Source: a virus
DNA: 38,695 nt
Virus record (IMG/VR): IMGVR_UViG_3300046028_004853
Location: 1 to 38,695 of that record
Reading direction: 5' to 3' (one strand)
Shown here: piece by piece, positions 1 through 38,695 of the stretch
Layout of the letters: every line of letters starts with the position of its first letter
How positions within the stretch are numbered: position 1 is the first letter of the stretch
The notes under the pieces: model-generated
What the model was told of the DNA's origin: nothing
Database searches by the model: none
What the model saw: only the letters and a program-made list of their open reading frames with translations
Made by a program: the position numbers and the translations under genes

Positions 1-126
1 AACTTCTTTCCGTGCCCGCCGCCCCTCAACGCCACGACGGCGAATGACAGCACTATCCCGGTTGCGGATTACGTCCAGTATCAGGACCAAGCCGAGGAAC
101 TGGACGAACTGACTGCCCGCATTGGC
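1..126. repeat. Terminal direct repeat (circular closure)
   Basis: Bases 1-126 are identical to 38567-38692. The last three bases of the window (ttt) differ from the aag expected at 127-129. The repeat lies inside the portal coding sequence and keeps its frame, which is the signature of a circular assembly cut at an arbitrary point rather than of true packaged ends. The implied unit genome is about 38,566 bp. A genuine short terminal repeat inside portal would be unusual. Confidence 0.9.
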
Positions 127-1215
127 AAGCTGCAAGATGCACTGCGGATGGTGGGTGTGTATGCCGGTGAAGCCAACCGAGAGCTTCAGCTTGTGTTCGC
201 GCCGGGGAACGAGAACAAGCTAATCCCAATCGACACGTTCGACCTGTGGAAAGAGAAGGGCGGCGTTCGCGGCCTGATCGAGTGGGTGCCGGTCGATATG
301 GTCATTCAGGTGCTGCAAGGCTGTTATGAAGCCCGCTCGCAAGTCTTGAACGACATTTACCAGATTACGGGCCTGTCAGACATTATTCGGGGTGAGAGCA
401 ACCCGAACGAGACGGCAACGGCTCAACGGCTGAAAGGCCAGTGGGGGTCGCTCCGCGTCCGAGACCGTCAACGCGATCTGCAACGGTTTTGCCGTGACGC
501 TATCCGGCTTAAAGCGGAGATTATCGCAGAGCATTTCAGCATCGACACGCTGAAGGCCATGACGAACGTCAAGCTCCTGACGGCGGCGGAAAAGCAGCAG
601 ATTGAGCAAATCATGCCGCTGATTCAGCAAGCGCAACAGGCGGGGATGCCTATTCCGCCCGGCTTGGCTCCTGACCCAGCGATGCTGGAACTGATGGCCG
701 AGCCGACATGGGAGGAAGTGCAAGCCCTTCTCCGCAATGATGCGCTACGCTCGTTCCGCATTGACGTGGAGACGGATAGCACGGTCGAGCCGGATGAGAA
801 CGCGGCAAAGATGGCGTTCACTGAGTTTACGGGCGCTGTGGTTGGTTTGATGACGGCTGCGGCTGGCATTGTGCCAACTGCCCCATACACGGCTCCGCTC
901 TTTGCAGAAATCCTGAAGCAAGGCGCTCGCACGTTCAACGTCAGTCGGTCCATGGAGGACGTGATTGACAAGGTGTTTGAGCAGGCTGAGGCCGCTCCGC
1001 CTGTCCAGCCTGAAGGACCGCCTCCGCCTGATGAAAGCGCGTTACAGGTGGAACAACTGAAATCACAGACAGCGCAGATGCAGGCTCAAATGGAGCAGCA
1101 ACGGACGCAAATGGAAGGCCAGCTTGGCATGGCCGAACTTAACCTCAAAGGCCAAGAGCTTCAGGTGAAGGCTGCGGCCCTCTCCCGTGACCCAACCCCC
1201 CAAGGAATAGCATAA
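1..1215 (+). CDS. Portal protein, C-terminal part (gene split by window ends)
   Basis: The reading frame is open from base 1 and joins in frame to the fragment starting at 37697, through the 126-bp terminal repeat, giving a portal protein of about 694 aa. The dodecameric portal is the DNA-entry ring of the capsid vertex. It docks the terminase during packaging and the adaptor afterwards. This part holds the clip/wing-like region and the helix-rich section with RGESNPNETATAQRLKG, a pattern typical of P22-type portals. The last ~80 residues are rich in Q, M and E and are probably a helical barrel/coiled coil. The stop codon overlaps the next start (TAATG). Family assignment is by recognition of motif and gene order. 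The exact fold was not tested. Confidence 0.88.
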   Translation, partial: NFFPCPPPLNATTANDSTIPVADYVQYQDQAEELDELTARIGKLQDALRMVGVYAGEANRELQLVFAPGNENKLIPIDTFDLWKEKGGVRGLIEWVPVDMVIQVLQGCYEARSQVLNDIYQITGLSDIIRGESNPNETATAQRLKGQWGSLRVRDRQRDLQRFCRDAIRLKAEIIAEHFSIDTLKAMTNVKLLTAAEKQQIEQIMPLIQQAQQAGMPIPPGLAPDPAMLELMAEPTWEEVQALLRNDALRSFRIDVETDSTVEPDENAAKMAFTEFTGAVVGLMTAAAGIVPTAPYTAPLFAEILKQGARTFNVSRSMEDVIDKVFEQAEAAPPVQPEGPPPPDESALQVEQLKSQTAQMQAQMEQQRTQMEGQLGMAELNLKGQELQVKAAALSRDPTPQGIA

Positions 1216-3323
1216 TGGCCAACGAACCGTGGAATGAAGTAGCGTATCGGTTTTTTACTACCGGCGATGTAACGCCCTCTAACATCACGACCAAGTTTCG
1301 TGAGGCGTTCGAGGATTTGAGCGACGATCACTGGACGACTGTTGCTGCGACCGGCGACATTGTTCAGGTTGACGGCAATGCGGCGGCGGCGTCGTATCTG
1401 TCTATCTCCAAATCCCCTTGGGACGCAGGCACCGAGACCGAACTAGAAACGGTCGCGCGGTTTAATATGCCGGTGGAGATTGCGGTCGGGGCGCACCGTT
1501 CGCAAGCTACGCTCGGGCAAGAGTTCTCGCTGGAACTGGTGGACACGGACCCTGAACTGGCTCCGGTTGCTGACCTCGCTATTTCGTCGATCACTCAATC
1601 CGCGTCGGTGCTGACCGTTGACACTGTGGCCGACCACGGCCTTGTGCCGGGCAAGAGCATCGGCATCGTCAACTGCGCGAACCAACTGGCCAACTATCCG
1701 TCTCTGGTGGTCGCGTCTATTCCGTCACCGCGCCAGTTTACGGCCACGGCAGGACCGGGCGGGACCATTCCCTCGCAGACCATCACGAACCCGGTCGGTG
1801 CCAAGGGGTCGGTGTATTTTCGCGAGCGGTTTGGTCGCGCCAATGACGGCGTGTCGCAGATTTTCGAGAACGCGACGGCCACCAACGCTAGTTTCTACAT
1901 CCGTTCGGAAAGCGGCGACGCTTTGCCCTCGGGCACGGTGATTGGCAACCATTCTATTACGGTTGGCACCACGGCGTCAGTTCAGACGGTTAACGCGCCC
2001 TATACCTATGCGTTTTCTCCGACCACGGAATATCGCATCATTCCGCAAGCCGACCGCGTTCAAACGTCTGATGTGGCCGTGGATTCGCTGGCGCAGTCGA
2101 ACAACCGCGTTCTCCGCACTCAGGTCTGCCCTAACCCGTCGAAAGAATACAAGTTCCGAATCCGGGCCACGAATGCCAAGGCGCTAACGGTTCTGACTGC
2201 CAAGGTGGTTAGCGTCAGCAAGCCCGGCACCACGGTTGGCACGTTCACGACGGCAACAGCCCACGGCCTGACGACGGGCGATCTGATTGTCTATTACGGC
2301 AACAGCAACGTGGCGGCTTCGGCCTTCCCAAACCTGACGACGGCCACGGCGGTTACGGTCCTGACCCCGACCACGTTCACGGTGGCTGCCATCGGCACAG
2401 CTGCGACGGTCACCGGCTATGGCGGGGTGATTGCCAAGGTCCAAGGCGGAAACCTGCTGTCGGCCCTTGGTGTCTTTAACAACTCGGGCGTCAACGCCAC
2501 GCTCTCGACCCTGACGGACGGAACGCGCCAACTGGTGTTGACCGGCGCGGCAACATGGTCTGCCACGATTGGCGACTATGTGAACGTGGAAGGCGTCACC
2601 AACGCCACGAACGGCGCGACCCTCGGCGTTGACGGCGCATGGAAGGTGGCTAACTCGGTCACGACCGCCCTGACGCTTGTGCCTTGCACGGCGGCGTTCG
2701 CGGCAACCCTGCCCGCCGATTTTGTCCTGACCAACTCGGCTGGCGCTGTCGTCAAGCGCACTTGTCTGCGCTTGTCCTACGTTCGCATCTTCGACTTTGA
2801 ACGCCAGCGAGTCGAGATGCTAAACCGTCCAACCGGCGATATTTCCGGCGCGGCTCCGGTCAACGTTCAGAACATCCCCGCCGTCACTGTAAACTCGGGC
2901 ACGGTTACGACGGTTACGACTGTCGGCACGGTCACCGCTGTCACTACAGCGGGCACCCCCGCTGCCCCCGCCACGCCGCTGATCATCAACTCGGCGGCGT
3001 CCACCAACGGGCAACTGGTCCTGACCGGCACGAGCGGGTTGCAGTGCCTTTATGCTACGAACATCGGCGCGACGATTGCCTTCGTGAAGCTCTACAACAA
3101 GGCGACGGCTCCAACTGTCGGCACTGACGTTCCGGCCATGATTATCCCGGTCCCGGCTGCGGTTGCTGGCGTTCCCGGCGTCAGCCCGATGATCAATCCC
3201 GGCTTCAACGGCTACCGCTTCGCGCTGGGCCTCGGTCTGGCGATCACCGGCCTTGTGGCGGACACCGACACCACTGCGGTCGCGGCCGGTCAAGTCAAGG
3301 TCATTCTTTCGAGGACCGCATAA
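1215..3323 (+). CDS. Large beta-rich virion protein, probably head decoration/fibre
   Basis: 702 aa, rich in T, V, A, G and N, with few charged residues and no catalytic motif that I recognise. Several stretches of alternating small polar and hydrophobic residues predict a chain of beta or Ig-like modules. Around residues 555-575 there is a striking valine-threonine run (TVTTVTTVGTVTAVTTAG), a likely flexible or beta-spiral linker. It precedes a C-terminal ~120-residue domain ending AVAAGQVKVILSRTA, a pattern I associate with phage surface proteins. The gene starts on the portal stop codon and precedes the scaffold, so it belongs to the head module. A head fibre or decoration protein is the best inference. 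A tail component is less likely from position. Confidence 0.6.
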   Translation: MANEPWNEVAYRFFTTGDVTPSNITTKFREAFEDLSDDHWTTVAATGDIVQVDGNAAAASYLSISKSPWDAGTETELETVARFNMPVEIAVGAHRSQATLGQEFSLELVDTDPELAPVADLAISSITQSASVLTVDTVADHGLVPGKSIGIVNCANQLANYPSLVVASIPSPRQFTATAGPGGTIPSQTITNPVGAKGSVYFRERFGRANDGVSQIFENATATNASFYIRSESGDALPSGTVIGNHSITVGTTASVQTVNAPYTYAFSPTTEYRIIPQADRVQTSDVAVDSLAQSNNRVLRTQVCPNPSKEYKFRIRATNAKALTVLTAKVVSVSKPGTTVGTFTTATAHGLTTGDLIVYYGNSNVAASAFPNLTTATAVTVLTPTTFTVAAIGTAATVTGYGGVIAKVQGGNLLSALGVFNNSGVNATLSTLTDGTRQLVLTGAATWSATIGDYVNVEGVTNATNGATLGVDGAWKVANSVTTALTLVPCTAAFAATLPADFVLTNSAGAVVKRTCLRLSYVRIFDFERQRVEMLNRPTGDISGAAPVNVQNIPAVTVNSGTVTTVTTVGTVTAVTTAGTPAAPATPLIINSAASTNGQLVLTGTSGLQCLYATNIGATIAFVKLYNKATAPTVGTDVPAMIIPVPAAVAGVPGVSPMINPGFNGYRFALGLGLAITGLVADTDTTAVAAGQVKVILSRTA

Positions 3324-3324
3324 G

Positions 3325-3513
3325 ATGGCAAGCTACAGCATTATCAGTCAGAACGGCGCTTACACCACGATTGCGGTCGAGTTCGCGGAGCGGGTTTTTG
3401 AGCAAACCGTTCTGTTGAAGAAACCGGCTGATCTGCAAGCCTATGCAGACGCCTATGAGGCTGACTTTGCGGCGCTACCTGCGGAACCGGCATTTGTAGA
3501 GGCGCAAGAGTAA
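3325..3513 (+). CDS. Small hypothetical head-module protein
   Basis: 62 aa, starting two bases after the upstream stop. The sequence is mildly acidic, with a predicted short beta N-terminus (SYSIISQNGAYTTIAVEF) followed by an alanine-rich helix. I do not recognise a family. Its place between the large surface protein and the zinc-ribbon and scaffold genes suggests a minor virion or assembly role, which is inference only. The ATG at 3325 is preferred to in-frame codons further upstream, which would overlap the previous gene deeply. Confidence 0.65.
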   Translation: MASYSIISQNGAYTTIAVEFAERVFEQTVLLKKPADLQAYADAYEADFAALPAEPAFVEAQE

Positions 3514-3553
3514 GCGTGTCTGACGATTATAACGATTCTGGAGGCGTCGTTTC

Positions 3554-3883
3554 GTGAGTAGAGCAACCTATCGCAAGTGCCATGCGTGTGGAGACATTCA
3601 CGACGTGGCCGCATGGCCCGGACCGTGCCTTGAGCAGTTTCGCAAGGCACGGTCCAGCCTTCCCATGCCAGCAATCCGGTCAGACGGCATGGACCCGATC
3701 ATGAACCATGCCAACGGGCTGATTTACGACAGCCGGTCGGCTTATGAGCGCGGCGTGAAAGAGGCAGGATGCGAGATTGTCGGAAACGAAAAAGTAACCC
3801 CAAGGCCACGGGCGGTGCTGTCGGACCGTGAGCTAAAGCAAGACATCAAGACGGCTATTGATCAGGTGGAGGCCAGACTATGA
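3554..3883 (+). CDS. Zinc-ribbon-like protein upstream of scaffold
   Basis: 109 aa from a GTG start with a good GGAGG nine bases upstream. The N-terminus has CHACGDIHDVAAWPGPC, a one-sided zinc-knuckle-like arrangement with three cysteines and a histidine. The middle segment (SDGMDPIMNHANGLIYDSRSAYERGVKEAGCEIVG) follows the pattern of short proteins encoded just before the scaffold in podoviruses with this gene order. The C-terminal half is a charged helix. The function is unknown. The gene overlaps the scaffold start by four bases (ATGA), implying translational coupling and a role in head assembly. Confidence 0.72.
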   Translation: MSRATYRKCHACGDIHDVAAWPGPCLEQFRKARSSLPMPAIRSDGMDPIMNHANGLIYDSRSAYERGVKEAGCEIVGNEKVTPRPRAVLSDRELKQDIKTAIDQVEARL

Positions 3884-4908
3884 GCGACATGGAAGACGAT
3901 ATTCGGGCGGCGATGGCCAGCCTTGAGGCAGAACCGGACGCCGCGCCGGTCGATGAACCGGTTGTAGCGACAGAAACCGACGCCACTGAGGATGAAACAC
4001 CTCAAGACGACGGCGAAAAGGCATCAGACGGGCGCGAAAGAGGTCCAGACGGCAAGTTTATTGCCAAAGCACAAGAAACCGTGCAAGATACTCCTGACCA
4101 GCCCTCGGAGGCAGTCGCGGACCCTGCTGCAAAGCTCGCCATCCGCGCCCCGGCTTCATGGTCGCCTGCGGCTAAGGCCACGTTTGATAAACTGCCCCCG
4201 GAAGTGCAACAGGCTGTTGCAAAGCGAGAGCAGGAAATCGATCACGGACTGCGCCGCAAGTCTGAGGAAGTGAAGCGGTATGAGCCGCTGGAACAACTTA
4301 TCGCCCCTCGCCGCGCTCTCTGGGCGGCTCAAGGGATGGATGAGGCTTCGGCAATCAAGACGCTGCTTGCGGCGCAGGATTTGTTGGAGCGAGACCCGAA
4401 ACAGGGTCTAGAGTTTCTGGCCCGTTCGTATGGCGTCAACATTGCCAGTCTATCGGCCCAGCCGCAGGGACAGCCTTATCAGGCCCAGCCCGCACCGGAC
4501 AGCCACCCAGAGATTGCAGCCCTTAAGCAGCAACTCCAAGTCTTGCAAAGCCAAGTCCAAACGGCGCAAACCGCGCCTATCGTCAGCCAGATTGAAGCTT
4601 TCCAGAACGACCCAGCTAACCTGTATTTCGAGAACGTCCGCGACGATATGGCGGTGCTCTTGCACAACGGGAAGGCATCGGACCTGAAGGAAGCATACGA
4701 CATGGCTTGCTGGATGAGGCCGGACATTCGCCCGTTCCTGCAAACAGTGCAGGCCCCGGCGGTTCCAGTGCAAGAGAAGGTAGCGCAAGCCAAGCGGGCG
4801 GCGGTTAGTGTCACAGGGTCTCCCGGTCAAAGCCGGATTCCCAAGTCCAATGGAACCATTGAGGACGACATTCGTGCGGCTTTTGAGGAAGTCGCCGGGT
4901 CGGCTTAG
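3880..4908 (+). CDS. Capsid scaffold protein
   Basis: 342 aa. It has a highly acidic, disordered N-terminal ~90 residues, then a conserved core (APASWSPAAKATFDKLPPEV followed by a charged helix), a Q-rich coiled coil around residues 205-235 and a basic patch near the end (VQEKVAQAKRAAVSVTG). Scaffold proteins nucleate the procapsid and leave before DNA enters. The composition, length and position directly before the capsid gene fit this well. The peptide EDDIRAA occurs twice, at residues 5-11 and again at about 328-334. It ends with TAG, showing that amber is an ordinary stop in this phage. Confidence 0.85.
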   Translation: MSDMEDDIRAAMASLEAEPDAAPVDEPVVATETDATEDETPQDDGEKASDGRERGPDGKFIAKAQETVQDTPDQPSEAVADPAAKLAIRAPASWSPAAKATFDKLPPEVQQAVAKREQEIDHGLRRKSEEVKRYEPLEQLIAPRRALWAAQGMDEASAIKTLLAAQDLLERDPKQGLEFLARSYGVNIASLSAQPQGQPYQAQPAPDSHPEIAALKQQLQVLQSQVQTAQTAPIVSQIEAFQNDPANLYFENVRDDMAVLLHNGKASDLKEAYDMACWMRPDIRPFLQTVQAPAVPVQEKVAQAKRAAVSVTGSPGQSRIPKSNGTIEDDIRAAFEEVAGSA

Positions 4909-4918
4909 GAGATAAGAA

Positions 4919-5890
4919 ATGACTTCCCCGAATCTTTCGGAAATTGTCACCACTACCCTGCGTAATCGCACGGGTAAGCTGGCCGACAACGTTACCAATA
5001 ACAACGCGATTCTGTCGCGTATGCAGCGCCGTGGCACCATCAAGCCGGTGTCCGGTGGTCGCACCATCGTTCAAGAGCTGGAATACGCTGAAAACGTCAC
5101 TTACCAGCGTTATTCGGGCTATGAAGTCCTGAACATTTCGCCCAGCGACGTGTTTACGGCTGCCGAGTTTGACTGGAAGCAAATCGCCGTCAACGTGACG
5201 ATGAGCGGTCTTGAGCAACTGCAAAACTCGGGTGTTGACGCCATTATCGATCTGCTCTCCTCGCGCATTAAAAACGCCGAGAAGACCATGCAGAACGGCG
5301 TGGCCGAAGACCTGTATTCCAACGGCACCGCGTCGGGTGGGAAGCAGATTGGTGGCCTTCAGCTCCTCGTTGCTGATGACCCCACCACCGGCACTGTCGG
5401 CGGCATCAATCGCGGAACGTGGAATTTCTGGCGTAACCAGAAGTTCCAAGCCACGGCAGACGGTGGTTCGGCGGCTTCGGCGGCTAACATCACGCGCTTC
5501 ATGAACAAGCTTTATCGTCAATGCTCGCGCGGCACGGACAAGCCTGACCTGATTCTGTGCGATGACAACTACTTCGGCTTCTACGAGTCGTCGCTGCAAG
5601 ACATCCAGCGCGTCACGAACCCGAACGAAGCGGACGCCGGTTATGTCTCCCTGAAGTATAAGGGAACTGACGTTGTGTTCGACGGTGGTTACGGCGGGGC
5701 CTGCCCGGCTAATCACCTCTATATGCTGAACACCGGCTACATCCATTGGCGTCCTCACAAGGACCGCAACATGGTTCCGCTGGAAGAAGTCCGTTCGATC
5801 AACCAAGACGCAATGGTGAAGCCGATTGTGTGGGCTGGTAACATGACCCTCTCGAACGCCTTCCTTCAGGGCGTCCTGTTCCAAACCTGA
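4919..5890 (+). CDS. Major capsid protein
   Basis: 323 aa, preceded by GGAGATAAGA. The N-terminus (SEIVTTTLRNRTGKLADNVT) and the following GGRTIVQELEYAENVTYQRY are typical of an HK97-fold coat family found in many proteobacterial phages. There is also the conserved segment DLYSNGTASGGKQIGGLQLL and a C-terminal motif near NQDAMVKPIVWAGNMTLSNA. It forms the icosahedral shell and is expected to be the most abundant gene product. Codon use is biased to C-ending codons (AAC, TTC, ACC), as expected for a highly expressed late gene. The scaffold lies just upstream and a small capsid-associated gene just downstream. Confidence 0.92.
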   Translation: MTSPNLSEIVTTTLRNRTGKLADNVTNNNAILSRMQRRGTIKPVSGGRTIVQELEYAENVTYQRYSGYEVLNISPSDVFTAAEFDWKQIAVNVTMSGLEQLQNSGVDAIIDLLSSRIKNAEKTMQNGVAEDLYSNGTASGGKQIGGLQLLVADDPTTGTVGGINRGTWNFWRNQKFQATADGGSAASAANITRFMNKLYRQCSRGTDKPDLILCDDNYFGFYESSLQDIQRVTNPNEADAGYVSLKYKGTDVVFDGGYGGACPANHLYMLNTGYIHWRPHKDRNMVPLEEVRSINQDAMVKPIVWAGNMTLSNAFLQGVLFQT

Positions 5891-5914
5891 TCTTCCTAGA
5901 AAGGAGACATCAAC

Positions 5915-6202
5915 ATGGCTGCTACTGCTGCTACGGTCTTTGCGACCATTCCGCTTGCGGGGATTGATCTGGACGACAAGTCCTCGACCCCCGCGTTTGC
6001 CGTCAACCTTCGTGTTTACGGCAACGATGGCCGCAATCACATTTATGCGCGGGCTTCGGAGGCTCTGTCTTCGACTGAAACCATCAAGATTGGCGTCAAC
6101 GGCTCTGCGTCGTCGGATGCTGGTTCGGCTGGTTGGACCGCCAATACGACTGGTGGCGTTGCTGCTGGTCAGTATTTCTGGGCCAAGCGCACCGCTCTCT
6201 AA
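5915..6202 (+). CDS. Small capsid-associated (possible decoration) protein
   Basis: 95 aa with a clear ribosome site (AAAGGAG) nine bases upstream. It is rich in A, G, S and T, with a probable all-beta core (FAVNLRVYGNDGRNHIYARA, ending QYFWAKRTAL). No catalytic residues are evident. Position right after the major capsid gene and before a terminator, together with the size, fits a head decoration or stabilising protein, but I do not recognise a named family. It closes the head operon. Confidence 0.6.
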   Translation: MAATAATVFATIPLAGIDLDDKSSTPAFAVNLRVYGNDGRNHIYARASEALSSTETIKIGVNGSASSDAGSAGWTANTTGGVAAGQYFWAKRTAL

Positions 6203-6215
6203 ACCTTCCGCCTGC

Positions 6216-6237
6216 CCTAGCCTCCACTGGGGTTAGG
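6216..6237 (+). other. Hairpin carrying the TGGGGTTAGG motif
   Basis: CCTAGCCTC pairs with GGGGTTAGG across a four-base loop (nine base pairs, two of them G-T), 14 bases after the capsid-associated gene. It stands just before a stronger terminator hairpin. TGGGGTTAGG recurs at 26028-26037 and, on the other strand, at 35701-35710. This may be a decayed terminator or an RNA 3' end signal. Confidence 0.5.
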
Positions 6238-6246
6238 TGTTAGCTT

Positions 6247-6279
6247 AATGGCCTCGGGGTTCGTCCTCGAGGCCATTTT
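6247..6279 (+). terminator. Rho-independent terminator after the head genes
   Basis: AATGGCCTCGGGG pairs with CCTCGAGGCCATT (13 bp, one G-T pair) around the five-base loop TTCGT. The stem's last two T's run into two more (TTTT in total). It lies between the capsid operon (stop 6202) and the modification genes (start 6294), and may lower expression of the downstream genes relative to capsid. The T-tract is short, so partial read-through is likely. Confidence 0.75.
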
Positions 6280-6293
6280 GCTATGGAGGTAGC

Positions 6294-7724
6294 ATGATAA
6301 ACGTCGTCAGCGTCCGGGTCGGGGACAAATACCCGATAGAATACGTCATCAAGCTGCATGACGGTATTGCCCGGCATCTGGACGAAGAACAGCGCCATTG
6401 GTGTGTGACTGACAAGCCGAACGAACTGCCAGAGGGCATCACGGCTATTCCGCACAATCCTGATCTGCCCGGTTGGTGGCAAAAGGTTTATTTATTCTCG
6501 CGCCGTATGCCGTGGGAGTGGTGCGACGAAGTTCTGTATATGGACCTTGACGTATGCGTAACCGGCAGACTTGAGGAACTGCCGCACGGCATTATCCGGG
6601 ATTGGCACTGGCCAACCTATAACAGCAGCGTGATGCGGTGGTTGCATGGCGAGCATCGCGACATTTGGGACCGCTTTACGCCTGATGTAATCGACCGACC
6701 TACAGAAAGCCTAAAGGGTCTTCTCCCAGCCGGTCAGATTAACGGCGGCGACCAAGAATGGATTAGCCAAGTCAGCGCATGGGAGACGTTCCCGCCTGAT
6801 ATGTTCGTCTCATACCGGAATGCGGTGTCGTGGCCACCTGAGACGGCCAAGGCGGTGATATTCCACGGCGACCCGAAGCCGCATGAAGTGACGGAAGGGT
6901 GGGTGCCGGGCGTTTGGCGTGTTGGCGGTTATACGGCCATGCCAGAACTAAAGGGCATGAACGTCACGCATGACTTTGCCTACGCCAATGTGCGGGCCAA
7001 CGTGCAGCGGGATTTGCCGTGGTTCTCGGGTTTTGGGGAGCAAGACAAGGCTTGCGTCATTGTCGGCGGCGGTCCCTCGCTTTCGGACGGTGTGCAGGCC
7101 ATCAAAGACCATCGCAGACGAGGCGCTAAGATTATCAGCGTCAACAATGCGCTTCGGTATCTGACGGAACGGGCGGTTACCCCAGACGTTCATGTCATGC
7201 TGGATGCGCGGGAAGAAAATCTACACATGGTCGAGGATGCGCCAATGTCCGTGCGCTATTTTCTCGCCTCTCAGGTTCATCCGTGCGTGTTTGATGCGCT
7301 TTCGGGGCATGATGTTGTTCTGTGGCATAACGCGATGGGGTCTGGCGAAGAACTGCTCGACATCGTTAAGCCGTGGTTTGACGAAGGACCTAACCAGAAA
7401 CCGTGCGTTCTAGTGCCGGGAGGCGGGACCGTGGGGCTTCGTGCAATCAATCTGGCGTGGCTTTCGGGGTATAAGAAAATCCACCTTTACGGTTTCGACA
7501 GTTCGTATGCCGAGGGCGCTCACCACGCCTATTCGCAAAGCCTGAATGACGGCGAGCCGACAATGGAGGTTGTGCTAGGTGACAAGACATACACTTGCGC
7601 CCGCTGGATGATTAGGCAGGCGATGGAGTTTCAGCAGCAGTTTTTGTATTTGCGTGACCGTGGCGTTAAGATCATCACGCATGGGAAGGGCCTCATTCCC
7701 GACATGGGAAGGTTGCTTGCATGA
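6294..7724 (+). CDS. Glycosyltransferase fused to a DUF115/MptE-like domain
   Basis: 476 aa. Residues 1-210 resemble a GT-A fold glycosyltransferase: the DxD-type metal/sugar-nucleotide motif is YMDLDVCVTG (DLD at 84-86), followed by GGDQEW near 151-156 and VIFHGDPKPHE near 188-198. Residues ~250-476 resemble the DUF115/MptE-like family, also found in flagellin Maf glycosyltransferases. This part has the Rossmann-like CVIVGGGPSLSDG (254-266), then ISVNNALRYL, and later VPGGGTVGLRAINLAWLSGY and LYGFDSSY. The gene starts after a terminator with GGAGG upstream and overlaps the next gene. The acceptor is unknown. Capsid or tail protein, lipopolysaccharide or flagellin are possible. The two-domain call is firm, the substrate open. 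Confidence 0.8.
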   Translation: MINVVSVRVGDKYPIEYVIKLHDGIARHLDEEQRHWCVTDKPNELPEGITAIPHNPDLPGWWQKVYLFSRRMPWEWCDEVLYMDLDVCVTGRLEELPHGIIRDWHWPTYNSSVMRWLHGEHRDIWDRFTPDVIDRPTESLKGLLPAGQINGGDQEWISQVSAWETFPPDMFVSYRNAVSWPPETAKAVIFHGDPKPHEVTEGWVPGVWRVGGYTAMPELKGMNVTHDFAYANVRANVQRDLPWFSGFGEQDKACVIVGGGPSLSDGVQAIKDHRRRGAKIISVNNALRYLTERAVTPDVHVMLDAREENLHMVEDAPMSVRYFLASQVHPCVFDALSGHDVVLWHNAMGSGEELLDIVKPWFDEGPNQKPCVLVPGGGTVGLRAINLAWLSGYKKIHLYGFDSSYAEGAHHAYSQSLNDGEPTMEVVLGDKTYTCARWMIRQAMEFQQQFLYLRDRGVKIITHGKGLIPDMGRLLA

Positions 7725-7801
7725 CCCTAGTTATTGGCCTTTTCGCCGTTTGGCTGTTTTGGTTGCTAGTCGTTGGCATCTTTGTGAACACGCGCCGATG
7801 A
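7721..7801 (+). CDS. Single-helix membrane micropeptide
   Basis: 26 aa (MTLVIGLFAVWLFWLLVVGI followed by FVNTRR). It is almost entirely one hydrophobic membrane helix with a basic C-terminal tail, which would face the cytoplasm. It overlaps the glycosyltransferase stop (ATGA) and its own stop overlaps the next start (ATGA), so it sits in a translationally coupled chain. The tight coupling on both sides is the main evidence that it is translated. It could tether or regulate the modification enzymes. The function is unknown. Confidence 0.6.
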   Translation: MTLVIGLFAVWLFWLLVVGIFVNTRR

Positions 7802-7980
7802 GCAAGCAATACGATGACCGGAACGAAAACGAGCGGCGCAAAGCGTGGGCAACGCTCAAATGGTATCCAGAGCGGTTGACCGACGCTGACCGAGCGCTGT
7901 TGCTGCTAGACGAGCCTGACTTTTATCATCCGGTGGATGCTAATCGGCACCTTAAAAACGACAGAGGCTTTGCGAAGTGA
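7798..7980 (+). CDS. Small hypothetical protein of the modification island
   Basis: 60 aa, starting at the ATG that overlaps the micropeptide stop. It is strongly charged (MSKQYDDRNENERRKAWATL then KWYPERLTDADRALLLLDEP) and predicted helical. No family was recognised. It ends with the overlapping GTGA that starts the methyltransferase gene. The frame stays open upstream, but the overlapping ATG at 7798 is the natural start. Confidence 0.65.
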   Translation: MSKQYDDRNENERRKAWATLKWYPERLTDADRALLLLDEPDFYHPVDANRHLKNDRGFAK

Positions 7981-8555
7981 AACAGATTGACGGCCTTTGG
8001 TGGCCTGATTTTGACGTTCGGTGCCGTAACGCGGTGGTAAGTGAGTGCGCCGCTGCAATGCCTGTGGTCTTGCCATTGGTGAAGGAAAAGCGGGTTTGCG
8101 TCCAAGCGGGCGGAAATGTTGGCGTCTATCCGCTGGCTCTGGCGAAGGTGTTTGATCACGTCATCACATTTGAGCCTGATGCAGACAACTTCGACTGCCT
8201 CGCAGAAAATGTGGCCTTAGAGAACGTAATCTTGAACTACGCTGCTCTGGGCGCGACGGCAGGGATGTGCGGAATTCTCCGCATCGATACGGACAACTGC
8301 GGTTCACACAAGACCCTGCCGGGAACGGTTGTCCCGGTTCAGACGATAGATAGCTTGAGTCTCGACCAGTGCGATTTGATCTGGTTAGACATCGAGGGCG
8401 CAGAGGCGGATGCCATTCAAGGCGCACTAGCGACAATCGAGAAGTTTTCGCCTATAATCGTGCTCGAAGAAAAAGGATTAGGCCCGAAAGCCGACATCCC
8501 CGGTTATTCTCGCGTGATGCGGATTGGCAATGACACTGTGTATCGGAGGACATAG
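7977..8555 (+). CDS. FkbM-family SAM-dependent methyltransferase
   Basis: 192 aa from GTG. Motif I is VCVQAGGNVGVYPLALAK (residues ~40-57; more usual is DVGANVG). Motif II acid is FEPD (65-68), and IWLDIEGAEADAIQGAL (~135-151) is the FkbM hallmark. The C-terminus is compact. Such enzymes commonly O-methylate sugars. Sitting one operon step from a glycosyltransferase, it probably caps the added glycan. Q-A in place of the usual D-V in motif I is a variation worth noting, but the glycine loop is kept. The partner and acceptor are inferred from context only. Confidence 0.82.
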   Translation: MKQIDGLWWPDFDVRCRNAVVSECAAAMPVVLPLVKEKRVCVQAGGNVGVYPLALAKVFDHVITFEPDADNFDCLAENVALENVILNYAALGATAGMCGILRIDTDNCGSHKTLPGTVVPVQTIDSLSLDQCDLIWLDIEGAEADAIQGALATIEKFSPIIVLEEKGLGPKADIPGYSRVMRIGNDTVYRRT

Positions 8556-9080
8556 ATGGATTATGTAGCGCCAGACGGGCGGGACCGGATTATTCCGCGT
8601 TTCCATATCAAACCGGTTCGCAACAACTTTCTGTCGGAAAAGGAAGGCCGCGAGGTCTGGACCGACGTGGAGTATGTCGAGCTTATCGTTCCCGGCGATA
8701 ACAAGAACATTGTTGACGTTGCCGTGAAGGACGAACACCGCGAGCGGTGGCCAACCAAATACGCGGCGTTTAAGGCCAACATGGAAGCCCCTGAAAGCGG
8801 GACGCCGCTAGAGGAATGGGCAGGAGTGGGCCGCAGTCAGGTCATGGAGCTTAACAGCGTTCATATTCGCACTGTAGAGGCGCTTGCGGGCCTGTCTGAT
8901 AGCCAGTTGGCCAAATGCGTTCCGATGGGCGGTCATGCCCTTCGCGCAAAGGCGCAACGGTTTATTGAGCAGACCGACGCGGAAAAGCCCCTTGCGGAAA
9001 TGACGCAACGCATCCGAGAGCTTGAGGAAAAACTGGCGCTGGCCATTGAAAGCCAATCAGCAAAAGAGGCAGCGGAATGA
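8556..9080 (+). CDS. Hypothetical protein with HhH-like segment and C-terminal coiled coil
   Basis: 174 aa, starting directly after the methyltransferase stop. The N-terminal half (RIIPRFHIKPVRNNFLSEKE and EYVELIVPGDNKN) looks beta-rich. Residues ~108-143 (IRTVEALAGLSDSQLAKCVP then GGHALRAKAQRF) resemble a helix-hairpin-helix unit. The end is a coiled coil (MTQRIRELEEKLALAIESQS). Phages with this connector module often carry a similar protein upstream of the adaptor. The role is unknown, probably in assembly or a minor virion part. Confidence 0.65.
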   Translation: MDYVAPDGRDRIIPRFHIKPVRNNFLSEKEGREVWTDVEYVELIVPGDNKNIVDVAVKDEHRERWPTKYAAFKANMEAPESGTPLEEWAGVGRSQVMELNSVHIRTVEALAGLSDSQLAKCVPMGGHALRAKAQRFIEQTDAEKPLAEMTQRIRELEEKLALAIESQSAKEAAE

Positions 9081-9406
9081 GCGATCTGGAACGTGACGTG
9101 ATGTTTAGGCCGGGGGCGACCTTCTACAAAGAAGGTAAGTTCCTCATGTTTCGTTTTCAGGCGGACTCGGCGTCGGTGATTGGCCCGCGTGTAGCGACGG
9201 AGGCCGACAAAAAGGCCCATGCGTTTGAGTATGACCGATACCTTGAAGACGCATTTAACAATGCGCCTATAGAGGCGTTTGATCACGACGGGGTGGATGG
9301 TCCCGGCGGTGTAGCCCAGCCTGTCAGCGACGACCAAACGGACGTTGTGGCGGTTCCTGAAACCATCCCCGCCCCTAAAAAGCGCGGGCGTCCTGCGAAA
9401 GCCTAA
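9077..9406 (+). CDS. Hypothetical protein with basic C-terminal tail
   Basis: 109 aa, overlapping the previous gene by ATGA. The N-terminal part (MFRPGATFYKEGKFLMFRFQ) is predicted beta. The middle is acidic, and the C-terminus ends with a lysine/arginine/proline-rich tail (PAPKKRGRPAKA) that looks like an AT-hook or nucleic-acid contact. I recognise no family. It lies between the coiled-coil protein and the adaptor, so a head-completion or DNA-contact role is possible. Confidence 0.6.
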   Translation: MSDLERDVMFRPGATFYKEGKFLMFRFQADSASVIGPRVATEADKKAHAFEYDRYLEDAFNNAPIEAFDHDGVDGPGGVAQPVSDDQTDVVAVPETIPAPKKRGRPAKA

Positions 9407-9409
9407 CCA

Positions 9410-10114
9410 ATGGCCATGAACCTTCTTCAAATCGTCCAGAGGGCTTGCCGTCTTTTGTCGATTCCAGTTCCTACGGAAGTGGTGAACTCGACTGATGCTC
9501 AGGTTCAGCAGCTTTACGCCCTAGCCAATGAAGAAGGCGACGAACTGTCGGGGACATACGACTGGCAAGTGATGCGCCGCCAGCACTTGTTCAATACGGT
9601 GGCTAGCGCGGTTCAATCGAGTGCAATCCCGTCTGATCTGGACCATTTCATTGCCAACTCGTTCTTTAACAGAACGACGATGCGCTATATTTACGGGCCT
9701 ATTACTCCGCAAGAGTGGCAGGCTATCCAAGCGCAGCCTCAGCTCAATCGCGTGTTTTTGGCGTTCATTGAGCGGGACGGTCAGTTTCTGGTGACGCCGA
9801 CGCCCGCCGCCGGGGAGACGATTGCTTATGAGTATATCACGACAAACTGGGCCAAGTCGGCTGCCGGTTCGGCGCAATCGTCATTCCTCGCTGACACAGA
9901 CCTGACGTATCTGGATGACAAGCTGTTCCCGCTTGGCCTTCGCTGGCGGTTTTTGAAGTCCAAGGGCCTCGATTATGCGGAGGACTTCCGCACCTATCAG
10001 GGCGAGCGTAATCAGCGCATGGCCCGTGACGGCGGTAACACAATTATCGACAGCACGGGCGGCAACTATTACGGATGGTCAACGAACATCCAAGAGGGCG
10101 GGTTCCCGGGATGA
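9410..10114 (+). CDS. Head-tail adaptor protein (SU10 adaptor-like)
   Basis: 234 aa. The start MNLLQIVQRACRLLSIPVPT and the segments TDAQVQQLYALANEEGDEL, GPITPQEWQAIQAQP, FLVTPTPAAGETIAYEYI and LGLRWRFLKSKGLDYAEDFR are the ordered marks of adaptor proteins that form a ring below the portal in short-tailed phages of the SU10/P22 type. The protein seals the portal channel and carries the nozzle. It is followed by a small overlapping gene and then the nozzle, the expected order. The call rests on recognised sequence pattern and context. Confidence 0.8.
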   Translation: MAMNLLQIVQRACRLLSIPVPTEVVNSTDAQVQQLYALANEEGDELSGTYDWQVMRRQHLFNTVASAVQSSAIPSDLDHFIANSFFNRTTMRYIYGPITPQEWQAIQAQPQLNRVFLAFIERDGQFLVTPTPAAGETIAYEYITTNWAKSAAGSAQSSFLADTDLTYLDDKLFPLGLRWRFLKSKGLDYAEDFRTYQGERNQRMARDGGNTIIDSTGGNYYGWSTNIQEGGFPG

Positions 10115-10305
10115 TTTTGTTTGTCACCATTTCTGACACGAAAAACCAAGAGACGCAGCGCAAGAAGATTAATGCGCTACTGTCGGCCTATGCGCCGGGC
10201 TATGGTTCGGCGTTGCCAGATGTTGCGGACAGCCCTGATGGTCGGTTGTTTTATATCGGCTCGCAGGGTTATCAGAACCGTTCCGGGGCATGGGTGGCGA
10301 TATGA
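10111..10305 (+). CDS. Small conserved-looking protein between adaptor and nozzle
   Basis: 64 aa starting at the ATG that overlaps the adaptor stop (ATGA). It begins MILFVTISDTKNQETQRKKI and ends PDGRLFYIGSQGYQNRSGAW plus VAI. It has a short amphipathic helix and a glycine-rich beta tail. No family name is known to me. Coupled translation with adaptor and nozzle suggests a tail-assembly accessory or minor tail part. Confidence 0.62.
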   Translation: MILFVTISDTKNQETQRKKINALLSAYAPGYGSALPDVADSPDGRLFYIGSQGYQNRSGAWVAI

Positions 10306-11990
10306 GACAACCAGCACAGAGATACGGTCGCCAGCCCTTACGGGCAGTGTCTCAACAGCGGGTGTCCATCGGACGCGCTGTGCCTGCCCCTGTCGGCGGA
10401 TGGGATGCGCAATCGCCCCTAGCCAATATGCCTGCGGAAAACGCGGTCATTCTGGACAACTTCATTCCCCGCGCTGGCTATGTGGAACTGCGTAAAGGGT
10501 TTGTGCCTTGGCAGGAGGGTCTGCCTCTGCCGACTGAATCGTTGCTGGTCTGGCGTGGCGGGACGCAAATTCTGCCGGACGATATTTTTGCAGCGGCGGG
10601 CGGCTCGCTCTATGACGTAAGCAATCAAAACGAAGCGCCGGTTGAAGTGTTTTCCGGTGCTGGCAACGCGCGTTGGCAATGGATTAACTTCGCCAATGAC
10701 GCTGGGACGTTCCTGATCGCCGCCAACGGTTCTGTTGACCCGATCTATTACGACGGCTCTGTGTTTGCCTCTGCGGTCATCACCGGCACGGCAGGTGTGA
10801 TTACCCTAGACCCGCGCACGTTGGTTGACGTTATGGACCACAAGGGCCGCTTGTTCTTTGTGCAAGAGAACTCTTTGCGGGTGTGGTTCCTTGAGCCGTT
10901 TGCCATTCAAGGCACGGCTAACCTTCTCGACCTCGGCCCGATTTTTGACAAGGGCGGCTCAATCCTTTGTCAAGCCACTTGGTCGCTTGATGGTGGTTCT
11001 GGTGCTGACGATTTGGCGGTGTTTGTCACGACGCAAGGGCAAGTGGCGGTGTATCAGGGCCTTGACCCCTCAGACGCCAACAATTGGGCATTGGTTGGCG
11101 TCTATGACATCGGCCTGCCGTTGTCTCGCCGGTCGCTCATTAAATACGGTTCTGATCTGGTCGTGCTGACGACCAACGGTGTCGTTCCGCTTTCTCAGGC
11201 GCTAAAGCTGGACCGCGCACAAGAAAACCTTGTGGCGCTGACGCAGAAAATCCAAAACGCATTTCAGCAATCGACGACCAAATATCGCAACAACTTTGGC
11301 TGGGAAGGTGCGTTGTATCCCAAGGGGACGCTGGCAATCTTTAACGTCCCGACAGCCAATCTCACGCGGTCGGAGCAGTATGTGCAGAACGTCCAGACGG
11401 GTGCGTGGTGCCGATTTACGGGAATTGATGCGTTTTGCTGGGCTGTGGCCAACGACCAAATGTATTTTGGTGCGGCTGATTCTGTCTGTCTGTGGGACAC
11501 AGGCTTTGCGGACAACACGACCGGCATCGTTGGGGACATTAAAACGGCATTTAACTATTTTGGGTCTCGCGGGAGCCTGAAGAAGTTTGAAATGATCCAG
11601 CCGGTGTTGCGGATTGGCGCAGACCTAGCCCCGGCTATTGAAATCGTTACGGACTTTAAGGAAAAGGTGCCAACCGCTGTCCCGACCACGATTAGGACAA
11701 CGGGCGGGCGTTGGGATACGGGCCTTTGGGATGTAGCGGTTTGGTCTCAGGCTGTGCAAACGCGCGATAGCTGGACTAGCGTTACTGGCATTGGCTACTG
11801 CGGTGCCGTGCGGATGCGTGTAGCGCCAAACGCTACGCTCTACATTGACCTTGCCGTGGATGACGATACGTCGCTGGCCTATGAAGCAGACGGCATTATT
11901 GCAATGCAAGCGGCACGGAACACGAACGCGCCGTGCGAGATTATTGCGTTCAATCTAAAATACGAAAACCAGACGGGCGGGCAGCTTTGA
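10302..11990 (+). CDS. Tail nozzle-type protein (beta-propeller-like)
   Basis: 562 aa from the ATG overlapping the upstream stop; an in-frame ATG 12 bases earlier is the alternative. The N-terminus is basic and disordered. The signature ENAVILDNFIPRAGYVELRK (near residue 47) recurs in podovirus nozzle proteins. It is followed by repeated beta blades such as WQWINFANDAGTFLIAANGS, DHKGRLFFVQENSLRVWFLE and DDLAVFVTTQGQVAVYQGLD. The C-terminal domain is beta-sandwich-like. It would form the tip of the short tail and DNA exit tube, as gp10 does in P22 or gp12 in T7. Position after the adaptor agrees. Confidence 0.78.
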   Translation: MRQPAQRYGRQPLRAVSQQRVSIGRAVPAPVGGWDAQSPLANMPAENAVILDNFIPRAGYVELRKGFVPWQEGLPLPTESLLVWRGGTQILPDDIFAAAGGSLYDVSNQNEAPVEVFSGAGNARWQWINFANDAGTFLIAANGSVDPIYYDGSVFASAVITGTAGVITLDPRTLVDVMDHKGRLFFVQENSLRVWFLEPFAIQGTANLLDLGPIFDKGGSILCQATWSLDGGSGADDLAVFVTTQGQVAVYQGLDPSDANNWALVGVYDIGLPLSRRSLIKYGSDLVVLTTNGVVPLSQALKLDRAQENLVALTQKIQNAFQQSTTKYRNNFGWEGALYPKGTLAIFNVPTANLTRSEQYVQNVQTGAWCRFTGIDAFCWAVANDQMYFGAADSVCLWDTGFADNTTGIVGDIKTAFNYFGSRGSLKKFEMIQPVLRIGADLAPAIEIVTDFKEKVPTAVPTTIRTTGGRWDTGLWDVAVWSQAVQTRDSWTSVTGIGYCGAVRMRVAPNATLYIDLAVDDDTSLAYEADGIIAMQAARNTNAPCEIIAFNLKYENQTGGQL

Positions 11991-12454
11991 GGCTAGTCTC
12001 CGGCCCGTTCTCCCCGCTTGTCGCTCAATGGGTAGCGGACCAGATTGGGCATGGACTGGACTGGGGGCCGTGCGAAGCTATCGGGGTGGTTGATAAACAC
12101 GACAATCTTATCGGCGGTGTGGTTTTTAACCAATATCAGCCTCAATATCGCAGCATTGAGGTTAGCTTTGCCGCTACACGGTCGGATTGGTTGACGCCTC
12201 GCCTTGTGACGGGTATCTTGCGTTATCCGTTCCAGCAACTTGGAGCGGCGAGAATCACCAGCCTGACGCCAAAGCGTTTGCGTCCCGCTCGCCAGTTTCT
12301 CTCAAAGTTTGGTTTCAAACATGAGGGGACTATCCGGCGTGGTTATGGTGACGATGATTGCATCATATCCGGTCTCCTCGAAAGCGAGTGGCGTGTCCAC
12401 CGTTTCAATAAGGACCGTGTAAGTGAGCAAGCCTCGGCCCCCAGCGGCTCCTGA
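11987..12454 (+). CDS. GNAT acetyltransferase-like protein of the tail module
   Basis: 155 aa if it starts at the TTG overlapping the nozzle stop (TTGA); a GTG at 11933 in the same frame would add 18 residues. It has the GNAT layout: PCEAIGVVDKHDNLIGGVVF (strands 2-4), a central helix after WLTPRLVTGILRYPFQQLGA, then RITSLTPKRLRPARQFLSKF and FKHEGTIRRGYGDDDCIISG. The canonical acetyl-CoA loop Q/RxxGxG/A is not obvious, so catalysis is uncertain. GNAT-like proteins of this shape occur in the tail operons of many short-tailed phages. The target is unknown. Confidence 0.7.
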   Translation: MRLVSGPFSPLVAQWVADQIGHGLDWGPCEAIGVVDKHDNLIGGVVFNQYQPQYRSIEVSFAATRSDWLTPRLVTGILRYPFQQLGAARITSLTPKRLRPARQFLSKFGFKHEGTIRRGYGDDDCIISGLLESEWRVHRFNKDRVSEQASAPSGS

Positions 12455-13325
12455 CCCTGTTCAACTTGCCAACGCTCAAAGCGCGGCAAACACCGCGACG
12501 GCGCGTGAGCAGCAGCGGCTAAACATGGTCAATACGTCCGGCCCTCAAGGGACCGTGCGGTATATCGCTGACCCGTCTGCGCCCGGTGGCTATCGTCAAG
12601 AAACGGCACTCAGCCCGCTTGAACAGCAGAACTACGAACGCTCGACCGGCGTTTACGGTAGCGCCCTCGACACGGCTGGCCAGCAGATTGGCCGCGTGAA
12701 CGAGGCGCTTGGTCAAGGTTTGAACACCGAGGGCTTGCCGCAACTGCAAGGCTACAACGCACCTGACTTTGACCGCCAACGGTTTGAGGATTCGGTTTAT
12801 GCCAGCCAGACCCGTCGGCTTGACCCGCAGTTTCAGCGGCTTGAGAGGTCGCAAGACGCACGTCTTGCCGCGCAGGGCCTTGGAGCGAATAGCGAGGCAA
12901 CGCGAAACCTTCGAGCTGATTTTGCTAGAGATAGAAATGACGCATACGGAGAGGCTGCAAACCAAGCCATCCAAGCCGGTGGTGCGGAACAATCTCGCGC
13001 TATTCAGCAAGCCATTGCGGGCGGGACATTCGGTAATCAGGCGCGGACGCAGGGCCTGCAAGAGCGGGCTTACGTCCAGAACCAACCCCTTCAGCAGCTT
13101 CAAGCCCTGCTAGGAACGGGCCAAGTCAGTATGCCCCAAGGCATACAATACAGCCCGACCGGCGTGGGTCAAACGGACGTGCTTGGCGCTAATGCGCTTT
13201 CACAGCAACAACTGAACAACAACTACCAAGCACAAATGCGGCAGCAAGGTGGGCTGATGAGCGGGCTGTTCTCGCTTGGCTCGGCAGGCATTGGTGCTGG
13301 TTGGTTCGGCGGAAGGGGCGGTTAA
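12423..13325 (+). CDS. Ejection/internal virion protein candidate 1
   Basis: 300 aa from GTG, overlapping the GNAT gene by 32 bases. It is Q, A, N and R rich with long predicted helices: LSPLEQQNYERSTGVYGSAL, FQRLERSQDARLAAQGLGAN, then SEATRNLRADFARDRNDAYG. It ends with a glycine-rich hydrophobic tail (GGLMSGLFSLGSAGIGAGWF). Proteins with this alpha-helical, low-complexity layout lie between nozzle and fibre genes in podoviruses and are ejected with DNA to span the cell envelope. The call is by composition, size and position rather than by a named family. Confidence 0.65.
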   Translation: MSKPRPPAAPDPVQLANAQSAANTATAREQQRLNMVNTSGPQGTVRYIADPSAPGGYRQETALSPLEQQNYERSTGVYGSALDTAGQQIGRVNEALGQGLNTEGLPQLQGYNAPDFDRQRFEDSVYASQTRRLDPQFQRLERSQDARLAAQGLGANSEATRNLRADFARDRNDAYGEAANQAIQAGGAEQSRAIQQAIAGGTFGNQARTQGLQERAYVQNQPLQQLQALLGTGQVSMPQGIQYSPTGVGQTDVLGANALSQQQLNNNYQAQMRQQGGLMSGLFSLGSAGIGAGWFGGRGG

Positions 13326-13326
13326 T

Positions 13327-14865
13327 ATGGCCCGCGCTCCCATGCCCGCACCGCAGATGATCGAAACCCCGGCTATGCGCCGTAGCGCAATGCTGGCCAA
13401 ATTGCTTGAGGAACAGCGCCAGCCGACAGAAATTACGGGCGGCTACGGCGAACTAGCGGCACGGCTTCTCGGTCAAGGTATTACGCAGTTTAGTGCAAAC
13501 CGTGCTGAACGGGCTGTGCGAGACGAACGGGCAAGGCGGACGGCGGGTGAGGCTGATGCGTTTGGCTTGACGCTGGCAAACGTGTTGCGCGATTCCGGTG
13601 GTGCGCCGCCCGCTACGGATATGCCGCCCGCTGCCCCGCCTCCAATAGTGCCGCCCGTCGCTAACACGCAACAACCCGTCGAAGCCATGACGGCCCCCGT
13701 TGCAGCGGTCGCGGGTTCGCCCATGCCTCCCGCTGCTCCGGCTGGAATGCCTGCGGCAATGCCTCCGATGGCAGATGTTCCGCCAATGCCGCAACCCGCT
13801 GCGCCGCCTGTCAATGCCCCGCAAATGGCCCCGCAAGCTGCACCACAAGCGGCCCCGCAAATCGCGCCCCAATCGGCTGCTAACCCGCTTGGGATTACGC
13901 CGGGTGAAATGGCCCGGATTCAGGAGGGCGTTGACGCGTTCCGCCGCACGGGCGACCCTGCAATTGGAGCATGGGTGCGGAGTGAAATCGATCTGGTTCG
14001 TCAGCGGATGTCGGCTCCCGCTGCGGAGCGTCAAGAGTTCCAATCGATCAACGGCGTTCCGGGTGTTGTTGACCCGATTACACGTCAGTGGACGCCGCTT
14101 GAGGGGGGTATCCCACAAGCAGCCATGAACGTTAATCAGGTGGTTGGCGCAAACAATGCGTTTGGCTTGCCTGAAGGGTCTGGCGTGTCGCTGAACCCGT
14201 TTGGGGTGCCTAGCGTCGTGGGGCGTCCGACTGAAGGTTATGAGCGCGTGGGTGGGCAGTTGCGCCCAGAGGCTGGCGGCAGGGAAGACCTTAACGCTCC
14301 GACACGGCGGTTTGCAGAATTGACAAACCTCCGCAAAGAAGTGGACCCAATCATTGATTCCGCCACGCTGTTGCAGCGGAACATTCAGGCCCTTCGCGCC
14401 GGTTCCCGCGCTCAAAACGGCGCGGGCGACATTGCCATGATTAATGGCCTGCAAAAGCTCATTGACGAAGGCGTGGTCCGTGAAGGCGACGTTGCGCTGC
14501 AACTGCAAGCCCAAGGCATCAATGGCGGTATTGCGGGTCTGCAAGGCTATCTTACGTCGTCGGGCCGGTTTAGCCCCGAAATCCGGGCGCAACTGTTGGC
14601 GACCGGCGAAGATATTTATCAGAACATGAACGCGGTGTATCGCGACCGTGTGCTGTCGTATGAGCCGCTTGTGACGGAAACGTTTGGCTCTGGCGCGTTC
14701 AATAATGTCCTGCCGTCGCGGACTCGTGAGGCATTTGGGTGGGGTGGCGAAGAAGCCCCCGCGCCGCAACCGCGCCCGCGCCCCGCTGCGCCAAACCGTT
14801 CGCGTCCACCGGCTTCGACCCAAAATCGCCCCGCCTTGCCACCCGGTTTTGAGTGGGACGAATAA
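13327..14865 (+). CDS. Ejection/internal virion protein candidate 2
   Basis: 512 aa, starting two bases after the previous stop. The N-terminal helical part (residues 1-90) is followed by a long proline/alanine/methionine linker (about 90-190, with repeats like PQMAPQAAPQAAPQIAPQ). Next come a mixed domain (GVPGVVDPITRQWTPLEGGI and RPTEGYERVGGQLRPEAGGR), a helical C-terminal domain (~350-480) and a proline-rich tail. The low-complexity linker suggests an extended molecule able to unfold through the portal. It is the second of three consecutive candidate ejection proteins. No enzymatic motif was seen. Confidence 0.62.
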   Translation: MARAPMPAPQMIETPAMRRSAMLAKLLEEQRQPTEITGGYGELAARLLGQGITQFSANRAERAVRDERARRTAGEADAFGLTLANVLRDSGGAPPATDMPPAAPPPIVPPVANTQQPVEAMTAPVAAVAGSPMPPAAPAGMPAAMPPMADVPPMPQPAAPPVNAPQMAPQAAPQAAPQIAPQSAANPLGITPGEMARIQEGVDAFRRTGDPAIGAWVRSEIDLVRQRMSAPAAERQEFQSINGVPGVVDPITRQWTPLEGGIPQAAMNVNQVVGANNAFGLPEGSGVSLNPFGVPSVVGRPTEGYERVGGQLRPEAGGREDLNAPTRRFAELTNLRKEVDPIIDSATLLQRNIQALRAGSRAQNGAGDIAMINGLQKLIDEGVVREGDVALQLQAQGINGGIAGLQGYLTSSGRFSPEIRAQLLATGEDIYQNMNAVYRDRVLSYEPLVTETFGSGAFNNVLPSRTREAFGWGGEEAPAPQPRPRPAAPNRSRPPASTQNRPALPPGFEWDE

Positions 14866-17132
14866 TGCCACAAGTCGCAATCAATCCGACAACGGGCGAG
14901 CGATTGATCGTAAAGGACGGCGCTCTCGTTCCTTACGAACAAGTTGAAAGCCTAATTACCGCGACTAACCCGACAACGGGTGAAACGCTAGTGCTGCAAG
15001 ACGGCGAAATGGTTCCGCTGGCTGAAGCTAGAGACAACGGCATTTATCCTCCGCCGCCGCTTGGTTCATCTGCGGAAAATCCAATTGATCTTAACGCGCG
15101 ACCGACTGCGGATGTTCTTCGCAAAGGCGCATGGGTTATTGGACGGGAGGGCAGGCCCTATCAGTTGACCGAAGACGCGCGGAATGCGCCCACTCGTTTG
15201 GGGGATGTAGAGGAATCGCCGGGCGTATATTCGCGCCCGCTATCGGTTGCGGAAGACGTAGCCAAATCGCTTCCGACTGGCGTGGTTGAGGGACTGACCG
15301 GCCTTGCTGGTATGCAAGGCACAATCGGCCAAATGATTTACGGCGAGCAATCGCTGGGCCAAAATATGCCCGGATTTGGCATTGTTGGCCCGACTGGCGA
15401 ACAACTAAACGAGACGATTCGTCAGGGGCTGGGGCGGGATTATTACCAGCCTGTAACCCCTGCTGGTGAATACTCGCGGACCTTTGGTGAGTTTCTTCCC
15501 GGTGCGCTGGCACCCGGTTCTGCCCTTGCAAGGGGCGCATCCGTAGCGGTCCCCGCATTTACTAGCGAAACTGCTGGCCAGATTGCGCGTGGCATGAGCG
15601 GCGGTGAGCGTGATACAGGCGCGGAAAACATCGCCCGCTTGCTCGGTGGTTTGGGTGGCGGTCTAGCCGTTGGTGGCGCGGGCGCGGTTCGCGGCGGGGC
15701 TGACATTTCCCTCCGCAATGCGGCGGAAGGCGTAACTCCGCAAAACTTGCAACTGGCAACGGCGCTTCGGCGTGACGCGGAAGCGATGGGCATTGACCTA
15801 ACCAACGCGGAGGCCATTCAGCAAGTCACGGGCGGCGGGTCAGGCCTTGGCCGCTTGCAGCGTGTGGTCGAAGGCCAGACGACGCGCATGGCTCCCATGT
15901 TCGCCAATCGGCCCGCTCAAGTGCAAGGCGCTATCGAGTCGCGGCTGAACCAGATTGCGCCAAGCGTTGAGCCGGGCGAGCTTGCTGGACAAGCACAAAG
16001 CGCAGCGGAAAATGTGCTTAACACAATGCGCCAGCGCGTAAATGAAAGCGCTGACCCGCTATACGCTCAACTTCCCGGACAAACGCTAGACCCAGCGGAC
16101 CTTGCGCGGCTGCAAGCCAACGCATCTTACCGCACCGCGTCGGCGCAACTTATGGGAAATGAAGAGCTTGCTCCGCTTGTCACGGGCGGCCCTGAAGACC
16201 TTTCGACCGTAAATCGCGTCATTCAGCAACTTGACACGATGGGCGAGCAAGCGCGGCCCGGCGTAATGAATCCAACGGGCAACTACACGCTGGCGGCGCA
16301 ACGCGAACAAGCCGCAGCTCTGGCGCGACAACTGGCGGGGGCGACATCGCCTGAGTTTGCCGCAGCACGACAAACCGTAGCAACGGGACGGCAGGCATTT
16401 GTTGAGCCGCTTCGGCGCGGGCCTATTGGCACTATTGCCGGTCAATCTGATGTTCAGCCAAATCTCACTGGGCAAACGGAAGCGTTGTTTCCGTCGATGC
16501 CGTTTGAGGGTCAAGCTGCTGAAACCGCCCGTGCGCTAGAACTGATGGGTGAGATTGACCCGTCTGTTGGTGGCCCGCTTGTTCGTCAACAACTGGCGCG
16601 TCAAGCGATGGAAGCGCAACAAGAATTGGCCACGGGCGCTAACCAATTCGGCGGTGCGAATTTTGCCGCTCGCGCTTTTGGCAATCCAGAACAACGCCGG
16701 ACCATCATGGGGGCGCTTGACGTTGTAAACCGTCCTGACCCTAACATGGCGTTCCCACCCTTGAGCGTCAACGCGATGCCAGCTCGCGGTTCTGACCCGA
16801 TGGCGCAGCTTGTCGAGGTATTGCAGGCAACGGGCCAGCGTCACCGCGCGGGTTCCGATACGGCGTTTAATCAAGACATCCAGCGTCAAATGGCGGGCGG
16901 AAACGTGGCTAGTGGCGCGGTTCGCTCTGTCGCAAACATCCCCGGAATTCCCGGTCGGATTGCGACAGGGATTGATGACATTGTGGCCCGCCGCAACGCC
17001 GAAACACTAGCCGATCTGCTGATGGCTAACTCCGAAGATTTCAACGCGCGGCTGACCCGTGCGCTCAACCGTCCCCGTGGCGCTAACCGCATTCGTGCGG
17101 GCGTAGCGGTCGCGGCTGGACAGGAGGACTAG
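14865..17132 (+). CDS. Ejection/internal virion protein candidate 3 (largest)
   Basis: 755 aa from the ATG overlapping the previous stop (TAATG). The N-terminus carries a tandem motif: NPTTGERLIVKDGALVP, then NPTTGETLVLQDGEMVP about 29 residues later. A glycine/alanine-rich region (~200-290, e.g. RLLGGLGGGLAVGGAGAVRG) could insert into or cross a membrane. The remaining ~450 residues are predicted helical with many Q and A. The size, last place in the ejection-protein series and membrane-like segment fit the largest internal protein of a podovirus. I see no lysozyme or transglycosylase motif. Confidence 0.65.
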   Translation: MPQVAINPTTGERLIVKDGALVPYEQVESLITATNPTTGETLVLQDGEMVPLAEARDNGIYPPPPLGSSAENPIDLNARPTADVLRKGAWVIGREGRPYQLTEDARNAPTRLGDVEESPGVYSRPLSVAEDVAKSLPTGVVEGLTGLAGMQGTIGQMIYGEQSLGQNMPGFGIVGPTGEQLNETIRQGLGRDYYQPVTPAGEYSRTFGEFLPGALAPGSALARGASVAVPAFTSETAGQIARGMSGGERDTGAENIARLLGGLGGGLAVGGAGAVRGGADISLRNAAEGVTPQNLQLATALRRDAEAMGIDLTNAEAIQQVTGGGSGLGRLQRVVEGQTTRMAPMFANRPAQVQGAIESRLNQIAPSVEPGELAGQAQSAAENVLNTMRQRVNESADPLYAQLPGQTLDPADLARLQANASYRTASAQLMGNEELAPLVTGGPEDLSTVNRVIQQLDTMGEQARPGVMNPTGNYTLAAQREQAAALARQLAGATSPEFAAARQTVATGRQAFVEPLRRGPIGTIAGQSDVQPNLTGQTEALFPSMPFEGQAAETARALELMGEIDPSVGGPLVRQQLARQAMEAQQELATGANQFGGANFAARAFGNPEQRRTIMGALDVVNRPDPNMAFPPLSVNAMPARGSDPMAQLVEVLQATGQRHRAGSDTAFNQDIQRQMAGGNVASGAVRSVANIPGIPGRIATGIDDIVARRNAETLADLLMANSEDFNARLTRALNRPRGANRIRAGVAVAAGQED

Positions 17133-17134
17133 AT

Positions 17135-18310
17135 ATGGCCCGCAACGGTTCTGGATCATATTCGCCCCCATCAAACACATGGAATCCTGCGGTTCCTGAA
17201 ACCGCTATCCTGTCGGATGATTGGAATGCGACGCTTGCGGACCTCGCGACGGCGCTGACGCAATCGCTTGCATCCGATGGCCAAACGCCAGCCGCTGCGG
17301 TTATCCCGTTTGCTCAAGGCATCCGCGTTTCCGATGGCTTGATTACGGCCCCATCAATTGCCGTCATTGGCGACACGGACACCGGCTTTTATTTCCCAGC
17401 TGCGAACTCTGCCGCGCTGGTTTGTGGCGGTGTGGCTGTTCTGTCGGCTACGTCGTCTGGCGTGACGTTCCCGCTCGGTGTGACGTTTGCTGGAAACCAG
17501 ACCGTCACGGGCGACCTGACCGTCAACGGTAACACGACCATCGGCAATGCTGGCGCTGATACGCTGTCGGTAGTGGCTACCGGCACGTTTACCGGAAACC
17601 AGACTTTCAATGGCACGGCTACCTTTACCTCGACTGTGACCGTTCCTGACGCATCGTTCACGAATGCCAAACTGGCGACGGTTGCCACGGCCACAATCAA
17701 GGGCCGGGTGACGGCTGGCACGGGCGCTGTAGAGGATTTGACCGGCGCTCAAGCAACAACGCTGTTGAGCGCGGTGGTAGGTGATAGCGGGTCCGGCGGA
17801 ACCAAGGGTTTGGTCCCTGCCCCGGCTGCTGGTGATGCGGCTGCTGCTCGCTTCCTTAGCGCGGCTGGCACGTTTACGGCGGCTGTCCCTGTCGGCTCTG
17901 TGACCATGTATGCGGCAAACACGGCTCCGACTGGCTGGCTGGAATGTAGCGGAGCGGCGGTATCTCGGACGACATACGCGGGATTGTTCGCTGCAATCGG
18001 CACAGTGTTTGGGTCTGGTGACGGCTCGACCACGTTTAATCTGCCCGATATGCGCGGCGAGTTCGCCCGTGGTTGGGATAACTCGCGAGGCATCGACCCG
18101 GCTCGCGCGTTCGGTTCGGCGCAAGCTGACGAGCTTGAAGCGCACGTTCACAGCGTTACGCCTCCGTCTGCAACCGATGACACCGGATCGGGGCTGACCA
18201 CGACCGGCACGGGCGGCGCTGAAACCATTACGCCATACAACACGGCATCAACAGGCGGTAGTGAGACGCGCCCGCGTAACATTGCCCTTATGTTTATTAT
18301 CAAGTTCTAG
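17135..18310 (+). CDS. Tail fibre with phage tail-collar domain
   Basis: 391 aa, preceded by AGGAGG. The N-terminal attachment region (residues 1-60) is followed by beta repeats (VTGDLTVNGNTTIGNAGADT) and by SFTNAKLATVATATIKGRVT, a linker common in fibres. The C-terminal ~150 residues are a tail-collar domain: PVGSVTMYAANTAPTGWLEC, FGSGDGSTTFNLPDMRGEFA, then the metal-binding-like HVHS and the closing SETRPRNIALMFIIKF. It is expected to trimerise and bind a host surface sugar or to dock the spike. The alanine- and threonine-rich middle is typical of shaft regions. Confidence 0.85.
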   Translation: MARNGSGSYSPPSNTWNPAVPETAILSDDWNATLADLATALTQSLASDGQTPAAAVIPFAQGIRVSDGLITAPSIAVIGDTDTGFYFPAANSAALVCGGVAVLSATSSGVTFPLGVTFAGNQTVTGDLTVNGNTTIGNAGADTLSVVATGTFTGNQTFNGTATFTSTVTVPDASFTNAKLATVATATIKGRVTAGTGAVEDLTGAQATTLLSAVVGDSGSGGTKGLVPAPAAGDAAAARFLSAAGTFTAAVPVGSVTMYAANTAPTGWLECSGAAVSRTTYAGLFAAIGTVFGSGDGSTTFNLPDMRGEFARGWDNSRGIDPARAFGSAQADELEAHVHSVTPPSATDDTGSGLTTTGTGGAETITPYNTASTGGSETRPRNIALMFIIKF

Positions 18311-18319
18311 GGAACTAAA

Positions 18320-20347
18320 ATGGTCGATACGCCCCGCAAGACTTTTCCCGAACTTCAGGCCCTATCCGCTCCCGTAGTCGATAGCGATTTGGTGGCTGTT
18401 TACCGCTCGCCTGGTCCTGCCAAGCGCACGACGGCTTCCGTTCTGAAAGCTTATGCCCAGACTGGTGTTCAACCGCTTGACGCCGACCTGACCGCAATCG
18501 CCGCGCTGACCTCCGCTGCTGATAAGGTTCCCTACGCGACCGGCCCCGGAACGTGGGCGATGACCGATCTGACGGCAGCGGGCCGGGCATTGCTGGGTGA
18601 CGCGGACGCGGCGGCACAGCGGACGACGCTGGCGGCTGTCGGCACGGCTGCGCTGGCATCTTCTACGGGCGGAACGCTGATTGGCATTCTGCGGGCGGGA
18701 ACCGGCGCGATTGCCGAGACGCTGTCGTCGTGGATCGCGAACAAGCCGCTTGACGCGACTAGTTTTGGTGTCGTTGCGGACGGCACAACGGATGACGGCC
18801 CCGCGCTGCGTCTCGCTTTGGCGGCGGGTATTGCAATTGGCCGGGCGGTTGCCTTGCCGAAGACCTCAGCGTCGATCTTGGTAGGGCCAGACCCGGCAGC
18901 ACCGACCGCAGGTGGCTACTACACCTATTCAATCTTGGTCCCGACTGGCACTCGCCTTATTACAAACGGGGCCACGATCAAGGCGAAAAACGGCATCCAA
19001 AGCTGGAACCGTGTTGTCACTTTTGAAAACCAATCGAACATCTACATTCAAGGTGTGCTTCGCGTTGACGCCAACGCTGCAAACCGAGGCACACCTGTCA
19101 ACGAGCAGATACACGGGGTGTTCTTTTTTAACAGCACCGACATTCGCATCCCGGATGGCATCGATAGTCAGAACGCGGTTGGCGACAACGTCTATGTGGG
19201 CGGGACCGATAACACGGTTGGTTCAACTCGGTGCTTTATCGGTGACGTTTATTGTAAGACGGCGGGACGAAAGAACTTTGTTGTTCAATGCAGCCGGGCT
19301 TTTGTGGTTGGCAACTGTATTTTTGACAACATTAGCGGCGGGTCTGCTGTCGGCGGCGCTGCGGACGGAACAGAGTGCCATAGCCTTGACGTTGAAACAG
19401 ACACTTTTACCGGCGCAACCCCGAATGATATTGCGTTTGGGAATATTGTTACTTTCGGGTCTGGCAACGACTTCACGGCAGGGGTCACCGCAGTTTGCGC
19501 TGACAACTGGACGGTGACAATAAATTCAATGCTTGCTTATGTTACGCCAAAAGCGGGGGTAAAGGCGTGGGAACAAAACGGCATTACGATTAAGGTCAAT
19601 AATCTGACCATGACCGGCCTAGACTTGGTTGATGAGACTGTGGCTCTCCGACACGCGGCTCGCCTTGTTGCCGGAAGCGTCACGTTGTCGGGGTCGTCTG
19701 GGGGTGCCGCCAATAAAATGTTGTCGATTACGGCGGTTGGCTCAAACATTCCGCGTGTTGATATTGCGACATTGAAAATTGATTGCTCGCTCGGTTATGG
19801 CGCGTGGATTCAATCTAGCCTTACAAAAATAGGTCATTTCTACGCTAAATGCCCCACGTTGCAGGCATTTTGGTTGCGCGGAAATCAAAACAGCGACCTT
19901 ATCCGCACGTCGCTCACCATTGATACTTTTGAGTGTGAGAACACCGGAGGGGCTGGCGGGTCACAATCATGCTGGGTTGTGACGACCGTAGGCGACGGCG
20001 ATGTTCCGCGCTTGACGATCAAGCATGAAATAGTCCGTGACAGCCGCGCTAGTGGAAGCCAACCAACTTACGTTGGGTGGGTCGCCAGCGGGTGCGCGGC
20101 GGGCACTTCGCTCGGCACGATAGATAATCCGAACCCGCACATTCGCGTCAACCTTCCGGGATCGGACAAATACTTTTTGAGTTTTGGCGCGGGCGGGTTC
20201 CCCGCTGCTTATGTCTGCACTGGCACCCCAGAGGCGATGATACCGGCTCCCATTGGTTCTATTGCGCAGCGGACGGATGGCGGCGCGGCGACGAGCTTCT
20301 ACGTCAAAGAGAGCGGAACTGGCAACACAGGGTGGGTTGCGAAATGA
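18320..20347 (+). CDS. Tailspike with right-handed beta-helix (pectate-lyase-like)
   Basis: 675 aa. The N-terminal adaptor ([20 protein letters not shown] to about residue 130) likely docks to the tail. [20 protein letters not shown] at about 152-172 is the entry motif of the pectate-lyase-3 family, followed by ~350 residues of beta-helix coils rich in N, G, V and T. The end, [20 protein letters not shown] then [10 protein letters not shown], is a small C-terminal trimerisation module seen in many spikes. Such spikes bind and often cut capsule or O-antigen; the catalytic acids cannot be assigned by eye. The beta-helix part has more A/T than neighbouring genes, suggesting receptor-domain exchange. 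Confidence 0.85.
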
Positions 20348-20583
20348 CTGCACAAGACCACATTGACGCTATCGGACGGGCGTTGGCCAAGTCCGAAGAG
20401 GCCGTCAAGGCTACCCGCCGGGCGCTCAGGCTGGTCGAGGAGCATCACGCCATACTTCACGCTCGGCTGGACAAGGCCCAGAAAGCCTACATGGCCACGC
20501 GCGACGGCAAGAACATTGTTGCTTTCTCTGGGGGCACGGATAAGCCTCCCGTCACTGACCCCGACAAGCCGGTGAAGCCATGA
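20344..20583 (+). CDS. Small helical protein before the lysis genes
   Basis: 79 aa, overlapping the spike stop by ATGA. Residues 1-50 form one amphipathic, probably coiled-coil helix ([20 protein letters not shown] and [17 protein letters not shown]). The C-terminus is proline-rich and polar. No family was recognised. It could be a spike-associated or lysis-accessory protein. The position at the border leaves both open. Confidence 0.6.
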
Positions 20584-21065
20584 TCTGGTATCTCTACGCG
20601 ACCGCAATCGTCTTTGTGGTCTGCTTTTTGGCCTATCGGTCAAGGCCGGAAAAATATGCCGACCTTATGGGCGTCAGCGCCCTGCTTGCAATGGTGTTCT
20701 GCATCGGGAACGCAATCCTAGGACTGTATGCGTTCCCCGACGCCTTGCTGGCCTCGCCGGTTCTGGACCTGTTTTTGGTGGCGATGATTTTTCGATCAAA
20801 TCAGCAAAACCCGGCTGTCTGGAAGTCGCTGATGGTCGCCACTCTGGTCGGCCAACTCACGCTTCATGCGGTGACTATTGGCCTTTGGAAAACAGGAAGC
20901 CTGACCGAGCATGGACTGTGGACTTATGTCGTGGCTGTCAACGGGATCTTCGTGGTTCAGCTCCTTACCCTCGCGTCAATCGGAGTGGGTCGTGGCCTGG
21001 ATTGTCTTCGCGTCTGGCTGTCTGATCGCCGGGTCGCACCTCTTGCATCGGATGCTGGGAAATGA
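20580..21065 (+). CDS. Polytopic membrane protein of the lysis block
   Basis: 161 aa, ATGA-coupled to the previous gene. It has four or five membrane helices: residues ~2-20, 32-52, 58-72, 83-103 and 112-133, with positively charged loops (YRSRPEKYADL) and a basic C-terminal tail (RVWLSDRRVAPL). The size and number of helices are larger than in a classic holin. It may be an accessory membrane protein or superinfection factor. The function is not recognised. Confidence 0.65.
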   Translation: MIWYLYATAIVFVVCFLAYRSRPEKYADLMGVSALLAMVFCIGNAILGLYAFPDALLASPVLDLFLVAMIFRSNQQNPAVWKSLMVATLVGQLTLHAVTIGLWKTGSLTEHGLWTYVVAVNGIFVVQLLTLASIGVGRGLDCLRVWLSDRRVAPLASDAGK

Positions 21066-21250
21066 GCCCGCCAAACGTGGAATTGGTCGCAAACGACGTA
21101 GGCCACTTGACCGACCGCGTTGAGAAGCTGGAGGCCAAGGTAGAGGCCGTCATGCTGACGCAGCGTTGGCAAATGGGCGCGGCGGTCGGTTTCGGCGTGG
21201 TTATGACCATTCTATTGCCCCGCGTTGCATCTGTGTTGGGGCTTTCATGA
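21062..21250 (+). CDS. XhlA-like lysis accessory protein
   Basis: 62 aa. The N-terminal amphipathic coiled coil (VGHLTDRVEKLEAKVEAVML) is followed by one C-terminal membrane helix (MGAAVGFGVVMTILLPRVAS). This is the layout of XhlA/hemolysin-type proteins that act with holins in cell lysis. The gene overlaps both neighbours by ATGA and directly precedes the holin candidate. The family call is by architecture. Confidence 0.65.
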   Translation: MSPPNVELVANDVGHLTDRVEKLEAKVEAVMLTQRWQMGAAVGFGVVMTILLPRVASVLGLS

Positions 21251-21492
21251 CCGATAATCAGGACCCGCTCCCTGAACCGTCGTTTCACTGGCGGCGATGG
21301 GTCACGATTGGCTATGTCGTCGCGACCACAATCCTGCTGGCCTTGATCGTCTGGAAGCTAACCGAGGGCGGGCCGCTTCGTGACATTGCGCTAGCCCTAA
21401 TAGGCTCGCAAGCGTTCTTCGCTCTGATGTATATGGGGGGAGCGTCGGCCTCTGACCTCGCCCGCATTGTCGCTAGCTGGAAAAAGCCATGA
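21247..21492 (+). CDS. Holin candidate
   Basis: 81 aa from the ATG overlapping the previous stop. It has two membrane helices (about residues 19-42, WVTIGYVVATTILLALIVWK, and 48-68, DIALALIGSQAFFALMYMGG), an acidic/proline-rich N-terminus with FHWRRW before the first helix, and a lysine-ended C-terminus. The small size, two helices and place directly before the endolysin fit a class II holin that permeabilises the inner membrane. No experimental marker is visible. Confidence 0.7.
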   Translation: MTDNQDPLPEPSFHWRRWVTIGYVVATTILLALIVWKLTEGGPLRDIALALIGSQAFFALMYMGGASASDLARIVASWKKP

Positions 21493-21893
21493 GCATTAAG
21501 TTTCTGACCATTCACTGTGCAGCGACCCCGCGTGGCCGCGACGTGAAAGCCCCCGCCATTGTAAAGATGGGAATGGACCGTTTCGGGCAAGCTAGTTATC
21601 ACCACGTCATTGAACTTGACGGAACCGTTGTCCGCACTCTGAAAGACAGTCAGCGCGGCGCACATACGGGCGGGCATAACACGGGCAACATCGGGATTTG
21701 CTACGTTGGCGGCGTTGAGAACAACAAAGCAATGACGCCAGCCGATACGCGGACGGAAGCCCAGAAAGTCGCCTTGCGAAAAGTCGTAGCAGACTATCGC
21801 GCGAAATATCCGGGCATTGTCGTGCGCGGCCACCGCGACTGGCCCGGCGTCTCTAAAGCGTGTCCGTCTTTTGACGTAGCGACCGCCCTCTAA
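21489..21893 (+). CDS. Endolysin: T7-lysozyme-like N-acetylmuramoyl-L-alanine amidase
   Basis: 134 aa. The zinc ligands are all in place: H9 in LTIHCAATP, H115 in VVRGHRDWPG and C125 in SKACPSFD, matching T7 lysozyme H17, H122 and C130. Y38 in SYHHVIELDGTV and K123 correspond to the catalytic tyrosine and lysine. AHTGGHNTGNIGICYVGG is the typical core. It cleaves the amide bond between muramic acid and L-alanine. No signal sequence is present, so it needs the holin to reach the wall. T7 lysozyme also inhibits its phage RNA polymerase, but no such polymerase is encoded here. Confidence 0.93.
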   Translation: MSIKFLTIHCAATPRGRDVKAPAIVKMGMDRFGQASYHHVIELDGTVVRTLKDSQRGAHTGGHNTGNIGICYVGGVENNKAMTPADTRTEAQKVALRKVVADYRAKYPGIVVRGHRDWPGVSKACPSFDVATAL

Positions 21894-22333
21894 TGCGTTA
21901 TCTCCGCATCATCACCCCGACCGGATGGCTTGTCATTGCAGCGGTTGCGGTGGTGCTATTCGGTCTCGCCGGTCTGGTTCGTCCTAGCTTTCTCGGCCTC
22001 AAGTTCGACCCGTTCGGCATTGATGCCCGCAAGATTGACCGGCTGGAAGGCGAAGTCTCCGTGTTAGAGCGCGAGGCGGTCGGGCAAGCTGAAATAGCAG
22101 CGGCGACACAAACCTTTCACACGCGGGAGGTTGTAATCCGCGACCTTGCCCGCCAATCTGAAACCGAAGCGAGGACGGCACCCGATGCTGAAACGCCCCT
22201 TGACCCTGACCGCGTGGCTCGTATTCGGGCTGCTGATAACCGGCTGTGCATCGTCGCCCCGTCAATCTGCGCCAGTCCTGACCCTGCCGGAAGCGGCGCG
22301 GACGCCGTGCCAGTTGCCGACCCTGCCGGATAG
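21893..22333 (+). CDS. Rz: Inner-membrane spanin (Rz-like)
   Basis: 146 aa starting on the amidase stop (TAATG). It has one N-terminal membrane anchor (residues ~10-31, TGWLVIAAVAVVLFGLAGLV), then a periplasmic coiled coil (DRLEGEVSVLEREAVGQAEI) and an alanine/proline-rich C-terminus. The outer-membrane partner is encoded in another frame inside its 3' half, the classic Rz/Rz1 layout. The i-spanin fuses inner and outer membranes at the last step of lysis. Confidence 0.82.
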   Translation: MRYLRIITPTGWLVIAAVAVVLFGLAGLVRPSFLGLKFDPFGIDARKIDRLEGEVSVLEREAVGQAEIAAATQTFHTREVVIRDLARQSETEARTAPDAETPLDPDRVARIRAADNRLCIVAPSICASPDPAGSGADAVPVADPAG

Positions 22334-22484
22334 CCCGACCATCGCGGACCTTGAGGTCACGCACGACGCTAGGGGCCTTATGCTGGCCGTGTGCGATGGG
22401 CGCCGGGATTTAGCGGTCCAAGCCTTCGACGCTCAATCTCGCGCCTTGGCGACCCCTTCCCGCCCATTCTGGCGCTTTTGGTGA
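22185..22484 (+). CDS. Rz1: Outer-membrane lipoprotein spanin (Rz1-like), overlapping Rz
   Basis: 99 aa in a different frame, starting inside Rz and ending 151 bases beyond it. The signal peptide MLKRPLTLTAWLVFGLLITG is followed by C21 in a lipobox (LITGCASS), so the mature protein would be a lipoprotein with S22 after the cysteine. The mature part is proline-containing (PVLTLPEAARTPCQLPTLPD) and longer than lambda Rz1. An open frame extends upstream, but the ATG at 22185 gives the proper signal peptide. Confidence 0.82.
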   Translation: MLKRPLTLTAWLVFGLLITGCASSPRQSAPVLTLPEAARTPCQLPTLPDSPTIADLEVTHDARGLMLAVCDGRRDLAVQAFDAQSRALATPSRPFWRFW

Positions 22485-22490
22485 TCTGAC

Positions 22491-23561
22491 ATGGCCCAGC
22501 CTTCCCTTTCCCGTGAACTGGCGCTCGAAACGGTTGAGCGCGTTGAGGAAAAGTTAAGGGAGGGTTTTCGGCCCGTTGGGATGGTCGGGGCTGGCCAAGG
22601 CGCAATCGCGGTTGCCGCTGACGCGTGGGGCATATCACGCGGAACGATGAACGGGCGGCTAGCGGCGGCGAAGCTTCATTACGGGCTAGAGCCGGATGAC
22701 ACGCTTTACCGGCCACGCCAGTATCAGCATCACTCGCCCGGCGCCCCGGCAATGGTCTCGCAAGACCACATTAAAGAGCCGATACCAGAGGGCGACCCTA
22801 TCGTGGTTTGCGTCATTGGAGACGCACACGATAGCCCGCACCTTCCTAATAAGGAACGGTTCTATTGGCTAGGCCGGTTTGCGGCGGAACATAACGTCGA
22901 TTGGGTTGTGTCCGTTGGCGACTGGATGACGATGGATTGCTTTTCGTCGTTCAATGACCGGGCGACGTTTGAGGGCTTTTCAAAGCCGACGTTTGAGCAG
23001 GAACTGGCCAGTTTTCATGCATCGCAAAAGGAGTTTCAGCGAGGGCTTGGGACGCTTAAGCCGCGCAAGCTAATCACGCTCGGCAACCACGAGCATCGAG
23101 CTTGGCGATACGACAACTTTCACCCGGACGGCATTTCCCACGCGCACATGGTCGAGGAAGCCTTCCTGCAATGGGGCTGGCGAACGTCGATGTATGGCGA
23201 GTATCGCTTTATCGACGGGGTTGGCTTTACGCACATTCCGTTCAATGGACGGGGGAAACCCCTAGCCCAAGGGCAACACGCTAATAAAGCTATGTGCGAC
23301 ACCATCCACGGGGACGACCACAGGGCCACCCAGATCACGGAACACAAGTCCGGGCCGTTCCGCACCCCGACCGTCTATTCAGCCGCCACAGCCCTGCCTA
23401 ACGGATTCATTGAGGGCTTTGCGAACAAGGGCGGCGGAACGTGGCGGTCGGGCGTTTGTCTGGCAAAGATATGGGGTGGCTTCGTGCGAAGCTGGTGCTT
23501 TGAGGAGATGTCTCTGCTAGAGCATAGATACGGCAAAAAGGCCGCGCCGGATGCGCCTTGA
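22491..23561 (+). CDS. Calcineurin-like metallophosphoesterase with N-terminal HTH
   Basis: 356 aa. Residues ~10-75 look like a helix-turn-helix (VAADAWGISRGTMNGRLAAA). The phosphoesterase domain has the ordered metal motifs GDAHD (110-114), VGDWMTMD (142-149) and LGNHEHR (197-203), and later histidines in DTIHGDDHRATQITEHK. It probably uses two metal ions to cut a phosphoester. The substrate (DNA end, nucleotide or protein) is unknown. It lies after the spanins at the 3' end of the late operon. The DNA-binding-like N-terminus suggests a nucleic-acid substrate, which is inference. Confidence 0.8.
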   Translation: MAQPSLSRELALETVERVEEKLREGFRPVGMVGAGQGAIAVAADAWGISRGTMNGRLAAAKLHYGLEPDDTLYRPRQYQHHSPGAPAMVSQDHIKEPIPEGDPIVVCVIGDAHDSPHLPNKERFYWLGRFAAEHNVDWVVSVGDWMTMDCFSSFNDRATFEGFSKPTFEQELASFHASQKEFQRGLGTLKPRKLITLGNHEHRAWRYDNFHPDGISHAHMVEEAFLQWGWRTSMYGEYRFIDGVGFTHIPFNGRGKPLAQGQHANKAMCDTIHGDDHRATQITEHKSGPFRTPTVYSAATALPNGFIEGFANKGGGTWRSGVCLAKIWGGFVRSWCFEEMSLLEHRYGKKAAPDAP

Positions 23562-23730
23562 ACCGTTTTCTCTTCTGCTAGGCATCGCAGCCGCTCGCGC
23601 TCTTAATCGCAAGGCGTCGGCAAAGCGAGCAAGATGGGCCGCGCACATTGGCAGACCCTTCCCGCGTTCCGTTACGGACTTGCGCCCAGACCCCGGCACA
23701 CTTGATGATGCCGACATTGAGCTAGGCTAG
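23551..23730 (+). CDS. Small hypothetical protein at the end of the late operon
   Basis: 59 aa, starting 11 bases before the phosphoesterase stop. The N-terminal half is basic and helical (LLLGIAAARALNRKASAKRA then RWAAHIGRPF), and the C-terminal half is acidic (DPGTLDDADIELG). No recognised family. It ends only six bases from the converging leftward gene. Good overlap geometry supports it, but its short length leaves doubt. Confidence 0.45.
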   Translation: MRLEPFSLLLGIAAARALNRKASAKRARWAAHIGRPFPRSVTDLRPDPGTLDDADIELG

Positions 23731-23736
23731 ACGGCT

Positions 23737-23820
23737 TTAACGATTCCGATCTGCCCAAAGCCACAACTGACAAAACACGGCCACGGCGATAAAGAACCCG
23801 GCTAGAAGGATGTCAGTCAT
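23737..23820 (-). CDS. Membrane micropeptide, last gene of the leftward accessory block
   Basis: 27 aa: MTDILLAGFFIAVAVFCQLW followed by LWADRNR, a single membrane helix with a charged end. AGGAGAAG lies six bases upstream. It overlaps the end of the acidic 65-aa gene by eight bases. The same ribosome-site cassette recurs before the neighbouring gene. Function unknown. Confidence 0.55.
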   Translation of the reverse strand: MTDILLAGFFIAVAVFCQLWLWADRNR

Positions 23821-24010
23821 GGTCTTCTCCTGTAAGAATATCCTCTAGGAGCGACCTTGCATCACTCCCTATATCGGACACGACGTATCGCAGAATGTCA
23901 GAATGGGTATGCTCTCCCGTAATGACTACTGCCCCGTCTTCGTCAACGGTGTAGGTCTCGCCTTGTTCGAGGACGAGAAGCGGGGTGATGACTTCGCCGG
24001 GCGCTGTCAT
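23813..24010 (-). CDS. Small, very acidic protein
   Basis: 65 aa, with about 17 acidic residues against very few basic ones (VLEQGETYTVDEDGAVVITG, and the C-terminal SLLEDILTGEDHD). It starts with a strong AGGAGAAG site and overlaps the 129-aa gene by four bases. No family was recognised. Its strong negative charge, small size and early-type leftward promoter are shared by many phage host-takeover and anti-defence proteins, but nothing here proves such a role. Confidence 0.65.
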   Translation of the reverse strand: MTAPGEVITPLLVLEQGETYTVDEDGAVVITGEHTHSDILRYVVSDIGSDARSLLEDILTGEDHD

Positions 24011-24396
24011 GTGTCTTCTCCTGTAAGGGCGGCTCGGGCAAATATCGTCTCAAGCGCACCGGGTCCGATGTAGTAAGCACCGAACGGGGCAGGCTCCTCG
24101 CCGGAATATACATAGCCGTTGCGGATCATGTCCGTGAAAATGTCGCTTACCAGACTCACGACCCCCCGCAGTCTCTCTATCTCAGCGGCTTGGCGTTCAA
24201 GGGTGTCGGCTGCTTCGGTATCAAGAGCGCAGTCGTCCTCGTCGTAGGTGGATATGCCTCCGCAGTCTTTGCAGAACGCCACGCGGTCCCGCAGCCTCTC
24301 GCACAGACCGGCTATGTCAGGGGTGGTCCCCGTCTCGTTGCAGATGCCGCAGCCCTCGGGTCCGTCGCCCCGGCGAACACAGATACAATCGCCCAT
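24007..24396 (-). CDS. Cysteine-rich (zinc-ribbon-like) coiled-coil protein
   Basis: 129 aa from the ATG in the TGATG junction (a GTG one codon earlier is possible). Cysteines sit in CICVRRGDGPEGCGIC near the start and in CKDCGG around residue 42, enough for one or two zinc sites. A coiled coil follows (EAADTLERQAAEIERLRGVV), then an aromatic-rich C-terminus (YVYSGEEPAPFGAYYIGPGA). Overall acidic. Proteins of this mixed type are common in phage accessory operons; the function is unknown. Confidence 0.68.
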   Translation of the reverse strand: MGDCICVRRGDGPEGCGICNETGTTPDIAGLCERLRDRVAFCKDCGGISTYDEDDCALDTEAADTLERQAAEIERLRGVVSLVSDIFTDMIRNGYVYSGEEPAPFGAYYIGPGALETIFARAALTGEDT

Positions 24397-25046
24397 CACT
24401 CCCTCCCTGTATCGGTAGGGGCAGGAGGAATGGGCATCCAGTAAGTTGGCTCAAGCGGGTTTGATGCGAAGCCGCACGAATAGTCGTCGTAACTTTCGTC
24501 CAGCCACATCGGCTCCTTGCTGGAAAACCCCTCATCGACGCGCCATGAGCCAAAGACGGCGCGGCTCAAGTCCCACAGAACAAGGCGCGTCCCATCCCTT
24601 GGTGCCGTCGCAATGTCCCGCCACCCTGTATCGGTAGGGCGAAGGGCTGCGAGGATGGCGTCGGTTTTCTCGTTGACGATGTAGGCGGTATGAACCTCCT
24701 TGCGTTCTCCGACGTAGGCGCGGGCCGTGTCCGCGTATTCGCGGCAAGCATCAAGAACTAGGTCCGCAATCCCCTCCCTGCTCACCCCTACCGGAACGAC
24801 AGGGGATGCTGCGAGCATGGCGGCATAGAAATCCTCTGGTTCGAGTTGCACATAGTTTACGCCGGTGCCTTCGCCCCACAGTGCGTGAGCTGCTTCGATC
24901 ATCGCCTCGGTCGGCTCAACCGGAACCGTCCGCCAAGCCTCCCCCTCTGGTGCAGGGGTGCGCCCCTCCATATCAGCAGGGAGTTCGTCGGGGGTCAGAT
25001 TGGCACGCGCCAGATCAAGAACCGCATCCTTATCGTCGGGGGTCAT
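24396..25046 (-). CDS. DUF551-like accessory protein
   Basis: 216 aa. Residues ~40-80 hold a segment common in phage accessory proteins (VEPTEAMIEAAHALWGEG then EDFYAAMLAASPVVP). The C-terminal ~70 residues resemble DUF551: GWRDIATAPRDGTRLVLWD, then PTYWMPIPPAPTDTG. The function of DUF551 is not known. The DNA encoding the motif PTDTG occurs twice as a 16-bp identical repeat that brackets the DUF551 part, suggesting the domain is a movable cassette. The protein is acidic. It couples by overlap to both neighbours. Confidence 0.72.
   Translation of the reverse strand: MTPDDKDAVLDLARANLTPDELPADMEGRTPAPEGEAWRTVPVEPTEAMIEAAHALWGEGTGVNYVQLEPEDFYAAMLAASPVVPVGVSREGIADLVLDACREYADTARAYVGERKEVHTAYIVNEKTDAILAALRPTDTGWRDIATAPRDGTRLVLWDLSRAVFGSWRVDEGFSSKEPMWLDESYDDYSCGFASNPLEPTYWMPIPPAPTDTGRE
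24405..24639 (-). repeat. 16-bp direct repeats bracketing the DUF551 segment
   Basis: CCCTGTATCGGTAGGG is present at 24405-24420 and 24624-24639, identical and in the same orientation. Both encode PTDTG within the leftward 216-aa gene. A diverged inverted relative (CCCCTACCGGAACGACAGGG) lies at 24785-24804. The repeats flank about 200 bp coding for the DUF551-like domain. Confidence 0.7.
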
Positions 25047-25225
25047 GATGCTTCCCCTGTGGCTTTGGCGATGGCGTCGTCATCAGCCATCGACCAGTCT
25101 GCGTCGCACTCAGGGCACACCCATCCTTCTGGGGGAATGATAGCGGGAACGCGGTCGGGGCAAGTGCCGCAAATCTCCGGTTCGTCATCTTCCCACATAG
25201 CGGCGGGGAGTTCGTCGGCGCTCAT
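25043..25225 (-). CDS. Small zinc-ribbon protein
   Basis: 60 aa starting at the ATG overlapping the preceding stop region. Cysteines in EICGTCPDRVPAIIPPEGWV then CPECDADW form a CxxC-x15-CxxC zinc ribbon. The ends are acidic (SADELPAAMWEDDEPE). Likely a single zinc-binding knuckle used for protein or nucleic-acid contact. The frame is open further upstream but that extension is arginine/proline-rich and overlaps the next gene. Confidence 0.68.
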   Translation of the reverse strand: MSADELPAAMWEDDEPEICGTCPDRVPAIIPPEGWVCPECDADWSMADDDAIAKATGEAS

Positions 25226-25425
25226 CACAGAAACCACAGGCTGATAACGCCAGCGAGGGCCAGCAGGATGATGAGGCTGCGCGGGCGCAGCACCTCGGCT
25301 ACGGCGCGGATAGCGATGTGAGGCTCGTCGGAGGGGCGGAAGTCCCATCCACGCGATGAACCATGATCGGTCATCATAGCAGCGTGACGGCGAGGGTCGC
25401 GGCGCAGTTCGTGTGTGTCAATCAT
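25225..25425 (-). CDS. Small membrane-anchored protein
   Basis: 66 aa from an ATG with AAAGGGAGG upstream. The N-terminal part is polar and histidine/arginine-rich (MIDTHELRRDPRRHAAMMTD). The last ~19 residues form a membrane helix (SLIILLALAGVISLWFL), so the protein is tail-anchored with its N-terminus probably in the cytoplasm. No family known. Confidence 0.62.
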   Translation of the reverse strand: MIDTHELRRDPRRHAAMMTDHGSSRGWDFRPSDEPHIAIRAVAEVLRPRSLIILLALAGVISLWFL

Positions 25426-25717
25426 TGGTTTCCTCCCTTTCGGACGCTGCTGCCATTTTGGCAAATTGAGCCGCCCATGTTGTGTTGTGGTAATCCGCCA
25501 ACTTGTCGCGGACCCATGCAGAATGCCTCTCAGGAACCCCGTGAGCGGCATAGGTGCGGCTGGTGCGCTCGTTTACGCCGATAACCCTAGCCGCCGCCCT
25601 CTGGCTTAGATTGAGGGCGGCGATGGCGGCGCGGTAGGCATCTGGCGTCATGCCAGACGAGACAGGCAAAGCTCCGTCATACATTTCCCCGCGCCGCTTT
25701 TCGTAATCGCTACTCAT
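25418..25717 (-). CDS. HTH DNA-binding protein of the accessory block
   Basis: 99 aa from the ATG overlapping the upstream stop (ATGA); an in-frame GTG lies three codons earlier. Residues 25-60 (AYRAAIAALNLSQRAAARVI then GVNERTSRTYAAHGVP) form an XRE-like helix-turn-helix. The C-terminal helix (AWVRDKLADYHNTTWAAQFA) may dimerise. It could bind the dyad within the promoter of this same operon, an autoregulation hypothesis only. Confidence 0.75.
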   Translation of the reverse strand: MSSDYEKRRGEMYDGALPVSSGMTPDAYRAAIAALNLSQRAAARVIGVNERTSRTYAAHGVPERHSAWVRDKLADYHNTTWAAQFAKMAAASEREETND

Positions 25718-25926
25718 GCGTCCCACTCCGTGTCTGCGTCCAAACGCATTTCCGAACGCATCGAGCGAAAGCCTTTGCGATACTCGGCATTCAAAGCCGC
25801 ATCCGAAATGGTGTCGGGTTTAATGCCATCGGCTGCGTCGTTGCGGCCAGCGTAATAGGCAAAGTATGCAGCGCCGTGGGTCGGGTATTTGGCGGCTTGG
25901 CTGGCGATGTATTGTTCCGTGGTCAT
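25714..25926 (-). CDS. Small hypothetical protein, first gene of the accessory operon
   Basis: 70 aa. Aromatic and helical (MTTEQYIASQAAKYPTHGAA then YFAYYAGRNDAADGI), followed by a charged C-terminal half ending LDADTEWDA. GAGAAGACAG precedes the start, a relative of the AGGAGAAGAC cassette used by two later genes. It is about 34 bases downstream of the likely transcription start of the promoter at 25967-25996. No family recognised. Confidence 0.65.
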   Translation of the reverse strand: MTTEQYIASQAAKYPTHGAAYFAYYAGRNDAADGIKPDTISDAALNAEYRKGFRSMRSEMRLDADTEWDA

Positions 25927-25966
25927 CTGTCTTCTCTATCTGGGCTTGATTGCCCTCGACACACAG

Positions 25967-25996
25967 ACCATAGGGCGGCGGCGCCCTACCTGTCAA
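25967..25996 (-). promoter_or_regulatory. Leftward sigma70-type promoter with a dyad in the spacer
   Basis: On the minus strand TTGACA (25996-25991) is separated by 18 bases from TATGGT (25972-25967). The spacer and -10 edge contain TAGGGC-6-GCCCTA (25971-25988), a perfect-armed inverted repeat that would place a dimeric repressor right on the promoter. Transcription would begin near 25960 and read the accessory block. Confidence 0.7.
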
Positions 25997-26027
25997 CACC
26001 TATCTCCACCCTCCCCTTAAAAAACAT

Positions 26028-26037
26028 TGGGGTTAGG
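26028..26037 (+). repeat. TGGGGTTAGG motif followed (on minus) by a T6 run
   Basis: On the minus strand, 16 bases after the stop of the last replication-block gene, the sequence reads CCTAACCCCAATGTTTTTT. It matches the first arm of the hairpin motif at 6216-6237 and the site at 35701-35710, but the second arm is missing while a T6 tract is kept, as if a terminator had lost half its stem. Residual termination is possible. Confidence 0.45.
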
Positions 26038-26052
26038 TGCTGGCCAAGATGC

Positions 26053-26610
26053 TTAGAAGCTGTTTGCGTTGTGATGTTGGGTGGCTTTTTCGGCTGCAAG
26101 AAAAGCCTCGCGGGCCTTCATGGACTGCTGTTCGGCCTCTCGGGCGGCGGCTAACCGTTCGCCGCGCGCACCAGTGTCAGTCGCTGGCCCCGGCCCGACT
26201 TTCATATTCAGTTCGCTGGCCCTCTGTCGCAGGGCTTTCCATTCTTGCTCCAAACGCCGGACCTCAACGGCCTTTGGCGACGGTTCACGCCAGCCGCGCA
26301 AAGCATCAAGCATCGCCTCCCGGTCCCCGCCGTATTTCCGGCAAACGCCCTCAAGTTCGGGGAGGGTAGGAAACCACGCGGCGACGTTACCCGGTCTAGG
26401 TTCGTTCGCCAGTTCCATCACGGCAACTTGCGCTACGTCCAGCGGATGACGGCGAAGGCAATGGACGTAAGCGTCAAACCCGACCTCTGCCGCGTCCTCG
26501 CTGGATGCCCTCCGGGCCAAAGCCTGTTGCAGTTGTGAAACCATTAGTTCCGCTTCCTCATGGCTTGGCGGGACGGAGGCAAACTCAACCTTGCCAATCG
26601 CCAGCCGCAC
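26053..26610 (-). CDS. Hypothetical protein at the end of the replication block
   Basis: About 185 aa from a GTG at 26610, chosen because it overlaps the DUF1376 gene by only 26 bases. The same frame is open another 306 bases upstream, and an internal ATG (EAELMVSQLQ) is also possible. Central helices (VGFDAYVHCLRRHPLDVAQV, AAWFPTLPELEGVCRKYGGD) recall regions near replication-initiator partners in phages. The C-terminal third is a charged coiled coil (VRRLEQEWKALRQRASELNM and AREAEQQSMKAREAFLAAEK). A helicase-loader-like role is possible by position, not by motif. Confidence 0.6.
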   Translation of the reverse strand: MRLAIGKVEFASVPPSHEEAELMVSQLQQALARRASSEDAAEVGFDAYVHCLRRHPLDVAQVAVMELANEPRPGNVAAWFPTLPELEGVCRKYGGDREAMLDALRGWREPSPKAVEVRRLEQEWKALRQRASELNMKVGPGPATDTGARGERLAAAREAEQQSMKAREAFLAAEKATQHHNANSF

Positions 26611-27529
26611 ATTGTCCGTCGATTGCGCCAATACCCCAGCCGAAGTCGTCACCTGATACGGTGGCTTGCCTTCCGGGTATCTCCATTCCCGCTTCACGTT
26701 CACGCTTACGCCTAGCTGCGATGTCAGCGAATGACGTATCGCCTGATCGGTTTCCGCTGGCTTTCGGGTTCCCAGCCACACCCTCGCCTTCGCTTCCTCT
26801 TGGCTCGTCAGCCCAGCCACCCCGGTTGAGCCACGTTGCAGCGTGGGGGATATATCTCGCGACTGCCCACTCAGGCCAACGGCGTTGAGCATCGACTGCG
26901 GCGACAAGCGTTCCATGATCGGTTTCCTTCAGGGCTTTCAGGTATGCCGCATGGGCGGCTTTGCGGGATTTCTTGACTGGCCAGCGCGACCAAAACTCAG
27001 CGAACAAATCAGGCGGTCGCACAAGAGTTACGTTAGTAACTCTCTTACTATCTGGTTCTGATTCTGATTGGCTAGGTTTTGGCTGGCGTAACGTGTTGTT
27101 TTTGCGAGGAAGCCCTGCGATTTCGCGCTGATTATCCTGATATTTTCTCGATTCTTCGGTGAGATAATCTGCGCGAAAGTTCGAGATAATCCCGTTGGCG
27201 CACTGAATCTTCCCAGCCGCAAGAAGCTCTTTTCGGATGGCCGTCCACTTCCTGACGCTGCACCCAAGCTGGCCAGCGATGTAACGCGCGTCATCGGCAA
27301 GCCGTCCGTCGCGCATATAAATCAGGTCAAGAACGATGGCGTAAGCGCCCTTGGTTTCCAGACACAAGCCTATCGTCCCGTCGAGAAAATCGCGGGGGAA
27401 GCGTTTGTAATACGGGAGGCTCACGGCATCACCCGAGGGCTTGCACAAATGGTCTGGTGGCGGTATATCCGCATTGGTCAACGGCCCTCCTACGGCCTTG
27501 GCATGAGGGAGGCTTGACGCGATTTCCAC
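26585..27529 (-). CDS. DUF1376-type replication protein
   Basis: 314 aa if started at the GTG with a strong GGGAGGGAGG upstream; a GTG at 27424 would remove 35 unconserved residues and begin MSLPYYKRFPRDF. The DUF1376 (YdaU-like) domain is LPYYKRFPRDFLDGTIGLCL to about residue 120, including LADDARYIAGQLGCSVRKWT, a winged-helix pattern. A linker follows, then FAEFWSRWPVKKSRKAAHAA and ATWLNRGGWADEP, seen in many phage replication-initiator C-termini. It probably binds the phage origin and recruits host helicase. Clustering with a DnaA domain IV gene supports this. Confidence 0.78.
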   Translation of the reverse strand: MEIASSLPHAKAVGGPLTNADIPPPDHLCKPSGDAVSLPYYKRFPRDFLDGTIGLCLETKGAYAIVLDLIYMRDGRLADDARYIAGQLGCSVRKWTAIRKELLAAGKIQCANGIISNFRADYLTEESRKYQDNQREIAGLPRKNNTLRQPKPSQSESEPDSKRVTNVTLVRPPDLFAEFWSRWPVKKSRKAAHAAYLKALKETDHGTLVAAVDAQRRWPEWAVARYIPHAATWLNRGGWADEPRGSEGEGVAGNPKASGNRSGDTSFADIAARRKREREAGMEIPGRQATVSGDDFGWGIGAIDGQCAAGDWQG

Positions 27530-27549
27530 AAAGCGTCGCCTCCCTCCCT

Positions 27550-27578
27550 CTTATCAATGATTGCAGGGATGATTGCAA
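27550..27578 (-). promoter_or_regulatory. Possible leftward promoter and 9-bp direct repeats before the replication gene
   Basis: On the minus strand TTGCAA (27578-27573), 17 bases, GATAAG (27555-27550) stands just before the DUF1376 ribosome site. TGCAATCAT occurs twice in direct orientation, 12 bp apart (27577-27569 and 27565-27557), inside the promoter. The repeats could be regulator sites or short origin iterons. The boxes match only 4 of 6 each. Confidence 0.45.
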
Positions 27579-27638
27579 GGCGCTAAGGTCGCCCGTCGCC
27601 ATGCGGTCGTTTCCTCCCCTTGTCATGGTGGCTAGACT

Positions 27639-27674
27639 GGCCCGGCGCGTGAACATTCCGCGCCGGGCCTTTTT
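27639..27674 (+). terminator. Strong terminator hairpin pointing against the local genes
   Basis: GGCCCGGCGCG and CGCGCCGGGCC (perfect 11-bp stem, nine-base loop) are followed by TTTTT on the plus strand. The T-tract's last base is the first of the methyltransferase stop codon read on the minus strand. All surrounding genes are leftward, so as a rho-independent terminator it would stop antisense transcription. On the minus strand the hairpin lacks a T-tract. Confidence 0.75.
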
Positions 27675-28324
27675 CATATCAGAACATCTTGCACCGGCTT
27701 TTGAACCGGCTCGGCAAATAGGCGGGGCTGCTTGTAAGCCTCCTCGATGCGGCGACAGGCGATGTCGAAATACGAAGGCTCGCGCTCTATGCCGATGAAA
27801 GCACGGTCGGTCAGGGCGCAGGCAACGCCGGTCGTGCCGGAACCCATGAAGGGGTCGAGGATGGACTTGGCGTCGGGCAGGAATTTGAGGCACCACTCTA
27901 TTAAGGGGAGTGGTTTTTGGGTTGGGTGCCCAAACTCAACGCGACCGACAGGCAAAGAGCAGCGTTTTGATGGCCGATCTAGGTTTGTCTAAGCTGATTC
28001 AAAATCAGCCATTGTCGGAACCGCGTTTACCTTGTCCCAACTTAACCAGCAGCGAGACGGCGGAACCGCAAAATAGTTGCCGCCCCAGATGATAGTGGGG
28101 ACGGCCTTTGCAATCAGGATGGCGACCAAATCATGCGGTGCCTCAAGATCCCATTTTAGAAATCCAGAGTTATGGTCCTGTGCGCCCCATGTCCCGCCCT
28201 GCATTTTTTTGCCCAGACCATACGGCGGGTCCGTTAAGATTGCGTCGAAAGCATCAACGTGCCCTAGCGCATCCCGGCAATCGCCAAGTATCAGCCGACA
28301 GTCACCAATGATTTCCTCACGCAT
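27674..28324 (-). pseudogene. Amino-DNA methyltransferase interrupted by an in-frame TAG
   Basis: An N6/N4 DNA methyltransferase of the beta layout: ILTDPPYGLG (the DPPY catalytic motif) in the first half, then HPTQKPLPLIEWCLKFLPDA and ILDPFMGSGTTGVA (the SAM-binding motif) in the second half, ending in a short tail. The two halves are in one frame, separated only by a TAG at 27990-27988 after MADFESA; the frame continues TNLDRPSKRCSLPVGRVEFG. Relatives typically have W at this spot (pattern FE-A-W-T), so TGG to TAG is the simplest event. The start is the ATG eight bases inside the preceding gene. Unless suppressed or read through, it yields a ~111-aa fragment without the SAM motif. Confidence 0.85.
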
Positions 28325-28490
28325 CACCATTCTCCACAAACGGAAAGCCAATCACCTTAGCCCGGATGATTACGCTTTCCTCTAGCCGGTTAAGCGCCTT
28401 TGCCACGTCTGCGACAGGACGCTTGGCAAGCGAGCCTGATTTAAGAAGCCTATCCTCTTCAGGTGTCCATGCGCCTTTTGGTTTACGCAT
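28317..28490 (-). CDS. Small SANT/Myb-like (GcrA-like) DNA-binding protein
   Basis: 57 aa. The pattern WTPEEDRLLKSG, then VADVAKALNRLEESVIIRAKVIGF, is a SANT/Myb-type or GcrA-type helix-turn-helix, as used by small phage regulators in alphaproteobacteria. It starts with GAGG upstream, two bases after the previous gene, and overlaps the methyltransferase start by eight bases. GcrA works at methylated promoters in Caulobacter, so proximity to a methyltransferase gene is suggestive but not proof. Confidence 0.68.
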   Translation of the reverse strand: MRKPKGAWTPEEDRLLKSGSLAKRPVADVAKALNRLEESVIIRAKVIGFPFVENGDA

Positions 28491-28492
28491 CC

Positions 28493-28870
28493 TCAATCCT
28501 CCCAAATGCTAAACAGTGAGGGCCGCTTGGCAGGGACCGGCTTGGTTCTAACCGGCTTTGGCTTAGGCGCTGGCAAATGGTCGCCACGCTGAAACGCAAG
28601 GGCGAGGGCATAGACAAAACGTTCGTCAGCTGCCCGTTGCCGTGCCTCTGTCTCCCGGTCTTTGTTGAAGCCGTCCGGGTATCTGTTGGCCAGCTCCGAC
28701 CGGCCCAAGTCTTTCTGCCACGGGATGCCCATAGTCCGCGCTCGTTCCCGGACAGTGTATTCCGTTCGGCCCAGCTTCTCGCCAATCTCGGCGGGGCTAA
28801 AGCCTAGTCGCTTCATTTTGCGGAGCGTGTTATCTTGAACGGATGTAAACCAGTCACGCGGCTGACGCAT
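28493..28870 (-). CDS. HTH protein, SANT/GcrA-like
   Basis: 125 aa with GGAGG five bases before ATG. Residues 6-50 (WFTSVQDNTLRKMKRLGFSP then AEIGEKLGRTEYTVRERART) form a trihelical DNA-binding unit related in pattern to the following 57-aa protein. The C-terminal half is basic and proline-rich (APKPKPVRTKPVPAKRP) and probably disordered. Likely a regulator of phage or host genes. Target unknown. Confidence 0.68.
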   Translation of the reverse strand: MRQPRDWFTSVQDNTLRKMKRLGFSPAEIGEKLGRTEYTVRERARTMGIPWQKDLGRSELANRYPDGFNKDRETEARQRAADERFVYALALAFQRGDHLPAPKPKPVRTKPVPAKRPSLFSIWED

Positions 28871-29222
28871 ATTCGCCTCCCAATCTGGCGGTCACCATCG
28901 TCCGCTCGTAACCTTTGGCCAGCGCGTAGAAGGCAAAGTCCGGCCCGCCATACTTCCTAATCCGAACGGCGTGAGCGTATGTCTGCCCGTTCCGTTCGCA
29001 ATGAGCGCGGACCCCGTGCAGAATGGTCGTATGGTCACGGCCACCGATGCGCCGCGCAATCTCTGGATAAGAAAGGTGCGGGCACTCGGTGAAGGCCCTG
29101 TAATAAGCCTCCTGCCTTGGCCATGCGATATGACGCGAGCGACCCTGCCCGGTTAGCGCGGCGACGGTTAACCCGTATTCCTGAGCTACCTCCCGCAAGA
29201 TATTAGCGACTGTCTGTCTCAT
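28854..29222 (-). CDS. DnaA domain IV-like DNA-binding protein
   Basis: 122 aa. VAALTGQGRSRHIAWPRQEA and YPEIARRIGGRDHTTILHGV (GGRDHTTILHG at 60-70) are the DnaA-box-binding motif of bacterial DnaA domain IV; the ATPase domains are absent. The protein could recognise DnaA boxes at the phage origin, or compete with host DnaA. It overlaps the next gene by 17 bases and the HNH gene by 20. Free-standing DnaA C-terminal domains are known in alphaproteobacterial phages. Confidence 0.85.
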   Translation of the reverse strand: MRQTVANILREVAQEYGLTVAALTGQGRSRHIAWPRQEAYYRAFTECPHLSYPEIARRIGGRDHTTILHGVRAHCERNGQTYAHAVRIRKYGGPDFAFYALAKGYERTMVTARLGGEYASAA

Positions 29223-29592
29223 GCCTCTCTCTCCCCTTAAAAGGCCTCTTAGGCCATGTGGTTTTAGTCTTTGGGAACGGGCGGGATTGCATCGTGCTAG
29301 GCTTGCGGGTCAGCGGGTTTGATTTCCGCTCGATACGCTTGCACTTTGCGATAGCGCCCTTGTCCGTCCGGGTTTTCCCTTTGTGCGGCTCTTTGAGGGC
29401 CGGGTATAGGTTGTCGTCGTCGTTTGTCCCGCCTAGCGCAAGGGCTATTCGATGCTCAATCTCCCATGCCTCGCCAGCCTGAATCTTGCGCTTAGATATG
29501 CCGCAGATGCCCTCATGGAGGGCAAAGATGCGGGCGCGGTCTTTGGCGCTAAACGACTTGCGAGGATGGATGAAGACGGGTTCCCGGTTCAC
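29203..29592 (-). CDS. HNH endonuclease
   Basis: 129 aa from a GTG that overlaps the RusA stop. The HNH motif is WEIEHRIALALGG (H47), N61 in NDDDNLYP, and H70 in EPHKGKT, followed by a basic C-terminal tail rich in K, R and P. The first histidine cluster and N-H spacing fit a beta-beta-alpha-metal nuclease. It may act in packaging, recombination or as a free homing enzyme; context in the replication block favours a DNA-processing role. Confidence 0.8.
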   Translation of the reverse strand: MNREPVFIHPRKSFSAKDRARIFALHEGICGISKRKIQAGEAWEIEHRIALALGGTNDDDNLYPALKEPHKGKTRTDKGAIAKCKRIERKSNPLTRKPSTMQSRPFPKTKTTWPKRPFKGRERHETDSR

Positions 29593-29927
29593 GCAATCTC
29601 AATCCGCACAAGCCCGCCCTTGATCGGTTCGCCAAAGGTCAAAGAAGGCGCATTGAACTGACTGTCATTGACGCCAAACGCCAACGCCAAGCCGTCCTGA
29701 TAAGCCTTCAAGCTGGCCCTCGCGTTGTCGTCGTCTATCGCGTGAGCGGTCTTTGGGTGTATAGTGACGGACCAGTCAATGCGAGCATCAGCCGGGGCCA
29801 TTCGGTGTCCGACCATTCCGGCAACATAAGCCCATTCTTTGTGAGCCTTGAAAGCCTTAGCCTTAGCAGCCCAATGACCCCGACCGTTAGGCCAGAGGAT
29901 TTTAGCGGGCAAGGGAAGCTCGATCAC
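29589..29927 (-). CDS. RusA-type Holliday junction resolvase
   Basis: 112 aa from GTG (GTGA overlap). It starts IELPLPAKILWPNGRGHW, then the acidic core AIDDDNARASLKAYQDGLAL (D66-D68, D78) and GVNDSQ (D88), the arrangement of RusA active-site aspartates. RusA cuts four-way junctions symmetrically. Together with ERF, the SSB-like protein and NinB on the opposite arm it would complete a single-strand-annealing recombination pathway. The length is normal for the family. Confidence 0.88.
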   Translation of the reverse strand: MIELPLPAKILWPNGRGHWAAKAKAFKAHKEWAYVAGMVGHRMAPADARIDWSVTIHPKTAHAIDDDNARASLKAYQDGLALAFGVNDSQFNAPSLTFGEPIKGGLVRIEIA

Positions 29928-30187
29928 CGCCGCCCCTCGACCTTAAGTTCCTCTATCGAGAGAGCGCGAAGGGCCGCATAAATCGGAGCGCGGGCCTTTT
30001 TGGCTTTGATGACCTTCGCCAGTTCGTCTTTCAATGCGTTACGCTGGCGAGCAATCTCGGCAAGGCGTCGGGCTTTATCTCCCGCGCTTGTATAGAAGGG
30101 GTGAGCTTGCCAATCGTCCCGCTTTTGCGGTGCGGGCTGGCGGTGGAAGCCATAACGCTGGATGAGACGGCGAAGGAGAGCAATCAT
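29924..30187 (-). CDS. Small basic hypothetical protein
   Basis: 87 aa, ATGA-coupled to the repressor gene. Strongly basic and helical (MIALLRRLIQRYGFHRQPAP, DKARRLAEIARQRNALKDEL, KAKKARAPIYAALRAL). The charge suggests nucleic-acid binding. No family recognised. Its place between repressor and resolvase suggests early expression. Confidence 0.6.
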   Translation of the reverse strand: MIALLRRLIQRYGFHRQPAPQKRDDWQAHPFYTSAGDKARRLAEIARQRNALKDELAKVIKAKKARAPIYAALRALSIEELKVEGRR

Positions 30188-30405
30188 GGTTCGTTCCTCA
30201 AAGCTGCCCGCAGCAATGTAGCCGGAGACGTGTTATAAACAGAGGCCAAAGCGCCAAGCGTCGAAACGGTTGGATTGACCCGGTTTCCTTTTTCCATGTC
30301 GCACAGGTTGCCTTTGGCAAGCCCGGTCTGGCGGGAAACGTCGGATAGCGAGAGCTTTTCGCGCTTGCGAAGGCGTCGCAGTAGATCGGCAAATGTTTCT
30401 TCCAT
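30184..30405 (-). CDS. XRE-family repressor (switch regulator candidate)
   Basis: 73 aa from the ATG at 30405. The helix-turn-helix is LRRLRKREKLSLSDVSRQTG, then LAKGNLCDMEKGNRVNPTVS, the classical Cro/C1 (XRE) pattern. There is no C-terminal peptidase or large dimer domain, so it is Cro-sized. It is the first gene of the leftward block and lies opposite the rightward early operon. Its promoter's predicted start is at or next to the A of ATG, so the mRNA may be leaderless. An upstream in-frame start (MREPFRSVYGYG) would put the promoter inside the gene. Confidence 0.82.
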   Translation of the reverse strand: MEETFADLLRRLRKREKLSLSDVSRQTGLAKGNLCDMEKGNRVNPTVSTLGALASVYNTSPATLLRAALRNEP

Positions 30406-30411
30406 GCCGTA

Positions 30412-30441
30412 ACCATAGACCGAACGGAAAGGTTCTCGCAA
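30412..30441 (-). promoter_or_regulatory. Leftward repressor promoter, apparently leaderless
   Basis: Minus-strand TTGCGA (30441-30436), 18 bases, TATGGT (30417-30412). The expected start, 6-7 bases further, falls on or next to the ATG at 30405. The -10 sequence is the same as that of the accessory-block promoter at 25967-25972. The spacer is filled by the GAAC..GTTC dyad. Confidence 0.6.
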
Positions 30442-30445
30442 GCGA
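30422..30445. promoter_or_regulatory. Operator candidates between the divergent early promoters
   Basis: GAACGGAAAGGTTC (30422-30435) is an inverted repeat with four-base arms occupying the spacer of the leftward promoter. TTCTCGCAAGCGAA (30433-30446) is a second partial dyad over the leftward -35. The first resembles ACCGGAAACGGT in the spacer of the rightward promoter at 34905-34933. Binding by the adjacent XRE protein is the natural hypothesis. Confidence 0.5.
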
Positions 30446-30455
30446 ATATTTTAGC

Positions 30456-30484
30456 TTGACGCCCTCCCCGGTGCCGTGTTTTAT
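30456..30484 (+). promoter_or_regulatory. Rightward early promoter
   Basis: TTGACG (30456-30461), 17 bases, TTTTAT (30479-30484). The predicted start is near 30491, followed by GGGAGAG and the ATG at 30508. It faces away from the repressor promoter; their -35 boxes are 14 bases apart, so one bound protein could control both. Confidence 0.65.
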
Positions 30485-30507
30485 GGCGGCAACAAGGGAG
30501 AGACGAC

Positions 30508-30699
30508 ATGACTGACGAACAAAAAAAGATTGTCGAAGGCCGCGAATGGATTGCTTCGCTGGCTGAGGCGGAAGGCGAACACACATTCGCAAGCGAGGTC
30601 CGTTTCGGATGCTGGGACCATCGCAGCGACGTGGCAAAAGCTATTACGGGCGAACGGTTTGAGGTTCGCTCGACGCCCCGCCGCATGGGAGCGATGTGA
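30508..30699 (+). CDS. First gene of the rightward early operon, hypothetical
   Basis: 63 aa with GGGAGAG upstream. Predicted helix-strand mix (KKIVEGREWIASLAEAEGEH and ASEVRFGCWDHRSDVAKAIT), ending in a basic tail (RSTPRRMGAM). No family recognised. As the first product after the switch it could be an early regulator or host-takeover protein, inferred from position only. Confidence 0.65.
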   Translation: MTDEQKKIVEGREWIASLAEAEGEHTFASEVRFGCWDHRSDVAKAITGERFEVRSTPRRMGAM

Positions 30700-31046
30700 T
30701 GAAGCCTTCAAAAGAACTCTGCAAACTGGACGACGATATGTGGGAGGCGCATCGCGACTACGCCCGCGAGAACGACAGAGATTGGGCCAACGCTGACGAA
30801 CTCCGCGAAGAGGGCCTCGCAATCGGTGAGGAAGCCTACAAGCTCAACCCCGAAAACGATTACGAACACGACGTAGGCGATTGGGAAACTTACATCGAAG
30901 GCGAACTGGACAGGTATGACGAGCATCAGCAATCCGTCGTCGCCCGCGCCGCCTATTACCGCGTCAAAGAATGCGCTGAGGAAGCCGCCGATAAGGCCGC
31001 GAAGGCTCTGGCGATGGCCGCTGACATTACGGGAGCCGCGAAATGA
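30699..31046 (+). CDS. Acidic helical early protein
   Basis: 115 aa from the ATG in the TGATG junction. Very acidic N-terminal two thirds (ENDRDWANADELREEGLAIG and NDYEHDVGDWETYIEGELDR), then an alanine-rich helix (CAEEAADKAAKALAMAADIT). No recognised family. The highly negative surface would be compatible with DNA mimicry or binding a basic partner, but this is speculation from composition. Confidence 0.65.
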   Translation: MKPSKELCKLDDDMWEAHRDYARENDRDWANADELREEGLAIGEEAYKLNPENDYEHDVGDWETYIEGELDRYDEHQQSVVARAAYYRVKECAEEAADKAAKALAMAADITGAAK

Positions 31047-31948
31047 GCGCGAGAAAAGCTAAAACCGAAACGACCGTTGTTGCCTACAAGGGCACGGACA
31101 AGGACATGGCTTGCCGGGGCTTTGCATTTGAGCTTGGCAAGACCTACGAGCATGACGGCAAGGTAGTCGCCTGCCGAAGCGGTTTCCATGCGTGTGAAAA
31201 CCCGTTTGATGTGTGGTCCTATTATGGACCGGAGGACGGTAACCGTTTTTTCCGCGTCACTCTCGGCGGTGAACTGTCGAGGCATGGCGATGACAGCAAG
31301 ATAGCAGCGGGCCGCATTACGCTCGATGCGGAACTGCGTCTGCCAGACCTTGTGAACGACGCGGTAAAATGGGTGATCGCTGCAACGAAAGGCAATAAAG
31401 ACAACGGTAAGGGCTCCGCCAAGATCGGTTCCAGCGGCTACTACGCCAAGATTGGTTCCAGCGGCTACTCCGCCCAGATCGGTTCCAGCGGCAGCTCCGC
31501 CCAGATTGGTTCCAGCGGCGACTACGCCAAGATTGGTTCCAGCGGCGACTACGCCAAGATTGGTTCCAGCGGCAGCTCCGCCAAGATTGGTTCCAGCGGC
31601 GACTACGCCCAGATTGGTTCCAGCGGCGACTACGCCAAGATTGGTTCCAGCGGCTACTACGCCAAGATTGGTTCCAGCGGCTACTCCGCCCAGATTGGTT
31701 CCAGCGGCGACTACGCCAAGATTGGTTCCAGCGGCGACTACGCCAAGATCGACGCAACCGGAAAAGCCGCGACCATCGCTTGTGCCGGTCAAGGTTCGGT
31801 GGCCCGCGCGGATGAAGACGGCGCTATCTGTCTCGCATGGAACGACGGAAAGCGGACCCGGTTTGCGGTTGGTTATGTCGGAGAAAACGGCATTGAGGCG
31901 GGCGTGTGGTATCGCGCTGAGGCCGGAAAGCTGGTGAGGGCAGAATGA
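31043..31948 (+). CDS. DUF7666-like protein with 12 nonapeptide repeats
   Basis: 301 aa. The N-terminal ~120 residues (VVAYKGTDKDMACRGFAFEL, CRSGFHACENPFDVWSYYGP, FFRVTLGGELSRHGDDSKIA) match the pattern of DUF7666 phage proteins. Residues 126-233 are 12 exact-length repeats of nine residues, consensus A(K/Q)IGSSG(D/Y/S)(Y/S). They would fold as a regular solenoid of stacked beta turns with G and S at the corners. A C-terminal cap follows (AGQGSVARADEDGAICLAWN). The function is unknown. The near-identical DNA repeats make the copy number prone to change. Confidence 0.78.
   Translation: MSARKAKTETTVVAYKGTDKDMACRGFAFELGKTYEHDGKVVACRSGFHACENPFDVWSYYGPEDGNRFFRVTLGGELSRHGDDSKIAAGRITLDAELRLPDLVNDAVKWVIAATKGNKDNGKGSAKIGSSGYYAKIGSSGYSAQIGSSGSSAQIGSSGDYAKIGSSGDYAKIGSSGSSAKIGSSGDYAQIGSSGDYAKIGSSGYYAKIGSSGYSAQIGSSGDYAKIGSSGDYAKIDATGKAATIACAGQGSVARADEDGAICLAWNDGKRTRFAVGYVGENGIEAGVWYRAEAGKLVRAE
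31418..31741 (+). repeat. Tandem 27-bp coding repeat, 12 units
   Basis: Twelve head-to-tail 27-bp units, core GGTTCCAGCGGC, code for the nonapeptide solenoid. Variation is limited to the first base of codon 2 (K or Q) and to codons 8-9 (DY, YY, YS or SS). The pair YY-YS occurs as units 1-2 and again 9-10, pointing to block duplication. Confidence 0.95.
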
Positions 31949-32145
31949 CTGACGTTATCGACGCCCTCCGCACCATCCGTCACTCCGGCAAGTTCGAGCC
32001 GTGCCTTTCAACCCTCACTGTCGCAATCGGTGACGTTGAGCGGCTGACCGATCTGGATGAAGCCCAGATTGACCGCCTGAGAAGCGCAGTCACCCGACTA
32101 ACAGCCGCGTATTATAAACACTCGCTAGGCCAAGCCGATGACTGA
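31945..32145 (+). CDS. Small hypothetical protein
   Basis: 66 aa, ATGA-coupled. Helical (MTDVIDALRTIRHSGKFEPC, then VERLTDLDEAQIDRLRSAVT). No family recognised. It overlaps the next gene by eight bases and belongs to the early rightward operon. Confidence 0.62.
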   Translation: MTDVIDALRTIRHSGKFEPCLSTLTVAIGDVERLTDLDEAQIDRLRSAVTRLTAAYYKHSLGQADD

Positions 32146-32332
32146 CAAGCCCCTCGCCCGGTTTCATGAAGGCCGGTTAGAAAAGGACACTGGCGGCGTT
32201 TATTACCCCACGCAACGGTTCCATGTCCTGATGACGGCCCGGATGTTTGAAGCTCGCCCCGGTCCAGACGCGGCCCGATACGCCCGCGATTGCAAAGCGG
32301 CATTAGCTGAATGGGAAAAGCATAATGGCTAA
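32138..32332 (+). CDS. Small hypothetical protein
   Basis: 64 aa. It has a predicted beta N-terminus (ARFHEGRLEKDTGGVYYPTQ) and a helical C-terminus (GPDAARYARDCKAALAEWEK). Function unknown. It overlaps the HNH gene by eight bases. Confidence 0.62.
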   Translation: MTDKPLARFHEGRLEKDTGGVYYPTQRFHVLMTARMFEARPGPDAARYARDCKAALAEWEKHNG

Positions 32333-32870
32333 CGAAGAGTGGCGTCCCGTCGTGGGGGCGTGTTCGGCGCACTTTATATCGTCACACGGAAGAGTTCGCG
32401 GTCCCAAAGGGATTATGAAAGCCCCGGTTGGCCTACCGGGCTACAAGCGTGTAGGTATACGATACATCGATGGATATCGGCATAAGCGCGTTCATGTGCT
32501 GGTTGCTGAAGCGTTTATTGGCCCTCGCCCATCCAAGCATGAAGTGGCTCATGCTGACGGCAACCCGCTAAACAACAGCGTCGAAAACCTCCGCTACGCA
32601 ACACGGAGACAAAACTTGGCGGACGCTCGCCGTCACGGGACGCTTAGGACGGGCCACCGCCAACCCGGCGCGAAACTTACTCCCGAGAAGATTCAGTGGG
32701 CTCGTGAGAATATGGTTCTTGGTTCTCCCACTATGGGGAATGGGGCCATAGCGAAGATGTTCGGCGTCAGCCCCATGACGCTCTCGCAAGCGGTTCGCGG
32801 CCTTTATTGGAAGGCTGATTGTCCGCTTACAGAATACGACAAGGCAAAGGCAAAGGAGGAAGCCGAATGA
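32325..32870 (+). CDS. NUMOD4/HNH homing-type endonuclease
   Basis: 181 aa. The N-terminal NUMOD4-like part (EEWRPVVGACSAHFISSHGR) is followed by the HNH_3 core: HKRVHVLVAEAFIGPRPSKH, then VAHADGNPLNNSVENLRYAT (H and N of the motif). The C-terminal region (AKMFGVSPMTLSQAVRGLYW) is a helix-turn-helix that sets target specificity. This is the usual layout of free-standing homing endonucleases. It sits just before ERF with only a four-base overlap, as an intruder that kept the operon intact. Confidence 0.87.
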   Translation: MANEEWRPVVGACSAHFISSHGRVRGPKGIMKAPVGLPGYKRVGIRYIDGYRHKRVHVLVAEAFIGPRPSKHEVAHADGNPLNNSVENLRYATRRQNLADARRHGTLRTGHRQPGAKLTPEKIQWARENMVLGSPTMGNGAIAKMFGVSPMTLSQAVRGLYWKADCPLTEYDKAKAKEEAE

Positions 32871-33547
32871 AAAGCAGCGACACACTAACGAAAATCAGCC
32901 CGGCGCTGGTCAAGGCATTAAGTGCGATGAAGGGTGTCGCCAAGGATAGCAAGAACCCGCACTTCAAAAACGACTACGCTAGCCTTGAAGCGGTGATTGA
33001 ATCGGCCCGCCCCGTGCTGGCAGAGCATGGCCTTGCCTTCATGCAGGGGCTTGGCGAGTATGTTGGTGGGGCCATGACTGTCTCGACCCGCATTCTGCAC
33101 GAAAGCGGCGAGTGGATTGAGAGTGACTTCCAGATGCCGGTTGGCAAGGCTGACCCGCAGGGGACCGCCAGCGCGTCAACCTACGCTCGTCGATATTCTC
33201 TTATGGGTATTCTCGGCCTTCCTGCCGTTGATGACGATGGCGAGGCCGCGATGACTCGCAATCAGCCCGCCCCCAAGCCGAGCAAGCAAGAAGACACGCA
33301 CGGCCCCGACTGGCCTAACCTGACTAACCCGTCATCAATCACGTCCAATGCGGCGAAGAAGGACGAGGCGTTGGTGAAGGCGTCGATTGACGTGAAGTCG
33401 CGTCTCGATTTTGCCCCTACGGTTCGCGATCTGGAAGGTTTGATTGCAGAAGTAACCCCGACCGTTGCCAAGTTCCCTGAGACGTGGCGGCGGGTGCTTT
33501 GGGGCGAGTATTCTGCTACACTGGCAGAGTTGAAGGCGGCGGAATAA
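32867..33547 (+). CDS. erf: ERF-family single-strand annealing protein
   Basis: 226 aa, preceded by AGGAGG and overlapping the homing gene by ATGA. The ERF core is ALSAMKGVAKDSKNPHFKND, YASLEAVIESARPVLAEHGL and ASASTYARRYSLMGILGLPA (the YARRY/GLP signature), about residues 12-135. The C-terminal part after residue 140 is a linker and a small helical domain. ERF promotes annealing of complementary single strands for recombination and genome circularisation. The neighbouring SSB-like and NinB genes support this. Confidence 0.92.
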   Translation: MKSSDTLTKISPALVKALSAMKGVAKDSKNPHFKNDYASLEAVIESARPVLAEHGLAFMQGLGEYVGGAMTVSTRILHESGEWIESDFQMPVGKADPQGTASASTYARRYSLMGILGLPAVDDDGEAAMTRNQPAPKPSKQEDTHGPDWPNLTNPSSITSNAAKKDEALVKASIDVKSRLDFAPTVRDLEGLIAEVTPTVAKFPETWRRVLWGEYSATLAELKAAE

Positions 33548-33592
33548 CCCGTCGATTAGGACCGCTGCGGCGGCTGACAGATTGGAAGACAG

Positions 33593-33901
33593 ATGGCCTA
33601 CGAAAAACGCCCCGGTGACTTGGCTGTGTTCAAGAATGACCGGAAGGAAAAAGAAACCCACCCCGATTACACGATCACCGGCCTGACCCTCGATGGTCGC
33701 CCGATGAAAGGCGCGCTGTGGCTAAAGGAAGGCCGCGACGGCAAGAAGTTCATGGCCGGTAAGATCGAGGTCGATGAATACGCCGAGAACAAAAGCAAAG
33801 GCGGTGGCGGCGGGTCTGCGGGATTTAGTGGACCTGCTGGCCGAGCGGACCTCCGAGACAGCTACGAGCCTGACGACTCGATTCCGTTCATCCGGTGGTA
33901 G
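33593..33901 (+). CDS. SSB-like protein with acidic C-terminal tip
   Basis: 102 aa. The N-terminal ~70 residues (RPGDLAVFKNDRKEKETHPD, YTITGLTLDGRPMKGALWLK) look like a small OB-type beta barrel. A glycine-rich linker (SKGGGGGSAGFSGPAGRADL) follows, and the end is DSYEPDDSIPFIRW. The DDSIPF stretch copies the acidic tip of bacterial SSB that recruits repair enzymes, though here three residues (IRW) follow it. Placed directly after ERF, it is the likely phage ssDNA-binding partner. The DNA-binding fold is inferred. Confidence 0.68.
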   Translation: MAYEKRPGDLAVFKNDRKEKETHPDYTITGLTLDGRPMKGALWLKEGRDGKKFMAGKIEVDEYAENKSKGGGGGSAGFSGPAGRADLRDSYEPDDSIPFIRW

Positions 33902-33904
33902 GCC

Positions 33905-34333
33905 ATGAAGCTCTGCGCCAAGTGCGGCGAAGCCAAGCCAGAAACTGAGTTCTATAGTCACCCACACACCGCCGATAGGTTTATGGCGCTTTGCAAAGAG
34001 TGCCATAAGGCGGCGGCAACCCGTCGAAGGCGAACAAACCCCGCCGTTCAGGAATACGACAGGGCTAGAGGAAGCCGCATGAAGCCGGGTTACATAAAGG
34101 AAAGGCGTGAAGCCTTCCCGGAAATGTACCGCGCCCACACGGCAGTCGGAAATGCGCTTCGGTCGGGAAAGCTAAAAAGGGAGCCTTGTTTGTTTTGCGA
34201 GGCTACCGAAAACATCCACGGCCATCACAGAGACTATTCCAAGCCTCTTGATGTGGTCTGGCTTTGCGCCAAATGCCACCGCCGCCTTCATGCTGTTTTC
34301 CCGGAAACGGCGGCTCATGAGCCTGCGGCGTGA
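33905..34333 (+). CDS. HNH-like zinc-finger nuclease candidate
   Basis: 142 aa. Two cysteine pairs (CAKCGEAKPETEFYSH and LCKECHKAA) form an N-terminal zinc finger. The C-terminal part has CLFCEATENIHGHHRDYSKP and WLCAKCHRRLHAVF, a cysteine-supported HNH-like fold with HGHH as the catalytic centre. Proteins of this layout are common between recombination genes in phages. Nuclease activity is probable but not proven. Confidence 0.75.
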   Translation: MKLCAKCGEAKPETEFYSHPHTADRFMALCKECHKAAATRRRRTNPAVQEYDRARGSRMKPGYIKERREAFPEMYRAHTAVGNALRSGKLKREPCLFCEATENIHGHHRDYSKPLDVVWLCAKCHRRLHAVFPETAAHEPAA

Positions 34334-34725
34334 CCGACCGTGCCGTCATTACCCTGCGTTCACAAGCTGACCGAGACAAGGCGAGCAAGTGGGCGCAGGG
34401 CGTCACCATAGGGAGCAAGATTGTCTTTCATGGCCCGACACGAAGCATCGACCAAAACAGCGCCCTATGGGCCGCGCTTGGGGACATTGCGAAGCAGCGA
34501 CCTTATCACGGCCTCAAACTGTCCCCGGACGATTACAAGCTGCTGTTTATGGACGCCTTGGACCGTGAGACGCGCATGGTCCCGAACTTGGACGGCACCG
34601 GAATGGTCGGATTAGGCCGATCATCGTCCAGCCTAAGCGTTGAGGAATTTACCGGCCTGCTTTCCTTAGTTTTTGAATGGGGCAACCGGAACGGCATCAA
34701 ATGGAGCGACCAACCGAATGAATGA
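34330..34725 (+). CDS. ninB: NinB recombination protein
   Basis: 131 aa from GTG, overlapping the previous stop (GTGA). RSIDQNSALWAALGDIAKQR, KLSPDDYKLLFMDALDRETR and SSSLSVEEFTGLLSLVFEWG are the ordered marks of the lambda Orf/NinB family, which binds SSB and ssDNA and helps recombinase loading in place of RecFOR. It fits well after ERF and the SSB-like protein. The length is normal. Confidence 0.9.
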   Translation: MTDRAVITLRSQADRDKASKWAQGVTIGSKIVFHGPTRSIDQNSALWAALGDIAKQRPYHGLKLSPDDYKLLFMDALDRETRMVPNLDGTGMVGLGRSSSSLSVEEFTGLLSLVFEWGNRNGIKWSDQPNE

Positions 34726-34891
34726 CCCGATTACCTCGGTCCGTTCCTACGCTTGTCCAAAAAGCAGGGCCGCGCGTGACCGATGGCTTGCCCACCGTGC
34801 AGAGGCTGGAATGCCTGTTTTCCGCATCGCTGATAAGCATGGGGAGCCGCCGGGAGCGTTTATGCGCCAGTTTCAAAAAGCGCAAAAATAA
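34718..34891 (+). CDS. Small basic hypothetical protein
   Basis: 57 aa from the ATG that overlaps the NinB stop by eight bases. Basic and helical (PKSRAARDRWLAHRAEAGMP and EPPGAFMRQFQKAQK). No family recognised. Its codon use resembles neighbouring genes, and a longer overlapping frame starting at 34722 does not. Confidence 0.6.
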   Translation: MNDPITSVRSYACPKSRAARDRWLAHRAEAGMPVFRIADKHGEPPGAFMRQFQKAQK

Positions 34892-34904
34892 TCACACAAG
34901 GCTA

Positions 34905-34933
34905 TTGCGTAACCGGAAACGGTATGGGATAAG
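34905..34933 (+). promoter_or_regulatory. Second rightward promoter with ACCG-GAAA-CGGT dyad
   Basis: TTGCGT (34905-34910), 17 bases, GATAAG (34928-34933). The spacer contains ACCGGAAACGGT (34912-34923), a perfect four-base-arm repeat around GAAA, similar to GAACGGAAAGGTTC at 30422. The leader that follows (AAGGGAGAGAACGACATGAC) nearly repeats the leader of the first early gene at 30508. Confidence 0.55.
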
Positions 34934-34957
34934 GGTGCATCAAAGGGAGAGAACGAC

Positions 34958-35200
34958 ATGACTCGCAACCAGATCGCCGCCGCAGTAGCCGCCGCAACCA
35001 AAACCGCCGCCACGGTCGAGTTGGTCAAAGGCAAAGGCTACTGGTATTTTACCGCCTCGGACGTTGCCCGCAATCTGTTCGACAGCGAAACGATCCTTGT
35101 GATGCGCTTGAATGATATGCCTTCGGCTCGATGGGTTGAGGACGGTGTTGCGTTCGTGAGCCGCGTCGAGGCGGATTACGCTGAACGGGTCGCCGCATGA
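34958..35200 (+). CDS. Small hypothetical early protein
   Basis: 80 aa with GGGAGAG ten bases upstream. Alanine-rich N-terminal helix (TRNQIAAAVAAATKTAATVE), then a mixed domain (GKGYWYFTASDVARNLFDSE, MPSARWVEDGVAFVSRVEAD). No family recognised. It is the first gene after the second rightward promoter, so it may be separately controlled. Confidence 0.65.
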   Translation: MTRNQIAAAVAAATKTAATVELVKGKGYWYFTASDVARNLFDSETILVMRLNDMPSARWVEDGVAFVSRVEADYAERVAA

Positions 35201-35403
35201 CCGCTACTCTCCGCACCCAACGCGCCCGTTCCCGCCAAGCCCAGTCAGGAGCAAAGCGTGTCGAGGTAGTTCTAGACGCTGGCCAGCTTGCCACTCTTGA
35301 GCGGGTTCGCAAGGTCACTGGCGACGTCAAAACGGCCATCACCTATTCGCTGGCCTATGTGGCATCCGAAATAGACCGTCAGCGCGAAAGACAAAAGGAT
35401 TGA
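35197..35403 (+). CDS. Ribbon-helix-helix-like DNA-binding protein
   Basis: 68 aa, ATGA-coupled. After a basic tail (TATLRTQRARSRQAQSGAKR) the strand RVEVVLDAGQLATLERVRKV and helix GDVKTAITYSLAYVASEIDR follow the beta-alpha-alpha pattern of ribbon-helix-helix repressors (Arc/MetJ type). It would act as a dimer. The target is unknown, perhaps late-gene timing because it stands shortly before the late genes. Confidence 0.62.
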   Translation: MTATLRTQRARSRQAQSGAKRVEVVLDAGQLATLERVRKVTGDVKTAITYSLAYVASEIDRQRERQKD

Positions 35404-35405
35404 AG

Positions 35406-35705
35406 ATGACAGAGACGACGTTTGAGAAGGCTGTTAAAGCAGTTGCTTTGAGCGACGGCTTCACCGCAAAGGAACTCTCTACGATGCGTGGAGACCCACG
35501 GCTTGACCCCACGCCAGAATACGAGGCCATCGTGCGCGCTGTTCTTCAAGCTATTAGAGAGCCTGATGACGGGATGGAAGAGGCGGGTTTTACTGCCCTG
35601 AAAGCAGAACAAAACGCCGCCACACCCGGCGGAACGTGCGCGGTTGTTTTCACCGCCATGATCGATTCTATCCTCTCCCAATCACAAGAAGGGAAGCATC
35701 CCTAA
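35406..35705 (+). CDS. Hypothetical protein at the end of the early operon
   Basis: 99 aa. Helical N-terminus (MTETTFEKAVKAVALSDGFT), a middle part PRLDPTPEYEAIVRAVLQAI, and a C-terminal helix (CAVVFTAMIDSILSQSQEGK). Acidic. No family recognised. Its stop codon lies within the CCTAACCCCA motif shared with two other gene ends. Confidence 0.62.
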   Translation: MTETTFEKAVKAVALSDGFTAKELSTMRGDPRLDPTPEYEAIVRAVLQAIREPDDGMEEAGFTALKAEQNAATPGGTCAVVFTAMIDSILSQSQEGKHP

Positions 35706-35739
35706 CCCCATTGAGCAGCTAGGAGTTAGAGGGCCTAGT

Positions 35740-35778
35740 GGGCGCGGAATAACGGGTTTCACCGGACCCGCCGCGCCC
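35740..35778 (+). other. Large two-step hairpin before the terminase region
   Basis: GGGCGCGG pairs with CCGCGCCC, and inside it CGGGT pairs with ACCCG; a five-base bulge (AATAA) on one side separates the stems and the loop is TTCACCGG. No T-tract follows, so it is not a standard terminator. It lies in a noncoding 100-base gap just upstream of the packaging genes. It may be a packaging (pac/cos) recognition structure, a processing site or a transcript-end stabiliser. Confidence 0.6.
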
Positions 35779-35805
35779 TGCTCATCCTGACTTGACCGGA
35801 AAGCT

Positions 35806-35979
35806 ATGACAAAGCCGATATGGATGCACAAAGATTTCCGCTATCCGCCGTCGTCTGCGGAGGCTATGGAGGCGCGGGCCAAATGCGTTCCGGGTCCAGA
35901 CTATGCGCCCTACAAAATCGCGGCGCTAGAAGACCGCATCAGGTCGCTAGAGCGAGCCTTGACCGAAAAGCCCCTATAA
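35806..35979 (+). CDS. Small hypothetical protein before the terminase
   Basis: 57 aa: MTKPIWMHKDFRYPPSSAEA, a central proline/aromatic stretch (CVPGPDYAPYKIAALEDRIR) and a C-terminal coiled coil (SLERALTEKPL). No strong ribosome site is visible (ACCGGAAAG upstream). The consistent codon use and well-formed coiled coil support it. Function unknown, perhaps linked to packaging by position. Confidence 0.55.
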   Translation: MTKPIWMHKDFRYPPSSAEAMEARAKCVPGPDYAPYKIAALEDRIRSLERALTEKPL

Positions 35980-36053
35980 GGCATCATCCCTCCCGCAACT
36001 ACGCCCCCGCTACGGCTTAAGGCTAGACGCACAGAACTAAACTAGATGGTGAA

Positions 36054-36335
36054 ATGTTGTCCGGCTTTAGACCATCACTGCCCGGTGAGCGTAGAGGCGG
36101 TCGCCAAAAGGGGACGCCTAACAAAAGCACGGCGCTGCTTAAGGACGCCATTCTGCTTGCTGCTCAAAAGGCAGGCGGCGGCACGGATACAGGCTTGGTG
36201 GATTACCTGACCGTTCAGGCCAGTGAGAACCCCGGCCCGTTTATGTCGCTGCTTGGCAAGGTTCTGCCGATGCAGCTTGCCGGTGACCCTGATGCGCCAA
36301 TCTCGATCAGTGTCTCTTGGCTGAACCCAGAGTAA
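36054..36335 (+). CDS. Small terminase subunit candidate
   Basis: 93 aa. GERRGGRQKGTPNKSTALLK is the DNA-binding-like motif (GGRPKGxxNK type) that begins many phage terminase small subunits, followed by helices (DAILLAAQKAGGG and VDYLTVQASENPGPFMSLLG). It would bind the packaging site and load the large subunit. It overlaps terminase large by 19 bases. Shorter than classical TerS (~150 aa), so confidence is moderate. Confidence 0.7.
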   Translation: MLSGFRPSLPGERRGGRQKGTPNKSTALLKDAILLAAQKAGGGTDTGLVDYLTVQASENPGPFMSLLGKVLPMQLAGDPDAPISISVSWLNPE

Positions 36336-37636
36336 TCCCCTACGCCCCTCGCCGGGTGTTTTTGCCGTTCCACAACCGAACGCAACGCTTTGCCATCGGA
36401 GTGGCGCACCGTCGTTGCGGGAAGACGGTGGCTTGCATTAACGACATGATTCGCAATGCGGTGGTGTCGGACAAGCCCCACTATCGAGCGGCCTATCTCG
36501 CGCCCTACCTGAAGCAAGCAAAGGACGTGGCATGGGAGTATCTGAAACGATACAGCCAGCCGATCTGGGCCAAGCCGCCAAACGAATCAGAACTGTATGT
36601 CGAGCTAATCGGCGGCAAGCGCATCAAGATATACGGCGCTGACAACCCGGATGCCCTGCGTGGTGGTTATCTGGATGATGCCACGCTGGACGAATATGCC
36701 GATATGTATCCGGGCATCTTTGGCTCGATCATCCGCCCGATGCTGGCTGATCGGCAAGGCACAGCTACGTTCATCGGAACACCAAAGGGACGCAATGCGT
36801 TCTTTGACTTGTTCGAGCGGGCTAAGACGGACCCAGATTGGTTCCCGTTCTTCCTGCCTGCGTCTGAGACTGGCATCCTGCCACAAAGCGAACTGGTGGC
36901 CGCGTCTAAGGAAATGACGCCAGAGCAGTATGAGCAGGAGTTTGAATGCTCGTTCGAGGCGGCAATCATCGGCGCTTACTACGGTAAGGACATGGCCGAG
37001 AGCGAGCGAGCGGGACGGATTACCGACGTGCCATATGACCCTGCGCTCCCGGTCTATACGACGTGGGATTTGGGCATAGGCGACAGCACGGCGATCTGGT
37101 TCTGGCAGGCTCACGGGTCGGAAATCAGGGTCATCGACTTCTATGAGGCTAGCGGGGAGAGCATTGAGCATTACGCCAAGGTGCTACAAGCCAAGCCTTA
37201 CAAATACGAAACGGATTGGGTGCCGCATGACGCGAGGGTGCGAGAGCTAGGCACAGGCCGGACGCGGATTGAGACGATGCTGACGCTCAAGCTCAAGCCC
37301 AAACTGGTTCCTAACCACAAGGTGCTGGACGGCATTAACGCGGGCCGTGTTCTGTTCCCGCGCATCTGGTTTGACCGTGAAAAGTGCAAGGCCGGGCTGG
37401 AATGCCTGCGCCAGTATCGAGCCGACTATGACGACAAGGCCCGCGTGTTCCGTGATGGACCTAAGCACGATTGGACCAGCCACGCTGCCGATGCGTTCCG
37501 GTATCTGGCAATGGCCTATCGTGAGATTAAGCCCGAGGTCAAAACGGCAGAACAGCCGATCAAGGGCATCATGGACATGACATGGGACGACCTGTTGGCT
37601 AACCAGCCGGTGCATAGCGGTTACGAACGCGCATGA
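36317..37636 (+). CDS. Terminase large subunit
   Basis: 439 aa from TTG. The ATPase has a deviant Walker A (VAHRRCGKT, about 29-37), Walker B with catalytic glutamate in YLDDATLDEYADMYPG (D125-E126), and coupling motif FIGTPKGRN (~152-160). The RNase H-like nuclease begins at YTTWDLGIGDSTAIWFWQ (D251), with acidic residues continuing to SHAADAFRYLAMAY. It cuts and pumps DNA into the procapsid through the portal. The TTG start is uncertain; downstream in-frame alternatives would lose the first conserved motif (PRRVFLPFHN). Confidence 0.93.
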   Translation: MAEPRVIPYAPRRVFLPFHNRTQRFAIGVAHRRCGKTVACINDMIRNAVVSDKPHYRAAYLAPYLKQAKDVAWEYLKRYSQPIWAKPPNESELYVELIGGKRIKIYGADNPDALRGGYLDDATLDEYADMYPGIFGSIIRPMLADRQGTATFIGTPKGRNAFFDLFERAKTDPDWFPFFLPASETGILPQSELVAASKEMTPEQYEQEFECSFEAAIIGAYYGKDMAESERAGRITDVPYDPALPVYTTWDLGIGDSTAIWFWQAHGSEIRVIDFYEASGESIEHYAKVLQAKPYKYETDWVPHDARVRELGTGRTRIETMLTLKLKPKLVPNHKVLDGINAGRVLFPRIWFDREKCKAGLECLRQYRADYDDKARVFRDGPKHDWTSHAADAFRYLAMAYREIKPEVKTAEQPIKGIMDMTWDDLLANQPVHSGYERA

Positions 37637-37696
37637 TCGTTCTATCGACAAGACGGTTCGCGCACGATATGTTCCCTTGAATGCTTGCGAGGGGCT

Positions 37697-38695
37697 ATGC
37701 TTCCCGACGAACCTGAAAATCAAGACGGTATTGACCTCGTTACGAAGTGGATTGACGAAATCAATCTGTCGGAGCGGGAGCTTCAGCCGTGGTGGAAGGC
37801 TGGCGACATCATCGTCCGGCGGTTCAAGAACGAGAACCGCGCCCGTTCTGGTGGCCGCCCTTCGGTTGGTGACCAACGCCGTCGCTTTGCCGTTCTGTGG
37901 TCTAACGTCTCGACCCTTCAGCCCGCGATCTATGCCAAGCAGCCTAAGCCGATGGTGGACAGGCGCTATCGGGATGAAGACCCGGTGGGCAAGGTCGCCT
38001 CTGAGGTGCTGGAACGGGCGCTAGGGTTCAGCCTCGACCAGTATGACTTTGACGGGCGCGTGAAGCTTTGCGTTCTAGACTATTTGCTGCCGGGGCGAGG
38101 CCAAGTGTGGGTGCGTTACATCCCGCATATGCGTCAGGTCAACGCAGAGCAGGATTACGAACTAGGCGAGGGCGTTCAGGACGATGACGATACTGAGGTT
38201 GGCGAGGTGGAGACGCCGGAGGCCGCTGAGGAAGTCGTTTACGAAGAAGTCCAGTGCGACCACGTTGCGTGGAAAGACTGGCTGACTAATCCGGCGCGGG
38301 AATGGGCTGAGGTCCGCTGGGTTGGACGGCGCGTCTATATGACGAAAGCCGAACTGACTGATCGTTTTGGCGCTGCAATGGCCAAGAACGTGCCGATCAC
38401 GACGACTTCGACCGGCACGGACATGGCGTCGGATGCCCAAAAGCAGGCCAACCAGACCGGCGAGGTCTATGAGATTTGGGACAAGCCGACAAAGACGGCC
38501 TATTGGGTTTGCAAGGGCTACACGGGCGGGGTGCTGGACAAGCGCGAAGACCCGCTGGGGCTGACAAACTTCTTTCCGTGCCCGCCGCCCCTCAACGCCA
38601 CGACGGCGAATGACAGCACTATCCCGGTTGCGGATTACGTCCAGTATCAGGACCAAGCCGAGGAACTGGACGAACTGACTGCCCGCATTGGCTTT
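37697..38695 (+). CDS. Portal protein, N-terminal part
   Basis: Starts at the ATG after GAGGGGCT. The frame begins MLPDEPENQDGIDLVTKWID and includes RRRFAVLWSNVSTLQPAIYA, then PKPMVDRRYRDEDPVGKVAS and FDGRVKLCVLDYLLPGRGQV, a conserved portal segment that I recognise in P22-type portals. An acidic insert (YELGEGVQDDDDTEVGEVET) lies near residue 150. The window ends in frame, and the protein continues at base 1; in the final three bases the sequence departs from the expected continuation. The first 290 residues are encoded here. Confidence 0.88.
   Translation, partial: MLPDEPENQDGIDLVTKWIDEINLSERELQPWWKAGDIIVRRFKNENRARSGGRPSVGDQRRRFAVLWSNVSTLQPAIYAKQPKPMVDRRYRDEDPVGKVASEVLERALGFSLDQYDFDGRVKLCVLDYLLPGRGQVWVRYIPHMRQVNAEQDYELGEGVQDDDDTEVGEVETPEAAEEVVYEEVQCDHVAWKDWLTNPAREWAEVRWVGRRVYMTKAELTDRFGAAMAKNVPITTTSTGTDMASDAQKQANQTGEVYEIWDKPTKTAYWVCKGYTGGVLDKREDPLGLTNFFPCPPPLNATTANDSTIPVADYVQYQDQAEELDELTARIGF

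Follow-up and report, generated by a model that had tools for sequence, protein, structure and literature searches.

The window analyzed here, the whole 38,695-base stretch of virus record IMGVR_UViG_3300046028_004853, contains a gene for a beta-class amino-DNA methyltransferase that is interrupted by one in-frame amber codon. It is probably a recent nonsense allele of an accessory, phage-borne and putatively solitary DNA methyltransferase, whose product would be inactive and whose loss would be tolerated. The gene displays the hallmarks of a nonsense pseudogene, namely intact homologues, an internal stop at a conserved residue, and dispensability.

Architecture of the interrupted gene

The methyltransferase frame (27674..28324, minus strand) extends from an ATG at 28324, which is preceded by GGAG, to a TGA at 27676..27674, a total of 217 codons if both the internal TAG and the closing TGA are counted. 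With tryptophan at the TAG, the frame encodes 216 residues, and its single internal stop is codon 112, located at 27989..27991 on the minus strand, one base away from the 27988-27990 given in the first-pass annotation. The upstream open part (27992..28324), from which a 111-residue product is expected with normal termination, carries motif IV (DPPY; residues 32-35, 28220..28231) and an IIWGGNYF segment, and is devoid of motifs X and I-III. The downstream part (27674..27988) carries HPTQKP of motif X (residues 133-138) and DPFMGSG of motif I (residues 157-163, 27836..27856).

Read through the TAG, the succession DPPY, HPTQKP, DPFMGSG is the beta order, with a motif IV of the form (D/N/S)PP(Y/F/W) before the FxGxG of motif I, and the frame matches the PF01555 (N6_N4_Mtase) profile with an E-value of 6e-22. 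These features bear out the original description of a beta-type methyltransferase whose two halves share one frame. Under translation table 11 the halves do not belong to one translated chain, which would arise only by read-through of the UAG. Profile searches of the window for other methyltransferase families gave no match to PF00145 or PF02086.

A structure model of the protein (mean pLDDT 88.2) places W112 inside a predicted beta strand formed by residues 108-113. The model resembles the beta-class enzymes M.BceJIV (8urk), M1.HpyAVI (5hfj) and CcrM (6pbd), with fold-match E-values of 7e-11 to 1e-9. These solved PF01555 members have the same motif order, although the window protein is shorter and only about 16-26% identical to them.

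The genes surrounding the methyltransferase match replication initiator, D5-like regulator, HNH nuclease and RusA-like families. Immediately upstream is a gene for a 62-aa protein (28317..28505, minus strand) with a weak match to the D5-like regulator phrog_323, the stop of which overlaps the methyltransferase start (ATGCGTGA). Directly 3′ of the methyltransferase stop is a G+C-rich inverted repeat (27639..27669, minus strand) that is kept in sister phages and is followed on the plus strand by T5. The first and last approximately 127 bases of the window repeat each other (1-127 versus about 38567-38692, in a portal-like gene), so the window is likely to be a circular phage assembly that is complete. 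Relatives of its capsid include Bradyrhizobium phage ppBjS10J-1 (58%) and Myxococcus phage Mx8 (50%). Elsewhere, at 31043-31948 on the plus strand, there is a protein with near-identical 9-residue repeats of the KIGSSGYYA/QIGSSGSSA type, opposite which long open frames also occur.

The amber codon and the genetic code of the phage

The TAG occupies a column that is strongly conserved among relatives. In a set of 81, consisting of 80 viral contigs found by protein and phage 16-3, the residue at this position is tryptophan in 77, phenylalanine in two, tyrosine in one and a gap in one; none has a stop at the column, and internal stops are likewise absent from the core. In a 50-row alignment, W112 is at least 90% conserved. 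The first-pass annotation had proposed a conserved tryptophan site altered by one change, and the comparison with relatives that it called for, in which all run intact across the site, agrees with this, TGG to TAG being the simplest single change. Rhizobium phage 16-3 provides an annotated example, p097, with 46% identity to the window methyltransferase; p097 and the relatives examined are intact, whereas the window copy is interrupted by one TAG. Exact-pattern scanning revealed neither a second copy of the TAG allele nor a TGG twin among the records covered, which may lack those closest to the window.

Several apparent interruptions among the relatives were set aside. Those in L042, L047 and L073 are TGA codons located at the natural C-terminus or close to it, outside the core, and a phage 16-3 match spanning p096 and p097, which could be taken for a split methyltransferase, is really a 10-base gene overlap. 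Because all relatives run through the site, a natural gene end at the TAG followed by an independent downstream gene is ruled out.

The stop codons of the 60 curated genes in the window are TGA in 39, TAA in 15 and TAG in six. Three of the TAG terminators had been recognized from the outset (4906-4908, 17130-17132 and 18308-18310), and further ones lie at 8555, 22333 and 33901. Genes 3880-4908 and 7977-8555 keep TAG as their terminator in each of the seven sister genomes compared, and read-through at three gene-ending TAGs would fuse in-frame neighboring genes, by up to 678 codons. At 8553-8558 on the plus strand, the gene-ending TAG (TAG in 7/7 sisters) immediately precedes the ATG of the next gene, which is in the same frame. 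No tRNA genes were found in the phage window, and hence no phage suppressor tRNA. When the conserved window genes are set against eight sister records, the methyltransferase TAG is their sole true internal stop; this comparison is based on curated genes, since shadow ORFs obscured one using all ORFs. Apparent stops at 12452, 25820 and 30233 proved to be gene ends or start extensions.

Given the TAG-terminated genes, the missing tRNA and the single interrupted gene, the phage uses the standard code. The features expected of a TAG-recoded phage (many in-frame TAGs, avoidance of TAG as a terminator and a suppressor tRNA) are not seen, and genome-wide recoding, which had been judged unlikely at the outset, is excluded within the limits of sequence evidence. 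Phages that recode TAG and carry suppressor tRNAs, such as phAss-1, with TAG described in 41 ORFs (PMC10607447), likewise have in-frame TAG codons inside conserved genes; the window phage differs from them in having one affected gene, TAG terminators and no tRNA gene.

A variable cassette with a tail probably under purifying selection until recently

Comparison with sister phages indicates that the methyltransferase gene belongs to an exchangeable stretch. In the sister G006, the flank is 92% identical and the sequence jumps from window position 28337 to 27677, so that the missing stretch (27678..28336, minus strand) comprises the methyltransferase; the 27677 edge is common to G009 and G013. 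In G016, the flanks are 93% and 99% identical and an unrelated stretch of approximately 209 bases takes the place of the methyltransferase. Thus, two close sisters without the gene have flanks that are 92-99% identical to those of the window, and one of them is empty at the exact gene boundaries. Sisters that differ at this locus have capsid proteins that are 92-96% identical. Among the 11 sister genomes of at least 36 kb, a PF01555 gene is present in four (G002, G003, G004 and G025) and absent in seven. Three sisters have C5-cytosine methyltransferase genes, instead or in addition (G002, 1607-2158; G005, 6215-6721; G030, 13191-14060), which are absent from the window. To judge from these genomes, the methyltransferase is a dispensable accessory cassette for the clade. 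Its absence in sisters shows dispensability for the clade and says nothing on the restriction enzymes of the window phage's hosts.

The methyltransferases of other sisters are diverged, intact versions in which the ends are common and the middle is swapped. Relative to the copy in G037, residues 1-18 are 94% and residues 163-216 are 100% identical, whereas residues 37-126 are only 11-39% identical; the TAG falls within this swapped middle part. The methyltransferase of another sister contig (L225 of G019, approximately 1836-2510) is a hybrid with a very different front and nearly the same C-terminal tail (YFDIACRRIEEAYKQPRLFAEPV), which suggests that exchanged versions are joined at a common tail. 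In sisters G002 (L217/L218) and G004 (L219/L220), both ends of the contig fall within the methyltransferase gene, perhaps as a result of assembly breaking on mixed alleles.

Sequence downstream of the stop bears the marks of coding constraint. Over codons 155-216, 12 codons differ from those of G037, the nearest copy, and all 12 differences are synonymous, with no non-synonymous change; with G002 as outgroup, the four changes on the window branch are also all synonymous. This pattern therefore points to purifying selection until recently, or still. Either the stop would be young or full product would still be made, and a young nonsense mutation needs the fewest assumptions. The dating is loose, since recombination may have exchanged the tail segment.

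Competing explanations and biological meaning

The most serious competitor to a nonsense allele, though an unlikely one, is that the TAG arose from an error in the consensus or assembly, or that the assembler chose a minor allele, the population having an intact gene. The difference is a single base, no second contig with the TAG was found, and the breaks of the G002 and G004 contigs within their methyltransferase copies could stem from a mixture of alleles in this gene. However, a random single error seldom creates a stop, and the other conserved genes are free of true internal stops, so that the consensus looks clean elsewhere and gives no hint of general error. Suppression is less probable again: a host amber suppressor tRNA or a leaky ribosome would read the UAG, such that some full-length enzyme is made. 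Both halves are intact, and the purifying selection on the downstream half, which accords with recent loss, is equally expected if suppression or read-through still yields the full protein. With TAG ending six genes, any suppression would have to be partial, and it is opposed by the lack of a phage tRNA gene, by the two gene-ending TAGs retained in 7/7 sisters and the fusions that read-through at three TAGs would cause, and by the finding that no relative has a stop at the column. The RNA structure 3′ of the codon is also unconvincing (z -1.7, with 12 of 200 shuffles as good).

Conceivably, the amber codon could serve as a host-dependent switch, with full-length methyltransferase made only in hosts that partly read UAG, such that phage DNA would be methylated in some hosts and unmethylated in others; we consider this very improbable. 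The first-pass annotation had listed a read-through switch beside fresh loss, and nothing found speaks for the switch, while fresh loss fits best with a dispensable cassette and downstream purifying selection. No more credible, and last in our ranking, is a two-chain enzyme made as separate halves. The break does fall between the conserved DPPY half and the motif X/I half of the beta-class enzyme, and a TTG at 27955, 12 codons past the TAG, is the only in-frame ATG, GTG or TTG near the start of the downstream part. Yet no Shine-Dalgarno sequence is visible ahead of this TTG, the break would cut the predicted strand of residues 108-113, and none of the 81 relatives is split.

For the favored nonsense allele, the likely course of events begins with an intact enzyme that would methylate phage DNA and thereby protect it against a restriction enzyme of the host, a role suggested by its family. 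Following a change that was most simply TGG to TAG at codon 112, normal translation would end after 111 residues. The resulting product would retain the catalytic DPPY and, without the AdoMet-binding half (motifs X and I-III), should be inactive. Loss would be tolerated because close sisters do without this swappable cassette, and the phage would then rely on hosts that lack the cognate restriction enzyme, or would lose nothing if it never meets that enzyme. The frame, its stop, the conservation of the column, the edges of the cassette and the selection on the downstream part are observed; we infer that the phage truly carries this base, that it is not read through, and that the enzyme is protective.

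Related situations are known elsewhere. Like the orphan methyltransferases of lactococcal 936-type phages, for which protection of phage DNA against restriction is among the reported properties (PMC4190342), and like p097 of Rhizobium phage 16-3, the window gene is one phage-borne methyltransferase gene found in only some members of its group. Silencing of a modification gene by a small mutation in some strains is exemplified by the Mod gene of Cutibacterium acnes strain SLST H1, which has a natural premature stop (PMC8989293). That case concerns a two-base deletion in a bacterial type III system, whereas the window case would be one substitution in a phage gene.

On its own, a single nonsense allele in a dispensable gene is unsurprising. 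Its significance lies in capturing how phage genes for protection against restriction turn over: within one clade, this locus is either free of a methyltransferase, occupied by diverged but intact versions whose middles have been exchanged, or, in the window, taken by a copy stopped at a single codon. This fits the view that such enzymes persist only as long as the phages meet hosts possessing the corresponding restriction system.

Follow-up and report, generated by a model that had tools for sequence, protein, structure and literature searches.

A free DNA-binding domain of the bacterial initiator DnaA sits, together with a row of small helix-turn-helix (HTH) genes, in the middle of a phage early replication operon with exchangeable parts. 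Across phages this stand-alone domain, here called DnaA-C, is a partner of the neighbourhood of a DUF1376-type replication initiator, of which GcrA is another frequent occupant; in their occurrence DnaA-C and GcrA resemble alternatives rather than members of one set. The window, by which we mean the whole stretch of DNA analysed, is an entire virus record of 38,695 bases, and because an exact 126-base copy of its start recurs inside its last 2 kb it is probably a complete genome. Its portal has its best match in a Bradyrhizobium phage (45%), its phosphoesterase matches a Caulobacter phage (60% over 69%) and its terminase a Rhodoferax phage (49%).

The operon lies on the minus strand and runs in the order of the first nine rows of Table 1, with an ERF recombinase encoded on the opposite strand. 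A preliminary description had placed four adjacent genes within 28317-29222; the genes of the row do overlap or almost abut, as in an operon, but the methyltransferase falls mostly outside that interval. A promoter scan across 26-31 kb found none. The conserved intergenic element downstream of the methyltransferase contains a GC hairpin of 11 bp with T5 after it (z -4.2), in terminator orientation for plus-strand transcripts, while the local genes are on the minus strand. It recurs in nine relatives (L012, L014, L017-L020, L026, L028 and L033) and is possibly a small or antisense RNA; an Rfam search of the element gave no match, and a conserved RNA fold past the terminator found no support in 27530-27690. 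At 31043-31948 there is a 301-aa protein with many tandem IGSSG-type repeat units; the other strand there has long open frames. Genes of the operon swap their middles or halves, and their ends, each overlapping or abutting the next start, remain near-identical (A3; L017, L018, L022, L023, L028).

Table 1. Features of the replication operon and its surroundings in the window.
Feature	Coordinates	Strand	Match
Cro/C1-type repressor, head of operon	30184..30441	-	Pfam HTH_31 7.1e-11
87-aa protein, kept in operon of relatives, no assigned function	29924..30187	-	
RusA-like resolvase	29589..29927	-	phrog_34 1.1e-12
HNH endonuclease, overlapping DnaA-C start	29203..29592	-	phrog_333 1.9e-10
DnaA-C, stand-alone DnaA domain IV, 122 aa	28854..29222	-	Pfam PF08299 (Bac_DnaA_C) 1.8e-18; E. 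coli 1j1v 2.1e-13
SANT125, HTH protein, 125 aa	28493..28870	-	phrog_323 2.9e-6
Myb62, single small HTH protein, 57 aa from ATG (28320-28490), 62 aa from TTG	28317..28490	-	phrog_323 9.1e-6
N6/N4 DNA methyltransferase with in-frame TAG at 27989-27991	27674..28333	-	Pfam N6_N4_Mtase on both halves
DUF1376/DnaD-type replication initiator	26585..27529	-	Pfam DUF1376 1.5e-12; phrog_9327 primosomal 5.5e-26; phrog_270 replication initiation 4e-18
287-aa protein overlapping initiator	26053..26916	-	without Pfam or PHROG match
Conserved intergenic element with terminator hairpin	27530..27674	+	

The free DnaA DNA-binding domain reported earlier is borne out. Domain IV occupies residues 6-72 of DnaA-C and is followed by a C-terminal extension of 45-50 aa, and the score exceeds the Pfam Bac_DnaA_C cut-off (66.7 bits versus 31.5). 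The residues that contact the DnaA box are all present, namely R399, R407, P423, D433, H434, T435 and T436 (R28, R36, P53, D63, H64, T65 and T66 in the window), where for contacts other than those in the paper cited below the numbering is one that we presume. These positions are invariant or nearly so across 20 copies of the close group. Among 86 distant stand-alone copies, a count that excludes the six full-length DnaA of the 71 loci L084-L154, R407 and H434 are kept in 86, D433 in 83, T435 in 82 (Ser in four), T436 in 81 and R399 in 75. Arg399 reads the TTA part of the DnaA box and the helix from 434 the remainder, and the substitutions T435M and R399A abolish box binding, as stated in the part of PMC5742627 used here. 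The full-length DnaA model TIGR00362 reaches 57.9 bits of the 343.9 needed, with a match confined to positions 346-415, and a test of the 122-aa frame for full-length DnaA found neither an AAA+ domain nor domain I. DnaA-C is the DNA-binding domain of DnaA without AAA+ motor or helicase-binding domain. Among further candidate stand-alone copies, H12 (Acinetobacter) proved to be a full-length dnaA gene, and H5 and H6 are annotated as dnaA; all three were left uncounted. The Rhizobium phage RHph_N28_2 and similar phages carry annotated stand-alone DnaA-like proteins with the same domain and contact residues as DnaA-C and E. coli 1j1v, and RHph_N28_2 shares with the window row DUF1376, HNH and methyltransferase neighbours. 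In the window's group the domain is N-terminal and bears the extension, whereas in most aligned isolates it lies at the C-terminus.

In close relatives, counted over 24 contigs from two scans, the surroundings of DnaA-C are largely kept. The HNH gene is directly upstream in 21 of 21 (one of the 24 contigs starts inside DnaA-C and two have no DnaA-C), and a full SANT125 follows directly in 16 of 20, the remainder having an inserted gene (two) or only the C-terminal half (two), with two further contigs ending there. Myb62 comes after a full SANT125 in 16/20, and the 87-aa protein is conserved in the operon. The order of DnaA-C and the 125-aa gene is beyond chance, but it is counted among close relatives. 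The four-gene order, proposed earlier as something to look for in other phages, holds in 8 of 20 relatives, three of them with a methyltransferase cut by the end of the locus, but that gene is optional. While DnaA-C persists, the initiator varies in type (DUF1376 or HTH_36), its N-terminus being replaced by an unrelated one.

A diverse DnaA-C profile scan gave at least 364 loci. The family search covered 50 distant records (L089-L138) out of the 71 loci L084-L154, with the full-length DnaA of L092, L122 and L126 still among them; it found GcrA in nine (four over the cut-off), DUF1376 in 11 and an N6/N4 methyltransferase in 12. Coordinates compared by hand put all nine GcrA matches at most about 2.6 kb from DnaA-C. 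In L089 a full GcrA (2.4e-17), a 430-aa methyltransferase (4.8e-35), DnaA-C and DUF1376 stand in a row of about 3.6 kb. Elsewhere the DnaA-C gene overlaps a fragment of GcrA: in L098 (3635-4473) and L100 a 76-aa protein that is the GcrA DNA-binding domain only (4.2e-10), and in L114 (3755-4529) a 77-aa protein that is the C-terminal domain only (6.7e-7, positions 99-147). L102 has a methyltransferase, a small HTH protein, HNH, a 131-aa protein, DnaA-C, DUF1376 and a double GcrA-type DNA-binding protein. Some phages assigned to cyanobacteria have DnaA-C as well; GcrA is not known to us from cyanobacteria. Synechococcus phage Ssp-JY42 (L066/L067/L074) has a full GcrA (1.6e-35) with DnaA-C about 4 kb away, and its host record may merit checking.

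To avoid selecting on DnaA-C, 50 contigs were picked from 80 loci by DUF1376 alone. The set leaves out the L102 group, short contigs, the window's own group (L173, L176-L178, L203), L219, which is the same record as L089, and L179, presumed to be a near-copy of L180. Stand-alone DnaA-C is present in 22/50, and in every case it shares the strand of DUF1376 and lies no more than 2186 bases from it (22 of 22; about 5e-21 under random placement). GcrA occurs in 20 of the 50 (15 over the cut-off), and 15 of these 20 lie within 4190 bases of DUF1376, against 4.2 expected by random placement. The two are found together in six contigs, where 8.8 would be expected (n=50; odds ratio 0.38, p 0.15), and for GcrA over the cut-off in three versus 6.6 (p 0.03; 0.05 without near-copies). 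DnaA-C is present in several of the left-out loci, in L219 together with GcrA, so that the 22/50 and the weak negative association hold for this subset only. We found no description in the open-access literature of the neighbourhood of DnaA domain IV and DUF1376 (22/22) or of free GcrA domains beside DnaA-C.

What DNA would such a domain bind? The window holds no DnaA box of the form TTWTNCACA, against 1.9 expected, and five one-mismatch boxes against 4.6. Ten relatives have six boxes in all, so that the 11 genomes together (412 kb, with one genome truncated at 40 kb) hold six, where the expectation is 17.5 or 10.7 according to the model used. In 22 DnaA-C phages there are 18 boxes in 850 kb, 11 records having none; per Mb, DnaA-C phages have 21 boxes and others 12 (p 0.11). 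No pair within 100 bp occurs among the listed sites of the window, the ten relatives or the 22 DnaA-C phages, and 25.9-31.0 kb contains no iteron array. A TTATCCAGA site inside dnaA-C was not counted as a box, as it tracks a coded protein motif in most relatives, and the few, unclustered boxes of the phages found no support as the target of DnaA-C. Because the box contacts are kept while the phages hold few boxes and no cluster, host DnaA boxes are the favoured target, and DnaA-C most likely acts there.

From this we tentatively prefer, as a reading that is possible and falls somewhat short of probable, that free DnaA-C competes for host boxes from within the phage replication operon. It would occupy its predicted host targets, TTATCCACA-type boxes at oriC and at DnaA-controlled promoters, at the time when phage replication is being started by the DUF1376 initiator encoded nearby; host initiation would be held back and replication proteins freed for the phage. 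The slightly higher box density of DnaA-C phages, the presence of DnaA-C in phages assigned to cyanobacteria and the lower scores of the separate HTH profiles (given below) weigh against this reading. YfdR of an E. coli cryptic prophage is likewise a prophage protein tied to host initiation control, with the difference that YfdR binds the DnaA protein and DnaA-C would instead compete for DnaA's DNA sites (for YfdR, PMC4776307 in part). In the portion of PMC9437464 consulted, the sites of DnaA, GcrA and SciP are reported not to be unevenly distributed in alphaproteobacterial phages.

The linkage to DUF1376 within 2.2 kb fits equally well a role at the phage origin, in which DnaA-C would supply the DNA-binding function of a phage initiator split in two, marking the origin while the DUF1376/DnaD protein loads the helicase, much as lambda O and P do. 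That DnaA-C has no AAA+ domain of its own is in keeping with such a division, as is the identity of its neighbour, which in ctOK67 is annotated as a replisome organizer and in RHph_N28_2 is DUF1376. We nevertheless consider this reading somewhat unlikely: no box cluster was found in the window, the ten relatives or the 22 DnaA-C phages and no iteron array in 25.9-31.0 kb, the N-terminus of the initiator is swapped while DnaA-C stays, and 28 of the 50 DUF1376 phages manage without DnaA-C.

The two small HTH proteins had been likened to GcrA. SANT125 consists of an HTH (7-47), a separate helix (67-95) and a Pro-rich tail, and it is a paralogue of Myb62 (hhalign 82%, 28% identity over 53 residues from residue 1). 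A third paralogue, 31% identical to SANT125, stands where DnaA-C would be expected in L029 and L032 and scores 14.6-19.1 bits against Pfam GcrA (cut-off 26.9). Their HTH is plausibly a GcrA-like DNA-binding domain, to judge from profile comparison: the pooled HTH profile matches eight GcrA DNA-binding domains at 96% over 47 columns, versus 0.9% and 0.1% for the two control profiles used, DnaA-C and the repressor. Separately, SANT125 reaches 80% and Myb62 46%, and against full GcrA 5.5% and 15%. The likeness ends there. The Cys-rich C-terminal domain of GcrA is its sigma-interacting part, and its signature, C.WP.GD..C-G..YC..H, is kept in six of six aligned phage GcrA; it was sought in SANT125 and Myb62 and is absent from both, each of which has a Cys count of zero. 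Pfam GcrA matches neither protein, nor anything else in the record, and the best Pfam match of Myb62 is a Myb domain below threshold. Because the C-terminal domain is missing and the Pfam cut-off is failed, the two proteins are not GcrA. The structural match to GcrA that had been suggested was obtained in part: in a fold search with the SANT125 AlphaFold model (pLDDT about 84 in the HTH) the GcrA DNA-binding domain 5yiv ranked fifth (Z 6.5, 28% identity), but tied with Fis, NtrC, LuxR-type and other folds, and the Myb62 model was too poor, its structure search giving no match. A sequence search of solved structures returned no GcrA for either protein. No 125-aa protein was found in isolate phages, and a genome search with the SANT125 profile gave one Streptomyces stretch (45% over 51 residues).

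According to the part of PMC3556154 used here, the GcrA homologue of phiCbK-type phages is thought to change the host replicative state. The phiCbK protein, gp222, is like SANT125 and Myb62 a small phage HTH regulator, and their pooled profile resembles GcrA DNA-binding domains; gp222 differs in possessing the C-terminal domain and in being a described Pfam member, whereas they have the HTH only and no Cys motif (PMC3556154, in part). Under competition for host boxes, SANT125 and Myb62, which would be DNA-binding only, may bind and block or mark promoters, and because the sigma-binding domain is missing they would not activate as GcrA does. It is distinctly unlikely, in our estimation, that DnaA-C and the small HTH proteins are instead ordinary regulators of phage promoters that leave host cell-cycle control alone. 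The two or three tandem paralogues per operon, the matches to the phrog_323 transcriptional regulators and the sharing of the HTH fold by many families would suit such regulators; the box contacts are strongly kept though the phages hold few boxes, and free GcrA domains occur in other phages, both of which argue against them.

The methyltransferase (METHYLTRANSFERASE) is broken, as first described, by a single in-frame TAG, and reading through this codon joins both halves. In seven aligned relatives the frame is complete, with Trp at the TAG position. Since five of the 34 genes selected from this phage end in TAG, it is a normal stop here. The motifs run DPPY then DPF.GSG, an order that we take to be that of the beta-type N6/N4 class; the first half by itself is below the Pfam cut-off. 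The seven full enzymes have almost identical ends and very different middles, a pattern indicative of exchanged specificity. Four intact relatives score 55-63 bits on the NCBIfam CcrM model, far under its equivalog cut-off of 830, and CcrM was rejected as an identity. PhiLM21 likewise carries a phage DNA methyltransferase, a CcrM-like one (cited in PMC12429752, used in part), with which the relatives' enzymes contrast in this low score and in their exchanged middles. In 10 of 22 relatives the HTH genes are followed by a homologue, and in the other 12 none lies beside the row; of 24 loci, six have a C5 methyltransferase and four a PAPS-reductase-like gene. The gene looks like optional, exchangeable anti-restriction cargo, dead in this genome, and in the proposed scheme it would be an exchangeable protection gene.

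Palindromic hexamers are avoided in the 11 group genomes (median observed/expected 0.18, other hexamers 0.96; 24 of the 64 lie below 0.1), which would fit strong restriction pressure and a protective role of the methyltransferase. In the 412 kb of the window and its ten relatives, CCGCGG, GCATGC, GAGCTC and GGGCCC are near 1% of expected. Avoidance that is relaxed in single genomes, which might have pointed to methyltransferase specificity, was seen in few cases, none tied to any methyltransferase. GANTC is the most avoided of the 16 five-base palindromes in the group, and was rejected as proof of a CcrM host, since palindromic hexamers are avoided in general and many far more strongly than GANTC.

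That the phage carries substitutes for the whole DnaA-GcrA-CcrM circuit is highly improbable, for although the L089 row and the avoidance of GANTC speak for it, neither GcrA nor CcrM is present here, the methyltransferase is optional and broken, DnaA-C is replaced in L029 and L032, DnaA-C and GcrA have no positive association, and many hexamers are avoided far more than GANTC. The methyltransferase and GcrA occur independently of the row; the small HTH proteins, in close relatives, do not. Of the decoys or substitutes first imagined, what stands is that other phages set DnaA-C beside real GcrA parts (L089, L098, L100, L114): a fixed four-gene cell-cycle kit is without support, and the wider idea of free regulator domains beside an initiator is supported.

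GcrA and CcrM-like enzymes of phages have been published before, and phage records already annotate DnaA-like domains; in the part of PMC12429752 used here, a prophage gene table counts GcrA five times and DnaA once. More speculative, and in our judgement unlikely as a whole, is that many phages keep a slot by a DUF1376-like initiator for free cell-cycle regulator domains, be it the DNA-binding domain of DnaA or that of GcrA or the GcrA sigma-binding domain, serving as dominant blockers or split regulators. Given the overlap of the DnaA-C and GcrA sigma-binding genes in L114, that pair could, at the onset of phage replication, recruit sigma-70 to DnaA boxes and so rewire host transcription. 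The free-domain idea is worth testing, chiefly on account of L098, L100 and L114. If the free domains compete, they would serve as small inhibitors, ready for use, of what DnaA and GcrA do, and competition would explain how these phages halt host replication in favour of their own.
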